Assembly: GCA_022360435.1 (NCBI GenBank)
Contig: JAKSCU010000362.1
Span: 1-52,047, forward strand
From: Bacillota bacterium
Lineage (GTDB): Bacteria; Bacillota; Desulfotomaculia; Desulfotomaculales; Desulfallaceae
Reading direction: 5' to 3'
DNA length: 52,047 bases
In this document: one piece after another, positions 1 through 52,047 of the stretch
Layout: the number at the start of each line of letters is the position of its first letter
How positions within the stretch are numbered: position 1 is the stretch's first letter
Notes under the pieces: generated by a model
What the model saw: only the letters and a program-made list of their open reading frames with translations
Database searches by the model: none
What the model was told of the DNA's origin: nothing
Made by a program: the position numbers and the translations under genes

Positions 1-507
1 GGGGACACCTTACTTAATTACATTATCAATTGCAGGCATTAGCAATTAAGTAAGGTGTCCCTTAAATTTTTATATAACTAGAAACACCATCGGTCCAACG
101 GGTCTATATATGCTTTATAATATTTATTGTAAAAAAGTTTTGAATACGGCTGTTCCCTCGCTGTATGACACGATGGGGAATGCTTGGGACCAACTGCTAC
201 TCTTGCTATCCTTTATATGTCAAAATAATAGCAACTGTTAGATTACGTGTCAATAATTTAGTATGGCGTCCCTTAAATTTTAAGGAATTATAAGTATGGT
301 ATACAATGCCTGTCTAGTCAGACGTTCAACTTGCCCGGCCTCCCGTGGAGAATGGTATATTGTTACAATTGCAAAACGTACTCAACAGATGTTATGATCG
401 ATAAAGATTTGTCTGGATACAAAAAATATTAATAGCGGAAAGAACTGTTATTAGCATATATTTATCCATCATATCAACGGTTGAAGAGTTTTTTCGGAGG
501 TACTTTT
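1..507. other. Left-edge intergenic region, AT-rich
   Basis: No convincing gene is visible. The stretch contains the 18-bp inverted repeat at 2-61 and a 14-bp direct repeat (GTCCCTTAAATTTT) at 57-70 and 268-281. The second copy begins about 200 bp after the inverted repeat, so the two may mark the ends of a small degenerate element. No promoter with both hexamers in good register was found for the gene starting at 508. Confidence 0.5.
2..61. repeat. 18-bp perfect inverted repeat (hairpin)
   Basis: The left arm (2-19) begins GGGACACC and is perfectly complementary to the right arm (44-61), which ends GGTGTCCC; a 24-nt AT-rich loop separates them. The outer GGGACA/TGTCCC ends match the shorter hairpins at 32504, 38958 and elsewhere in this window. 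This suggests one family of palindromic intergenic elements of the REP/MITE kind. No U-tract follows, so a role as terminator is less likely. Confidence 0.75.
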
Positions 508-1740
508 ATGGAGATTAACAAAACAGAGCGGCTAATTCCCGTTACCGGCAAAGAGAGGATCGTCACCCTGGACATTGTCAGGGGTTTTGCACTGCTGGGT
601 ATTTTGCTGGTTAACATGCAACTGTATTTGTCCCCGTATCCTTATACCCTGATGTATGAAACCAATTGGTGGACGGGAACCAGCGACATATTGGCGGATT
701 ACTTCATCACTATCTTTGCGGAATCCAAATTTTTCACTATTTTTTCATTCTTGTTCGGGTACGGATTTTACATATTCATGGAGCGGGCCAGGGATAAGGG
801 TAAACCGGTGGTAAAGTTGTATGTGAGAAGGATACTGGCGCTGCTGATTTTCGGCGCTTTGCATATAGTCCTGCTGTGGTGGGGTGACATACTACATTTA
901 TACGCGGTGATAGGAGTACTGCTGCTGTTTTTCATTAACAGAAGTCCAAAGGCATTGCTGGTTTGGTCTGTCATACTCATCATCATACCCGTCATCATTC
1001 TTGGAGGGCTGACTGCTCTAGCCGCCGCAGTGGGAGGTACGGATACAGCCGACCCCCATTTCACCCAATTCCTGGATGAGCAAGTGCAAACCTCGCTCCA
1101 GGTTTATAGTCAAGGCAGCTTTATTGAGATCATTCACCAAAGACTGGCCGATTTCTCATTCATAGTGGCGTATTCGATCATAATGGCCCCGCATGTCCTG
1201 GCCTTGTTCTTGTTGGGCGTGTACGCCGCCAAAAAGCGTTTGTTCCAGGACATTGATGCCAACGGGCCATTGCTGCGCAAAGCATGGCTGTGGGGCCTGA
1301 TAGTGGGAATATCTTTTGTGTTTCTGCAATTCACCGGCAAGTACAACTTATTGGGAATATCATATATGTCCAGTCAAGTTCACTATATGATAGGAACGTT
1401 TATCGGCGGCACCGCGCTTTGTTTTTTCTATATAGCCACCTTAACATTCCTGCTGCAAAAGCCCAACTGGTTCAGAATATTGAGTCCCCTGGGAGATGTT
1501 GGGCGAATGGCGCTAACCAATTACCTGTCACAGTCGGTAATCGCAACCACCATTTTTTACGGTTACGGGCTGGGGCTGTTTGGCCAAGTCGGCCCGGCCT
1601 GGGGGATTGTTTTAACCTTTGGTATATTCACACTGCAGGTGTATTTCAGCCGCTACTGGATGAAACGCTATCGCTTCGGCCCTATGGAATGGCTATGGAG
1701 AACAATGACGTACTTAAAAGTGCAGCCGTTGAAAAAATGA
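508..1740 (+). CDS. DUF418-family integral membrane protein
   Basis: This 410-residue polytopic membrane protein matches the DUF418 (YeiB/YrkO-like) pattern. An N-terminal segment reading LDIVRGFALLGILLVNM is followed by about nine more hydrophobic helices and by a C-terminal half with FSRYWMKRYRFGPMEWLWR, the family's usual ending. The biochemical function of DUF418 is not established; transport or membrane acyl transfer has been suggested. The ATG at 508 was chosen because GGAGG lies at 496-500, 7 nt upstream; an in-frame TTG at 481 has no such site. It converges on the next gene with only 15 bp between the stop codons. Confidence 0.85.
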   Translation: MEINKTERLIPVTGKERIVTLDIVRGFALLGILLVNMQLYLSPYPYTLMYETNWWTGTSDILADYFITIFAESKFFTIFSFLFGYGFYIFMERARDKGKPVVKLYVRRILALLIFGALHIVLLWWGDILHLYAVIGVLLLFFINRSPKALLVWSVILIIIPVIILGGLTALAAAVGGTDTADPHFTQFLDEQVQTSLQVYSQGSFIEIIHQRLADFSFIVAYSIIMAPHVLALFLLGVYAAKKRLFQDIDANGPLLRKAWLWGLIVGISFVFLQFTGKYNLLGISYMSSQVHYMIGTFIGGTALCFFYIATLTFLLQKPNWFRILSPLGDVGRMALTNYLSQSVIATTIFYGYGLGLFGQVGPAWGIVLTFGIFTLQVYFSRYWMKRYRFGPMEWLWRTMTYLKVQPLKK

Positions 1741-1755
1741 GTTTGCGCTCTTGCA

Positions 1756-2592
1756 TTATCTTTCCGAATGCACAAATCGTTCTCCGTCAAATAAGTAAAC
1801 CGTGGTGTTGGTTTGCATCTCACCTTTTGGCGTTAATTTATACGGTTCATATTCAACTTGATAGTGCTGGGTGGTTTCCCAAGCGTAAATCCGTTTGTTT
1901 TCATCGCGGGTATCTAATTGATAACCACCTACCTTTTTAGTGTACGAGTCCTGGAACTGTGAATGTAGCAACATCGTGCCTTGCCAGGCTTCTATAAACT
2001 TGCCTTGATTCAGATAGCAAAGACGCACACTATGGACACTGACACCGGTGCCGCCAGTCCGTGTGACCAGTTTAAAAAGCTTTATGTCTTCTTCGGGCGC
2101 CAGGATTTCGGCAAAGCCCCACTCTTCCACTTTCCAATCCTGTTCCGTTACTAATTGATAAGCTCCATTGGCATCCTCGGCAAAAACAAAAAAGCTTCCC
2201 AGGTGAACGCCCCCAATGCTTCCGGCTATAATCTCCATTTGATTATCGCCGTCTAAATCCACCAGTTCATACGTAAGTTCTTCTAAATAATATGAATCTC
2301 GTTTCCCCTGTGCCTTAATTAATGCTATAATTTCATCTTTTGATATAGATTGGGTGTGACTATCTATCCTAACGGCATTGGCCGCCTTGTCCCACCGCAC
2401 ATTGACACCCAGGGTTTCCGCGACAGTCCTAACGGGAACCATTATCCGGTCGTTAACAAGCTGTGGCGGGACATCAGTATTGATTTCTTTTCCGTTGATA
2501 TAAAGGTCAACCGGAACGGCTGCATAGGCCAAGGTGGTCGCTACAAGCACCAGTAAAACAAGCAGAAAAGTTACAACTAAGCTCTTTTTCAT
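1756..2592 (-). CDS. Secreted protein with copper amine oxidase-type N-terminal domain
   Basis: The 278-residue product starts with a clear signal peptide (MKKSLVVTFLLVLLVLVATT, cleaved near AYA). Residues about 28-75 form a Cu_amine_oxidN1 (PF07833) module: a short beta segment (DLYINGKEI), then IMVPVRTVAETLGVNVRWD. In Firmicutes this module is a cell-surface or wall-associated domain and does not imply oxidase activity. A central DLDGDNQMEI motif resembles the calcium-loop motif of FG-GAP/VCBS-like repeats. The start is placed at the second Met (2592) because CCTCC at 2600-2604, read on the minus strand, gives GGAGG 7 nt upstream; an upstream in-frame start at 2613 has no such site. The specific function is unknown. 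Confidence 0.8.
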   Translation of the reverse strand: MKKSLVVTFLLVLLVLVATTLAYAAVPVDLYINGKEINTDVPPQLVNDRIMVPVRTVAETLGVNVRWDKAANAVRIDSHTQSISKDEIIALIKAQGKRDSYYLEELTYELVDLDGDNQMEIIAGSIGGVHLGSFFVFAEDANGAYQLVTEQDWKVEEWGFAEILAPEEDIKLFKLVTRTGGTGVSVHSVRLCYLNQGKFIEAWQGTMLLHSQFQDSYTKKVGGYQLDTRDENKRIYAWETTQHYQVEYEPYKLTPKGEMQTNTTVYLFDGERFVHSER

Positions 2593-2619
2593 AATCCAAC
2601 CTCCATTTTTCATAAAAAC

Positions 2620-2796
2620 ATGAAGTTTGCTGACTGGTTAAACAGGCAAGCGTTCCTGGCGGCATATCTGTATTTGCTGATGATTATTGCCCTCAAACAA
2701 CTTTTCGTACTCAAACCTGCATGGTTATTGATTTTTATATTCGAACTTGCGCTATGTGCCTATTTGCTGTCGAACGCGGTTCTGAGAGGTTTTTAA
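2620..2796 (+). CDS. Possible small membrane peptide, 58 aa
   Basis: An open frame begins MKFADWLNRQAFLAAYLYLL and has two hydrophobic stretches split by KQLFVLKPAW, so it could be a two-helix membrane peptide. No ribosome-binding site precedes the ATG, and the frame stays open upstream to 2581, so it may be the tail of a decayed larger membrane protein. It lies between a divergent secreted-protein gene and a transposase remnant, in what looks like a junction zone. No family is recognised. Confidence 0.3.
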   Translation: MKFADWLNRQAFLAAYLYLLMIIALKQLFVLKPAWLLIFIFELALCAYLLSNAVLRGF

Positions 2797-2851
2797 ATAA
2801 CAGACTGGCAGCCACCCTGAAAAACATGAAAAAGGCCTATAACATTATGCC

Positions 2852-3082
2852 ATGCTTGGAATGCCCGTGTCCAGATGGCTATGTGACAGTATTGTGAAGC
2901 AGAAAGCACTGCCGAAAGAACTGGCCAAAGTGGATGAGTTGGTTAAACTACGAAAAATTTTTCATTCTATATCAGGAACGTTTCAATACCAGTATCGGTC
3001 GTCCAACCGTACCGGTTCAAACATATATCCGTATGATGTATCTGAAACTTCGCTACACCCTGGGTTATGAAACCCTAGTTAT
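2852..3082 (+). pseudogene. Truncated, frameshifted transposase N-terminus
   Basis: Two overlapping frames together give a recognisable transposase N-terminus. The first frame (from 2852) reads KALPKELAKVDELVKL. After a shift near 2940 the second frame continues with YQERFNTSIGRPTVPVQTY and MMYLKLRYTLGYETLV. This pattern (a GRP-V-YLRMMYLK-RY-LGYETLV helix region) is typical of the DUF772-containing N-terminus of IS5/IS1182/ISNCY-type transposases. The DDE catalytic core is missing and similarity stops near 3082. This is a dead insertion-sequence fragment, 67 bp from the 3' end of the defence operon, consistent with past mobility at the island boundary. Confidence 0.7.
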
Positions 3083-3148
3083 CAGGTTAGACCTGTTTGG
3101 TCCCCCGCTATGTACAATTCTACAATATGTAAAGCAAGTTTATTTTCC

Positions 3149-6100
3149 TTACACCTCCAATTTGCCCTTGACAAATTGGTATGCACCCGGGAGGTTCCGA
3201 GTCAGGAAATACTCGTTTAGCAAGATAACATCAATGTCATAATTTTTTTTGAGGTAGTTATACAACGGGTGGGAGATTTCAGCTGCATCCTTATCAAGGA
3301 TCCCGTTGTATGTACCAATTGCCAATTGGCGATTTTCTGCTTTAGCAAGTAGTGGAACAGAGAATCCATTAAACGATAAATTGCTACTACATTCATACCC
3401 GTCTAGCGTAAGCAAGCGTCCAAGAGAACGTAGAACCGCTCCCTGAGCTATAAGGTTATCCATACAAGGTATTTCGTTAAACAGTATATATCTAAGAATT
3501 GATACCCCCAGGAAGCGGTCAAGGTTTTCATGCCAGTATTGATTTTGATAACACCTCAGGCACTGTGTACAGGACCGGCTGCAGTAACCGGGGCAGTCCT
3601 CTAGAATCTCTAGGGTGATTTTCATAATTTCTTCAAGGTATTGCCCTGCCTGTTCCGAATATCCAGCACCCCCCGACAGGGTATCAAATAAGTAGATGTC
3701 TGCCCTTTTCTCACCGTCAATGTCACCCGGAACCAAGCGGAACCCAGTACTGAACTCTGCTGGGTCCAAATCCAAATACCGACTAGCTGCACGTAATAAT
3801 GCCTCCGAAATGGTACGAAGCCCGTCATTCAGAACAGCTACTGGAATAGAAGACCAAATATCAAGAGCAATCGGAGACTTTAGCGTCATTCGGATCACTA
3901 GAAGATCCGACAAGAAGGTATGTCCAAGGAATACGTTACGGTACTTCCCATCGCATTCCTCCCTTTTTTTGTCCTTCTTCCATTGTACTAGATAAGGGCG
4001 TCGATGCTTAACATGCTTCACCTGGTTGGCTCCTTCCGGAGCTGCAGCGCCACACTTTTCGCAAATAAGGAAGCCAGAGTCAGCACCTTTCTTGCCCTTG
4101 TTCACAATCACAAGATGACGATCAGCAGCATAAGTATATTGTCCGCGTTCTCCGATTTCAAACCAGTTGGTTAGATCATCCTCCCCTGCAGGCACCGGAA
4201 ACTGTGCAGATGTGGCATAGGTAAGTTCCTGATCATGGTCGAACTCGTCAACTGCCCTACCTTCCTCAGGAGTAAATACTTCAGGAATAATCATGTCAGC
4301 CTTGGCAAGTTTTCCTGTGCAAATTGGACAATACGCAAATTCATTAGCGGCTCCAGAAGGATCTTGCACGTACGTGCACTGGGTACAATAGACATAAGTT
4401 TTTAACTGACTCTGAAAAAGCGAAACTGCTCGGTCAGGATCTGTCACAGGCACATTAGCTGAGACTACACCGCCAGAACGATATGTCTTTTTATTAATCA
4501 CAATTAAACGTCCTGGGGCATATTCGCTCAAAGCCTTTCCAATCGCTTGCTGGGGTCTTTCCTTAACAACAACTCGTCTACGTCCGTTACGCCATTCCCA
4601 GTCTTCAACTAGGAAACTGCAAAGATCAGTTGGGAAAGCGTATGACGGAAAAAGGCCTTTATCCCATAAAAAAGAAAGCAACTCGTATTCCTCATTATCC
4701 TGTTCTTCTTCCATATTGTCATCCACACCGTTATTCTCTGCTTCCACATCTTCATCATCGTTGTTTTTTCCACAAAGAGCCTGTTGAGCTAAAAAGTCCG
4801 AAGACAAAATGTGTAAGGACAAGAGCAATTCTTCTGCTACTTCCCGCACCCAAGCTTGAGGTGAGTTAGAAACCTCCTCTGGTAACCAAGAAGCAATCTC
4901 ATTAGCTATTTCAGCACTAGGATCCAACACCATATGCCTGACCCAAATTTCAAAATTTTTTAATGATATTTCATTATCTGCTGGTCCCATAAAGAAGTCG
5001 GAAGCTTTTCCTAAAGCTTTAAAAAGCACAGCCGATTTAAAATCAACACCTGGAGCCCCACAGTCAATTGACTCCTGGAAAAATGTTTGAATAAGAAACG
5101 CGTTTACATGGCGACGAGCAATTTTTTCATTGTTGGTTTTGATAACGGGAAAGCGGGGTGATCCTGAAACGATCTCTTTTGGGTGGTTGAAATAGTAGCT
5201 ATCATGTGGACAACCTTGTGCATAGGTGATGACGGTCGACACAGCTGAGCCACGGCGACCAGCCCGCCCTGCTCGCTGCTGGTAGTTTTCGCGTTGTGGC
5301 GGCACATTACGTAGGCCAACCGCAACTAATGAACCAATATCCACACCCACTTCCATAGTTGTTGTACAACTAAGAACATCGATAGGACCCTCGTCCTCAC
5401 CAATGACAACATCCTGGAACCGAAGCTCGTACCTTTCTGTAGTCGCAAACACAGTGCCCGTATCGCGTTGGGAAAGTTGAGCTGTGTGTTCCTCGACGGC
5501 AATATAGTCCGGCCGCCCCTGGCCGGTAAGGCATTTTTCAACGGGATCCCTCCAAAACCCTTTAGTCGAGCGAAGATACTCACTTTTCCCGGGAGTGAGT
5601 ATATTTATCTGATCGCTGCCACAATTGATGCACCATTTACCCAAGCGAACGGGCGAAAGGAAAGTACAAACCTGACATTGATACCAGTTTGCATTAACGT
5701 CTATATGTAAAGCAACCCTGTTTTTATCCAAAAAATAGGAACCACCTTCCTCTTGGCATAATTGCTTTCGCAGTTCTGCCTGCACAGCTTCTATCATCGT
5801 ATCGGGCCAGCCGAAATGTGTTTTGAACACTTTTATCATAGCATGAGTAAATTTAGCTGCACTACCCCATCCGTGTTTGGTGTAACCTGCTGCCTTTTGC
5901 CTAATACTATCTGCTATTTCATGTTCATTGCCGAATGCGAAGTTTTGCAACAGTTCACCTATGAATGCGATCGCAATTTCCCGCGTTCTCTCTTCCTTGA
6001 GCCCCGGTACAATTGCACTCAACTCTTGAGCTAGTTTCTCCTGACGCCAAGGTATCACGTAACCGACCGTTGTAGCTAGCATTGAGAAATGAGGGTTACC

Positions 6101-8731
6101 GAGTTGTCGTAGTAACTCTTCATAATAACGACTAGGTGGTGTGATATCCCATTTATCATCTACTGCTTCTTCTAAATCGGAAGAATATAGGTTTCTAAAA
6201 TATTGAATATCCTTTAATAACTTGACTCTATCCTCACCGTCAAACAATTGAAGGTTAAAACATGAAACTACTGAGACAAAGGCAATATATAGTTCGCGTG
6301 TCAGTTTTGGGTCTTTCCTGTTAATCTTTCGGAGAAGATCAGCAGCAAGAGCAATAGCTCCTCTAAACGAATCATGTTCGACCTCCCTAGGAATGTCACG
6401 AGCAAGACGCGCAGCTTTTTGTCGTCCATCTGAAAAAAGCAATACTTTCCGGCCGCCGTTAGGAAACACCATGCTCTCTTTCTCCCGTGGAGGCTGCAGA
6501 ATTAACTGCGCTTTTACGAGATTGGCAAAAGGAGCTTCACCCTTTGTTGCTAGATCCATAATTTTAGGTCTATCACCTCTCCACCTTTTTAGGCAGATCG
6601 GACAACGGGAGAAAGTAAAAAGTGGACGGCCCTCGTAGTTCTTAGAATCCGTTTTGGGCCGGAAGCATCGCAAAAATCCCTTTGTTTCCTGCGGCTTGTT
6701 CATCAGCAATCGCCCACTGACAATATCAAGCCAAACTTCGTAACACTGGTCCAACGCATCTTCATGGGGAACACCCTCGACCAGTAAATGAACCTCATGT
6801 AGAAGTTGCTGTTCCGAATCATCCGGCCCAAGGTCCTGATCTGGCTCATCCAGAACAAATTCGCCATTTTGCCCTCGGATATATCCACGAAGGAATGCTG
6901 AACCACATTCCCGGTGGGTCATTAATTCATAGACTCGGGCATGGTTCGTACACTCGCAGTGAAGCCGCGGTTCAGTATACATCCGTCCCAATAGGTATTC
7001 GTCCCTTGGTGCATTGTCTAGGCGGGCATTACACTCCTTGTTTGTGCAGACATAGAGCGCAGGTAAGCCCCTATAGAAGAGATGAAGGCGAGTTGGCAAC
7101 AAGATGCGTCCGTCTGTTTTACGCTTAGCGAATGTGCTAAGTGCGATAATTGATTCTGTAGCATTTTTTCGATCTTCCTCAGACGTATTTGGAAAGAGTT
7201 TTTGACCAAGTTCCGCCAGTTCAATGGCCTTGCCACTGACAAATCGAATCAACTCCTCCGCCACTCTGAAACCAGTTAGATTGTCAAACAGATATTGTTC
7301 AAGATCTTGCGTTTCCCCCCTAAAAGGAGGCCACCCAAGCCGTGCCCCCAGCGCTTCCACCTCAGCGACAGCTTTCTCTGGTTCAACTGCATACTGTTGA
7401 AGCGCTGCCAGATCGAACGCCGCGAGTGCCACAGCTTCTTCGGCGGTGCCTTCGCGGGTTCCGAACCGGACCTCACGCTGACCTTTAATAAGAGCAAAGC
7501 TGCGAGACGAAGATTCTAGTAGTCCTGTTAGGTCACGAGCGAACTTTAGGATTGCTCTTTCGGCTTCCCCGTCCTCGCCTAGACTAGCACTGGTAAGAAT
7601 GCACCGCATTCTTACCCTCGGAATGCCAAGTCTTGCCTGAAATCGGCGAATTAAAAGTGCTACTTCAGCACCGGCAGCCCCCCGATACATATGCGCCTCG
7701 TCCAGAACTAAAGTAAGTTGATTACAAGGGTCGCTATCCAACCATTTTTTTGTTTCGCTGAAGATTTTTCGTTCTATGGGGCGCATCAACATATATTCAA
7801 GCATTGAGTAGTTGGTGATTATTAGGTCGGGGCAGGTCTCCTGCATCTCATGCCGGGTCAGTAGTTCCCGGTCGCCAGGCTGGGTAATTAAGCGCTGATA
7901 CCAATTTTGTGAAACATATTTCTGTCCCTTCTTCTTTCCTGAAGCATACGTCTTAGTTTGCCTCTTGTCAGCACCGTAAAAACCAATTAGGTTTTTACTT
8001 GGCCATTTCCCTTTCTCTTTGAGTTGAGTAACTTTATCTTTATTGTTGACGTATTTTATGTAGAAATTTTCAAACATGGGCTGGATATGCTGCTCATCCT
8101 TGTTACGCGACCGGTTCCCTGGATAAGGAGTACGACCGGTGTAACTACCAAAACGCACAGGCCGGTTTCGACCTATTTTCAGGAATTCAGCAACCCGCTC
8201 ATCTCCGAAGAGCTTCCTTATTCTCCCTAATTGATCATTGACCAGAGCATTCATCGGGTATAGTAATAGGGCGCGACACCCATGCATTTGTGCAGACCGG
8301 GGGCGCTCTGCTGCTTCTAATGCCAACATACCAATAATTGGCATAAGAAAACTTTCAGTTTTACCAGAGCCGGTGCCGGTAGCGATTATGAGATCCTGAT
8401 CATGGCTGAAGAAAGCCTCAAGTGCCTTCGACTGATGTGTGTAAGGAACTGGAAAGATACCTACTTCCGGCTTGAGTTCAGCTAGCTTAGTTAATAGTTT
8501 TTTAGCAGAAGTTGGAATAGTTAAATCATCGTACGCTATTCCAGGCTGGTAAATCGGTGTAGATTCCACATATGGATTTTGATTTATATATCCAGTTTCA
8601 TTTAACAAACTGCGTCGTTCAGCAATAAGACTAGTGTTTTTAATGTGGTACAGGGCCTCCAGATAGGCCCTAAGTGTTTGATGAAGTTCATGTGTGATCC
8701 GGTAAACTCCATAGTTATCTTTAAAGCTCAT
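3149..8731 (-). CDS. druE: DruE-like giant DEAH helicase with DUF1998
   Basis: This 1860-residue superfamily-2 helicase has a Q-motif-like YTHQSKAL (about 97), Walker A ATGTGSGKTES (about 117-127), motif Ia LLYPMNALVNDQ, Walker B DEAH at 344-347, TSAS at 380-383, and a C-terminal RecA lobe near residue 1150 with VGVDIG and QQRAGRAGRRG. Several Cys pairs suggest zinc sites near 560-613, 710, 1017-1038, 1446-1472 and 1556. A Cys cluster CPGYCSRSCTQCLRC near 1711-1726 is the DUF1998/MrfA-type signature. Size and fusion fit Druantia DruE, presumed to be the DNA- or RNA-translocating motor. The ATG at 8731 was chosen because AAGGAGGAG lies just upstream; it overlaps the druD stop by 11 bp, so translation is probably coupled. 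Confidence 0.88.
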   Translation of the reverse strand: MSFKDNYGVYRITHELHQTLRAYLEALYHIKNTSLIAERRSLLNETGYINQNPYVESTPIYQPGIAYDDLTIPTSAKKLLTKLAELKPEVGIFPVPYTHQSKALEAFFSHDQDLIIATGTGSGKTESFLMPIIGMLALEAAERPRSAQMHGCRALLLYPMNALVNDQLGRIRKLFGDERVAEFLKIGRNRPVRFGSYTGRTPYPGNRSRNKDEQHIQPMFENFYIKYVNNKDKVTQLKEKGKWPSKNLIGFYGADKRQTKTYASGKKKGQKYVSQNWYQRLITQPGDRELLTRHEMQETCPDLIITNYSMLEYMLMRPIERKIFSETKKWLDSDPCNQLTLVLDEAHMYRGAAGAEVALLIRRFQARLGIPRVRMRCILTSASLGEDGEAERAILKFARDLTGLLESSSRSFALIKGQREVRFGTREGTAEEAVALAAFDLAALQQYAVEPEKAVAEVEALGARLGWPPFRGETQDLEQYLFDNLTGFRVAEELIRFVSGKAIELAELGQKLFPNTSEEDRKNATESIIALSTFAKRKTDGRILLPTRLHLFYRGLPALYVCTNKECNARLDNAPRDEYLLGRMYTEPRLHCECTNHARVYELMTHRECGSAFLRGYIRGQNGEFVLDEPDQDLGPDDSEQQLLHEVHLLVEGVPHEDALDQCYEVWLDIVSGRLLMNKPQETKGFLRCFRPKTDSKNYEGRPLFTFSRCPICLKRWRGDRPKIMDLATKGEAPFANLVKAQLILQPPREKESMVFPNGGRKVLLFSDGRQKAARLARDIPREVEHDSFRGAIALAADLLRKINRKDPKLTRELYIAFVSVVSCFNLQLFDGEDRVKLLKDIQYFRNLYSSDLEEAVDDKWDITPPSRYYEELLRQLGNPHFSMLATTVGYVIPWRQEKLAQELSAIVPGLKEERTREIAIAFIGELLQNFAFGNEHEIADSIRQKAAGYTKHGWGSAAKFTHAMIKVFKTHFGWPDTMIEAVQAELRKQLCQEEGGSYFLDKNRVALHIDVNANWYQCQVCTFLSPVRLGKWCINCGSDQINILTPGKSEYLRSTKGFWRDPVEKCLTGQGRPDYIAVEEHTAQLSQRDTGTVFATTERYELRFQDVVIGEDEGPIDVLSCTTTMEVGVDIGSLVAVGLRNVPPQRENYQQRAGRAGRRGSAVSTVITYAQGCPHDSYYFNHPKEIVSGSPRFPVIKTNNEKIARRHVNAFLIQTFFQESIDCGAPGVDFKSAVLFKALGKASDFFMGPADNEISLKNFEIWVRHMVLDPSAEIANEIASWLPEEVSNSPQAWVREVAEELLLSLHILSSDFLAQQALCGKNNDDEDVEAENNGVDDNMEEEQDNEEYELLSFLWDKGLFPSYAFPTDLCSFLVEDWEWRNGRRRVVVKERPQQAIGKALSEYAPGRLIVINKKTYRSGGVVSANVPVTDPDRAVSLFQSQLKTYVYCTQCTYVQDPSGAANEFAYCPICTGKLAKADMIIPEVFTPEEGRAVDEFDHDQELTYATSAQFPVPAGEDDLTNWFEIGERGQYTYAADRHLVIVNKGKKGADSGFLICEKCGAAAPEGANQVKHVKHRRPYLVQWKKDKKREECDGKYRNVFLGHTFLSDLLVIRMTLKSPIALDIWSSIPVAVLNDGLRTISEALLRAASRYLDLDPAEFSTGFRLVPGDIDGEKRADIYLFDTLSGGAGYSEQAGQYLEEIMKITLEILEDCPGYCSRSCTQCLRCYQNQYWHENLDRFLGVSILRYILFNEIPCMDNLIAQGAVLRSLGRLLTLDGYECSSNLSFNGFSVPLLAKAENRQLAIGTYNGILDKDAAEISHPLYNYLKKNYDIDVILLNEYFLTRNLPGAYQFVKGKLEV

Positions 8732-9869
8732 CGCTCTCCTCCTTATCCACCATCCGGATTCCAAGGTTCCTAAGGGCACTGATGATTAAATCTTGCCATT
8801 CCGAATTGATTCGATACCTTAATGGAAGCCTATTAAACTTTGGTGAGACGTCCTGCCCAAGAGCCAAAAGCAATCGCCGTTCCTCTTGGGGTAGCCAACT
8901 TCTAAGAATAATAACACCACCTGTTTCCCAAACGGCCTGTGTAGGAGAGTCACATATTAAATCTAATCCATATAGCAACCTACGTACATCTCGCGACAGA
9001 ACTGGTGCCTCGTTCTTTAACGTATTCATCGTAATAGCTCCAAACCAATATTTCGTAGGCGCTGTTTGAAACCGCTGTGATAGCGTACGGCATAGAAAGA
9101 GATCTCCAGGGGGAGTTATTAATATTTTAGACAGTTCTTCGAAGCGAATCCATCGAAAAAACTGCAATGGACTGACCTGAGCCAAGGGATAATAAACCTC
9201 AAAATTTATAAAATTTGAAGCGCTAGGGCGTAGGCGTTGCCTCGCTTTTGACAAGCTTGATTCCGTCCATGCTCTCAGATCTTTTGGGGAGTCACCCAAC
9301 CAGTCTTCATACGATTGCCACCAGGTTTCGTCTTTAAGTATAGGTTCAGGAAGTGCCTTCCTGTCTACATAACGCATAAAACCAGAAAGTTTTACATCAG
9401 CCCCTAATATGCTCGACAAATCCGCAGTGGCAGCACCGCCAACAACAAAGACCTTCTCCTTCTCCGGAGGCTGAATGAGACGAACCGGAGTTGGTAGCCA
9501 GTAACCATTCTCTACCTCCATAAAATCCCGTAGGTCTTCAAGAATCTCAAGAATACGCCGTACACGATCAGGATGAATATCACCTTCAGCTTCCTGTTCT
9601 AATGTTGAAGGTCTTTTTTCTTGTGATAGATTCAGATTGGGCCAGAGAGGACTCAACTGGCGCCGAACAGAATTCGTTAGACGTGTTATATAAATTGGTT
9701 CGAAGTTGGTATTGGGCATGCTAGTACAAGCGAGATTGAACAAAGTTTTCCTAAGGTATTCGGCTATAACCAGATCAAATGGTTCCGTATGCACGAGTGA
9801 GCTGTTAATACGATTCAATTGAAGGATTTTTTTAATTGCCTCTTGTCTAGAAATAGTAGATGAATACAT
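8721..9869 (-). CDS. druD: DruD-like protein
   Basis: The 382-residue soluble protein has no recognised domain. It begins MYSSTISRQEAIKKILQLN and contains two Trp-rich stretches (DETWWQSYEDWLGD and QFFRWIRFEELSKI) and a C-terminal part with TGGVIILRSWLPQEERRLLLAL. The assignment as DruD rests on its size and its position immediately before the DruE helicase. The start is uncertain. The ATG at 9869 follows AAAGGA at a good distance; an ATG at 9893 would add eight residues and overlap the upstream gene by 11 bp but has no clear ribosome site. Its 3' end overlaps druE by 11 bp, which suggests the two proteins are made in a fixed ratio. Confidence 0.7.
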   Translation of the reverse strand: MYSSTISRQEAIKKILQLNRINSSLVHTEPFDLVIAEYLRKTLFNLACTSMPNTNFEPIYITRLTNSVRRQLSPLWPNLNLSQEKRPSTLEQEAEGDIHPDRVRRILEILEDLRDFMEVENGYWLPTPVRLIQPPEKEKVFVVGGAATADLSSILGADVKLSGFMRYVDRKALPEPILKDETWWQSYEDWLGDSPKDLRAWTESSLSKARQRLRPSASNFINFEVYYPLAQVSPLQFFRWIRFEELSKILITPPGDLFLCRTLSQRFQTAPTKYWFGAITMNTLKNEAPVLSRDVRRLLYGLDLICDSPTQAVWETGGVIILRSWLPQEERRLLLALGQDVSPKFNRLPLRYRINSEWQDLIISALRNLGIRMVDKEESDEL

Positions 9870-9882
9870 CTCATAAGATCCT

Positions 9883-11817
9883 TTATTGTTCATCAGAAAA
9901 GCTTAAAAGTTTCGCGATTCGTTTATCGGTCTTGGATGCATCCACACGTCCACCAGCCAGTAAGCTCTCGTAGTCAGTAAGATTTACACCTGATGCGAGA
10001 CCACGCGGAAGCAACCAGCCGAAGACAAGTGACTGGATGAGCGTCGGCTCCTCAATTTCAGTGATTCTTATGTTTAGCCTTGCAGCAGCGTTATAGAGAC
10101 ACCTCCGCCAGAGCACGGTTGGGTGCCCTCCAAGGTGGCTATAATCTTCATAAAGATCATCCCAATCCTCGGGCTTATCGGCGAATGTAGAAATCCACAG
10201 GCCCCACACTTTACTAGAAACAGAACCTGGCGTTACCGAACGGTTTGACCACTTATCCCGCCACTCAAGGCAATCGGTGTGAAAAATCGGCCCCCACTCA
10301 CATAGTTCAGCTGTGATATCAAGAGCCCCAAGACCATCTATGATAGTACCAAAAAGGAGCAGATTACGACTCGTGGAATCCAGTTTGAGGAAGCGCTCGC
10401 TAATCAACTGCCGCAAACTCCTAGCGTACACCTCAGGTGCTGAGAGATTAATCCCCTCTAATATAAGAGCACTGACCGAGGTCCTGCATCCAGATTCCTC
10501 CAGAACCCTATATAACGATGTACTGAATTCCCGGCCGCCTAGCAAACCTATCGGTATGTGAAGCATACCGATATTTGGTCCCGCGAGAGTGCGAGCGCAG
10601 AGCAAAGCCACAATCGAGGCCATTGACCCCCTAAATGATACGATCTGTCCAGCAGCAAGTGCAGCAAGAACTTCATCTGCCAAAATTCGGGCAGTCAAAG
10701 ATTGCATTCCAATGGTCTGGAAGTTCTCGCTTAATACACATGCAAACTTTTTAGGTGTGTTTAATTGCTCAACATAAGTGGGCACCGATAAATCGTCAAC
10801 GGTAATAAACTGGTCTAATCTCCCTTGACATGAAACTTCAAAAGTAGAAGCAACTGCAGTTTCGCGTACCTTAGGTTCTATATTCTTTAGCAAATCAGTT
10901 ACTTTTTGTCTAAAGGAGCCCTCAATGTCACCAAAACGGTTGTCGATCTCCTTTATCAGGTCGGAATGAAGTTGAGTACACTTTTGGTCAAACATGACGG
11001 AGAGCCACTTGGACACGGAACTTTCTAAATTATTATATACATGGCTTAGCTTACCTTCATAATCTTGTTGAAGTTGTTGGAAGCTCTGGTTCAAGTTAAG
11101 GTTATTCTGACGTATCTCTTGGATTTTTTGTAATGAATCTTCAAGCTTCTTTTCCACTCTGTCAATGCTATTGACTAAAAACAGTACTTTCTCCCTGTCT
11201 TGAGCGATTGCGTCCAGCCGATTGCTAAGCACTCCTACAGAAGTCCCTAATTCTCCGAATTGTAACCACATCTTCTCAAATTCCATAGAACGCTCAATTA
11301 ATTCTAATTCTACTGTTGATTTTGCTATAGTAATATAATGTTCAATTATTGGGTCCTCCTGAAAATAGCCAAAGTCATAAAATCGTTTGATCAATTCCCT
11401 TGGCACCCTGGATTCCTCACTGTTTTGAGCAAGGTATTGAAAGCATTGAACATCAAGCGATGAATTCGGGAGTTTGCCTTTAATGTCTTCTTTAAAGTCA
11501 GTACTATTGTCAAACTTTGATAGAAGTAAATCTAAATGTGGATGAGTTTTAACCCAACTTACCCATAAATCCTTGAACATCATCCATTCCATGTCGTTCC
11601 AACGGCTAATTCTATTTATGAAGATTCTAAACCTCCGCTGCAATTCTTTAGGGGTTCCTCGCCTGAACCCGTCTACAGGCGGAAGCTTAAGCACGAAAGC
11701 ATTCCAAAGCTCACGAGACACCTCATGTGCAAATTGATATATTTCTTCAAGCGGCCGCTGACTGATCTTTAAACGCTTCTCAGGTGGATATAATTTAGGA
11801 TTCACAAATATCCCCAT
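9883..11817 (-). CDS. druC: DruC-like protein: coiled coil plus degenerate NTPase-like domain
   Basis: The 644-residue protein has three parts. Residues 1-165 are helical and Trp-rich. Residues about 165-320 are a heptad-like coiled coil (VEKKLEDSLQKIQEI, NQSFQQLQQDYEGKL). Residues about 385-520 look like an AAA+ module with eroded motifs: AGQIVSFRGSMASIVALL sits where a Walker A loop would be but lacks the GK[ST], and ALILEGINLSAPEVY resembles a Walker B followed by the loop seen in McrB-like ATPases. The NTPase resemblance is inference from pattern only. The DruC identity rests on order and size. The ATG at 11817 is preferred over a TTG two codons earlier; the ribosome site is weak. Confidence 0.7.
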   Translation of the reverse strand: MGIFVNPKLYPPEKRLKISQRPLEEIYQFAHEVSRELWNAFVLKLPPVDGFRRGTPKELQRRFRIFINRISRWNDMEWMMFKDLWVSWVKTHPHLDLLLSKFDNSTDFKEDIKGKLPNSSLDVQCFQYLAQNSEESRVPRELIKRFYDFGYFQEDPIIEHYITIAKSTVELELIERSMEFEKMWLQFGELGTSVGVLSNRLDAIAQDREKVLFLVNSIDRVEKKLEDSLQKIQEIRQNNLNLNQSFQQLQQDYEGKLSHVYNNLESSVSKWLSVMFDQKCTQLHSDLIKEIDNRFGDIEGSFRQKVTDLLKNIEPKVRETAVASTFEVSCQGRLDQFITVDDLSVPTYVEQLNTPKKFACVLSENFQTIGMQSLTARILADEVLAALAAGQIVSFRGSMASIVALLCARTLAGPNIGMLHIPIGLLGGREFSTSLYRVLEESGCRTSVSALILEGINLSAPEVYARSLRQLISERFLKLDSTSRNLLLFGTIIDGLGALDITAELCEWGPIFHTDCLEWRDKWSNRSVTPGSVSSKVWGLWISTFADKPEDWDDLYEDYSHLGGHPTVLWRRCLYNAAARLNIRITEIEEPTLIQSLVFGWLLPRGLASGVNLTDYESLLAGGRVDASKTDKRIAKLLSFSDEQ

Positions 11818-11855
11818 CCCCAATAATATTATTGCTTTAAAAGCTGATACTCGTT

Positions 11856-13583
11856 TTACAAGTTAATGTCAGTTTCTATCAAGGCCTTTCGAATGTGTTT
11901 TGCAATTGCTCTTAGATGAGCCTCTAACGTAACTGGAACGCAATTATTTTTTAGTAAACGATTTATTAGTAAGCGATCGCTAGCATTAAGTTGATCAATA
12001 GGAATCTGTTCTAAAAAACGCTGTAATTGCTTCATCCCTTGTCTGGATAAAAAGCTATTCCGTGGATTTCTTGATTGTAATACGGAAAGTATCCACTCAA
12101 GCTGACGACGCCTATGCGGTTGAAAGGCGAGTATCTTTGACTTTAAAACTCGATTTAAATCTAATTTGACTTTTCCATAGTTTTTAAAATTAATCTCTAA
12201 TTTTCCTTGGTATTCGGCAAGCCTTGCTACAATTTCTTGTTGTACGCGTTCCTCATACTCTTTATGCTTTAAAGAGTTTACCTCTTCATTGTTACTATAC
12301 TCAGCTTCTATTAATAATTCCTCAAACAGGGTATCTGACTGTCTTCTAACACGAAAATTAGTGGATACCCGCCTGGGAATAGTGACCGCGACCAAGGAAT
12401 TATGCCCTTGCTGTACATCTTCCAACAAAGACCGAGCTAGGAGGCTATAGACTGGAGCAAAAACTTGGCGTTGCAGTAAGGTTTCTTCAATAACAAATCC
12501 TACCCCCTGCGGGTGATATCCCTGTTCAACTTCAACTGCACAAAGACTAAGTGCTACATCAGGTTTTTCCGGCAACCAAATTTCAGTTCTCCCTGGAGGA
12601 AGTTGTCCAAGCGATACAATAATAGGAAAAGGGCCGTGTAATTTTACCACGCTAATCACATTAGAGGATAACTGCAAATGTAGTTCTGAGGGGATAGCTG
12701 TCCCAAGTTCACCAGTAATACCGAGAATAGCCTCCTCTACTACAGGTATAAGTAATGATTCATCTTCAAATTGTCGAATTACTATCGGAGTCATTAGAGA
12801 TAAGGTAGCAGGGGGCTTTTCGACCCTTTTGTGCAATACATTCTCGGCCCATTTCCTTACTTGGTAGTCTTCCTCGCTCGGAAACTCAATTATAGTGCAA
12901 TACCACTCACAGTTAGGATTAAGGGTTCTTCTCCATAGCACTTTGGAACTTGGCCACCATTCCGGCTCAAAGCTTCTGTACCACACTAAGTAATAAGATC
13001 GCCCCCATAAAAGAACCTGATTGTTATGAAGTTTCCGTCCCCCTGTAGGCGCATAATGAAAGAGATTATAAAATTTTTTGCTTAAACCAGGAATAGGTCC
13101 TGTAATCTTCTTTTGGTAATTATAATCAACTTGACCATTAACTCCAATCTGATAGTTCACCTGAGGGCGGACATTTACGCGCTGACCTCCCCGAGAAAGG
13201 TGAGCAACAGGTATGATTACTGTTCCATGGTAGCCCTGAGTTATCTTCACACTCCCTGTTCCTTGTGGACACTCTGGGATAAGCAACATCAATTTCCAAC
13301 TCAAGGAATTAGCACCCAAACCGTCTTCCTCACAAACATACAGGCGTGGTGAATGGCGAAGAATACTCCAATTAGAATCCTTACTTAATGCCTTAGTAGG
13401 GTGGTAGTTTTCACAATTTACGGAAGCCCTGCCAGAATCATGCGCAAAGTGAGGTTTTTGTTTTAATCCTTTCCGAAGGTGACAACCCGCAAAGCATTTG
13501 GGACATATATATCCTTTTCTTGGGGGTAATGCTTTCGATGCCTCCACTAAAAGACCAGTATATTTGTTAATAGCATAAAACAT
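11856..13583 (-). CDS. druB: DruB-like protein with CoiA-like Cys/His N-terminus
   Basis: The 575-residue protein starts with a zinc-finger-like module: CPKC at 27-30, Cys34, HFAH at 45-48, then Cys57 and His61. A CPxC followed by (K)xPHFAH is the hallmark of the N-terminus of competence protein CoiA and related nucleases. The rest, with a Trp-rich centre and a basic helical C-terminus (RRRQLEWILSVLQSR), matches no family I recognise. DruB is inferred from place and size; a nucleic-acid-binding role is inference from the Cys/His motif. The ATG at 13583 follows GGTGGG about 6 nt upstream. A 114-bp gap without obvious signals separates it from the upstream membrane-protein gene. Confidence 0.68.
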   Translation of the reverse strand: MFYAINKYTGLLVEASKALPPRKGYICPKCFAGCHLRKGLKQKPHFAHDSGRASVNCENYHPTKALSKDSNWSILRHSPRLYVCEEDGLGANSLSWKLMLLIPECPQGTGSVKITQGYHGTVIIPVAHLSRGGQRVNVRPQVNYQIGVNGQVDYNYQKKITGPIPGLSKKFYNLFHYAPTGGRKLHNNQVLLWGRSYYLVWYRSFEPEWWPSSKVLWRRTLNPNCEWYCTIIEFPSEEDYQVRKWAENVLHKRVEKPPATLSLMTPIVIRQFEDESLLIPVVEEAILGITGELGTAIPSELHLQLSSNVISVVKLHGPFPIIVSLGQLPPGRTEIWLPEKPDVALSLCAVEVEQGYHPQGVGFVIEETLLQRQVFAPVYSLLARSLLEDVQQGHNSLVAVTIPRRVSTNFRVRRQSDTLFEELLIEAEYSNNEEVNSLKHKEYEERVQQEIVARLAEYQGKLEINFKNYGKVKLDLNRVLKSKILAFQPHRRRQLEWILSVLQSRNPRNSFLSRQGMKQLQRFLEQIPIDQLNASDRLLINRLLKNNCVPVTLEAHLRAIAKHIRKALIETDINL

Positions 13584-13697
13584 TCAAATCCCACCATGAA
13601 ATTAGTACAAACATCATAAAACTAGTTACTATCATGGTAATATAAAATACTGTTACAAATAACTAAAACATCTATTAATTACTTACCTGGCGACAAC

Positions 13698-14696
13698 TTA
13701 TTTCTTGTTAAAGATGGCATATAGTAAACTAGAAGAAACACTTACAAATACTACTGATAGTAATAGGTATAACCAGTTAATTTCATTGTTTATATAGGCA
13801 AATTTTAATAGAATAAAACCGCCAAACAGCAAAAAAGAAACGAGACCAAAACATATTATTTTGCATTTTGTTTTTTTGATATTTACAGGAACTAATAAAT
13901 CGTAAACTTGATTTTCTTGACCATTCTCAGGTTTAGAGATAAAGCTTAAAAAGGTAGTTGTCTCTCTAACATCTAGAGTATGGGTTATGATTCTATATTT
14001 CCTATCATCTTTGATTGATCCAATTTTAATGATGTCAGGAGATGTAATAAATAAAACATTTCTATTATCTTTTATTTGTAAAGCATTTTCGCCGCCCGAA
14101 TTGTCAAAAAAAGACATATTTAGAATATAATCCTGCTCTTCATCTAAATTATAATTACTTTGTTTTTCCTTTTTATTAAACATTGGGTATATTAGTTGAT
14201 CATAACTTTTTTTAATACCATTTATTTTAAAAAACAATACCCCTTGAAAATGATGCTTAATTTGGTCTATTATGTCAATCCATGGGCATGTATTATGTTG
14301 CGTCAATTTAATTTTACTAACAAATTTATATGGTGGAAAGTTATCTTTAGGATTATCATTTTGCAATGTATACACTGAAAAACCCCTTAGCTTTAAATAG
14401 AAGTGAACTAGTCCCGTCTCTCTGCAATCCTCAATATCGATAATTTGGGCTCCTCTGATCGGTATATTTACTAAATCTTTTGATTTTGCATCTTTTTTAA
14501 TTTCATTTCCAGCAGTAAAAAATATTACAGCTTCTTGATCTATCATTCCTTCTATATCATTTAACAAGTCATCATTAATGTATTTTTTTTGGTATCTAAA
14601 ATGAATAATAAAATTATCAGGCAAAGCTAATACTCTAAAAATATCTGCTTTATATAACTGCCTTGCATCTGAACTAAAAAAAGAAACAATTAACAT
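13698..14696 (-). CDS. Unrecognised 332-aa protein with two C-terminal membrane helices, inside the Druantia operon
   Basis: I do not recognise this protein. It begins MLIVSFFSSDARQLYKADI, has a soluble N-terminal region of about 275 residues with many alternating beta-like and polar segments, and ends with two hydrophobic helices (IICFGLVSFLLFGGFILL near 278-298; WLYLLLSVVFVSVSSSLLYA near 306-328) and a short basic tail NKK. No signal peptide and no catalytic motif stands out. It lies between druA and druB on the same strand, where classical Druantia type I has no gene, and is among the most AT-rich genes of the block. The start is set at 14696 by GGAGG 8 nt upstream. A membrane-anchored effector, sensor or regulator of the system is possible but unproven. 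Confidence 0.85.
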   Translation of the reverse strand: MLIVSFFSSDARQLYKADIFRVLALPDNFIIHFRYQKKYINDDLLNDIEGMIDQEAVIFFTAGNEIKKDAKSKDLVNIPIRGAQIIDIEDCRETGLVHFYLKLRGFSVYTLQNDNPKDNFPPYKFVSKIKLTQHNTCPWIDIIDQIKHHFQGVLFFKINGIKKSYDQLIYPMFNKKEKQSNYNLDEEQDYILNMSFFDNSGGENALQIKDNRNVLFITSPDIIKIGSIKDDRKYRIITHTLDVRETTTFLSFISKPENGQENQVYDLLVPVNIKKTKCKIICFGLVSFLLFGGFILLKFAYINNEINWLYLLLSVVFVSVSSSLLYAIFNKK

Positions 14697-14791
14697 TTTA
14701 TTAACCTCCAACTTTTCATAAATTAGTTCACTATAAAAGCAAGTAGATTAGTTATATTTAAAGATTGTTTTGAGAGGATGCTTAAATAAAG

Positions 14792-15955
14792 CTAGTCCTT
14801 ACACCACAATAAGTAAGATTCAGGGTTAAATTGGCGGTAACGAAAATCCCACTGACTCCTGGGAAGAAGCCAACGATTACGATAACAATTAAATAATGAA
14901 TCAATTGACCTTTTATATATATTAAGATCCCTATCTTCACCTCTTAAGAATTGAGGGGTATTTGCAGCAAGAGGAACTACAAAAATTTCACGCTTAATTT
15001 GGTGATATGTAAGTTGATAGGATAAGCCTAGAGTAGCTAAAACTTTGCGTATAACTTCTCTACGGTTGCGAAATCCAGTGCCCCATTCTTCTCTTTTTGC
15101 TGAGGGTTTACAATTTATTTTTGCGAACTTAACTAATTCTCCGTAAATGCCGTTTGAGAAGTGAAAATCTCCAGAACCACTAGTAAACCCAACGCTTTGA
15201 AATACAACCTCATTCTTATACCTTAATCGATTATAAATTGATGAACGCCCAAGTGCAGAAGTTGTTGTAATCATGGCTAGAAGACCATCTTGTCTTTTTC
15301 CACTAATAGAGGAACAATGATTTTTGTATTTTTTTCTAAAGGCTTCCAGGACTTCTTGACTTGCAACCAATAATGCTACAAGTTTCCCACCCAGTAAGTA
15401 ACTATAGGGTGGAACTGCCCCTAACACAAAAGCGTCCATTGCATATTGTAAGCGCGTGCGACGAACTTCTTGACTCCACCCAACCCAGCGATCTCTCGCG
15501 CCAAGGCTAAAAACAGGATCACCTAACCCAAAAAGACCAATGACCTTCTCATTATGATTATCTATTACTAAAAAACGTAAACGTCGACCGTATCCCGAGG
15601 AAACCGGAATACTCCAGTGCAGACTTAAATAGCGAAACAACAATTCATCGTTTGTTTTAGGAAGTACTGGTTGAAGTCTTGGCTCTATCTTCTCCGGAAA
15701 CACCTCTGTACCGGAAGCCAATCTTGAAAGAAGGTTGTTTTCATATCTCATTAGCCCTTTTTTTGCACGTTCTAATTTACAAGAAATAGCTTCATTATGC
15801 ATTTCCCTAATCTTTTTTTTCCCTAAATCGCTAGGGAGAGATATATTTCCATTTTCAACAATAAAACCCTGTTCTTCCAAGGATGTAATTATCATTTCCC
15901 TCAAATTGTTTTCTAACTCTTCTTGGTTGCCAGGTGAAATTAACTCATTATCCAT
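14792..15955 (-). CDS. druA: DruA (DUF4338 protein), first gene of Druantia-like operon
   Basis: The 387-residue protein carries the conserved core of DUF4338/DruA: GLFGLGDPVF (140-149), RDRWVGW (154-160), LGAVPPYSYLLGGKLVALL (178-196) and TTTSALGRSSIYNRL (230-244). It ends in a basic, Trp-containing tail (NRWLLPRSQWDF). DruA is the signature of Druantia types that contain it; its activity is not established. It is the first long gene of the minus-strand operon. The ATG at 15955 is used because the frame is closed upstream by a TAA; a weak AAGGGTAGG lies about 13 nt before it. The ATG also overlaps the stop of a 30-codon upstream frame by 8 bp. Confidence 0.85.
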   Translation of the reverse strand: MDNELISPGNQEELENNLREMIITSLEEQGFIVENGNISLPSDLGKKKIREMHNEAISCKLERAKKGLMRYENNLLSRLASGTEVFPEKIEPRLQPVLPKTNDELLFRYLSLHWSIPVSSGYGRRLRFLVIDNHNEKVIGLFGLGDPVFSLGARDRWVGWSQEVRRTRLQYAMDAFVLGAVPPYSYLLGGKLVALLVASQEVLEAFRKKYKNHCSSISGKRQDGLLAMITTTSALGRSSIYNRLRYKNEVVFQSVGFTSGSGDFHFSNGIYGELVKFAKINCKPSAKREEWGTGFRNRREVIRKVLATLGLSYQLTYHQIKREIFVVPLAANTPQFLRGEDRDLNIYKRSIDSLFNCYRNRWLLPRSQWDFRYRQFNPESYLLWCKD

Positions 15956-16040
15956 TAAAAAATGACCTACCCTTAATGCTTCTTTTGTTGTTATTAATTA
16001 GCAACAACCCCCTATTTCTACTTACAACTTTCTTCAACAT
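15948..16040 (-). CDS. Possible 30-aa leader peptide in front of druA
   Basis: A short frame begins MLKKVVSRNRGLLLINNNKR and is rich in Lys and Arg. AAGGAG lies about 11 nt before its ATG, and its stop codon overlaps the druA start (ATGGATAA), an arrangement suited to translational coupling. It has a better ribosome site than druA itself. At this length chance is a serious alternative, and no similarity is recognised. Confidence 0.28.
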   Translation of the reverse strand: MLKKVVSRNRGLLLINNNKRSIKGRSFFNG

Positions 16041-16334
16041 AAAGTAATATTCTCCTTCTAATATCCAATATCCTCCAAGCTGTTAGGACCCGGACTACTT
16101 CACCCATCCGCTAGATGACATAAAACATTACACTCTTATACAGCTGTTCGTCAGCGGTGCCGCGGTCTTGTTCCATTTACGCCCAAATTAAAAAAGAAGT
16201 TACCCTCCCAATATAAAAGGAGAATAACTTCTTCATAATGATGGTTGTTAACAGTCTTAATTTATGGCTTGATTAAGTGTCATTCTCAAACTTTACTGAA
16301 ACGGGCATCATGTTGCACCTTAATTATTATTCTA
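15956..16334. other. Boundary between defence island and GC-rich core
   Basis: Apart from the candidate leader peptide and the glmS-side terminator, this 379-bp stretch holds no gene. The druA promoter should lie here on the minus strand, but no well-spaced pair of -35 and -10 hexamers was found. Base composition changes sharply at about 16335, where the GC-rich glmS gene begins. Confidence 0.5.
16190..16233 (-). terminator. Intrinsic terminator downstream of glmS
   Basis: The arms AAGAAGTTA (16194-16202) and TAACTTCTT (16225-16233) are perfectly complementary, and an inner CTCC/GGAG pair extends the stem around an AT-rich loop. Read on the minus strand the second arm runs into six or more T residues. 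It is about 100 bp past the glmS stop and also insulates the defence operon from glmS transcription. Confidence 0.65.
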
Positions 16335-18164
16335 CTACTCCACAGTCACGCTCTTAGCCAAATTCCGCGGCTGATCAACATCGCAGCCCCGGGCCACGGC
16401 CATGTGGTAGGCCAGCAGCTGCAGGGGCACCACCGCCAGCACCGGGGTCAGCGCGGGGTGGGTTTCCGGGATGTAGATGACCTCGTCGGCCACCTTGGCC
16501 ACTTCGTCCAGGGTGTGGGGGGCCAGGGCCAGCACGGTGGCGTCCCGAGCTTTTACTTCTTTGATGTTGCTAAACATTTTCTCGAACAGAGTATCCTGGG
16601 TGGACAAAGCCACCACCGGCACGCCTTCCACAATAAGGGCCAGGGTGCCGTGCTTCAGTTCGCCGGCGGCGTAAGCCTCGGCGTGGATGTAGGAGATTTC
16701 TTTCAGCTTCAGGGAACCCTCCATGGCCACGGCGTAATCCACGCCCCGGCCGATGAAGAAGAAGCTGGAGCAATCGCTGTGCCGCCGCACGAAGTCCTGT
16801 ACTTCCCTGCCGTTTTCCAGCACGGCGCTGACTTTCTCCGGCAACTTCTTGAGCTCGCCCACGATGCGGGCAATTTCCTCCTTGGCCAGGGCGCCGCGCC
16901 GCCGGGCCAGGTACAGCCCGATAAGGTACATGGCGATAAGCTGGGTGGAATAGGCCTTGGTGGAGGCCACGGCGATTTCCGGGCCGGCCCAGGTGTATAA
17001 CACGTCGTCGGCGTCCCGGGCCACCGAGCTGTCCACCACGTTGGTCACCGCCACCACCCGGGCGCCCTTGCGCCGGGCTTCCCGCAACGCCGCCAGGGTG
17101 TCGGCTGTTTCGCCGCTCTGGCTGATTACGATAACCAGGGTTTTTTCGTTCACCAGAGGGTCGCGGTACCGGAATTCCGAGGCGATGTCCACTTCCACCG
17201 GTATCCGGGCCAGGTTTTCAATGATGTATTTGCCCACCATGCCGGCGTGGAACGCGGTGCCGCAAGCGGTGATGAATATTTTGTTGATGTCCCGGATCTG
17301 CCGGTCCGGGATGTTCAGCTCCTTCAGCTCGACACCGCCGCCGTCCGGGGCGATGCGGCCGCTGAGGGTGTCCCGCAGCGCCCGGGGTTGCTCGTGGATC
17401 TCTTTGAGCATGAAATGGGCGTAGCCGCCCTTTTCAGCCTGGGCCGCCTCCCATTTCACGTGGAATATTTTCTTGTCCACCCGGCTGCCGCCGCGGTCCA
17501 GCACTTCCACCCGCTCCCGGGTGAGCACGGCAAACTCGCCGTCCTCCAGGATGTGGGTTTGCCGGGTATGGCTGAGCAGGGCCGGGATGTCCGAGGCCAG
17601 GAAGTTTTCGCCCTCGCCCAGACCCACCACCAGCGGGCTGTCCTGGCGGGCGGCCACCAGCCGGCCGGGTTCGTCCAGGGCCAGCGCCACCATGGCAAAG
17701 GAGCCGTCCACTTTTTTGACCACCTGCAGCATGGTTTCCACCAGGTCGCCGTTGTAAAATTCCTCCACCAGGTGCGGCAGCACTTCGGTGTCGGTTTCGG
17801 ACCGGAACATGTGCCCCTTGGAGATGAGCCATTCCCGCAGGGAGAGATAGTTTTCTATAATACCGTTGTGCACCACCGCGAAACGGCCGGAACAATCCAG
17901 GTGCGGGTGGGCGTTTATGTCGCTGGGACGCCCGTGGGTGGCCCAGCGGGTGTGCCCGATACCCACGGTTGATTTAGGCATGAATCCGTTCAATTTATTG
18001 CGCAGTTGGACCAGCTTGCCCATTTTCTTATCCAGCCTGATGGCGCCGTTTTCGACAACGGCCACCCCGGCGGAATCGTAACCGCGGTATTCCAGCCGCT
18101 GCAGCCCTTCCAGCAGAATGGGCGTCACCTGCCGCCGACCCAGATAACCAACTATACCACACAT
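16335..18164 (-). CDS. glmS: Glutamine--fructose-6-phosphate aminotransferase (isomerizing)
   Basis: The 609-residue enzyme makes glucosamine-6-phosphate from fructose-6-phosphate and glutamine, the entry step to UDP-GlcNAc for cell wall. The N-terminus MCGIVGYLG supplies the nucleophilic Cys2 of the class II glutaminase domain (about 1-220), with GHTRWATHG and a long HNGIIENY motif. Two SIS domains follow (CGTAFHAGMVG with SQSGETADT near 300-350; a second near 460-590). The protein ends LAKSVTVE, the family's usual terminus. The ATG at 18164 has GGAGG 11 nt upstream. It is preceded by a glmS ribozyme, so expression is expected to fall when GlcN6P accumulates. glmM, which makes the next product, lies upstream. 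Confidence 0.98.
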   Translation of the reverse strand: MCGIVGYLGRRQVTPILLEGLQRLEYRGYDSAGVAVVENGAIRLDKKMGKLVQLRNKLNGFMPKSTVGIGHTRWATHGRPSDINAHPHLDCSGRFAVVHNGIIENYLSLREWLISKGHMFRSETDTEVLPHLVEEFYNGDLVETMLQVVKKVDGSFAMVALALDEPGRLVAARQDSPLVVGLGEGENFLASDIPALLSHTRQTHILEDGEFAVLTRERVEVLDRGGSRVDKKIFHVKWEAAQAEKGGYAHFMLKEIHEQPRALRDTLSGRIAPDGGGVELKELNIPDRQIRDINKIFITACGTAFHAGMVGKYIIENLARIPVEVDIASEFRYRDPLVNEKTLVIVISQSGETADTLAALREARRKGARVVAVTNVVDSSVARDADDVLYTWAGPEIAVASTKAYSTQLIAMYLIGLYLARRRGALAKEEIARIVGELKKLPEKVSAVLENGREVQDFVRRHSDCSSFFFIGRGVDYAVAMEGSLKLKEISYIHAEAYAAGELKHGTLALIVEGVPVVALSTQDTLFEKMFSNIKEVKARDATVLALAPHTLDEVAKVADEVIYIPETHPALTPVLAVVPLQLLAYHMAVARGCDVDQPRNLAKSVTVE

Positions 18165-18282
18165 ATATTAAAAACCTCCGTTGTGTTCATTTTTTGAAAA
18201 AGTTTAAAGGACAAAATATAATCGTATAGCCACCGCCGGTGATAATAACTGTGCGGCAACGTCATCCACATCAACCAAAGGC

Positions 18283-18320
18283 AAAAAAATACCGTCACAA
18301 GGGCACACTTCACTTGACGG
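18283..18320 (-). terminator. Terminator-like hairpin in the glmS leader
   Basis: CCGTCA (18315-18320 on the minus strand) can pair with TGACGG (18292-18297), and the second arm is followed within two bases by seven T residues. The hairpin lies between the ribozyme and the glmS start, about 120 nt before the coding region. It could attenuate glmS transcription or end the fragment carrying the ribozyme. The 6-bp stem with a 17-nt loop is modest. Confidence 0.45.
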
Positions 18321-18354
18321 CTGTGGTTTGCATATGCCATTGGTTTGGCCACCC

Positions 18355-18580
18355 GGCACCCTTTGTCCCAACGGTTGCCCGCTGGTTTTGCAGTGCCTTT
18401 GACGGTCGTGGCCGACCGGGGAGTACCCGCCGAAAAACTCGATTAACTCCCTCCTCGTCAACCCGGTCTCAACGGTATTGCCATATCGCTAACTTATACT
18501 TTAACACTAAAAGGATTATGTGTTCTTGTGTGTTAAAGTAACTTTTATCTGTTGAGTGCCGGGTTCTGGCGCTTTAAATT
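18355..18580 (-). ncRNA. glmS ribozyme-riboswitch (GlcN6P-sensing)
   Basis: The minus strand shows the conserved glmS ribozyme pieces in order. AAGCGCCAGAAC holds the cleavage site (between 18573 and 18572, before GCGCC). A long P1 arm is formed by ACTTTAACAC pairing with GTGTTAAAGT. The core GTTGACGAGGAGGGAGTTA is followed by ATCGA, TTTTCGGCGGGTACTCCCC and a P4-like hairpin (CGGTCG...CGACCG). The spacing and order match the B. subtilis element. The family cleaves its own mRNA when glucosamine-6-phosphate binds. The 3' boundary is approximate, set at a GGTGCC that can pair with GGCAC. Confidence 0.93.
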
Positions 18581-18905
18581 CAGTTTTTCTTTGTTCCCAC
18601 CGTTCCTTGCGGCTCTCTGCTCAATCACCTCCTCATCCAGCTTACGCAGCCCGCCAATGGCGCCACCGGTGGCGGTGGCAATGCCGCCGGTGACGGTCAC
18701 AGTAAATTTAAACCAGGCGGTTTTCGCTAATAATTGCTTGCCGGTCCATTGTCGCCCGCATCATTGCTTGCCAGAACGTTGTTTACCCAAGCCGAATGCC
18801 GCTTAATCCAGACCATTGTTTGTTAGACGCCCGCCGAGGGGCAAAAGTTCCCCGGGCAGCGCCATGTCGGTACTGATGTTGCCGTGTCCGGCGCTTTGTG
18901 CCGGG

Positions 18906-20237
18906 TCAGAGGCCCCGCACCAGTTCCGTCAGTTCCTGCACCACTTGCCGCATTTGCTCTTCATCCCGGCATTCGGCCATCACCCGCACCAGGGATTCGG
19001 TGCCCGAGGGGCGTATCAGTACGCGGCCCTGGCCGGCCAGGCGTTTTTCCACTTCCTTTGTGGCGCGGGCCAGTGCCGGGCTGGACATTACCCGGTGCTT
19101 GTCGGCCACTTTGACGTTCTCCAGCAATTGAGGCAGTCGTTCCATCTGCGCCGCCAACTCGGCCAGGCTGCGACGGTTGGACTGGACCACCGCCAGCAGC
19201 TGCAGGGCGGTAAGAATGCCGTCGCCGGTGGGGCTGTGATCCAGAAACAATATGTGGCCCGATTGCTCGCCGCCGAAGACGGCGCCGGTGCGCAGCAGTT
19301 CCTCCACCACGTAGCGGTCGCCGACTTTGGTTTGGGCCACTTCAATGCCGGCTTCCCGCATGGCGATGCGCAGGCCCATGTTGCTCATGACGGTGACCAC
19401 AACGGTGTTTTTGGGCAGCCGGCCCAGGGCTTTCAGATGCCGGGCGCAGATGACCATGATTTGGTCGCCGTCCACCAGTTCGCCCCGGTGATCCACGGCG
19501 ATAAGCCGGTCGGCGTCCCCGTCGTGGGCCAGGCCCAAGTGGGCGCCGGCGCGCCGCACGGTTTCCCGCAAAGCGTCCGGATGGGTGGAGCCGCAGCCGC
19601 TGTTGATGTTAACTCCGTCCGGCGTGTCGAACACGGGCACCACGTCGGCGCCCAGTTCCGCCAGCACCCGGGGAGCCACCCGGTAGGCCGCGCCGTTGGC
19701 GCAGTCCACCGCCACTTTCAGGCCCTTCAGACTCAGGTTTATCGTTTGTTTGAGAAAAGTGACGTAACGGTCGTCGGCATCGCGTATCGGTTGAATCCTG
19801 CCCACGCCGGCGCCCACCGGGGTGGGTACTTCCCGGGTGGGGTCGGCCAGCATTTCTTCGATGAGCCGCTCTTTGTCGTCGGATAATTTAAAGCCGCTGG
19901 GGCCGAAAAATTTGATGCCGTTGTCTTCCACCGGGTTGTGCGAGGCCGATATGACCACGCCCCCGTCGGCGTCCAGCTCCCTGGTCAGCAGCGCCACCGC
20001 CGGGGTGGGGATTACGCCCACGCTCAACACGTCCACCCCGGCGGAACAAACCCCCGCGGCCAGGGCGGCTTCCAGCATGTCCCCGGAAACCCGGGTGTCC
20101 CGGCCCACCACCAGGCGGCCGCCAACGCTCCGGGCCAGAACGTACGCCCCGGCCCGGCCCAGTTTGAAGGCCAGTTCGGGGGTCAATTCGGAATTGGCCA
20201 CCCCGCGGACGCCGTCGGTGCCAAATAACCTTGCCAT
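18906..20237 (-). CDS. glmM: Phosphoglucosamine mutase
   Basis: The 443-residue enzyme converts glucosamine-6-phosphate to glucosamine-1-phosphate. It begins [15 protein letters not shown] and has the phosphoserine loop [17 protein letters not shown] near residue 100, the metal-binding loop DGDADR near 240, and the phosphate-binding end [14 protein letters not shown]. Length is standard for GlmM. The ATG at 20237 follows AGGAGGT about 10 nt upstream. In many Firmicutes glmM follows cdaA and ybbR directly; here those genes are nearly 9 kb upstream. A strong promoter-like sequence precedes glmM, so it is probably transcribed independently of the nuclease genes before it. Confidence 0.97.
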
Positions 20238-20267
20238 CTACGCAACTACCTCCTGCCAACAGTAAAC

Positions 20268-20304
20268 AACGTTAATTATATGCTCTGGGGGTCTATAATG
20301 TCAA
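20268..20304 (-). promoter_or_regulatory. Sigma-A-type promoter for glmM
   Basis: On the minus strand a perfect TTGACA (20299-20304) is separated by 18 bp from a perfect TATAAT (20275-20280). Transcription would start near 20268, leaving a leader of about 30 nt before the glmM ATG. Confidence 0.75.
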
Positions 20305-20363
20305 TTTAAGCTAAAAATATGGTAATTGTGCGTTTTATCATTCCTTTTGTTTATAATATGCCG

Positions 20364-20391
20364 GCCCGGAGGTTCACGTTAACCGCCGGGC
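20364..20391. repeat. Strong hairpin without U-tract
   Basis: GCCCGG (20364-20369) and GGTT pair with AACC and CCGGGC (20386-20391), with single mismatched bases between the two stem parts. It lies between the end of the YhaN-like gene and the glmM promoter. No T-run follows on either strand, so it may be an mRNA 3'-end structure rather than a classic terminator. Confidence 0.45.
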
Positions 20392-20439
20392 AACGGCATA
20401 AGATGGCAGCGACCGAGTACGCCGCATGGCATCGCCATA

Positions 20440-22554
20440 TTACAATTTTACGACTGACAAATCGGCCAGCGCCCCGCCCCCTCCGGGGGCTTTTTTCCTT
20501 TCTTCTTCAACCGCGGCAAGGATATGCCGGTGACAGGTGAACAGCAGCACTTGCTGTTCACCCGCGGACCGAATCAACACCTGCAGGGCGCCCCCCAGGC
20601 GGTGGGCGTCAAAGTCCACCAGCACGTCGTCCAGGATAACGGGCATGGGGGTGAGCACCGTGCCCAGGTGGCGGGCCAGGGCCAAACGGACCGATAAGTA
20701 AAGCTGGGCCGCCGCGCCGCGGCTCAAGGCGCGGGCCGGCACCCGGCGGCCGCCGGGCTCTTCGACCTCCAGCATCCGGGCCGCCCCCACCGGGGCCACC
20801 ACCCGGGTGTAACGCCCGCCGGTCATGGGACCTATATATTCCGACGCCAGGGCCAGCACGGCGGGCTGGCGTTCCCGCTCGTGCTTCTCCCGGGCCAGTT
20901 CCAAAAGGGCGCGGGCCAGCACGGCGGTCTGCCAGCGCCGGGCCGATTCGGCCAGGGTTTCCCCGGCCATTTCCCGCTGCTGCCGGACCCGGGCCAATTC
21001 TTCATCGGTTTCCAAGGCCGCCATTTCGTTTTTCACCGCGGCCATGTCTTCAACCAGCCGCTGTAATTGTTCTTCCAGCTCGTTCAGGGCGGTTTGCAGT
21101 TCACGCAGTTCGCCGGCGTGGTCGGCGCCGGATGCCAGTTCCGGCTCGATCTCCCCCAGCGCGCCGGGGGAGCCCGCCATGTGCAGCAAATGCCGCTGCA
21201 GTTCAGCCGCCCGCCGGTGCTGGTCCCGTTCCGCCAGCAGTTCCCGCCGCAACGCCGGTATTTGTTCCCGGGTCATAGTTTCCTCCCCGGTTAGCGCCAG
21301 GGCCGCTCGGCCCACCTTTTCTTCCAGGGAGGCCTGCTCCTGCGCCAACCGGCTCAGTTGCGCCCCGGCCCCGGCCCGCTCCTCTTCCAGCCGGGCCAGT
21401 TCCTCCCGCAGCGCCTCTTCCCGACGTCGCCTTTCACCGGCCCGGGCCGCCGGCACGGCATACAGCAACGCCGCCAGGGCCAAACCGGCTCCCGCCAGCA
21501 GCAGGCCCGGGATAATATCCCGGAACGCAAGCCAAAGGCCCGGCCCGCCCAGCAGCGCCAGCGCCGCCAAAGCAGGCCAGGGGTTGACCTTGTTCTCACC
21601 CGGCTGCCCCAGGGACTCTTTTTGCCGGCGCAGGTGTTCCTCCAACTGCTCCAGCCGCTTACGCCCCTCGGCGCCCAGCCCGTGCAATGTGTTCAACTTG
21701 TCCAGGTAAGCGGCGGCTTGTTCCAACAGTTCAATTTTTTCCGCCACATCACCGGGTGGGCGCTTTTCTTGCCGCTGCCGCAGCGCCAAGCGGCAGTCCC
21801 CCAGTTCCAGCCAGGGCTCCCGCATCCGCGCCAGCACGTCCAGGCGCCCCACCCGCCGGCGGGCCGCCGCCAGCCGGTCCCGCAGCCCGTCCCGCAGCCG
21901 CTCCAGTTCCGCCAGCCCGTTCCGCAACTCCAGGTAGCGGTGGGGCTGCTGCTCCAGCGCTTTTGTTTTCCGGTCCAGTTGGTCCAACTGGTGCAGCAGG
22001 CGGTTCATTTCCCGGGTGCGTCCCCGAGGCCGGAACAGGTTGTCCGCCGTTTTTCCCAGCTCCGCCGCCGCCGCGGCCAAACGGCGGGGGCTGGCGCCGG
22101 TGCCGGCGCCGTAAATGTAAGCGCTTATTTCATCCTTTTGCAGGTCTTCCAACCGACGCAGCTCTTCCATGCCCAAAGCGAACACATTGTTGAACAGCAC
22201 CGGGCCGACCCCCCGCAGGAGCCGGGCGCGCAGGTACTCCTCCCCGGCCTGTTCACCGCCGGGTAGTTCCACCGTTACTTTACCGTTACCCCGGCCATAG
22301 CGCTCCACCCGGTAAACCCCGCCGTCTTCCTCCAGCAGCAGGCGCCCGCCGGGCTGCCCGCCCCGCAGCGGTTCGTACCCGGCGCCGCCGGCCTTGAAGC
22401 CGAACAGCACGGCCCGAATAAAGGAAAGCAGGGTGGTCTTGCCGGTCTCGTTGAGCCCGAAAATCACGCCCAGACCCCGGCCCAAGTCCTTGTCCTCCAA
22501 GGTGAAGTCGCGCAGTACGCCCCACCCGTCCACGTACAGTCCCGCCAGTTTCAC
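20440..22554 (-). CDS. YhaN-like AAA ATPase (SbcC-type), short form
   Basis: The 704-residue protein has a Walker A GLNETGKTT at 33-41 in an SMC/Rad50-like N-terminus, two long coiled-coil arms, and a C-terminal lobe with Walker B PVILDDVLVDFD and an ABC-like signature region (ALSRGAAAQLYLSVRLALA). In the middle, near residues 325-375, sit two adjacent hydrophobic segments (ALAALALLGGPGLWLAF; LLLAGAGLALAALLYAV), as in YhaN-type proteins. That suggests membrane association. The coiled coils are shorter than in typical YhaN proteins of about 950 residues. It starts with GTG and overlaps the stop of the nuclease gene upstream by 4 bp, so the two probably work as a nuclease-ATPase pair in DNA repair. 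Confidence 0.82.
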   Translation of the reverse strand: MKLAGLYVDGWGVLRDFTLEDKDLGRGLGVIFGLNETGKTTLLSFIRAVLFGFKAGGAGYEPLRGGQPGGRLLLEEDGGVYRVERYGRGNGKVTVELPGGEQAGEEYLRARLLRGVGPVLFNNVFALGMEELRRLEDLQKDEISAYIYGAGTGASPRRLAAAAAELGKTADNLFRPRGRTREMNRLLHQLDQLDRKTKALEQQPHRYLELRNGLAELERLRDGLRDRLAAARRRVGRLDVLARMREPWLELGDCRLALRQRQEKRPPGDVAEKIELLEQAAAYLDKLNTLHGLGAEGRKRLEQLEEHLRRQKESLGQPGENKVNPWPALAALALLGGPGLWLAFRDIIPGLLLAGAGLALAALLYAVPAARAGERRRREEALREELARLEEERAGAGAQLSRLAQEQASLEEKVGRAALALTGEETMTREQIPALRRELLAERDQHRRAAELQRHLLHMAGSPGALGEIEPELASGADHAGELRELQTALNELEEQLQRLVEDMAAVKNEMAALETDEELARVRQQREMAGETLAESARRWQTAVLARALLELAREKHERERQPAVLALASEYIGPMTGGRYTRVVAPVGAARMLEVEEPGGRRVPARALSRGAAAQLYLSVRLALARHLGTVLTPMPVILDDVLVDFDAHRLGGALQVLIRSAGEQQVLLFTCHRHILAAVEEERKKAPGGGGALADLSVVKL

Positions 22555-23843
22555 CGCCGCTCATCCTCCCCCAACAGCAGGTCCAGGGCGGTTTCCTCGG
22601 CCGCGGACAGCAGTTCGTCAAACTCGGCGTCTCCGGGCGGCGGCAGTTGCCGGCCGGCTTTTTCATATAAAGGAGCCAGGTATTGCAACAGCCGGTCCCG
22701 CATGACCCCGGGCCGGCGCGCTTCTCGGGCGATGGCCAGAAGGTCGGCCGGCAAGGCGGCTTCCCTTTCTAGAGCCGCTCGGTCCACCGGGGCGGCGGTG
22801 GCCACCCGGAGGGACTCCAGCCACAAGAATGGCCCGGCGGGGCCGGCGTACTCCGGGCGCAATTCCTCCAGTAGCCCCGCCACAATGCCGGGCTGGCGCA
22901 GCCGCCGGTGCAGCGGACCGCGACCGGCAAGTTCCAGCCGCACCATCAGGGAGCGCCCGGCATGCTCCCGGCGCAGGCGGTCCAGCCCGGACCGCAGTTG
23001 CTCCAGCAACTGCTGCTCGGTTGCCGTGTCCTCCACGGATACCCGCACTTGTTCCCAGCGCACCGCATCGGTCTCCAGGAATTCCAGCCCCGGCTCGCCG
23101 CCGGGGCCGACCCGGACCAGGCAGCAGCAGCCCGGACCGGTTTCCCGGGGATGGCGGCCCTGGGGCACGCCGGGGTAAACCACGCAGGGGCCTTGCTCCC
23201 GCAGCACGACCCGCCGGTGCACATGGCCCAGGGCCCAGTAATCGAACCCGGACCGGATCAATTCCTCCAGGGTGCAGGGAGCGTAGTCGGCGTGCTCGGC
23301 GCCGCCCCCCACGTTGCAATGCAGCACCGCCACGGCAAAGGGCGCGTCCGGCTCCCGCTTAAAACGGGCGGCGTAATTTTCCTTGACTTCCCGCCGGGGA
23401 TAGCTGATTCCGTATACCCGGGCTATCTCCCGGCCCCGGCGCAACACCGGGCGGGATTCCACCTCGCCGGGGGCGAAATAGTGCGTGTTGGCCGGCCAGC
23501 CCAGGTCGGCCTGTTGCCCCCCGTGATGGTCGTGGTTACCGTGGGCGACAAAAACCGGGACGTCCGCCTCCGCCAGCCGCTCCAAGGCTTTTTGGAAGCG
23601 CAGTTGGGCCCGCAAACCGCGGTCGGCCAGGTCGTAGATATCCCCGGCCAGCACCAAAAAGTCGGCCCGGCGGGTAACGCAGGCGTTCACAATATTGTCC
23701 AGGGCGGCGAAGGTGCACTCCCGCAACTGGCGCAGTATATTCTCCCGGGTGTCCCCGTCAACCTGTTCCAAATCGGCAAAACCCCGCCAGGGGCTGTCCA
23801 GGTGCAGGTCGGCGGCATGAATAAAGGAAAAGCCGGTCTCCAA
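22551..23843 (-). CDS. YhaO-like metallophosphoesterase / DNA repair exonuclease (SbcD-type)
   Basis: The 430-residue protein shows all Mre11/SbcD metallophosphatase motifs in order: FIHAADLHLDSPW, GDIYDLADRG, GNHDHHGG, LHCNVGG and GHVHRRVV. A capping region follows, and a C-terminal tail close to the YhaO type. The TTG at 23843 was chosen because GGCGG lies 7 nt upstream and the family begins close to FIHAADLHLD; the frame is open further upstream but would overlap the kinase gene with low-complexity sequence. It is translationally coupled to the YhaN-like ATPase. Such pairs process DNA ends; the exact role here is inference. Confidence 0.88.
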   Translation of the reverse strand: METGFSFIHAADLHLDSPWRGFADLEQVDGDTRENILRQLRECTFAALDNIVNACVTRRADFLVLAGDIYDLADRGLRAQLRFQKALERLAEADVPVFVAHGNHDHHGGQQADLGWPANTHYFAPGEVESRPVLRRGREIARVYGISYPRREVKENYAARFKREPDAPFAVAVLHCNVGGGAEHADYAPCTLEELIRSGFDYWALGHVHRRVVLREQGPCVVYPGVPQGRHPRETGPGCCCLVRVGPGGEPGLEFLETDAVRWEQVRVSVEDTATEQQLLEQLRSGLDRLRREHAGRSLMVRLELAGRGPLHRRLRQPGIVAGLLEELRPEYAGPAGPFLWLESLRVATAAPVDRAALEREAALPADLLAIAREARRPGVMRDRLLQYLAPLYEKAGRQLPPPGDAEFDELLSAAEETALDLLLGEDERR

Positions 23844-23895
23844 AAAATCACCGCCTTGAAATTGATTAAGATGAAAAATAATTCGCGCCGCCGCG

Positions 23896-25449
23896 CTAGT
23901 TTCCCTTCCACGCAAAAAGTGTCTTGTACAGGGGGCGCAGCCGGCGGTACAGGCGGCGGTAAACCCCGTGGTACAACTCATCGTATACCCGGGCCGCGTC
24001 GGGCCGCGGCTCGAACACCCGGCCGGCGCCGGTCATTTCCCGCACGGCGGCGCCCAGGTCGGAGTGCAGCCCCGCGCCGGTAGCCGCCAGGATGGCCGCC
24101 CCCAGCCCGGAGGCCTCGTAAACCGAGGTACGGGCCGCCGGCAGGTTGAACATGTCGGCGGCAATCTGCATCACCACGTCGCTGCGGGAGCCGCCGCCGC
24201 ACACGAATAATTCGTTTACCGGCGTCCCGGTGCGTTTCTCGATACGTTCCCGCCCTTCCCGGACGGCGAAGGCCAGCCCCTCCAGCAGCGCCCGGTACAA
24301 GTGGGCCCTGGTGTGAGAACCGTTGAAACCGATCACCGCGCCCCCGGCTTCGGGGCCGGGATACCTGACCCCCGGCGACCAGAAGGGCTGCAGCACCAGC
24401 CCCTCCGAGCCGGGACGCACCCTTTCCGCCAGCCGGTCCAGCAGTTCCTCGGTTTCAAGCCGGGACTGTTTGGCCAGAGTCTCTTCCTGCCCGCCGAATT
24501 CCTCCTTGAACCAGGAGACCAACCAGAAACCCCGGTAAATCTGCACTTCCAGATTGTAACTGTCCGGGCAGGCGCTTGGGTAGGCCGGGATCAGGGGTAC
24601 GGGTTCAATGTAACGGCGGGAGTTGACGTTGATGGTGGCGGTGGTGCCGTATCCCACGCAGCCTTGATGGGGCTGCAGGCAACCGGCGCCCAGTACCTCG
24701 CAGGCCTTGTCCGAAGCGGCGGCAATCACCGTCAGCCCCCGGGGCAGACCGGTGACCCGGGCGGCTTCGGCGCTGATCTCGCCCAGGGGCAAGCCCGGCG
24801 GCACCAGCGCCGGCAAAGTTTGGGGCGATATGGGAATGGCCCGCCACTTCCAGTGGTTGGGCGACGGCCAGGCCCGGTTTTTATAATCAAAGGGTATGTA
24901 GCCCACCTGACAGCCGGTGGAATCGGTAAACTCACCGGTGAGCCGGTAGGCGAGGTAACCCGACAGGAACAGGTAATGGGCGGTTCTGTCCCAGACCGAA
25001 GGCTGGTTTTCCCTGAGCCAGTTGACCTCGGATTCGGCCTGCACGTGGCGCAGCGTGCCGGTAAGGCCGGTTATCCCAAAGATGGCCGACCACAGCGGCC
25101 CCACCGGGGGCAGCCTGCGGGCGCGGCGCTGGTCCAGCCAGACCATGGCCGGGCGCAGCGACTCGCCCTTTTGGTCCAGGTTGATGATGGTGGACCGCTG
25201 GCAGGTGACGGCCACCGCCGCCAGGGAATCCGGGGCCACGTTACCCCTGTCCCACAGCTTGCGGCAGGACTCCGCCAGGTTGCGCCAGTAAAAGTCGGGG
25301 TCCTGCTCGGCCCAGCCGGGCCGGGGCGAATTGTAAGGTGTGGGATATATTATGCGCACCGAATCCGCCAGACGACCGTTGGGCTCGAAAGCCAGGGCGC
25401 GCACGCTTTGGGTTCCCACGTCGATAGCCAGTACCATTTCCTTGTGCAT
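23896..25449 (-). CDS. FGGY-family carbohydrate kinase (glycerol/xylulose kinase-like)
   Basis: The 517-residue kinase has the FGGY N-terminal phosphate loop (LAIDVGTQSVRALAFE), the substrate-side WAEQDPDFYW motif, GCVGYGTTATINVNS in the middle, and the C-terminal nucleotide-site loop FVCGGGSRSDVVMQIAAD. The substrate cannot be told from sequence. Its position directly after a glycerol-3-phosphate dehydrogenase-like gene (5 bp apart) suggests glycerol or dihydroxyacetone. The ATG at 25449 has GGAG about 9 nt upstream; an in-frame TTG at 25464 would overlap the upstream gene. It is the last gene of the agps-like/glpD-like/kinase set. Confidence 0.88.
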   Translation of the reverse strand: MHKEMVLAIDVGTQSVRALAFEPNGRLADSVRIIYPTPYNSPRPGWAEQDPDFYWRNLAESCRKLWDRGNVAPDSLAAVAVTCQRSTIINLDQKGESLRPAMVWLDQRRARRLPPVGPLWSAIFGITGLTGTLRHVQAESEVNWLRENQPSVWDRTAHYLFLSGYLAYRLTGEFTDSTGCQVGYIPFDYKNRAWPSPNHWKWRAIPISPQTLPALVPPGLPLGEISAEAARVTGLPRGLTVIAAASDKACEVLGAGCLQPHQGCVGYGTTATINVNSRRYIEPVPLIPAYPSACPDSYNLEVQIYRGFWLVSWFKEEFGGQEETLAKQSRLETEELLDRLAERVRPGSEGLVLQPFWSPGVRYPGPEAGGAVIGFNGSHTRAHLYRALLEGLAFAVREGRERIEKRTGTPVNELFVCGGGSRSDVVMQIAADMFNLPAARTSVYEASGLGAAILAATGAGLHSDLGAAVREMTGAGRVFEPRPDAARVYDELYHGVYRRLYRRLRPLYKTLFAWKGN

Positions 25450-25454
25450 GTCTC

Positions 25455-27068
25455 TCAGCTCCAAACTGATTCCCCGGCCGGGTAATTAAACAATAAATCT
25501 GTATAACGCCGCCACTCGCTGTCCCAACGCCGGTCGTCCCAACCCAGGACGGGTTGCAACTCGCGCCGCAGGCGACGGACCAGGCCGGCGCCGCCTGCCG
25601 GCAGCAGGTGCCCCAGGCGGGTGCGGCGCAGCAGCAGGTCGTCCAGGTGCACCACCGCCTCCCGGCGGGCCGCCCAGCGCAGTTCCACCCACAGCGTTTC
25701 CGTGCCCGGCACGGTTTCCAGCCCGCCGGGACCGGCCTCGGCCAAAAGGGCGTCGGCGTCGGGACCATAACGCCCGTACAGCCGGCAAAGATGCCCCTTG
25801 TCGGGTTCCCCGCAGGCCGCCGCCGCGCCCCCGGGTCCGGCGGCGGCCTGTTCCACTTGGCCGGCGCTTCTCCGGAAGGCGCCGGAGCCGGAACCCGCCC
25901 CACAACCGGCGCCGTCCAGCCATTTCCCGGCCCGGGCCAGCGCCTGCCGGGCCAGCAGGCCGAAGGTGGTCAGCTTGCCGCCGGTCACCGTAACCAGGCC
26001 GTCGTCGTCCCATATTACGTGGTCCCGGGATTCCTTCGAGGGGTCTTTTTGGCCGGTATGCACCACCGGCCGCACCCCGGCGAATGTGGAGACAACGTCG
26101 CCGGGGGTCAATTCCAAAGAGGGAAACACGTGCCTCACCCCATCCAACAGGTACTGCCCCTCCTCCGGGCTGATGCGGGGTTCCACGTCCAGGGGCGGCA
26201 AATGGTCGACATCGGTGGTGCCCAGCAGGGTGACCCCCTCCCAGGGGAATACATACACCGGCCGCCGGTCCCGGGGGTGCGCAAAGCTCACCGCCAGCCG
26301 CAGGGGGAAGCGCCGCCGGGAAAATATCAGGTGGCTGCCCCGCAGGGGGCGCAGCCGGGGTTCGGCTCCCAGCCGGCCGCGCAGTTGGTCGGCCCATACA
26401 CCGGTGGCGTTGATTACCACCCGGGCTTGTATTTCCGCGGTGCCGCCGGCCAGGACGTCCCGGACCGCCAGGCCCCGCACCCGGCCCGACCGGTCCGGCA
26501 ACGGTTCCTCCACCCGCACGTAGTTAAGCGCCGCGCCGCCCAATTTTTGCCCCTGCCCCAACACCCGCAACACCAGCCGGGCGTCGTCGGTGCCGGCGTC
26601 CCGGTACAGAAAGGCGCCGGCCATATTTGAAACGCCCAATTCCGGCACCAGCCGGGCGGCCCCGGCGGCGTCGCACCGACGGCAGCTTTTGTGCCCGGCC
26701 AGCAGGTCATACAGCGTCAGCCCCGCCCGCAGCGCCACGGCCTCCAGGAAAGCGCCCCGGCGGACGGGCAGCATAAACTCCAGCGGTTCCACCAAGCCCC
26801 GGTATTCACGCAACAGCTTTTCCCGCTCCCGCACCGAGTGCCGGGTGGTTCGCACCTGCCCCTGTTTCAAATAGCGCAGGCCGCCATGCACCAGTTTCCC
26901 CGACCGGCTGGAGGTGCCCCACCCGAAGTCCCGCTGTTCCAACAGCAGACAGCGCAGACCCAGGCCGGCCGCTTCACGCAACACACCGGCCCCGGTGATG
27001 CCGCCTCCCACCACGATAATATCCCAGGGCTGTCGCATCTGTTGCAGTTTTTCCTCGCGCCCGGTCAC
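25455..27068 (-). CDS. GlpD-like FAD-dependent glycerol-3-phosphate dehydrogenase
   Basis: The 537-residue flavoprotein has an FAD-binding Rossmann start (WDIIVVGGGITGAGVLREAA), the GlpD family stretch FGWGTSSRSGKLVHGGLRYL, NATGVWADQLR, and GTTDVDHLPP. A C-terminal helical domain with YGPDADALL follows. The family oxidises glycerol-3-phosphate to DHAP and passes electrons to quinone at the membrane. The GTG at 27068 is chosen because AGGAGGT lies just upstream; an ATG at 27038 is an alternative. It sits 11 bp after the alkyl-DHAP synthase-like gene, so its DHAP product may feed that branch. Confidence 0.88.
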   Translation of the reverse strand: MTGREEKLQQMRQPWDIIVVGGGITGAGVLREAAGLGLRCLLLEQRDFGWGTSSRSGKLVHGGLRYLKQGQVRTTRHSVREREKLLREYRGLVEPLEFMLPVRRGAFLEAVALRAGLTLYDLLAGHKSCRRCDAAGAARLVPELGVSNMAGAFLYRDAGTDDARLVLRVLGQGQKLGGAALNYVRVEEPLPDRSGRVRGLAVRDVLAGGTAEIQARVVINATGVWADQLRGRLGAEPRLRPLRGSHLIFSRRRFPLRLAVSFAHPRDRRPVYVFPWEGVTLLGTTDVDHLPPLDVEPRISPEEGQYLLDGVRHVFPSLELTPGDVVSTFAGVRPVVHTGQKDPSKESRDHVIWDDDGLVTVTGGKLTTFGLLARQALARAGKWLDGAGCGAGSGSGAFRRSAGQVEQAAAGPGGAAAACGEPDKGHLCRLYGRYGPDADALLAEAGPGGLETVPGTETLWVELRWAARREAVVHLDDLLLRRTRLGHLLPAGGAGLVRRLRRELQPVLGWDDRRWDSEWRRYTDLLFNYPAGESVWS

Positions 27069-27079
27069 CGGACCACCTC

Positions 27080-28675
27080 CTACAGCAGCTTGCCGGGGTT
27101 CATCATCCCGGCGGGGTCCATGGTGCGGCAAATGGAACGCAGCATTTCCATGCCCAAGTCATCTTTTTCGGCCTCCAGGTACGCCCGGTGGTCCACCCCC
27201 ACCCCGTGCTGGTGGCTGATGGTGCCGCCATAGCTTACAATGGTCTCGCTGGCCCTGGTTTTCAATTGTTTCCAGCGGCGCATGGTTTCCGCCGGGTGGT
27301 CCGCCACCCGGAACAGGTATGTAGTATAGATGCTGGACCCGTGGGTGTAAACATGGGACAGGTGGGTGAACACATACACCTTCTCGTCGATATCCCGCAG
27401 CCCGTTGCGCAGAGCGGATTCCACCGCCTGCACGGTGGCGGGCACCCGGCTCCAGGTCACCGCCGTTTCCAGGGTGTCCACGGCGTAGCCGGCCTCCCAC
27501 AGAGTGTTGCGCAGGTAGGGCACCAGGAAACGCTGCTTCTGCCATTTGCGGCCGGGGCCGGCTCCCACCGAGACGCCCCGGCGTTGCCCGATAATTTCCC
27601 GCGCTCCGCTCAGAGCCCGGCGCACTTGCTTGCGCCCGCCCACGGCCCCGTACAGGAGCATGCACCGGCCCTCTTTAACTCCCTGGATATTCAACCAACC
27701 TTTAAGCAATTTAAGAGCCGGGCTGTTTCCGGCCTGGGTCAGGATGTTATCGGTTTCCTCCGGCAGGCTGAGGCGCAGCATGGCCAGGGGCAACGACGAT
27801 CGGGCCAGGTCCCGCACCGCCGCCACCCCCTGCTCCAGGCCGGGGAAAAAGGCGGCGTGAAAACTCTCCACTTCGGGCAGCGGCTTTACCCGCACCGCCG
27901 CCCGGGTAATGATGCCCAGCCGGCCCTCGGAACCCAAAACTATTTCCCGCAGGTCCGGGCCGGCGGCCGAGGCCGGCAGCACCGGCAACGGCAGAGAATC
28001 CACCGGGGTTTCCACCATTCCCCCGGCAAACAGGCGCTCAATGCGCCCGTAACCCAAAGAAAACTGCCCCGCCGAGCGGGTGGCCACCCAGCCACCCAGG
28101 GTGGAATATTCGTGGGACTGGGGGTAATGTCCCAGGGTGAACCCCATGACCCGCAACGCTTTTTCCAAAGCCGGACCCCGCACCCCGGCCTCGAAGGTGG
28201 CCAGGTGGTTGGCCTCGTCCAATTCCAGCAAGCTGTTTATCCGGCCCATGTCCACCGTCAGCGCCGGCCGGCGGTCGTTATCGCTACCGGCAGACAGGTG
28301 ACCCACCACACTGGTGCCACCGCCGTAGGGAATAACCCGGGCCTCGGTATCTTGGGCGTAGCGCAGCACCGCCCGCACCTCCCGCTCCGTGGCCGGGAAG
28401 GCCACCCCGTCGGGAAAAGCCGGCACTGTGCCGCCGCGCAAGTTGATCCAGTCGGCCAAACTCTGGCCGGCACTGTGCCGCAGCCTTTCCAGGGCGTCGG
28501 TGCTAATTAACGGGTGCTCAGGCAACCGGGAAACCGGCACCCCGGCAACCGCTTCGGACAGGGAAATATCCTTGGGCGGTTTGCCCGGCCCCAGTTTTTT
28601 TTCTAAAAATGCCATGGTCTCCGGGGTAACCGGGTAGTGCACCGAATCGTCTCCCCAACCGTTCCAGCGTCTCAT
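27080..28675 (-). CDS. FAD-linked oxidase resembling alkylglycerone-phosphate synthase
   Basis: The 531-residue protein begins MRRWNGWGDDSVHYP, close to the WNGWG start of alkyl-DHAP synthases (AGPS). A PCMH-type FAD domain carries PYGGGTSVVGHL near 115 and HEYSTLGGWVATRSAG. The C-terminus holds THLSHVYTHGSSIYTTYLF and TISHQHGVGVDHRAYL, matching AGPS more than glycolate oxidase GlcD; the AGPS active-site HHH motif appears here as HQH. AGPS swaps the acyl chain of acyl-DHAP for a fatty alcohol, the first ether-lipid step. That substrate is inferred; a 2-hydroxyacid oxidase is the alternative. The ATG at 28675 has GGGAGG 7 nt upstream. Confidence 0.8.
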   Translation of the reverse strand: MRRWNGWGDDSVHYPVTPETMAFLEKKLGPGKPPKDISLSEAVAGVPVSRLPEHPLISTDALERLRHSAGQSLADWINLRGGTVPAFPDGVAFPATEREVRAVLRYAQDTEARVIPYGGGTSVVGHLSAGSDNDRRPALTVDMGRINSLLELDEANHLATFEAGVRGPALEKALRVMGFTLGHYPQSHEYSTLGGWVATRSAGQFSLGYGRIERLFAGGMVETPVDSLPLPVLPASAAGPDLREIVLGSEGRLGIITRAAVRVKPLPEVESFHAAFFPGLEQGVAAVRDLARSSLPLAMLRLSLPEETDNILTQAGNSPALKLLKGWLNIQGVKEGRCMLLYGAVGGRKQVRRALSGAREIIGQRRGVSVGAGPGRKWQKQRFLVPYLRNTLWEAGYAVDTLETAVTWSRVPATVQAVESALRNGLRDIDEKVYVFTHLSHVYTHGSSIYTTYLFRVADHPAETMRRWKQLKTRASETIVSYGGTISHQHGVGVDHRAYLEAEKDDLGMEMLRSICRTMDPAGMMNPGKLL

Positions 28676-28864
28676 AGTTCAACCTCCCCGGCCATGTGTT
28701 TAATTACGGCATTTTCCCATGAGGTTGGCAAGCCGGCAAACAGGCAAACCTTGACATTTGGCCGGCCCGGCGCTGTCTTACAGCCACATCCGGCAGACGC
28801 CGGCCCGCCGGACCAAGCCGTCAAAGCCACACCTAAGGCTAATCTTGATGTCGGGGTGATTAAC

Positions 28865-28999
28865 ATGGCCAATAAAAACGTTAAACACCAGTGCTTGAAA
28901 TACCTGCCCGAGCTGGAGGCCAAAATAGAAAAAGACCCGAATATTGTGTCACTTTACCTATTCAATAGTTCACAAAACCCCGCAACAAGATTAATTTAA
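28865..28999 (+). pseudogene. Possible nucleotidyltransferase-like remnant, 44 aa
   Basis: A short frame begins MANKNVKHQCLKYLPELEAK and continues to IVSLYLFNSS, which resembles the start of MNT-type nucleotidyltransferases, where the motif is normally a GS at that point. The frame ends inside the terminator hairpin, and the catalytic part is absent. GGGGTGA lies 6 nt before the ATG. It is probably a relic, and chance similarity is possible. Confidence 0.22.
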
Positions 29000-29015
29000 G
29001 CAACCTTGTGCGGGG
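28978..29015. terminator. Bidirectional terminator after ybbR
   Basis: CCCCGCAACAAG (28978-28989) pairs with CTTGTGCGGGG (29005-29015) with one bulged base. On the minus strand the stem is followed by TTTTG, on the plus strand by TTTGTAGTTTTT. It lies 30 bp past the ybbR stop and so closes the cdaA-ybbR operon. Confidence 0.75.
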
Positions 29016-29044
29016 TTTGTAGTTTTTAACCGTTTTAGTTACCT

Positions 29045-30016
29045 TTATTGGGTATTGTTTTCTTCCTCCGGCGGCGGCACGGGCGTAGGCGGTGTGGGAG
29101 GCGCAGGCTGCTCCTCTTCCACCGGAGTGATCCGCACCGTCGCCGTGATCCGGTCGGGCTCCACGGCACGGGCCCCGTCGGGCAATATCAGAATCACTTC
29201 CCTTTCCTCGTCACCGGTCAGGCCGGAAATATCCAGCGCCATAGTGCTTACCGCCGTCAGCCCCCGAATTACCTCATCCTTGGCGGTTACCTGCACCGTT
29301 TGGGGACTTACCGCGGTATCGCCGACTTGGTAGCCCGGAGCGGGCTCGCCGGTCAGGCGCAGGCGCACCGGCAGACTCCTGATGGATAGCGCTGTCACCG
29401 GCACCGTCACCGTAACCCGGTCCGGGTTGGCAGTAACGCCCTCCACGCCGGTTTGCAACGGCAGCTCCCGCACTATTGTTTCATCAATGCCGGATACATC
29501 AAGGGACACATTCAGCCGTCTTATTTCCTCCAGCAGCGAGGCCGGCCCCCGGACCGTCACCACCGCCGGACGCAGCGCCGGCTGGCCCGCCTGCACCCCC
29601 GCGGCCACCGTGCCCCGCAGGGACAACGACACCGGCACGTTTTTTTGCACTATCTTTTCCGCCCGCACCTGCACCAGCGAGGGAGACGTGTACAGCACTT
29701 CCACCTCCGGCGGCGCCGCAATTTGCACCGCCAGGTCCTGCCGGCCGGCTTTTTTAATACCGGCAAGGTTCACCCGGGCCGAAAAATCCTCGCGCTGCAG
29801 GGTATCGATGACGTTCTTGGCGCCCCTGACCCGCACGCTGACCGTGCCGGGCAGCCCTTCGACATCGTATTCCTCGGGACTGTCCCGGGCCACCAGCGGG
29901 ATAATGAAGGTCTGGTCGGTAACCGGGTTCTGCTCGTTGGTGACATAAACCCACAGCAGCACGGCAATTAAAACCGATATTATGCGGATGGAGTTGTCTC
30001 TCCATTTAAAAACCAA
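29045..30016 (-). CDS. cdaR: YbbR/CdaR-like regulator of diadenylate cyclase
   Basis: The 323-residue protein has an N-terminal membrane anchor (IRIISVLIAVLLWVYVTN) followed by four YbbR repeats of about 75-80 residues, each a beta-rich extracellular module (for instance GLPGTVSVRVRGAKNVIDTL and VEGVTANPDRVTVTVPVTAL). A Pro/Glu-rich tail ends it. CdaR modulates CdaA, its partner. The TTG at 30016 is chosen because GGAGG lies 7 nt before it and overlaps the end of cdaA. The gene immediately follows cdaA with a 4-bp gap. In many relatives glmM is the next gene; here it is not. Confidence 0.92.
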   Translation of the reverse strand: MVFKWRDNSIRIISVLIAVLLWVYVTNEQNPVTDQTFIIPLVARDSPEEYDVEGLPGTVSVRVRGAKNVIDTLQREDFSARVNLAGIKKAGRQDLAVQIAAPPEVEVLYTSPSLVQVRAEKIVQKNVPVSLSLRGTVAAGVQAGQPALRPAVVTVRGPASLLEEIRRLNVSLDVSGIDETIVRELPLQTGVEGVTANPDRVTVTVPVTALSIRSLPVRLRLTGEPAPGYQVGDTAVSPQTVQVTAKDEVIRGLTAVSTMALDISGLTGDEEREVILILPDGARAVEPDRITATVRITPVEEEQPAPPTPPTPVPPPEEENNTQ

Positions 30017-30020
30017 GTTT

Positions 30021-30848
30021 TCACCTCCGCTGCCAAAGGGAGGAAAAAGCATTCCTCTTGGTGGAAGTAGGTTGCAGGAACTTGTTCAGCAGTTCCCGCA
30101 GGCCGGCCTCGTTCAGCCGCCGGTAAAGGCTGCCCTCCTGGGACAGTGACACGGATCCGGTCTCTTCGGAAACCACCACCGTCAGGGCGTCGGAGTGTTC
30201 AGTCAGCCCCACCGCCGCCCGGTGCCGGGTGCCCAGTTCCCGGCTTAATTCGCGGCTTTCGGATAACGGCAGCATGCAGGCCGCCGCCTGGATGCGGTTC
30301 CCCCGGATGATGGCGGCTCCATCGTGCATCGGGGACCGGGGAATAAAAATATTCATCAAAAGTTCAGCCGTTACCTCGGCGTCCATCTTGATGCCGGTGT
30401 CGATATGTTCTTGCAGCCCGGTGCTGCGTTCCAGCACGATAAGCGCTCCGGTGCGGGAGGCCGACATGCTCTGCGCGGCCCGGACCACCTCGCTGATCAG
30501 GGCGCTGCGGTCACCCTCGGCCATCTGGTTCAAGGGCCGGGCGAAAAAATCGCCGCCGCCCAGCTTTTCCAGGGCGCGACGCAGCTCGGGATGAAACACG
30601 ATGGGCAACGCCACCACCAGGGCTGTCATGGTCTGTTTCAGCAGCCAGTGCACGGTATCCAGGTTCAGCAGGCTGCTCAACGCCGTGGCCGCCAACAGCA
30701 CCACCAGGCCTTTAATCAACTGTACGGCCCGGGTGCCCCGAATGAGCAGCATTAAGCGGTACAGCACAAAGGCCACAATGAGAATATCAATTATGCTGGT
30801 GATATTAAACAAGTCGAGGTTAATTTTGAGTTGATTTAAATATTCCAC
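30021..30848 (-). CDS. cdaA: Diadenylate cyclase CdaA
   Basis: The 275-residue enzyme makes cyclic di-AMP from two ATP. Three membrane helices (residues about 10-75) precede a DAC domain with the catalytic SPMHDGAAIIRGNRI and the GTRHRAAVGL motif. Both are intact. The start is uncertain: GTG at 30848 follows AAGGTGG, while a TTG at 30869 would add seven residues and has no ribosome site. Cyclic di-AMP controls potassium, osmolyte and wall homeostasis in Firmicutes, and CdaA is normally regulated by the next gene product, CdaR. Confidence 0.96.
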   Translation of the reverse strand: MEYLNQLKINLDLFNITSIIDILIVAFVLYRLMLLIRGTRAVQLIKGLVVLLAATALSSLLNLDTVHWLLKQTMTALVVALPIVFHPELRRALEKLGGGDFFARPLNQMAEGDRSALISEVVRAAQSMSASRTGALIVLERSTGLQEHIDTGIKMDAEVTAELLMNIFIPRSPMHDGAAIIRGNRIQAAACMLPLSESRELSRELGTRHRAAVGLTEHSDALTVVVSEETGSVSLSQEGSLYRRLNEAGLRELLNKFLQPTSTKRNAFSSLWQRR

Positions 30849-31172
30849 GCGCCGCACCACCTTGCTCAATAAATCAAGCCCATGCTATTATTTTAACACA
30901 TTTGCCGGGTCGGTGCAGTGGCAGCATAAGTAAATTTTATCCCTCGGCCAAATAAGACGGGAGCGGTTCTTTGTCCTATCTAATTCCTCCTGAAAAAACT
31001 ATTGAAGGGGGTTTGGTATTATGCGGAAAGATTTACATAGGAGCCTGGCTCAAAGAGCGTGTGAGTTTTAGGACAAACGCCGGTGCATATTTGAACCCGG
31101 CAGCTAAATGGATGGCATTTCGCTTGCAACTCTTACAGCGCCATATCTTGAGATTAAACAAGCAATTGATGT
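30849..31172. other. Intergenic region upstream of cdaA
   Basis: No supported gene was seen. A TAAAAT near 30890 on the minus strand could be a -10 element for cdaA, but its -35 partner is poor. A plus-strand frame near 30971-31234 lacks coding character and overlaps the end of the transporter gene. Confidence 0.4.
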
Positions 31173-32168
31173 TTAAAGGCGGGTTTTTTCCCAACGGTTT
31201 GATTGGGTGGTATATACACCATACTCGGAAGTAATTTGCGCGGGTTGTTTGTTTATATTTGGAGATTTGCCTTGCCTGAGGCCATGTTTAAAAAAGCCCG
31301 CCCTACCCGGGAGCTGCACAGTAATCACCGCCGCAATCACCAGCGCGGCGCCCAGTGTTTGAATGGGGTCGAGCACCTGCCCCAAAAAGATATAGGCAAA
31401 AAATACGGCCATAACAGGTTCCAAGGTGGCAATAATGCTGGCCAAACCGGCTTCAATTTTTTTCAAAGCGGTAGTGTAACATAAATAAGCCAGCAACGTG
31501 GGTACCAATCCTATATATAGCAGGTAGTGCCAAACCGCGCTTTGGTGCTGGGCGGTAAATACCCCGGCGGGGAAATGTAAAATGGATAAAAATAGCAGGG
31601 CAAAACCTTGGGTATATATGATCACGGTCCAGGGATGGTGGTGAGCGGAAGTCTTTTTACCAAATATAGAGTACATGGCAAAACAAAATCCAGCCAACAA
31701 GCCCAGTAAAATACCCGACATATTCAATATTAAATTAGCTGTGTCGTAACCTTTAACTACCAGGAAACAGCCGGTCACCGTCAGTATGATGCAAAGTATT
31801 TTTTTTGTATTAATAGCTTCATGGAAAATAAACCTGGAAAGCAGCACCACCATGGCCGGCGCCGTATATAAAAGAATGACGGCCATGGCTACGCCTGTTT
31901 TATCAATAGTATTGAGGTAAGCGTAATAAAACAGGGCAACACTGACAAAACCATATAAACAAAATAAAGGAACATCCCGCAGCGCTATTTTGAGTCTGGG
32001 CCTGTTAAAAATTATGGTGATCAAGGTCATGGCGGAGAAACAAACAGCCGCCCTAAACCAGATTACCTCTTTGGGTTCAAGGCCGATGGTAAAAAGCTTT
32101 TCCGCCGGTATGCCTATACTGGCCCATGCCGCCGCCGCCACCAATACCAACAGGTAAGACAAACCCAT
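31173..32168 (-). CDS. EamA/DMT-family transporter
   Basis: The 331-residue protein has ten predicted membrane helices arranged as two EamA repeats. The first starts YLLVLVAAAAWASIGIPAEK; the second includes YSIFGKKTSAHHHPW. It ends in a polar tail of about 35 residues. DMT-family members export amino acids or other small metabolites; the substrate here cannot be deduced. The ATG at 32168 has GAGGTGG directly upstream at short spacing. It is a single-gene unit with its own promoter-like sequence. Confidence 0.9.
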   Translation of the reverse strand: MGLSYLLVLVAAAAWASIGIPAEKLFTIGLEPKEVIWFRAAVCFSAMTLITIIFNRPRLKIALRDVPLFCLYGFVSVALFYYAYLNTIDKTGVAMAVILLYTAPAMVVLLSRFIFHEAINTKKILCIILTVTGCFLVVKGYDTANLILNMSGILLGLLAGFCFAMYSIFGKKTSAHHHPWTVIIYTQGFALLFLSILHFPAGVFTAQHQSAVWHYLLYIGLVPTLLAYLCYTTALKKIEAGLASIIATLEPVMAVFFAYIFLGQVLDPIQTLGAALVIAAVITVQLPGRAGFFKHGLRQGKSPNINKQPAQITSEYGVYTTQSNRWEKTRL

Positions 32169-32203
32169 CCACCTCTAATCCGCGACAACCGGTTATTAAT
32201 AAA

Positions 32204-32232
32204 AATCTAAGATGGTATACTGGTAATACCAA
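32204..32232 (-). promoter_or_regulatory. Candidate promoter with overlapping palindrome before the DMT transporter
   Basis: On the minus strand TTGGTA (32227-32232) and TAGATT (32204-32209) are 17 bp apart. An imperfect palindrome, TGGTAT...ATACCA at 32213-32231, covers the spacer and the -35 element and could be an operator for a repressor. Confidence 0.4.
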
Positions 32233-32402
32233 TTCCTTATTTACACCGTTATCTCCTGCCGGATTGTAATTTTCTTGAATATACTAGTGTTGCTATTGCT
32301 AACCACAGATGCTGGAATTACGGAGCGCCCGGGAAGGTGTTGCTGGATTATGGAAATATGATAAAATTATAAGGCAAACAGGTCTTGAAAGGTGGATTTA
32401 AT

Positions 32403-32627
32403 ATGTCAACGGTTTTATCGGACATATATTACACCGTACAAGATTATATGGAGAGCAAAGTTTTAAAGGATTGGAATAAATGCAAAAGATTAACGGACAA
32501 TCAGGGACAGGAAGGGCGTGTACCTTGTGTCCCATATCATCTTGACAAAGTATTGATCTCCCGCTCAGCTTCATGTACCAAAGCCGCCATTTCTGCCGGC
32601 GAAAATTGTTTACCGGATTCCAATTGA
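32403..32627 (+). pseudogene. Possible truncated gene of unknown function
   Basis: A frame starts MSTVLSDIYYTVQDYMESKV behind AAAGGTGG and looks like a real gene start. After about 33 residues it enters the GGGACA-type hairpin at 32504 and then runs antisense through the end of the bzaE-like gene. It may be a gene cut by insertion of the hairpin element. No family is recognised. Confidence 0.25.
32504..32533. repeat. GGGACA/TGTCCC palindromic element after bzaE
   Basis: GGGACA (32504-32509) and TGTCCC (32528-32533) are the ends of an imperfect hairpin located 3 bp past the stop of the bzaE-like gene. Similar elements close the iron alcohol dehydrogenase and cimA genes. Confidence 0.5.
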
Positions 32628-34054
32628 TGCAAAGTACCGGTAAAACAGTCGATCAAGGCCTGGTTTAATCGGGCATAAACCGCCGGCGCTTCTTTAGGCC
32701 CTTGGGTCTTTCCGCTCCAGATGCCGTCCATCCGCATGAAAAGACAATTGGTGATACCGCTCATTATTCGGGCCAGCGCCGCCACCCGACTGTCGGCGAA
32801 GCCGGCCGTTCCTTCGTAAGTGGTGGCAAGGAGCTTCAGCCGCCCTTCCTCCCGCAGTTTGTGGTAGGCCCGGGTGCCCTGCAGAATAATTTGCGGGTGG
32901 TAGAGCACATTGGCGGTAACGGGCAAATCCTTCAGCAAATTATTCCTTTCTAGGAATGCAAAATTCATCCGGATATCTTCCAGTGAAGAATCCGGTTCAA
33001 ACATGATAAAACCCACATTGGGTTCTATCCCGTGCCGCCGGAGAATCCGCAGCGCTCTTTCATTTTGGGCCACGGTGGTCATTTTGTTCAACCGTTGCAA
33101 CGACTCGTCCCCGCCGCTCTCCAGGCCGATGAGTATATGCCGCAAACCCGCCTCCACCAAGGCGGCGATAGTTGCATCGTGGATATCGTTCACCCGGGCC
33201 TCGATGCCGAATCGCACGCCGCGCTCTTTCAGCAGGGAGGCCAACCGCAGCGCCCGGTCCTGACCCTGCCGCCCGGGACCGAAAAAGTTCGGGTCGACAA
33301 AATAAAAGTCCTTTTGCCCCAATGCTGCCGTCAGCTCGTCTATCTCGGCCACAATACTCTCGGGACCGCGCCCCCGCCACCGGGAAACACCGCGGCCACC
33401 CGCGCGTCCCCTTGCATAAAATGCGTTTATATAACAAAAAGAGCATCCCCCGTAGCAACCCCGGCTGCCTTCGATATTGATTTCCGGCAAGCGCAGCATG
33501 GCATCGGTGCGGACGGGGGGAGGCAAAAGGTCCAGGTTTGCCACGGGCTCCCGGCGTCGAACCCGGGTAGCGCCGGACTCGTCCCGCCGGGCCAGCCCGG
33601 GAATCTCTTGCAGATGGACCACGGGGCGTGGTTTCTCCGCCAGCCGGGCCAAGGTATATTCCGGCTCGCCCATAACCACCGCGTCGACGGCCCGGCAGTG
33701 CCCCATGATTTCCTCAAAGGCAAAGGTGGGATAAAACCCGTAAGCAGCGATAAAGGGAGCTGTTCCTTCAGCCTTGATTTTGCCCAGAAAGGCAAAAAGG
33801 CCTTCGTCCCGCTCCCAGTGGTAGACCATGTGCACCCCCAACATATCCGGCCCGAACTCCTTTACCTCCCGGTAAATTTCACTATAGGAAAGGCGCTCCA
33901 GGTACCCCTCCACAATTTTAATCTCATGCCCCTGGCGGGCCAGCATACCGGCGGCGTAACCGGTGATCAGGCATGAGGACAGCGGAGTGTTGGCAATATC
34001 ATTGCACCGCGCCCCGGCCACTTGGCGCGGATGCTCCAGCAAGAGTATTTTCAT
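32537..34054 (-). CDS. bzaE: B12-binding radical SAM protein, BzaE-like
   Basis: The 505-residue protein has an N-terminal B12-binding-like Rossmann domain (MKILLLEHPRQ, about 1-145) and a radical SAM domain with the [4Fe-4S] motif C200-x3-C204-x2-C207 in GSRGCYGGCSFC. In anaerobic benzimidazole synthesis BzaD and BzaE are cobalamin-dependent radical SAM methylases; BzaE adds the last methyl to form dimethylbenzimidazole. The label follows operon order (cobT-bzaC-bzaD-bzaE, as in Eubacterium limosum), not a diagnostic residue. The start ATG lies 56 bp inside the previous gene, behind GGGAGG. Confidence 0.72.
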   Translation of the reverse strand: MKILLLEHPRQVAGARCNDIANTPLSSCLITGYAAGMLARQGHEIKIVEGYLERLSYSEIYREVKEFGPDMLGVHMVYHWERDEGLFAFLGKIKAEGTAPFIAAYGFYPTFAFEEIMGHCRAVDAVVMGEPEYTLARLAEKPRPVVHLQEIPGLARRDESGATRVRRREPVANLDLLPPPVRTDAMLRLPEINIEGSRGCYGGCSFCYINAFYARGRAGGRGVSRWRGRGPESIVAEIDELTAALGQKDFYFVDPNFFGPGRQGQDRALRLASLLKERGVRFGIEARVNDIHDATIAALVEAGLRHILIGLESGGDESLQRLNKMTTVAQNERALRILRRHGIEPNVGFIMFEPDSSLEDIRMNFAFLERNNLLKDLPVTANVLYHPQIILQGTRAYHKLREEGRLKLLATTYEGTAGFADSRVAALARIMSGITNCLFMRMDGIWSGKTQGPKEAPAVYARLNQALIDCFTGTLHQLESGKQFSPAEMAALVHEAEREINTLSR

Positions 34055-35387
34055 TGGCCTCCCTCACTTTCTGCCACATAAACACATTTCTCTGCAAATG
34101 ATAAGCTTCCAGCCGGTAGCGCAGGGTTTCATAAGGGGGCGGGTTGTAATACACCGGGTAAAGCAGGTCGGTTTCAGGCCGGATAACCCCTTCTCTGCCG
34201 GCTGTCTCCGCCAAGGGGGTGCCGGGCAATATGCGGATATTGTTCAGCACCACCGTGCCCAGGTTTCTTTTGGCGCTGTGCAGTTCGTAAAGACGATCCA
34301 GCAGGCGCAGCCCCTTGGCAATGGTCTCGCCGCTTTCTCCGGGCACGTTGACCATAAAGTGGTACATGGCGACAACATCTGTGGCGGCGGCAAGGCCGGC
34401 CGCCTTTAAAATATCACCGACGCCGAGATTTTTGCCCAAAATCCGCAGCGATTCCTCGCACAGGCCGTCCGGGGAAAAGGAAAAACAATTGCACCCGGCT
34501 TCCTCAAAAAGGCCGACATTACCCTCATCCAAATGGTCTTCCCGAAAAAAGCCGCTCCAGGCGATTCTGATCTTTCGGCGCAGTACCTCCCGGCAAATTT
34601 CCTCCAGGTGGCCGCAGGGAATGTTCACCACCGGGTCATTGAAGTGAAAATCCTTAACGCCATACTCTTTATGTAAAAATTCCATTTCATCCACCACCCC
34701 GGCGGGTTGGCGGCAGCGCAATTTTTTGCCCTGAAGCCGGGGATAAACGCAATATGTGCAGTGCAGGGGGCAGCCCCGCTTGGTTTCAATCCCCACGGCC
34801 GGGACGTAATTATTAATCTCTTCGTAAAGCCCGGGCGACAGGAACTCCCTGGACGGAACCTCGTACCGGGTCATGTCGTAGCCCGTTGCAGGCGGATTAA
34901 CCAGCACCTTAGCGCCCCGTCTGTAGCACAGGCCTTTTAAGTCCGGCGGGCTGTCCAAAGAGCCGAGCAGGGCCGGCAAGGAGGTTTCGGCTTCCCCGAC
35001 TATGCCGTAATGGATTTCGGGCAGTTCACCCATAAGACGTTGGGGAAAGAGTGAAAACCCGGTTCCCCCGGCCACGATCCAGGCCCGGGGAAGAAGCGCC
35101 GCCACCAGCCGCGCCGTGGCGACAAAGGGTGGAACCAGGGAACTGGTCTTGTTGGCCAGGGGGTCGATGTTGCGCAACGACAGACCCACCACTTCGGGCC
35201 GGCGGCCCAGCAGCCTGTCCTTTACGGCGCCAAAGGGGTCGGTTTCAATATTCATGTCCAGCAGTTCAACTGCATGGCCGGCCTTTTTCAGGTGGGTGGC
35301 CAGGGCAGCTAAGCCAATGGGATAAACTTTTTCCCGGGCCAACCCTTCCACCGAAGGGGTTTGGATCAGCAGCACCCGCACCGCCAT
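33999..35387 (-). CDS. bzaD: B12-binding radical SAM protein, BzaD-like
   Basis: The 462-residue protein has an N-terminal B12-binding domain (VYPIGLAALATHLKKAGH, LDMNIETDPF) and a radical SAM core with C206-x3-C210-x2-C213 in TKRGCPLHCTYC. By operon position it is BzaD, which methylates 5-methoxybenzimidazole. The ATG at 35387 shares one base with the stop of the methyltransferase gene; a GTG one codon upstream is an alternative. The long overlap with the next gene shows tight co-translation. A general methylthio- or C-methyltransferase is the alternative if the pathway assignment is wrong. Confidence 0.72.
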   Translation of the reverse strand: MAVRVLLIQTPSVEGLAREKVYPIGLAALATHLKKAGHAVELLDMNIETDPFGAVKDRLLGRRPEVVGLSLRNIDPLANKTSSLVPPFVATARLVAALLPRAWIVAGGTGFSLFPQRLMGELPEIHYGIVGEAETSLPALLGSLDSPPDLKGLCYRRGAKVLVNPPATGYDMTRYEVPSREFLSPGLYEEINNYVPAVGIETKRGCPLHCTYCVYPRLQGKKLRCRQPAGVVDEMEFLHKEYGVKDFHFNDPVVNIPCGHLEEICREVLRRKIRIAWSGFFREDHLDEGNVGLFEEAGCNCFSFSPDGLCEESLRILGKNLGVGDILKAAGLAAATDVVAMYHFMVNVPGESGETIAKGLRLLDRLYELHSAKRNLGTVVLNNIRILPGTPLAETAGREGVIRPETDLLYPVYYNPPPYETLRYRLEAYHLQRNVFMWQKVREANENTLAGASAPSGRGAVQ

Positions 35388-36940
35388 CACTCCAATAATA
35401 GAATCCCGAAATATTTGATAAATTCACCTTGGTCCCCCAGTGTCCGCAGGTTGTGCCCCGCCCGCCGCACCGTTGCAAACACGTCGATGCCGGACCCTTC
35501 CATGGAAGGCCTGGCATCCCTGGTGTTGCGGCAAATTCCGTCCGTGGCGCAGGCGTCGCAGAGGGCGCAGGGCCCGGCCCAAAGAGCAAAAGCTTTGTAA
35601 AAGCCTGCTTTAAAGGCGACTTTTTCGGCTTGCAGCACACGGCGCTGAAAATCCCCGGTGGGCGGAACCCCTGCCAGAAGCAAGCAACGGGTATACTCCC
35701 CCAGCATGGCCCTGGTTTTTCCCGGGGTGAGGCTGTCCGGTCGGCAATGGGGTTTCCCGTAGCTGCCGCAGCCGAACCGGCAGCGCAAATGAGCCCATTC
35801 CACAACCTGCACCGCCTCCGCCGGAATGGGGCTGACACTGCGAAATCCCATTTCTTTTATGGCGGCCGCAAGCCGGGCGCCGGGGTCCAAACAAAGTCGC
35901 CGCAAAACAGCCGGGCTTTTTCCGGCCAGCAACAGGGCGGTGTCCGACGCCAGGGGCAGCAGTTCCGTCGTGTGGAGTCTCCGCAGGGCCAGTTGCTCTT
36001 TGAGCCACCCGGCGGGATAAACCCTGCCGTTAAAGGTATTGACAAACATGTTCAAATCAAATAAAGCCGCTTTTTGGGGATAGTGTTCGCCAAAGAAATC
36101 GTGGATCAGCAATATCCCGTCTTCTTTAAGGCACGCCGCGGCTCGGTCCAAAAGCTTGACCATCTCGGTTTGGGCATAGGCGTGCACTATATTGGAAAGG
36201 ATGACCAGGTCGAAGCGCCCCGCCGGCACCGGCCAAGGCTCCAGTATATTGGCGGGACAAAAGTGGCACCGGTGGTAATATTCCTTTTCCCGCAACAGTT
36301 CGCCGGCATAGTCCAGCACCTCCGGAAGGTCCATCAATGTGGCCCGCAGCCCGGGAAAATGCTCTAAAAACCCGGCTGAAACGGCGCCGGCGCCCGAACC
36401 AACATCCAGTATCTCCCCCGCCAGGGGCGCGCCGGCAAAAAAAGGCACTATCTCTTTGACCTTGACCCGGGCCACGCAGTCCATGGCCCGGCTGTATGTG
36501 CGCATACGCCTGATTAACCCTTGGGGTTCCTCGTCCCGCCGGGCAAAATTAACCCTGCCCCCCTGCCTGAGGCAGCCATCCAGACTGCGCCAGTTGGGTT
36601 GTATATTCTTTCTCCACAAAATGGAATCTCCCTGGTAATCTTCCCCGCCCCGCACCAGGAATCTGCGGGATATGTTGGTGTTAAAGTATGTTTCTCCATG
36701 CCGGTCCAGCAGCCCCAAAGCGCAGAGAGCTTGCAGAAACCGCCGCAGCCCTTCCGGGTGCAAATCCAAATCCCCGGCCATCTCCCGCGGCGTTTTCCCC
36801 CCGGATTCAAGCAGAGTGAACAGCCCCAATTCCACGGCGGTGAAGAGGGCCTCCGAGTGCCAGTAAGCCGTGGCCAAATCTTCGAGGTACTGGGGACCGG
36901 CTGCCTGGGGGTCATGGTTCAGGTAAGGCAATGATTTCAC
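35387..36940 (-). CDS. bzaC: BzaC-like O-methyltransferase fused to DUF2284
   Basis: The 517-residue protein combines two domains. Residues 1-340 are a winged-helix-dimerised O-methyltransferase (AVELGLFTLLESGGKTPREM; SAM site EILDVGSGAGAVSAGFLE near 176-193). Residues about 376-517 match DUF2284, a predicted metal-binding domain: CRFGCGSYGKPHCRPDS, then CALCDACATDGICRN and RPSMEGSGIDV. BzaC O-methylates 5-hydroxybenzimidazole. The DUF2284 part may bind a metal or iron-sulfur centre; its role is unknown. The fusion is the odd feature, since many methyltransferases of this class lack it. It starts with GTG at 36940 behind a loose AAGGAAG, 16 bp after cobT. Confidence 0.72.
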   Translation of the reverse strand: MKSLPYLNHDPQAAGPQYLEDLATAYWHSEALFTAVELGLFTLLESGGKTPREMAGDLDLHPEGLRRFLQALCALGLLDRHGETYFNTNISRRFLVRGGEDYQGDSILWRKNIQPNWRSLDGCLRQGGRVNFARRDEEPQGLIRRMRTYSRAMDCVARVKVKEIVPFFAGAPLAGEILDVGSGAGAVSAGFLEHFPGLRATLMDLPEVLDYAGELLREKEYYHRCHFCPANILEPWPVPAGRFDLVILSNIVHAYAQTEMVKLLDRAAACLKEDGILLIHDFFGEHYPQKAALFDLNMFVNTFNGRVYPAGWLKEQLALRRLHTTELLPLASDTALLLAGKSPAVLRRLCLDPGARLAAAIKEMGFRSVSPIPAEAVQVVEWAHLRCRFGCGSYGKPHCRPDSLTPGKTRAMLGEYTRCLLLAGVPPTGDFQRRVLQAEKVAFKAGFYKAFALWAGPCALCDACATDGICRNTRDARPSMEGSGIDVFATVRRAGHNLRTLGDQGEFIKYFGILLLE

Positions 36941-36956
36941 CGGCCGCTCACTTCCT

Positions 36957-38030
36957 TTATGCCACCGGCCCGCTGTTCACCCCGGCGTCTTCAAAGGTGA
37001 GCATTTTATTGATGACCCGGGCCGCGGATTCCACAATATTCATCGCCAGCGCCGCCCCGCTGCCTTCGCCCAGGCGCAGGTTCAAATTCAGCAGCGGGTT
37101 GAGCCCCAGCTCTTCCAGCATGAACTGGTGCCCGTATTCCAGGGAACGGTGCGCCGCAATCATGTATTCAACCGAGTTGGGCGCCAAAGCCTTGGCCAAG
37201 AGCGCCCCGGCGGAGGAAATAAACCCGTCCACCACCACGGGCACCCGGTGATAGGCCGCCCCCAGGATGACCCCGGCAATGCCGCCAATCTCAAATCCCC
37301 CCACCTTGGCCAGCACATCCACCGGGTCCTTCGGGTCGGGGCGGTTCACGTCCATGGCTTTTTCAATGACCCTGATTTTATTCTCCAGCGCCTCGTCGCT
37401 GATTCCCGTCCCCCGGCCGGTAACCTGGCGGACCGGGCGTCCCGACAGCGCGGCTAAAATAGCGCTGCTGGGAGTGGTATTGCCGATGCCCATATCCCCC
37501 GTGGCCAACAGCTCCACACCGTCACGCGCCAGCCGGCCCGCGATTTCCATGCCGCTCTCCAGCGCCCGCCGGGCCTGCTGGCGGGTCATGGCGGGTTCTC
37601 GGACCATATTGCGGGTTCCATGGTCAATTTTATAGGATAGAATTTTCCCTTCCCGGGCCAGCGCGTCCAAATCGGCGGCCACTCCCATATCCGCCACCAC
37701 CACCGAGGCGCCGGCGGTTTCCGCCAACACGTTGATGGCGGCTCCGCCCACAACAAAGTTGTTCACCATTTGGGGAGTGACCTCCTGGGGGAAGGCGCTC
37801 ACCCCTTCCCGGACAACGCCGTGATCCCCGGCCATGGTGACAATCACTTTTCTTTTGACGGAAGGACGCAGGGTTTCTTTGATGCCCGCCAGTTGTTCCG
37901 CCAGAACCAGGAGCTCACCCAGGCTCCCCGGGGGAATGGCCAGCCGGCCCAGATAGTCTTTGGCCTGCCGGCGCCATTCCCGGCTGACCGGTTTAATCTC
38001 GGAAATCACCTTGTGCAGTTGGCAAGTCAT
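36957..38030 (-). CDS. cobT: Nicotinate-nucleotide--dimethylbenzimidazole phosphoribosyltransferase
   Basis: The 357-residue enzyme activates the lower-ligand base by forming its alpha-ribotide from nicotinate mononucleotide. It shows VTMAGDHGVVREGVSAFP, FVVGGAAINVLA, GDMGIGNTTPSSAI and, near residue 322, the catalytic Glu in LRLGEGSGAALAMN. Length is typical. Its ATG overlaps the cobS stop (ATGA). The close link with bza-type genes suggests the base it handles is made by this operon. Confidence 0.97.
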   Translation of the reverse strand: MTCQLHKVISEIKPVSREWRRQAKDYLGRLAIPPGSLGELLVLAEQLAGIKETLRPSVKRKVIVTMAGDHGVVREGVSAFPQEVTPQMVNNFVVGGAAINVLAETAGASVVVADMGVAADLDALAREGKILSYKIDHGTRNMVREPAMTRQQARRALESGMEIAGRLARDGVELLATGDMGIGNTTPSSAILAALSGRPVRQVTGRGTGISDEALENKIRVIEKAMDVNRPDPKDPVDVLAKVGGFEIGGIAGVILGAAYHRVPVVVDGFISSAGALLAKALAPNSVEYMIAAHRSLEYGHQFMLEELGLNPLLNLNLRLGEGSGAALAMNIVESAARVINKMLTFEDAGVNSGPVA

Positions 38031-38806
38031 AGCAATATCTCCTTTAATGTATTAAATAAACTCACGTCGAACTTGGTAAAAACAGCCAGGAGCGACGCCA
38101 GGGTCAGCACTTCGACACATTCACTGGCAGCCCCCAGGGTGTCCCCGGTTATTCCCCCGATTCTTCCGGCCATATACCATACCAGTAACGCGGCGCCGGC
38201 CAGAGCCGCAGCCAGCGGGATTAATCCGTGCCACCCAAGCAACAGTACCGCTAACAGCACAACGGTCAACGAGCTATAAAACACTTCCCGCCAACCCACA
38301 TGGACGGTAAAGTCCCCGGTCCCCCCGGCGGAGCGGGCATACCGGTAAAAGGCCGCCCCATAAACCTGGGACCAGCGGCCCAGCGCCACCGCCATAATTA
38401 TCGCCGCTCCCTGCGCGGTTGCGGGCATTTGGATCAACAGCACGTACTTTGCCAGCAATACCAATACACCCGCCGTTACCCCGTGGGAACCGACCCGGCT
38501 GTCCCTCATTATTTCCAGCATCCGTTCCCGGGATTTGCCGCCGAAAAGCCCGTCGGCGGTATCCATCAAACCGTCCCCGTGCAGATTGCCGGTAATGATG
38601 ATTAAAAACGCCAAAGCCGCCAGACTGCTCACCGCAGGCGCGAAAACCAGAGACGTTAAGGCATGCAAAGCAGCGGCGCCGGCTCCCAGCAGCGCCCCCA
38701 CCAGGGAAAAAAACGCCATGGAACGAGCCATACTTCTTTCTTCCACGCCGCCCCGGACAGCAACCGGTATTCTCGTTAAAAATTGTACCGCCAATAAAAA
38801 TCCCAA
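38027..38806 (-). CDS. cobS: Adenosylcobinamide-GDP ribazoletransferase (cobalamin synthase)
   Basis: The 259-residue membrane enzyme joins adenosylcobinamide-GDP to alpha-ribazole to complete cobalamin. It has the family start FLLAVQFLTRIPV, the metal-binding signature GDGLMDTADGLFGG near residue 78-91, and about seven hydrophobic helices. The start is a TTG at 38806; GGAG lies only two bases before it, so the true start may differ by a few codons. It is the first gene of the operon. No cobalamin riboswitch was seen in the 260 bp upstream. Confidence 0.95.
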   Translation of the reverse strand: MGFLLAVQFLTRIPVAVRGGVEERSMARSMAFFSLVGALLGAGAAALHALTSLVFAPAVSSLAALAFLIIITGNLHGDGLMDTADGLFGGKSRERMLEIMRDSRVGSHGVTAGVLVLLAKYVLLIQMPATAQGAAIIMAVALGRWSQVYGAAFYRYARSAGGTGDFTVHVGWREVFYSSLTVVLLAVLLLGWHGLIPLAAALAGAALLVWYMAGRIGGITGDTLGAASECVEVLTLASLLAVFTKFDVSLFNTLKEILL

Positions 38807-38832
38807 TACTCCAGCCCCTCACAAAAAGAACA

Positions 38833-38852
38833 GGGAACGGTTTTTTTGTCCC
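38833..38852. repeat. Small GGGA...TCCC hairpin upstream of cobS
   Basis: GGGAACGG and a run of seven T residues are followed by GTCCC, giving a short imperfect hairpin of the same family as the other GGGACA elements. It lies in the presumed cobS leader. Confidence 0.35.
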
Positions 38853-38885
38853 GCACGCTGATTCTTACTACAATTATACTTTATA

Positions 38886-38926
38886 AAAAAAGCACACTTG
38901 TTCAGTTCCTCCGCGTGCGCTTTTTT
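38886..38926. terminator. Bidirectional terminator between cobS and the iron alcohol dehydrogenase
   Basis: AAAAAAGCACAC (38886-38897) faces GTGCGCTTTTTT (38915-38926) with one non-Watson-Crick position. The stem carries A- and T-runs on its two sides, so it can stop transcription in either direction. It separates the alcohol dehydrogenase unit from the cob/bza operon. Confidence 0.7.
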
Positions 38927-38957
38927 AACACTCTTATCCTTGAATCCGGCCTAAGTT

Positions 38958-38986
38958 GGGAACATTCCTCGAAGAGGTGTGTCCCC
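38958..38986. repeat. Palindromic GGGAACA/TGTCCC element
   Basis: The outer GGGAACA/TGTCCC pair and inner CCTC/GAGG arms form a hairpin with a three-base loop. It belongs to the same family as the hairpins at 1, 32504 and 39037. Confidence 0.5.
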
Positions 38987-38995
38987 TGACCTCTA

Positions 38996-39029
38996 ATGGC
39001 CGGGTATACTTTCCAAAGAGTATAAAATA
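38996..39029 (-). repeat. Copy 1 of a dispersed 34-bp repeat
   Basis: On the minus strand TTTTATACT, a variable stretch and then the 19-base core GGAAAGTATACCCGGCCAT (38996-39014) match the plus strand at 47132-47162. The core is identical in both copies. TATACT and AGTATA form a small internal hairpin. Confidence 0.7.
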
Positions 39030-39036
39030 AAAACAG

Positions 39037-39057
39037 GACAAGGAGCCGCCCCTTGTC
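39037..39057. repeat. GACAAGG/CCTTGTC hairpin, terminator-like for the alcohol dehydrogenase
   Basis: GACAAGG (39037-39043) and CCTTGTC (39051-39057) form a hairpin 9 bp after the stop codon of the alcohol dehydrogenase gene. On the minus strand it is followed within three bases by TTTTTATTTT. The loop closely resembles that of the hairpin after cimA. Confidence 0.65.
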
Positions 39058-39066
39058 TTGCTTGGC

Positions 39067-40260
39067 TTATTCAATCTCGAAACAATTTGCCAGTATGTTT
39101 TTGATTACGTCTTCGGGCAGAGGGTACAACATCCCGGCGGGATCGATTTTTACGGACCAGTAAAGACTTCCCAAGACATTTTTGCGCACTTTGGACGAAA
39201 ATACCGGTTCCACCCCGCACTCCCGCTGCAGGGAACGCACCGCCTCCACCGCCGCTTTCAGCGCCTCTTCCGGGGCCATGCCCTTAATATGCACATCAAA
39301 GGCCCGGGCCAGTTCTTCAGCTTTAGGCAGGTAGTGGCGGGGGAGTTTTTCCATCACCACCGGCAGAAGCACCGCGTTGGTTTCCCCGTGAGGTATCCTC
39401 ATCTGCGCTCCCACCGCATGGGCAATATTATGCACGGGATAAAACAGCCCGGACATGGCAAAACTCATTATGGACATATTGCTGGCCACCAGCATTTTGG
39501 TGCGGGCCTCCAGGTTTGCGCCATCCGCAACGGCCAGCGGCAGATTTTTGGCAATCAGCCTGATGGCCTGCAGGGCCAGGGAATCGATCATGCAGTTGGC
39601 GCCCGGCGAACTCAGCCCCTCCACCGCGTGGCACAACGCGTCAAATCCCGTGTGGGCGGTCATTTTAGGGGAGAGTCCCACCGTCAGGTCCGGGTCCAGC
39701 AGCGCCACGTCCGCCGGAAGGTACGGGTGAATCAAATCCGCCTTGATCTTCATCATTTCATTGTAAATTACCGCTATGGGTGAAACTTCCGAGCCGGTGC
39801 CAGCGGTGGTGGGAATGGCCACGTGCGGTACTCCCAGCGGTTTTCCCAGGGGTTTCAGGTACAGACCCATGTTGCCCAAAATTATTTCTTTAACATCGGT
39901 CACCTGCATGCCCAGCATGGCCTTAACGCCCTTGGCGGTATCAAGGACGCTTCCCCCGCCCACGGCCAGTATGCCGTCGGCCGCAATCTCACGGTACCAC
40001 CTGGCGCAGTCATTGACAGCGCCGCTGGCCGCGTCCTGTTCTATTTTATCATAAATACCGGCCAGAGCCGGTCCCCCCTGCACCTGAAAAATTGACTCGA
40101 TTTGCTCCACTATACCGGCCTTGACCAGCCCTTGGTCGGTAAGCAGGGCCACCCGCCGGCAGCCCAATTCCATAAAACGCTGGCAAACAAAGGTGCGGCA
40201 ACCGGAACCCACTTCCACAGTGGTATGAAAATCCCACACAAAATATCTCGGCGCTCCCAT
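39067..40260 (-). CDS. Iron-containing alcohol dehydrogenase
   Basis: The 397-residue enzyme belongs to the type III (iron-dependent) family. It has GILAVGGGSVLDTAKG for NAD(P) binding, PTTAGTGSEVSPIAVI, and metal-ligand regions with HTGFDALCHAVEG, HNIAHAVGAQ and IPHGETNAVLL. Substrate specificity is not predictable; short-chain alcohol/aldehyde interconversion is usual. The ATG at 40260 follows GGGAGG at 9 nt; an upstream TTG is too close to the ribosome site. It lies 35 bp after an aldehyde dehydrogenase gene, so the pair may link an alcohol to its acid. Confidence 0.94.
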   Translation of the reverse strand: MGAPRYFVWDFHTTVEVGSGCRTFVCQRFMELGCRRVALLTDQGLVKAGIVEQIESIFQVQGGPALAGIYDKIEQDAASGAVNDCARWYREIAADGILAVGGGSVLDTAKGVKAMLGMQVTDVKEIILGNMGLYLKPLGKPLGVPHVAIPTTAGTGSEVSPIAVIYNEMMKIKADLIHPYLPADVALLDPDLTVGLSPKMTAHTGFDALCHAVEGLSSPGANCMIDSLALQAIRLIAKNLPLAVADGANLEARTKMLVASNMSIMSFAMSGLFYPVHNIAHAVGAQMRIPHGETNAVLLPVVMEKLPRHYLPKAEELARAFDVHIKGMAPEEALKAAVEAVRSLQRECGVEPVFSSKVRKNVLGSLYWSVKIDPAGMLYPLPEDVIKNILANCFEIE

Positions 40261-40295
40261 TACAATCAACCTCCCTTTTATACCTGACCGGTTTA

Positions 40296-41813
40296 TTATT
40301 TATTCAGCCCGATTAAAGGATTAAAGAACTTGTCATCCGCTCCGGGGGTAAGGTCCTGGCAGATGTGCTTCACCTCACTGTAGTTCAACAGCGCGTGATA
40401 GCAGTTTTCCCTGCCCAGGCCGCTCTGCTTGTAGCCGCCGAAGGGAGCGTCGGGTCTCAGCATGTGCCAGGTGTTGATCCACACCGTGCCCGCCCGCAGC
40501 CTGGCCGCCAGTTTTTGGGTCTCGGCCACGTTTTTGCCGCATATGCCGGCGCCCAGGCCGTAAATGGTTTCGTTGGCCATGGCCACGGCCTCGTCCACAT
40601 CGTCGTAAGGAATGACGCACTGTACCGGACCGAATATTTCCTCCCTGGCGATGGTCATGTCGTTGCGGCAGTTAATAAAAATGGTGGGCGTAAAGAAAAA
40701 GCCCCGCCCGTAGTCCCCGCCGGTAAGCCTTTGACCGCCGTAAAACAGTTCCGCCCCTTCCTTTTGGGCGGTTTCCACGTAATTAACGATTGTGTCCAAC
40801 TGCATGGCATTGGCAATTGGCCCCAGGTCGGTGGCCATATCAAGCTGGTCTCCGATGGTCAATTTTTTAATTTTTTCCACCATGCGCTCCGCCAGCTCTT
40901 GCTGCCTGTGCCGGGGAACGAACAGTCTGGTGCCGGACTCGCAAACCTGACCGGAATTCAGCAGAAAAGCGAACAAACTAACATTGACGGCCAAGTCCAT
41001 GTCGGCGTCATCGAGGATAATCAGCGGGGACTTGCCGCCCAGTTCCAGGGTGACCCTCTTGATGCTGTCCGATGCCAGCCGGGCAATCCTGCGTCCCACT
41101 TCGGTGGAACCGGTAAAGGCCACCTTGTCCACGTCGGGGTGGGTAACCAGCCGTTCGCCCACCGCCCCTCCGGGCCCGCAGACCACATTGAAAACCCCGG
41201 CCGGCAGCCCGGCCATGCGCAGCAGGCCGGCCATTTCCAGGGTGGTCACCGGCGTTGTGCTGGCCGGTTTGACCACAATGCTGTTGCCCATGGCCAGGGC
41301 CGGGGCTATTTTCCAAGCCGCCAGAATCATGGGGTAATTCCAGGGGGTTATTCCGGCGCAAACACCCACCGGTTCCCTTTTCCAGTAGCTGTGCACCGGC
41401 ACTATCCAAGGCGGGCACATGGCGTGCTCAACCCGGGGCAGTTCCTTTAAAGTTAACGCCGTCATATAAAAGGTGGCGGCGGTTATGGCTATGTCCACGG
41501 TGCTGGTGCGGCGGATGGTGCCCCCGGATGTGACGGATTCCAGGTTGGCCAGCTTATCCTTGTTCAGAAAGATCAGCATGGCGGCGTTCATAAGCACATT
41601 GGCCCGTTCTTCCGGAGTCTTGCCCGACCAGACCCCGGACTCCAAGGTCTGTTTCGCCGATTGCACCGCCCTGTCCACATCGGCTTCGGTTCCCTTGGCC
41701 ACTTTGAACACCGTCCGGCTATTGGCCGGATTGATGACGTCGGTAAATTCCACCGAGTCCCCGCCGGTGTATTTTCCATCGATATAATTGAGATATTCCG
41801 TAACAGAGCTCAT
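40296..41813 (-). CDS. NAD(P)-dependent aldehyde dehydrogenase
   Basis: The 505-residue enzyme shows the ALDH signature set: PWNYPMILAAWKIAPALA, FTGSTEVGRRIA, the catalytic Glu in VTLELGGKSPLI, the catalytic Cys in NSGQVCESGTRLF, and EEIFGPVQCVIPYDD. It resembles the betaine-/gamma-aminobutyraldehyde branch, but the substrate is not clear. The ATG at 41813 has GGAGG 7-8 nt upstream. It is the first gene of a two-gene unit with the iron alcohol dehydrogenase. Confidence 0.95.
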   Translation of the reverse strand: MSSVTEYLNYIDGKYTGGDSVEFTDVINPANSRTVFKVAKGTEADVDRAVQSAKQTLESGVWSGKTPEERANVLMNAAMLIFLNKDKLANLESVTSGGTIRRTSTVDIAITAATFYMTALTLKELPRVEHAMCPPWIVPVHSYWKREPVGVCAGITPWNYPMILAAWKIAPALAMGNSIVVKPASTTPVTTLEMAGLLRMAGLPAGVFNVVCGPGGAVGERLVTHPDVDKVAFTGSTEVGRRIARLASDSIKRVTLELGGKSPLIILDDADMDLAVNVSLFAFLLNSGQVCESGTRLFVPRHRQQELAERMVEKIKKLTIGDQLDMATDLGPIANAMQLDTIVNYVETAQKEGAELFYGGQRLTGGDYGRGFFFTPTIFINCRNDMTIAREEIFGPVQCVIPYDDVDEAVAMANETIYGLGAGICGKNVAETQKLAARLRAGTVWINTWHMLRPDAPFGGYKQSGLGRENCYHALLNYSEVKHICQDLTPGADDKFFNPLIGLNK

Positions 41814-42019
41814 TACTTTCCTCCTCCTCTTGGATTAATCAAATAACACTCTGCATGGCGTATAATATGTTCTTGCAATAATTAGTTATGCTTAAATAAT
41901 ATCCCTGCTCTCTGCCAGCCCCGCACCGGCAGGAGTTCCGGCATAGGTGAAGAAAACGGTTGATAAAACATCAAAAATGCATGGCTCCCGGTAACAGCCA
42001 TTAAAAGGAGGGATACTTG

Positions 42020-42363
42020 TTGTCTGAAATGATTGCTTATTGCGGGCTTATTTGCTCCAGCTGTCCATCATTTTTGGCCACTAAAAACAATGACGACGTT
42101 GCCGGGGAAAAAAATGCGGTATGTATGCCAAACTGTACAAATTTAATGTGAAACCCGAAGATATCAATTGCGACGGATGTTTGTCCGTGGGAAAAAGGTT
42201 GATTGAATATTGCCAAACTTGCGAAATCAGGCGGTGCTGCGGCCAAAAGGGTTTGGAAAACCGCGCTCTCTGCGCTGAACAGCCGGGCGACAAACTTGCC
42301 GGCTTCCACGAGTTTTCGCCATATGCAAAAAAGTGTTTTGAAGCCCTGAAAAAAGCGTACTAA
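42020..42363 (+). pseudogene. DUF3795 protein split by a -1 frameshift at an A7 run
   Basis: The first frame starts with TTG at 42020 (GGAGGG 7 nt upstream) and reads MIAYCGLICSSCPSF, the DUF3795 N-terminus. After GEK it hits seven A residues at 42108-42114. The family sequence then continues one base back, with KLYKFNVKPEDINCDGC, CQTCEIRRCC and FHEFSPYAKKCFEAL. Together the two frames give a full-length DUF3795 protein, a Cys-rich small protein of unknown function. The A-run may be a mutation, a sequencing error, or a -1 slip site (A_AAA_AAT). Confidence 0.78.
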
Positions 42364-42435
42364 TTCGGTTCCTGGAGCGTGGGCTTTTTGATGCTTTTTT
42401 CCTTTGCTTTTGCCAGATATCCTAAAATATGAAAA

Positions 42436-42467
42436 GATAAGACAAGGAACCGTCCCCTTGTCTTATC
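42436..42467. repeat. 12-bp-stem hairpin after cimA, terminator-like
   Basis: GATAAGACAAGG (42436-42447) pairs perfectly with CCTTGTCTTATC (42456-42467) around an 8-nt loop. It begins 5 bp past the cimA stop. On the minus strand the second arm is followed by TTTTCATATTTT, so it can terminate the ilv-leu operon. It belongs to the GGGACA/AAGG hairpin family. Confidence 0.75.
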
Positions 42468-42472
42468 CTGGT

Positions 42473-44086
42473 TTAGAACTTGCCGCGAAAGACGCCGGTG
42501 ATTTTTTGGGGGTCTTCCTCGTCTTTTGTTTCCAGCCGCAGCAAGCCGTAGGCAATGCTGTCCACCAGCGCCTGCCAGCTGGCTTCGATGATGTTGGCGC
42601 TGACGCCCACGGTGCCCCAGGAACAGTGACCGTCGCCGGTTTCCACCAGCACCCGCACCAGCGCGCCGGTGCCGTCTTTGCCGTCCAGCACCCGCACCTT
42701 GTAGTCGGCCAACTGCATGCCGGCCACTTGCGGGTAGGATTCCTCCAGGGCCTTGCGCAGCGCGTTGTCCAGGGCGTTCACCGGGCCGTTGCCCTCGGCG
42801 GCGGTGTGCACCACCCGGTCGTTGACGTTCATCTTGATAATGGCCTCGGAGTAAACCGTGCCGTCCCGCATTTCAATCAATATTTTCAGATTCTCCAGGG
42901 AAAAGGGCTCTCGGTAGTCGTGGAAAGCCTTGCGCAAGCGCAGTTCGAACGAACCTTCGGCTCCCTCGAACTGGTAACCGCGGTTCTCCAAATCTTTCAA
43001 TTCCTCCAGCAGCTTGCGGTTTTCCTCTTTTTCCAGACCCAGCCCCAAATCCAGTTCTTGGGATTTGTAAAGCAGGTTGCTGATGCCGCTAAGTTCGGAG
43101 ACCAGCACCCGCCGCCGGTTGCCCACTTTTTCGGGCTCAATGTGTTCGTATGTCCGGGGGTTTTTCAACAGCGCGTTGACGTGCACACCCGCCTTGTGGG
43201 CGAAGGCGCTGCCCCCCACGTAAGGTTGATTGTTCATGGGATGCATGTTGGCCACTTCGCTGACGTACCGGGACAGTTCGGTAAGCTTGGCCAGGCTGCT
43301 TTCAGGCAAACTCTCCAGGCCGCACTTCAAAGCCAGGTTGGAAATAACCGAGCAAAGGTTGGCGTTGCCGCAACGCTCGCCGTAACCGTTAATGGTGCCC
43401 TGCACCTGCACGACGCCGGCCTGCACCGCCATCAGCGAGTTGGCCACGGCCAGCTCGCCGTCGTTGTGACAGTGGATGCCCAAAGGTACGCTTAATTCCC
43501 GCGCCACGGCGGAAACCATAGCCTGTATTTCGCCGGGCAAACGGCCGCCGTTGGTGTCACAGAGAATAACCCTGTCCGCGCCGCCCTCCCGGGCGGCCCG
43601 CAGGGTGGCTAAGGCATATTCCCGGTTGGCCTTGAACCCGTCAAAAAAGTGCTCGGCGTCGTAAAAAACGTCCATGCCCTTTTCTTTGAGATAAGCCACC
43701 GATTCTCCAATCATTTGCAAGTTTTCTTCCAAGGTGGTTTGCAGGGCGTATTTCACGTGAAAATCCCATGTCTTACCGAATATTGTGGCCACGGGAACAC
43801 CGGCTTTGACAATTTGCTGCAAATTTTCATCTTGGGCAGCCTCAACGCCGGGTTTCCTGGTACTGCCAAAAGCGGTGAGGCGGGCATTGTTTAACCGGCG
43901 CTCTTTAATAAGCTCGAAAAAAACCATATCCTTGGGGTTGGACCCGGGCCAGCCCCCTTCAATATAATGAAAACCCAGTTCGTCAAGCCGAAGGGCTATT
44001 TTCACTTTGTCCTTGGCGGAAAAAGAAATGCCCTCACCCTGGGCTCCATCGCGCAGCGTTGTATCATATATCTCTATTTTAGGCAT
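42473..44086 (-). CDS. cimA: (R)-citramalate synthase
   Basis: The 537-residue enzyme condenses pyruvate with acetyl-CoA to citramalate, giving 2-oxobutanoate for isoleucine without threonine deaminase. It starts MPKIEIYDTTLRDGAQGEGI (HMGL-like catalytic core). HCHNDGELAVANSLMA and GTINGYGERCGNANL follow, and the C-terminal third is a LeuA dimer/regulatory domain (GHCSWGTVGVSANIIEAS). The GYGERCGNANL variant and the long C-terminus separate it from isopropylmalate synthase. The start ATG is behind GGAGGG. It is the last gene of the branched-chain operon and is followed directly by a terminator-like hairpin. Confidence 0.94.
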   Translation of the reverse strand: MPKIEIYDTTLRDGAQGEGISFSAKDKVKIALRLDELGFHYIEGGWPGSNPKDMVFFELIKERRLNNARLTAFGSTRKPGVEAAQDENLQQIVKAGVPVATIFGKTWDFHVKYALQTTLEENLQMIGESVAYLKEKGMDVFYDAEHFFDGFKANREYALATLRAAREGGADRVILCDTNGGRLPGEIQAMVSAVARELSVPLGIHCHNDGELAVANSLMAVQAGVVQVQGTINGYGERCGNANLCSVISNLALKCGLESLPESSLAKLTELSRYVSEVANMHPMNNQPYVGGSAFAHKAGVHVNALLKNPRTYEHIEPEKVGNRRRVLVSELSGISNLLYKSQELDLGLGLEKEENRKLLEELKDLENRGYQFEGAEGSFELRLRKAFHDYREPFSLENLKILIEMRDGTVYSEAIIKMNVNDRVVHTAAEGNGPVNALDNALRKALEESYPQVAGMQLADYKVRVLDGKDGTGALVRVLVETGDGHCSWGTVGVSANIIEASWQALVDSIAYGLLRLETKDEEDPQKITGVFRGKF

Positions 44087-44143
44087 TTTTATTTATCCCT
44101 CCGGGGCAGGTCGTTATTTCTTTCGGCACCGGTACGGGCTTTA

Positions 44144-45226
44144 TCAGCTTCGGCCCCGTTCCACCTTTTCCGCCACCAGGCCGGCCATTTGGACGGTGCC
44201 CGCCCGGCGCATGCCGGGCTGCATGATGTCGACAGTGCGCCAGCCTTCCTCCAGCACGGCTTCCACCGCCTGTTCCACCAGGGCGGCGGCCTCTTCCATG
44301 TTAAATGAATAGCGCAGCATCATGGCCGCCGACAGTATGGTGGCAATGGGGTTGGCCATGTCCTGCCCGGCGATGTCGGGAGCCGAGCCGTGAATGGGCT
44401 CGTACAGGCCCACCTGGCCGCCCAGGCTGGCCGACGGCAGCATGCCGATGGAACCGGTAAGCTGGGAGGCCTGGTCGCTGAGGATGTCGCCAAACATGTT
44501 CTCGGTAAGCAGCACGTCAAACTGGCGGGGATGGCGCACCATTTGCATGGCGCAGTTATCCACCAGCATGTGTTCCAACTCCACTCCGGGGTATTCGCCG
44601 GCCAGGTCGGAAACAACTTCCCGCCACAGACGGGAACTTTCCAGCACGTTGGCCTTATCCACCGAAGTCAGCTTGCCCCGGCGCTTTTGGGCCATTCCGA
44701 AGGCCATCCGGGCCACCCGCTCGATTTCCCCGGTGCTGTATTCCAAGGTTTCCACAACTTTTTGGCCCCCGTCGGGCAGTTCCTCCCGGCGCTTATCGCC
44801 GAAATAGAGCCCGCCGGTCAATTCACGCACCACCACCAGGTCCAACCCGGCCACAACTTCCCTTTTCAGGGTGCTGGCTTCGGCCAGTGCCGAATGAAGC
44901 TTGGTGGGGCGAATATTGGCAAAGACCGCCAACTGTTTGCGCAGCGGCAGCAGCGCCCCGGCCTCGGGCCGCAAATGCACCGGCAACGCGTCCCACTTGG
45001 GGCCGCCCACCGCACCAAGCAGCACGGCGTCACAGTGCAAGCACGCTTGCTGCGTTTCTCCGGGCAGCGGGGTGCCGAACCGGTCGTAGGCGCTGCCGCC
45101 AATGGCGGCTTCCCGGGTGGCGAACTCCACCCCGGCCCGCTTTTGCACCGCCTGCAGCACCCGCAGGGCGCCGGCAATAACTTCGGGGCCAATACCGTCC
45201 CCGGGCAAAACTGTTATCTTAAACAA
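44144..45226 (-). CDS. leuB: 3-isopropylmalate dehydrogenase
   Basis: The 360-residue NAD-dependent enzyme oxidises 3-isopropylmalate (and probably erythro-3-methylmalate from the citramalate route). It begins [16 protein letters not shown] and has [22 protein letters not shown] and the signature [19 protein letters not shown]. The start is a TTG at 45226 with AAGGAG about 10 nt upstream. A longer frame would add ten residues without a ribosome site. Confidence 0.96.
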
Positions 45227-45352
45227 TGGTAATCGCTCCTTCGGATTTGGTGCCACGCTATGCTAATTGATGATAGTTGCTGCGTCGGCTTTGGCGCCAG
45301 GTGTTGCAAGATGTTATTGTTGCAAGTTGCCGCAATTAGACTCCAATGGATC

Positions 45353-45847
45353 CTATTTTTGCAAGCGCCGGGAGACGTAATTAATCAGCCCGCCGGCGGC
45401 GATTATTTGCTGCATGAATTCCGGCACCGGAGTGGCCCGGTACTCCTGGTTGCGGGTCAAATTTTTTATCACGCCCCGCCCCGGGTCCACCGCCACCTCG
45501 TCGCCTTCCCGGATGCCGTCCGCCGCCTCGGGTGACTCGAATATGAGCAACCCGATGTTAAAAGCGTTGCGGTAGAAGATGCGGGCATAGGTTTTGGCGA
45601 TTACGCAGCCCACCCCGGCGGCCTTGATGGCGATGGGGGCGTGCTCCCGGGAACTGCCGCAGCCGAAGTTTTTGTCGGCCACGATTATATCGCCGGGTTT
45701 GACCTTGTTGGGAAATTCCGGGTCAGCGTCCTCCATACAGTGTTTGGCCAGTTCCGCCGGGTCCGAGGTGTTGAGGTACCGGGCCGGGATAATGGCGTCG
45801 GTGTCCACGTCGGCGCCGAATTTCCACGCTTTGCCTTGTATCGTCAC
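45353..45847 (-). CDS. leuD: 3-isopropylmalate dehydratase small subunit
   Basis: The 164-residue swivelling subunit of isopropylmalate isomerase has [15 protein letters not shown], the substrate loop [12 protein letters not shown] and [14 protein letters not shown]. The short length is that of the LeuD2/archaeal-type small subunit. The GTG start at 45847 directly abuts the leuC stop, with GGAGG 8 nt before it. About 125 bp with no gene separates it from leuB. Confidence 0.96.
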
Positions 45848-47110
45848 TTATTCCACCTCCCAGGGTGCGGCTATGCGGCCCAGCACCGCCGAGGCGGCGG
45901 CCACGGCCGGGTTGCCCAGATACACTTCGCTCTCGGTGTGGCCCATGCGGCCCACGAAGTTGCGGTTGGTGGTGGCCAGGCAGCGTTCGCCCCCGGCCAA
46001 AATGCCCATGTACCCGCCCAGGCACGGCCCGCAGGTGGGGGTGCTCACCGCCGCCCCGGCGTCAATGAACAGCTCGACAATCCCCTCTTTCAGGGCCTGC
46101 CGGTATATCTCCTGGGTGCCCGGGATAACAATTAAACGGATGTTGTCGTTTACTTTGTGCCCTTGGAGCACCGCCGCCGCCTCCCGCAGGTCGTCCATGC
46201 GGCCGTTGGTGCAGGAGCCGATGACCACCTGGTGGATGTCCACCCCGGCGGCTTCGCTGACCGGGCGCGTGTTTTCGGGCAGGTGGGGGAAAGCCACCTG
46301 GGGTTCCAGTTTGCTGACGTCGAACTCGTACACTTGGGCGTACCGGGCATCCGGGTCGCTCCGGTAGAAGGTGTACGGGCGTTTGGCCCGGCCCTCCACG
46401 TAACGGCGGGTCACCTCGTCCGGGGGCACAATGCCGTTCTTAGCGCCGGCCTCCACCGCCATGTTGGCCATGGTCAGCCGTCCGTCCATGCCCAAACTCT
46501 CCACCGCCGGGCCGGTGAATTCCATGGCCATGTACAGGGCTCCGTCCACCCCGATTTGGCCGATGGTGTATAAAATCAAGTCTTTGCCCCCCACCCAGCG
46601 GGGCAGCTCGCCGTTATAAACGAACTTGATGTTTTCGGGCACCTTGAGCCAGGTTTCGCCCAGGGCCATGGCCGCCGCCAGATCGGTGCTGCCCACCCCG
46701 GTGGAGAAAGCCCCCAGCCCGCCGTAGGTGCAGGTGTGGCTGTCGGCGCCAATGACCAGGTCCCCGGGGCCCACCAGTCCCTGTTCCGGCAGCAGGCAGT
46801 GCTCAATACCCATGCGGCCCACTTCAAAGTAGTTGGTCAGGTTGTGTTTGCGGGCGAATTCCCTCAACTGCAGGGCCTGTTCCGCGGATTTGATGTCTTT
46901 GTTGGGCACAAAGTGGTCGGGCACCAGCACCACCCGGTCCCGGTCCCAAACCGTCTCCACGCCGATGCGCTCGAACTCGCGGATAGCCACCGGGGCGGTG
47001 ATGTCATTGCCCAGGGCCAGATCAACCTGCACGTTGATCAGTTGCCCGGGTTCCACCACGTCGGTCCCGGCGTGGGCGGCCAATATTTTTTCAGTTATGG
47101 TCATGGGCAT
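45848..47110 (-). CDS. leuC: 3-isopropylmalate dehydratase large subunit
   Basis: The 420-residue aconitase-family subunit carries [20 protein letters not shown], the iron-sulfur ligands in [12 protein letters not shown] and [10 protein letters not shown], and [10 protein letters not shown]. It forms the isomerase with LeuD. The length of 420 belongs to the shorter class of LeuC that pairs with short LeuD, in line with its neighbour. The ATG at 47110 follows GAGGTGA. Confidence 0.96.
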
Positions 47111-47131
47111 TTTGCGTTCACCTCTGTTTTT

Positions 47132-47162
47132 TTTATACTTTAAGGAAAGTATACCCGGCCAT
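47132..47162 (+). repeat. Copy 2 of a dispersed 34-bp repeat
   Basis: TTTTATACTTT and the 19-base core GGAAAGTATACCCGGCCAT (47144-47162) match the minus strand at 38996-39029. TATACTTT and AAAGTATA form an 8-bp hairpin with a 4-nt loop. It lies in the leuA-leuC gap. Confidence 0.7.
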
Positions 47163-47196
47163 ATCTACGGCCGGAATCAAGGAGTAAAGTATTAAT

Positions 47197-47230
47197 AAGC
47201 GCGCGTAGAGGGAACCGAATGAGCGCGCTT
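47197..47230. terminator. Terminator-like hairpin between leuA and leuC
   Basis: AAGCGCGC (47197-47204) and GCGCGCTT (47223-47230) form a GC-only stem 4 bp after the leuA stop. Seven T residues follow on the plus strand; the minus strand has only TTATT. It could reduce transcription from leuA into leuC or stop antisense transcription. Confidence 0.5.
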
Positions 47231-47233
47231 TTT

Positions 47234-48769
47234 TTACTCCGCCGGTCTGCCGTTCTTTTTCTCGTAAATCATCTTGTTCACCGCGTTAACGTAAGCCCGG
47301 GCGCTGGCTTCCAGTATGTCGGTGCTGATGCCCCGGCCCATGTACAGCTTTTCGTTGTTGTTTTCCGCTATGCGCAGGTTAACCTCGCCCAGGGCGTCCT
47401 TGCCGGCGGTGATGGCGTTTATGCCCCAGCCCGCCAGCCGGCAGTGGTAGCCGGTGATTTTGTCCACCGCCTTGCAGATAGCGTCCACCGGGCCGTTGCC
47501 GCAAGCCGCCTCCTCCAGCAATTCATCACCCCGGGTAAGCCCCACGGTGGCGGTGGGCACAATAGTGGTGCCGCTGCTGGTATGCAGGTAGGCCAGTTCG
47601 TAGGTGACGGGCACCCTGCGGATTTCATTCTCCACAATGGCCTCTATATCATGGTCGGTTATTTCCTTTTTTCGGTCGGCCAGGCCCTTGAAGCGTACAA
47701 ATGCTTTGTTCAGTTCATCCTCGCTGAGAGAAAAACCCAATTCCACCAGCCGGGAGCGGAAGGCGTGCCGACCGCTGAGCTTGCCCAGCACCAGGTTGCT
47801 GTGGGAAATGCCCACCATGGCCGGGTTCATAATTTCATAAGTGGTGCGCTCTTTGAGCACACCGTCCTGGTGGATGCCCGACTCGTGGGCGAAGGCGTTC
47901 TTGCCCACCACCGCCTTGTTGGCCTGGACGGACATGCCGGAAAGCTTGCTGACCAGCTTGCTGGTGCGGTAAATTTCCTCGGTGACGATACCGGTTTCCA
48001 ACCCGTAGCGGTCCCGCCTGGTGTGCAGGGCCATGGCCACCTCCTCGATGGAAGCGTTGCCCGCCCGCTCGCCGATGCCGTTTATGGCGCCCTCCACCTG
48101 CCGCACGCCGGCCTGCACCGCCGCCAGGGAATTGGCCACCGCCAGCCCCAGGTCATTATGGCAATGCACGCTGAGCACCACTTTTTCAATACCCTTGACC
48201 CCGTTCATAATGCCCCGGATAAATTCGGCAAACTCATCCGGGGTGGCGTAGCCCACGGTATCGGGGATGTTGATGGTGGTGGCTCCGGCGCCGACGGCTG
48301 CTTCCACAACTTGGCACAGAAATTCCAACTCGCTGCGGGAGGCGTCCTCGGCGGAAAATTCCACATCGGAAGTATAGGCGGCGGCCCGCTTCACTCCGGC
48401 TATGGCGGTTTCTATCACCTGCGCCCGGGACATACGCAGTTTGTGCCGCAAGTGAATGTCCGAGGTGGCGATAAATGTGTGAATGCGGGGCTGGTCGGCG
48501 TGCTTGACGGCCTCCCAGGCCCGGTCGATGTCAGCCGGGTTGGTCCGGGCCAGCCCGGCGACGGCGACGCCCCGCACTTCCCGGGCGACGGCGCTTACCG
48601 CGTTGAAGTCACCCGAAGAGGCGATGGGAAAGCCGGCCTCAATGATGTCCACGCCCAGCCGGGCCAACTGCCTGGCAATCTCCAGCTTCTCGTCTCCGTT
48701 GAGGCTGACGCCGGGGGATTGTTCGCCGTCCCGCAGGGTGGTATCGAATATATATATCCGGTTGTTCAA
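47234..48769 (-). CDS. leuA: 2-isopropylmalate synthase
   Basis: The 511-residue enzyme condenses 2-oxoisovalerate with acetyl-CoA, the committed step to leucine. It begins [20 protein letters not shown], with [38 protein letters not shown] and, in the C-terminus, the LeuA dimer domain ([17 protein letters not shown]) that binds leucine for feedback control. The TTG at 48769 is chosen because GGAGGGG lies 6 nt upstream; a frame open further upstream passes through intergenic repeat sequence. Confidence 0.96.
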
Positions 48770-48822
48770 AAGAAACCCCTCCGGTTTAACATTAGGTTCG
48801 GTATGCAAACGCATTCCCATTC

Positions 48823-48839
48823 CGACTTTAGACTTTCGA
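48823..48839. repeat. GACTTTM heptamer repeat, copy in the leuA-ilvB gap
   Basis: The 17-base string CGACTTTAGACTTTCGA is identical to one at 50675-50691 and is built from 7-base units (GACTTTA, GACTTTC). Confidence 0.6.
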
Positions 48840-48854
48840 CTGTCAACTGTCCCG

Positions 48855-50522
48855 TTAACAATCTACGGCTTCACTGATGGACTTGCCCGCCAGCACAATG
48901 GGATTGACATTCTCGGCGGAACTGACCACACAGTTGATCAACGCCGCCCCGGGCCGGGCCAGCGCCTCGGGCAGCAACCGGTCGACTTCCTCCGGGGTGC
49001 GCAGGGTGTAGCCTTTGATGCCATAAGCCCGGGCCAGGGCTTCAAAATCCGGCACGAATTTTAAGTGCACCGCCATGTACCGGCCTTCGCAGTAAACCTG
49101 CTGCAGTTGGCGCACCATGCCCAGGGTGTGATTATTGATGATGATCATCTTTAGGGGCAGTTCCTGCTCCACCACGGTGGCCAACTCCTGCATAGTCATC
49201 TGGAAGCCGCCGTCACCCACCACCAGCACAACCATCCGCTCGGGCGCGCCTATCTGGGCGCCCAGGGCCGCCGGCAGGCCGAAGCCCATGGCGCCCAGTC
49301 CCCCGGAAGAAATAAGGGAACCGGGACGCTTGAAACGATAATACTGGGCCACCCACATCTGGTGCTGGCCCACGTCGGTGGCCACCACGGCTTCACCCCG
49401 GGTAATGTCGTTTAATTTCTCAATTACATACTGGGGTTTCAGTTCTCCGTCGTCTCGGCAATAAAGCAGCCGGTATTGCTCTTTCCAGGTTTTAATCTGC
49501 TCCAGCCAGTTGGTGTCGGCGCGTTTTTCCACCTTGGCCAGCAATTCCTGCAGCACCTGCTTCACATCGCCCACGATGGGCACGTGCACCTGGATATTTT
49601 TGCCAATCTCGGCGGGGTCGATATCCACATGAATCACCCCGGCCTGGGGCGCAAATTCGGCAATCTTACCGGTAACCCGGTCGTCGAAACGGGCGCCCAG
49701 GGCGATAAGCAAATCGCAGTTGGTTACCGCCAGGTTGGCGGCCCGGGTGCCGTGTAAACCCAGCATGCCAAGAAACAGCGGGTGGTCGCCGGGAAAACCG
49801 CTCAGGCCCATGAAGGTGTTGGTGACCGGAGCGTTGATGGACTCGGCCAGAGCCAGCAGCTCCTCGCTGGCATTCCCGTTCAAGATACCGCCCCCGGCGT
49901 AAATCACCGGCCGCCGGGACCGGGCGATAAACCGGGCCGCCTCGACTATTTTATTGGGATGCCCCTTGTAGTTGGGCTTGTAACCCCGCAGTTGCACAGC
50001 CCGGGGATATTGGAATTTAATTTTTGTGGAGGCCACATCCTTGGGCAGGTCGATCAGCACCGGCCCGGGCCGCCCGGAAGCCGCTATATGAAAGGCGTTC
50101 TTAACAATCCGGGGCAGTTGGCCGGGGTCCTTGACCAAGTAATTGTGCTTGGTTACCGGCATGGTGATGCCGGTAATATCCACTTCTTGAAAGGAATCGG
50201 TGCCCACCTGGCTGGTGGGGACCTGGCCGGTGATAATCACCAGGGGTACCGAGTCCATGTAAGCGTTGGCGATGCCGGTAACCAGGTTGGTAGCCCCGGG
50301 ACCCGAAGTGGCGATGCACACACCTACCCGGCCGGTGGTCCTGGCGTACCCGTCCGCCGCGTGCACAGCTCCCTGCTCGTGCCGCACCAGCACGTGCTTG
50401 AGGGAGGAGTGGTAAAGAGCGTCGTACAACGGCAAAGTAGCCCCGCCGGGATAACCGAAAATCACATCCACCCGTTCCTTTTCCAGGCATTTCATCAAGG
50501 CTTCCGCAGCCGCAATTTCCAT
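48855..50522 (-). CDS. ilvB: Acetolactate synthase large subunit
   Basis: The 555-residue ThDP enzyme makes acetolactate and acetohydroxybutyrate for valine/leucine and isoleucine. It shows the catalytic Glu in [35 protein letters not shown], an FAD-region [11 protein letters not shown], and the ThDP/Mg site [12 protein letters not shown] with [10 protein letters not shown]. The ATG at 50522 follows AAGGGGGA. Its position after ilvC, separated from ilvN, is unusual, and a second large-subunit gene may lie beyond the right edge. Confidence 0.96.
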
Positions 50523-50674
50523 GGCCAGTCCCCCTTAATCATCTCTATTCGCAATGCAGTGATCAAAGTTAAGAAATAATAATCCAGTAATCATGTTCAA
50601 TACGATAGTCAAAAGTCCCGGCATTAAGCTTCTATTAATTACCAGCCGCTTGGAAAATAGCTTTTATGCTGTTT

Positions 50675-50702
50675 CGACTTTAGACTTTCGAGACTTCAGA
50701 CT

Positions 50703-50705
<3 letters not shown>
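50675..50705. repeat. GACTTTM heptamer repeat, copy after ilvC
   Basis: Units GACTTTA, GACTTTC, GACTTCA and GACTTTA follow each other, sharing the 17-base string found at 48823. The array touches the ilvC stop codon. Confidence 0.55.
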
Positions 50706-51698
<993 letters not shown>

Positions 51699-52047
51699 TT
51701 ATTGGACCTCCTCTTTTGTACCGTTTTGTTCCTGCACTCCGGTATATCTCATGCCCCTGAGCATGGCTATCTTGCCGGTGCGGACCAGTTCCTTGATCCC
51801 GTAAGGCCGCAGGGATTCCTCGAAAGCGTTGATTTTGCCGTCGTTGCCGGTGCACTCCAGCGTTATTGACTTGTAACCCAGGTCCACGATACGGGCCCGA
51901 AAGATATCGGCCACCTGCATGATCTCCCCCCGCTGGGAGGGCGTGGCGCTGACTTTGATCATCACCAGTTCGCGGTCGACGTAGCGCTCGGCGGTGACGT
52001 CGCTGATCTTGATCACATCCACCAGCTTATGCAGTTGCTTGGTCACC
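51699..52047 (-). CDS. ilvN: Acetolactate synthase small subunit, C-terminal part (cut by window edge)
   Basis: The frame is open through the right edge, so only about 115 C-terminal residues are present of a protein usually near 160-170. VTKQLHKLVDVIKISDVTAE is the end of the N-terminal ACT domain; the rest is the ALS_ss C-terminal domain (YVDRELVMIKV, RARIVDLGYKSITLE, YGIKELVRTGKIAMLRG). IlvN stimulates and gives valine feedback to the large subunit. The start lies outside the window. Confidence 0.95.
   Translation of the reverse strand, partial: VTKQLHKLVDVIKISDVTAERYVDRELVMIKVSATPSQRGEIMQVADIFRARIVDLGYKSITLECTGNDGKINAFEESLRPYGIKELVRTGKIAMLRGMRYTGVQEQNGTKEEVQ

Follow-up and report, generated by a model that had tools for sequence, protein, structure and literature searches.

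The DUF2284 domain of BzaC tracks BzaE across anaerobic dimethylbenzimidazole operons, including one in a Desulfallaceae MAG

In operons for anaerobic synthesis of dimethylbenzimidazole (DMB), the lower base of vitamin B12, the DUF2284 domain of the methyltransferase BzaC occurs with BzaE, the enzyme of the last step, and is lost with it. This coupling is well supported and is the new result of our analysis; both the pathway and the fusion of BzaC to DUF2284 were already known. The locus under study lies in a window of 52,047 nt (contig JAKSCU010000362.1, positions 1 to 52,047) from a Desulfallaceae metagenome-assembled genome (MAG). Five genes on the minus strand, from position 38806 to 32537—cobS, cobT, a methyltransferase-DUF2284 fusion, bzaD, and bzaE—have the ends first predicted for them (Table 1). 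Taken together, the evidence makes it probable that this is a canonical anaerobic DMB operon whose first step is encoded at a second locus and in which DUF2284 is a module linked to BzaE.

Table 1. Features of the bza operon and its upstream gap (window positions)
Feature	Positions	Strand	Evidence
Gap before cobS, with neither a cobalamin riboswitch nor a permease gene	38807-39066	-	No match in Rfam scans (gathering threshold; E<=5)
cobS, adenosylcobinamide-GDP ribazoletransferase, 259 aa, TTG start	38027-38806	-	Pfam CobS 174 bits; TIGR00317 136.8 bits (cut-off 110)
cobT, lower-base phosphoribosyltransferase, 357 aa	36957-38030	-	Pfam DBI_PRT 462 bits; TIGR03160 451 bits (cut-off 319); 57% identity to E. 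limosum bza-operon CobT
bzaC, O-methyltransferase-DUF2284 fusion, 517 aa	35387-36940	-	45% identity to E. limosum BzaC (525 aa) over the full length, including DUF2284
BzaC methyltransferase domain, residues 1-345	35906-36940	-	Pfam Dimerisation and Methyltransf_2; SAM motif ILDVGSGAG intact
Bza-type DUF2284 domain, BzaC residues 372-516	35393-35827	-	PF10050 106-107 bits (gathering score 25)
DUF2284 cysteine cluster 1, C387-x3-C391-x7-C399	35744-35782	-	100% in Bza-type (88 sequences) and other DUF2284 (18 sequences)
DUF2284 cysteine cluster 2, C458-x2-C461-x2-C464-x5-C470	35531-35569	-	Bza type: C458, C461, C464 invariant, C470 97%; other DUF2284: all four 100%
bzaD, B12-binding radical SAM C-methyltransferase, 463 aa	33999-35390	-	TIGR04385 658 bits (NCBIfam, cut-off 450); 50% identity to E. 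limosum BzaD
BzaD Cx3Cx2C, residues 207-214	34749-34772	-	Within bzaD
bzaE, B12-binding radical SAM protein, last step, 505 aa	32537-34054	-	48% full-length identity to E. limosum BzaE vs 21% to BzaD
BzaE Cx3Cx2C, residues 200-207	33434-33457	-	Within bzaE

In the known pathway, BzaA and BzaB make 5-hydroxybenzimidazole from AIR; this base is activated by CobT, and its 5-OH is then O-methylated by BzaC. BzaD adds the 6-methyl group, and BzaE converts the 5-methoxy group to 5-methyl, which yields DMB; CobS then finishes the cobamide. Gene order and the similarity of BzaC, BzaD, and BzaE to their E. limosum counterparts bear out the original prediction of such an operon. Both radical SAM proteins, each a Pfam B12-binding/Radical_SAM protein, group with BzaD and BzaE and not with unrelated B12-radical SAM families, the check proposed for them at the outset. 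For the fifth gene, NCBIfam gave no matching BzaE model, and its identity was taken from the E. limosum comparison; a BzaE-profile search of the genome gave it as the sole match (845 bits). The AF2 model of the window BzaC (pLDDT 87) has an O-methyltransferase fold, with best PDB matches to 3mcz and to RedM entries with the prefix 8tj, and a PF10050 search found no second DUF2284 in the genome. With these enzymes, the organism would be expected to make DMB. A search of viral contigs with BzaD found no relatives.

The bza operon of E. limosum ATCC 8486, a cobalamin producer (PMC8123684), encodes the same enzymes in the order cobT-bzaC-bzaD-bzaE at 45 to 57% identity, with a C-terminal DUF2284 on BzaC; the window differs in having cobS in front, no riboswitch, and no adjacent bzaAB. 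Peptococcaceae bacterium BRH_c4b, BICA1-7, and Desulfocucumis palustris (L086, L088, and L089) carry cobT-bzaC-bzaD-bzaE with the same fusion, mostly 70 to 85% identical to the window, and bzaAB at a second locus; cobS comes first in the operon in L086 and L088. Upstream of the operon, all three have kept a cobalamin riboswitch, accompanied in L086 and L088 by a PF02133 permease; the window has neither. The M. thermoacetica bzaA-bzaB-cobT-bzaC operon, for a 5-methoxybenzimidazolyl cobamide, shares the first steps and has a methyltransferase domain orthologous to that in the window, but its BzaC ends before DUF2284 and no bzaD adjoins it. Since E. limosum BzaC and most BzaC proteins, from at least five phyla, carry DUF2284, the fusion is the usual BzaC architecture and not the novelty for which it had been taken.

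A total of 92 non-redundant loci were compared (L210, cut by a contig end, was left out). All 87 loci with bzaE had a Bza-type DUF2284—81 fused, 3 adjacent, and 3 on a paralog elsewhere—and all 5 loci without bzaE also lacked DUF2284 (Fisher P = 2e-8, phylogeny ignored). BzaE-profile searches found no BzaE anywhere in the genomes of these five cases, which in the BzaC tree fall into four distinct lineages, each next to relatives with both DUF2284 and bzaE. Three candidate exceptions with bzaE and a BzaC without DUF2284 (L219, L261, and L262) were rejected, as each has a Bza-type DUF2284 protein elsewhere. In G178, G687, and G799, the operon BzaC has lost DUF2284, but the domain, with its cysteines, survives on a second protein whose SAM motif has decayed. 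Placement of the G178 DUF2284 gene directly after bzaE across a contig break was also discarded, as no bzaE end was found on that contig.

Closeness within the operon, with deletions taking both sequences and no link between DUF2284 and BzaE, might produce such co-loss as a by-product. In M. thermoacetica and G469, everything past the methyltransferase domain is gone, and a single deletion could remove DUF2284 and bzaE; only two lineages therefore require two deletions. However, in L122/L139 and in L048, the deletions of DUF2284 and of bzaE lie on either side of an intact bzaD, and L122/L139 retain a remnant of bzaE (L122 also one of DUF2284), so one deletion cannot explain these cases. In addition, loci without bzaD (L199, L213, L049, and L197) keep DUF2284, three genomes retain the domain at another locus after its loss from BzaC, and not one bzaE locus lacks it. 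Already weakened by these observations, the closeness explanation appears quite unlikely.

The separability of DUF2284 from O-methylation is seen in M. thermoacetica DSM 521, the BzaC of which is 97% identical to that of its sister over residues 1 to 352 and then ends. Its genome has no DUF2284 and no BzaE, yet M. thermoacetica makes the 5-methoxy base (PMC8123684), indicating that DUF2284 is not needed for O-methylation. The domain was first proposed as a new partner for lower-ligand methylation; this result speaks against that role, and the co-occurrence data point to BzaE instead. One could still suppose that DUF2284 serves the methyltransferase, through metal-assisted O-methylation or product binding, and that its loss alongside BzaE is incidental, given the fusion of the two at 81 of the 92 loci and the existence of other such fusions, e.g., the ArsM-DUF2284 selenoproteins (PMC13188914). 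Besides M. thermoacetica, however, ABC and ABCD genomes do without DUF2284, and in the three genomes with a paralog the domain sits on a protein whose SAM motif is destroyed, and we consider such a methyltransferase role very unlikely. The window BzaC shares the domain and the seven-cysteine pattern with other DUF2284 (PF10050) proteins, the ArsM fusions (NF041536) among them; its residues 359 to 517 match NF041536 at E=2.6e-23, with a score far below the model cut-off (82 versus 575 bits).

We propose that the DUF2284 half of BzaC would act as a separate functional module, working with BzaE and dispensable for O-methylation. It would most likely serve BzaE as a redox partner, through a metal or an Fe-S cluster, in the methoxy-to-methyl step, since two extra electrons are required to convert aryl-OCH3 to aryl-CH3 with a methyl from SAM. 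DUF2284 would then hold a metal or cluster, contact BzaE physically, and supply or relay electrons. Binding of an iron-sulfur cluster, suggested from the outset, is plausible given the seven invariant or nearly invariant cysteines. One genome counts against the link to BzaE: G925, putatively C. formicaceticum, has the full C-DUF2284-D-E set, and this species is reported in older literature to make the methoxy-methyl base. For the last step toward the anaerobic B12 base, in which an aromatic methoxy group is exchanged for methyl, no mechanism was found in the literature searched, and DUF2284 is scarcely mentioned there. The proposal would thus be the first function offered for a branch of DUF2284. 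The domain, until now treated in the E. limosum pathway as belonging to the methyltransferase, tracks the last step, which is directly testable. With the coupling as a rule, the lower base that a bacterium makes could be predicted from its genome.

A bolder and rather unlikely version sees in DUF2284 a minimal reductase domain dependent on a cobamide or on Fe-S, distantly like QueG, reductive dehalogenases, or CblC, which together with BzaE would cleave the aryl C-O bond reductively and bring in the methyl in its place. QueG and RdhA likewise pair cysteine-rich clusters with cobalamin. Proteins of this group were the best Foldseek matches of the DUF2284 model (QueG at E 0.09 to 0.4, probability up to 0.82), but none fell below E=0.001, and profile-profile comparison (hhalign) with eight QueG proteins and controls was not significant (P=0.02, probability 2%), so that the modeled likeness to QueG is only a lead. 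If this reading held, BzaC, named a methyltransferase, would be bifunctional, acting at two nonconsecutive steps, and genomes with C-DUF2284 and E without D (L199, L213, L049, and L197) would make 5-methylbenzimidazole with a gene set outside the usual combinations. Sequence searches of the PDB with DUF2284 and a search of a viral fold library gave no matches. Bza-type DUF2284 has conserved residues of its own (P426, E439, R477, D486, and T490), and most fused domains form a supported clade, while those of L049 and L197 fall near other DUF2284.

The genes for the first pathway step are not next to the operon, as originally noted for bzaA, bzaB, and bzaF, but the claim that the pathway lacks its first gene is not supported. 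A search of the remaining genome, proposed with that claim, recovered a truncated BzaB from the beginning of a different contig in this assembly (G000:C313:3-1058; 627 bits over 335 of 426 positions), which falls inside the BzaB clade as sister to a same-family genome. Neither bzaA nor a complete bzaB or bzaF was found in the assembly; bzaA presumably lies beyond the start of that contig. In four relatives from family f5, bzaA-bzaB occupies a locus of its own; three of these (L158, L159, and L160) were scanned, and in each bzaA is preceded by a cobalamin riboswitch. The first step thus appears to be encoded at least partly elsewhere in the genome. An organism that does not make 5-hydroxybenzimidazole, imports a benzimidazole, and uses only the later enzymes would fit the lack of complete bzaA, bzaB, or bzaF, and relatives place a cytosine/purine-type permease (PF02133), a plausible benzimidazole importer, under a cobalamin riboswitch just before cobS. 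Nevertheless, bzaB is present at its contig start, no PF02133 permease was found in this genome, and the permease-bearing relatives also have bzaA-bzaB; import in place of synthesis therefore seems improbable.

Assignment of the window and the bzaB contig to one organism depends on binning and on tetranucleotide profiles, which correlate at 0.91; such a value is compatible with a common source but is not proof of it. The window also correlates at 0.91 with the thiamine contig and at 0.95 with the same-family genome G008. The nearest relatives of the two halves differ: window BzaC, BzaD, and BzaE are ~80% identical to those of another family, while BzaB is 87% identical to that of its own, so transfer or mis-binning is possible. 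With 626 contigs and 6.88% contamination in the MAG, either contig might be a contaminant and the halves come from different organisms. Against the tetranucleotide profiles and the split arrangement known in the four relatives, we give this little credence.

No cobalamin riboswitch (RF00174) was found in the window by Rfam or at E<=5 in 38600 to 42200, confirming the absence first noted upstream of cobS. Near 39047 and 42450 lies a palindromic repeat, set aside because its frequency in the window does not exceed chance. Unlike the window, most relatives scanned have the riboswitch; it occupies the corresponding upstream gap together with the PF02133 permease in the closest relatives (L048, L053, and L057) and lies directly before cobT in another (L054).

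The five genes of the operon in the window, in the order cobS-cobT-bzaC-bzaD-bzaE with DUF2284 fused to BzaC, were confirmed on the minus strand by gene ends and domain calls, as originally predicted. Most neighbors overlap by a few bases, and the genes therefore look like a single transcript. Domain assignments for the five proteins were unambiguous. An NCBIfam search returned no BzaE model for the fifth gene product, but it was 48% identical to the last protein of the E. limosum operon over its full length, compared to 21% identity to BzaD. The operon belongs to a known kind of system.

Coordinates of the bza operon in the window and of permease genes at loci of related genomes
Feature	Position	Strand	Remarks
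cobS	38806-38027	minus	
cobT	38030-36957	minus	
bzaC~DUF2284	36940-35387	minus	
bzaD	35390-33999	minus	NCBIfam BzaD, 658 bits (cut-off 450)
bzaE	34054-32537	minus	Fifth gene; 48% identity to last gene of E. limosum operon
PF02133 cytosine/purine-type permease	L057:15134-16489	minus	Under cobalamin riboswitch, directly before cobS-cobT-bzaC-D
PF02133 cytosine/purine-type permease	L053:3544-4935	plus	Under cobalamin riboswitch, directly before cobS-cobT-bzaC-D
PF02133 cytosine/purine-type permease	L048:843-2246	plus	Under cobalamin riboswitch, directly before cobS-cobT-bzaC-D

A BzaD-profile scan of GTDB representative genomes yielded 71 loci in Bacillota, Nitrospirota, Thermodesulfobacteriota, Chloroflexota, Actinomycetota, and others, and nearly all of those with a complete BzaC had a C-terminal DUF2284. 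As in the window, the domain is present on BzaC in the E. limosum ATCC 8486 operon and in a putative A. woodii genome. The fusion is thus part of E. limosum BzaC too and the standard form of the protein. In Desulfosarcina cetonica JCM 12296, CobT and the BzaC methyltransferase occupy one 715-aa frame (L152:301-2448), which is either a natural fusion or a frameshift, with DUF2284 in the next, overlapping frame (L152:2373-3053).

The distribution of DUF2284 tracks bzaE, not bzaD. Searches in the phylum of the window and the class of Anaerovirgula gave 92 non-redundant loci, sampled via BzaD or BzaB and so representing genomes with at least one of these. Bza-type DUF2284 accompanied all 87 loci with bzaE (fused to BzaC in 81, in a neighboring gene in 3, and on a second protein from another part of the genome in 3) and none of the 5 loci without it (Fisher P = 2e-8, relatedness ignored). 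No BzaE was found genome-wide in these five with a BzaE profile (best other match, 104 bits; 473 to 868 bits in genomes having BzaE). They represent four lineages in the BzaC tree, each beside kin with both DUF2284 and bzaE. DUF2284 was retained without bzaD at four loci, while bzaD was retained without DUF2284 at three. The loci of the former group (L199, L213, L049, and L197) had bzaA, bzaB, bzaC, DUF2284, and bzaE with no adjoining bzaD; 5-methylbenzimidazole would be the expected product. The literature searched, which lacked the main experimental papers (these may contain an earlier remark), made no mention of DUF2284-BzaE coupling; only two of its papers named DUF2284, neither of them dealing with B12 synthesis.

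Three genomes (G178, G687, and G799) have bzaE and an operon BzaC lacking DUF2284. They do not break the rule, as each encodes a second protein of BzaC descent at another locus with a Bza-type DUF2284 (208 to 217 bits), in which all seven cysteines align save the last in G178. In the methyltransferase half of these proteins, the SAM motif is destroyed (IIGNHTAPI, IIGPGAETM) or missing. Methylation and the DUF2284 function have thus come to reside on separate proteins on two or more occasions, as expected if each serves a reaction of its own. The gene for the decayed methyltransferase~DUF2284 has a double ABC-ATPase gene in its vicinity in G687 and G799 (L279:4052-6967 and L280:2502-4001), with an ECF-type arrangement in G687.

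Losses of DUF2284 and bzaE may have taken more than one route. BzaC of Moorella thermoacetica DSM 521 is 97% identical to residues 1 to 352 of its sister's protein and then ends, and the sister keeps both DUF2284 and bzaE; one deletion could be enough here, and likewise in genome G469. In two Desulfosporosinus MAG loci (L122 and L139) and in L048 of G016, bzaD is intact between the missing parts, so two deletions were needed. Remnants persist of DUF2284 (last 28 codons in L122, last 50 in L048) and of bzaE (first 31 to 33 codons in L122 and L139). A search with full-length BzaC, as opposed to a DUF2284 model, found no further DUF2284 copy in G016.

The original prediction considered DUF2284 a possible new partner for lower-ligand methylation. 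However, M. thermoacetica, with the gene set bzaA-bzaB-cobT-bzaC, makes 5-methoxybenzimidazole cobamide (PMC8123684), and no DUF2284 was found in its genome. O-methylation by BzaC thus does not need the domain, and the remaining step is the one that marks genomes with bzaE, methoxy to methyl. On chemical grounds, converting aryl-OCH3 to aryl-CH3 with a SAM methyl cation would need two electrons, unlike the BzaD reaction, so that DUF2284 would fit as an electron-delivering metal or Fe-S domain. Its seven cysteines form two groups (C387, C391, and C399; C458, C461, C464, and C470) and are invariant or nearly so across 88 Bza-type and 18 other DUF2284 sequences. DUF2284 also occurs fused to arsenite methyltransferases in selenoproteins (PMC13188914), possibly another case of methylation coupled to reduction. 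The AF2 model of the domain had a pLDDT of 88. Cobalamin-binding enzymes made up its best PDB matches, with epoxyqueuosine reductases ahead of reductive dehalogenase and CblC; since none was significant (best E, 0.09) and sequence profiles lent no support, the possible likeness is a lead only.

The first pathway step, whose gene was originally reported as missing, appears to be retained at least in part. Two ThiC-family genes are present in the assembly, which comprises 626 contigs with 98.3% completeness and 6.9% contamination; one is ThiC in a thiamine operon. The other, truncated by the contig edge, lies right at the start of C313; it matched 335 of 426 positions of the BzaB model at 627 bits, the 700-bit cut-off being meant for whole proteins. 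In a ThiC/BzaA/BzaB tree, it fell inside BzaB, sister to BzaB of a same-family genome. The four relatives with cobT-bzaC-bzaD closest to those of the window (G016, G032, G034, and G035) all carry bzaA-bzaB at a separate locus, preceded by a cobalamin riboswitch in the three scanned with Rfam. The split thus appears to be shared with these relatives, with the first step probably retained. No bzaA was found in the assembly; it presumably lies in the gap preceding C313. Elsewhere (L095, L101, L144, L147, and similar loci of Nitrospirota and several proteobacterial types), a single ThiC-like gene adjoins bzaC-D-E, and its products form their own clade apart from BzaA, BzaB, and ThiC; it is probably bzaF.

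In line with the original observation, Rfam scans, lax thresholds included, detected no cobalamin riboswitch in the window within 3.4 kb before cobS. The cobS operon opens with such a riboswitch and a PF02133 permease in three of the four relatives, and the fourth has a riboswitch directly before cobT. The permease, which could be a benzimidazole importer, is absent from the genome of the window; here the genes upstream of the operon encode an iron alcohol dehydrogenase and an aldehyde dehydrogenase instead. The window also has a glmS ribozyme/riboswitch (18344-18584, minus strand; 104 bits) and two similar palindromes, GACAAGGGG..CGG..CCTTGTC, at 42434-42469 and 39037-39057. A REP-associated-transposase-like protein is encoded near one relative's operon (L053:2308-3141).
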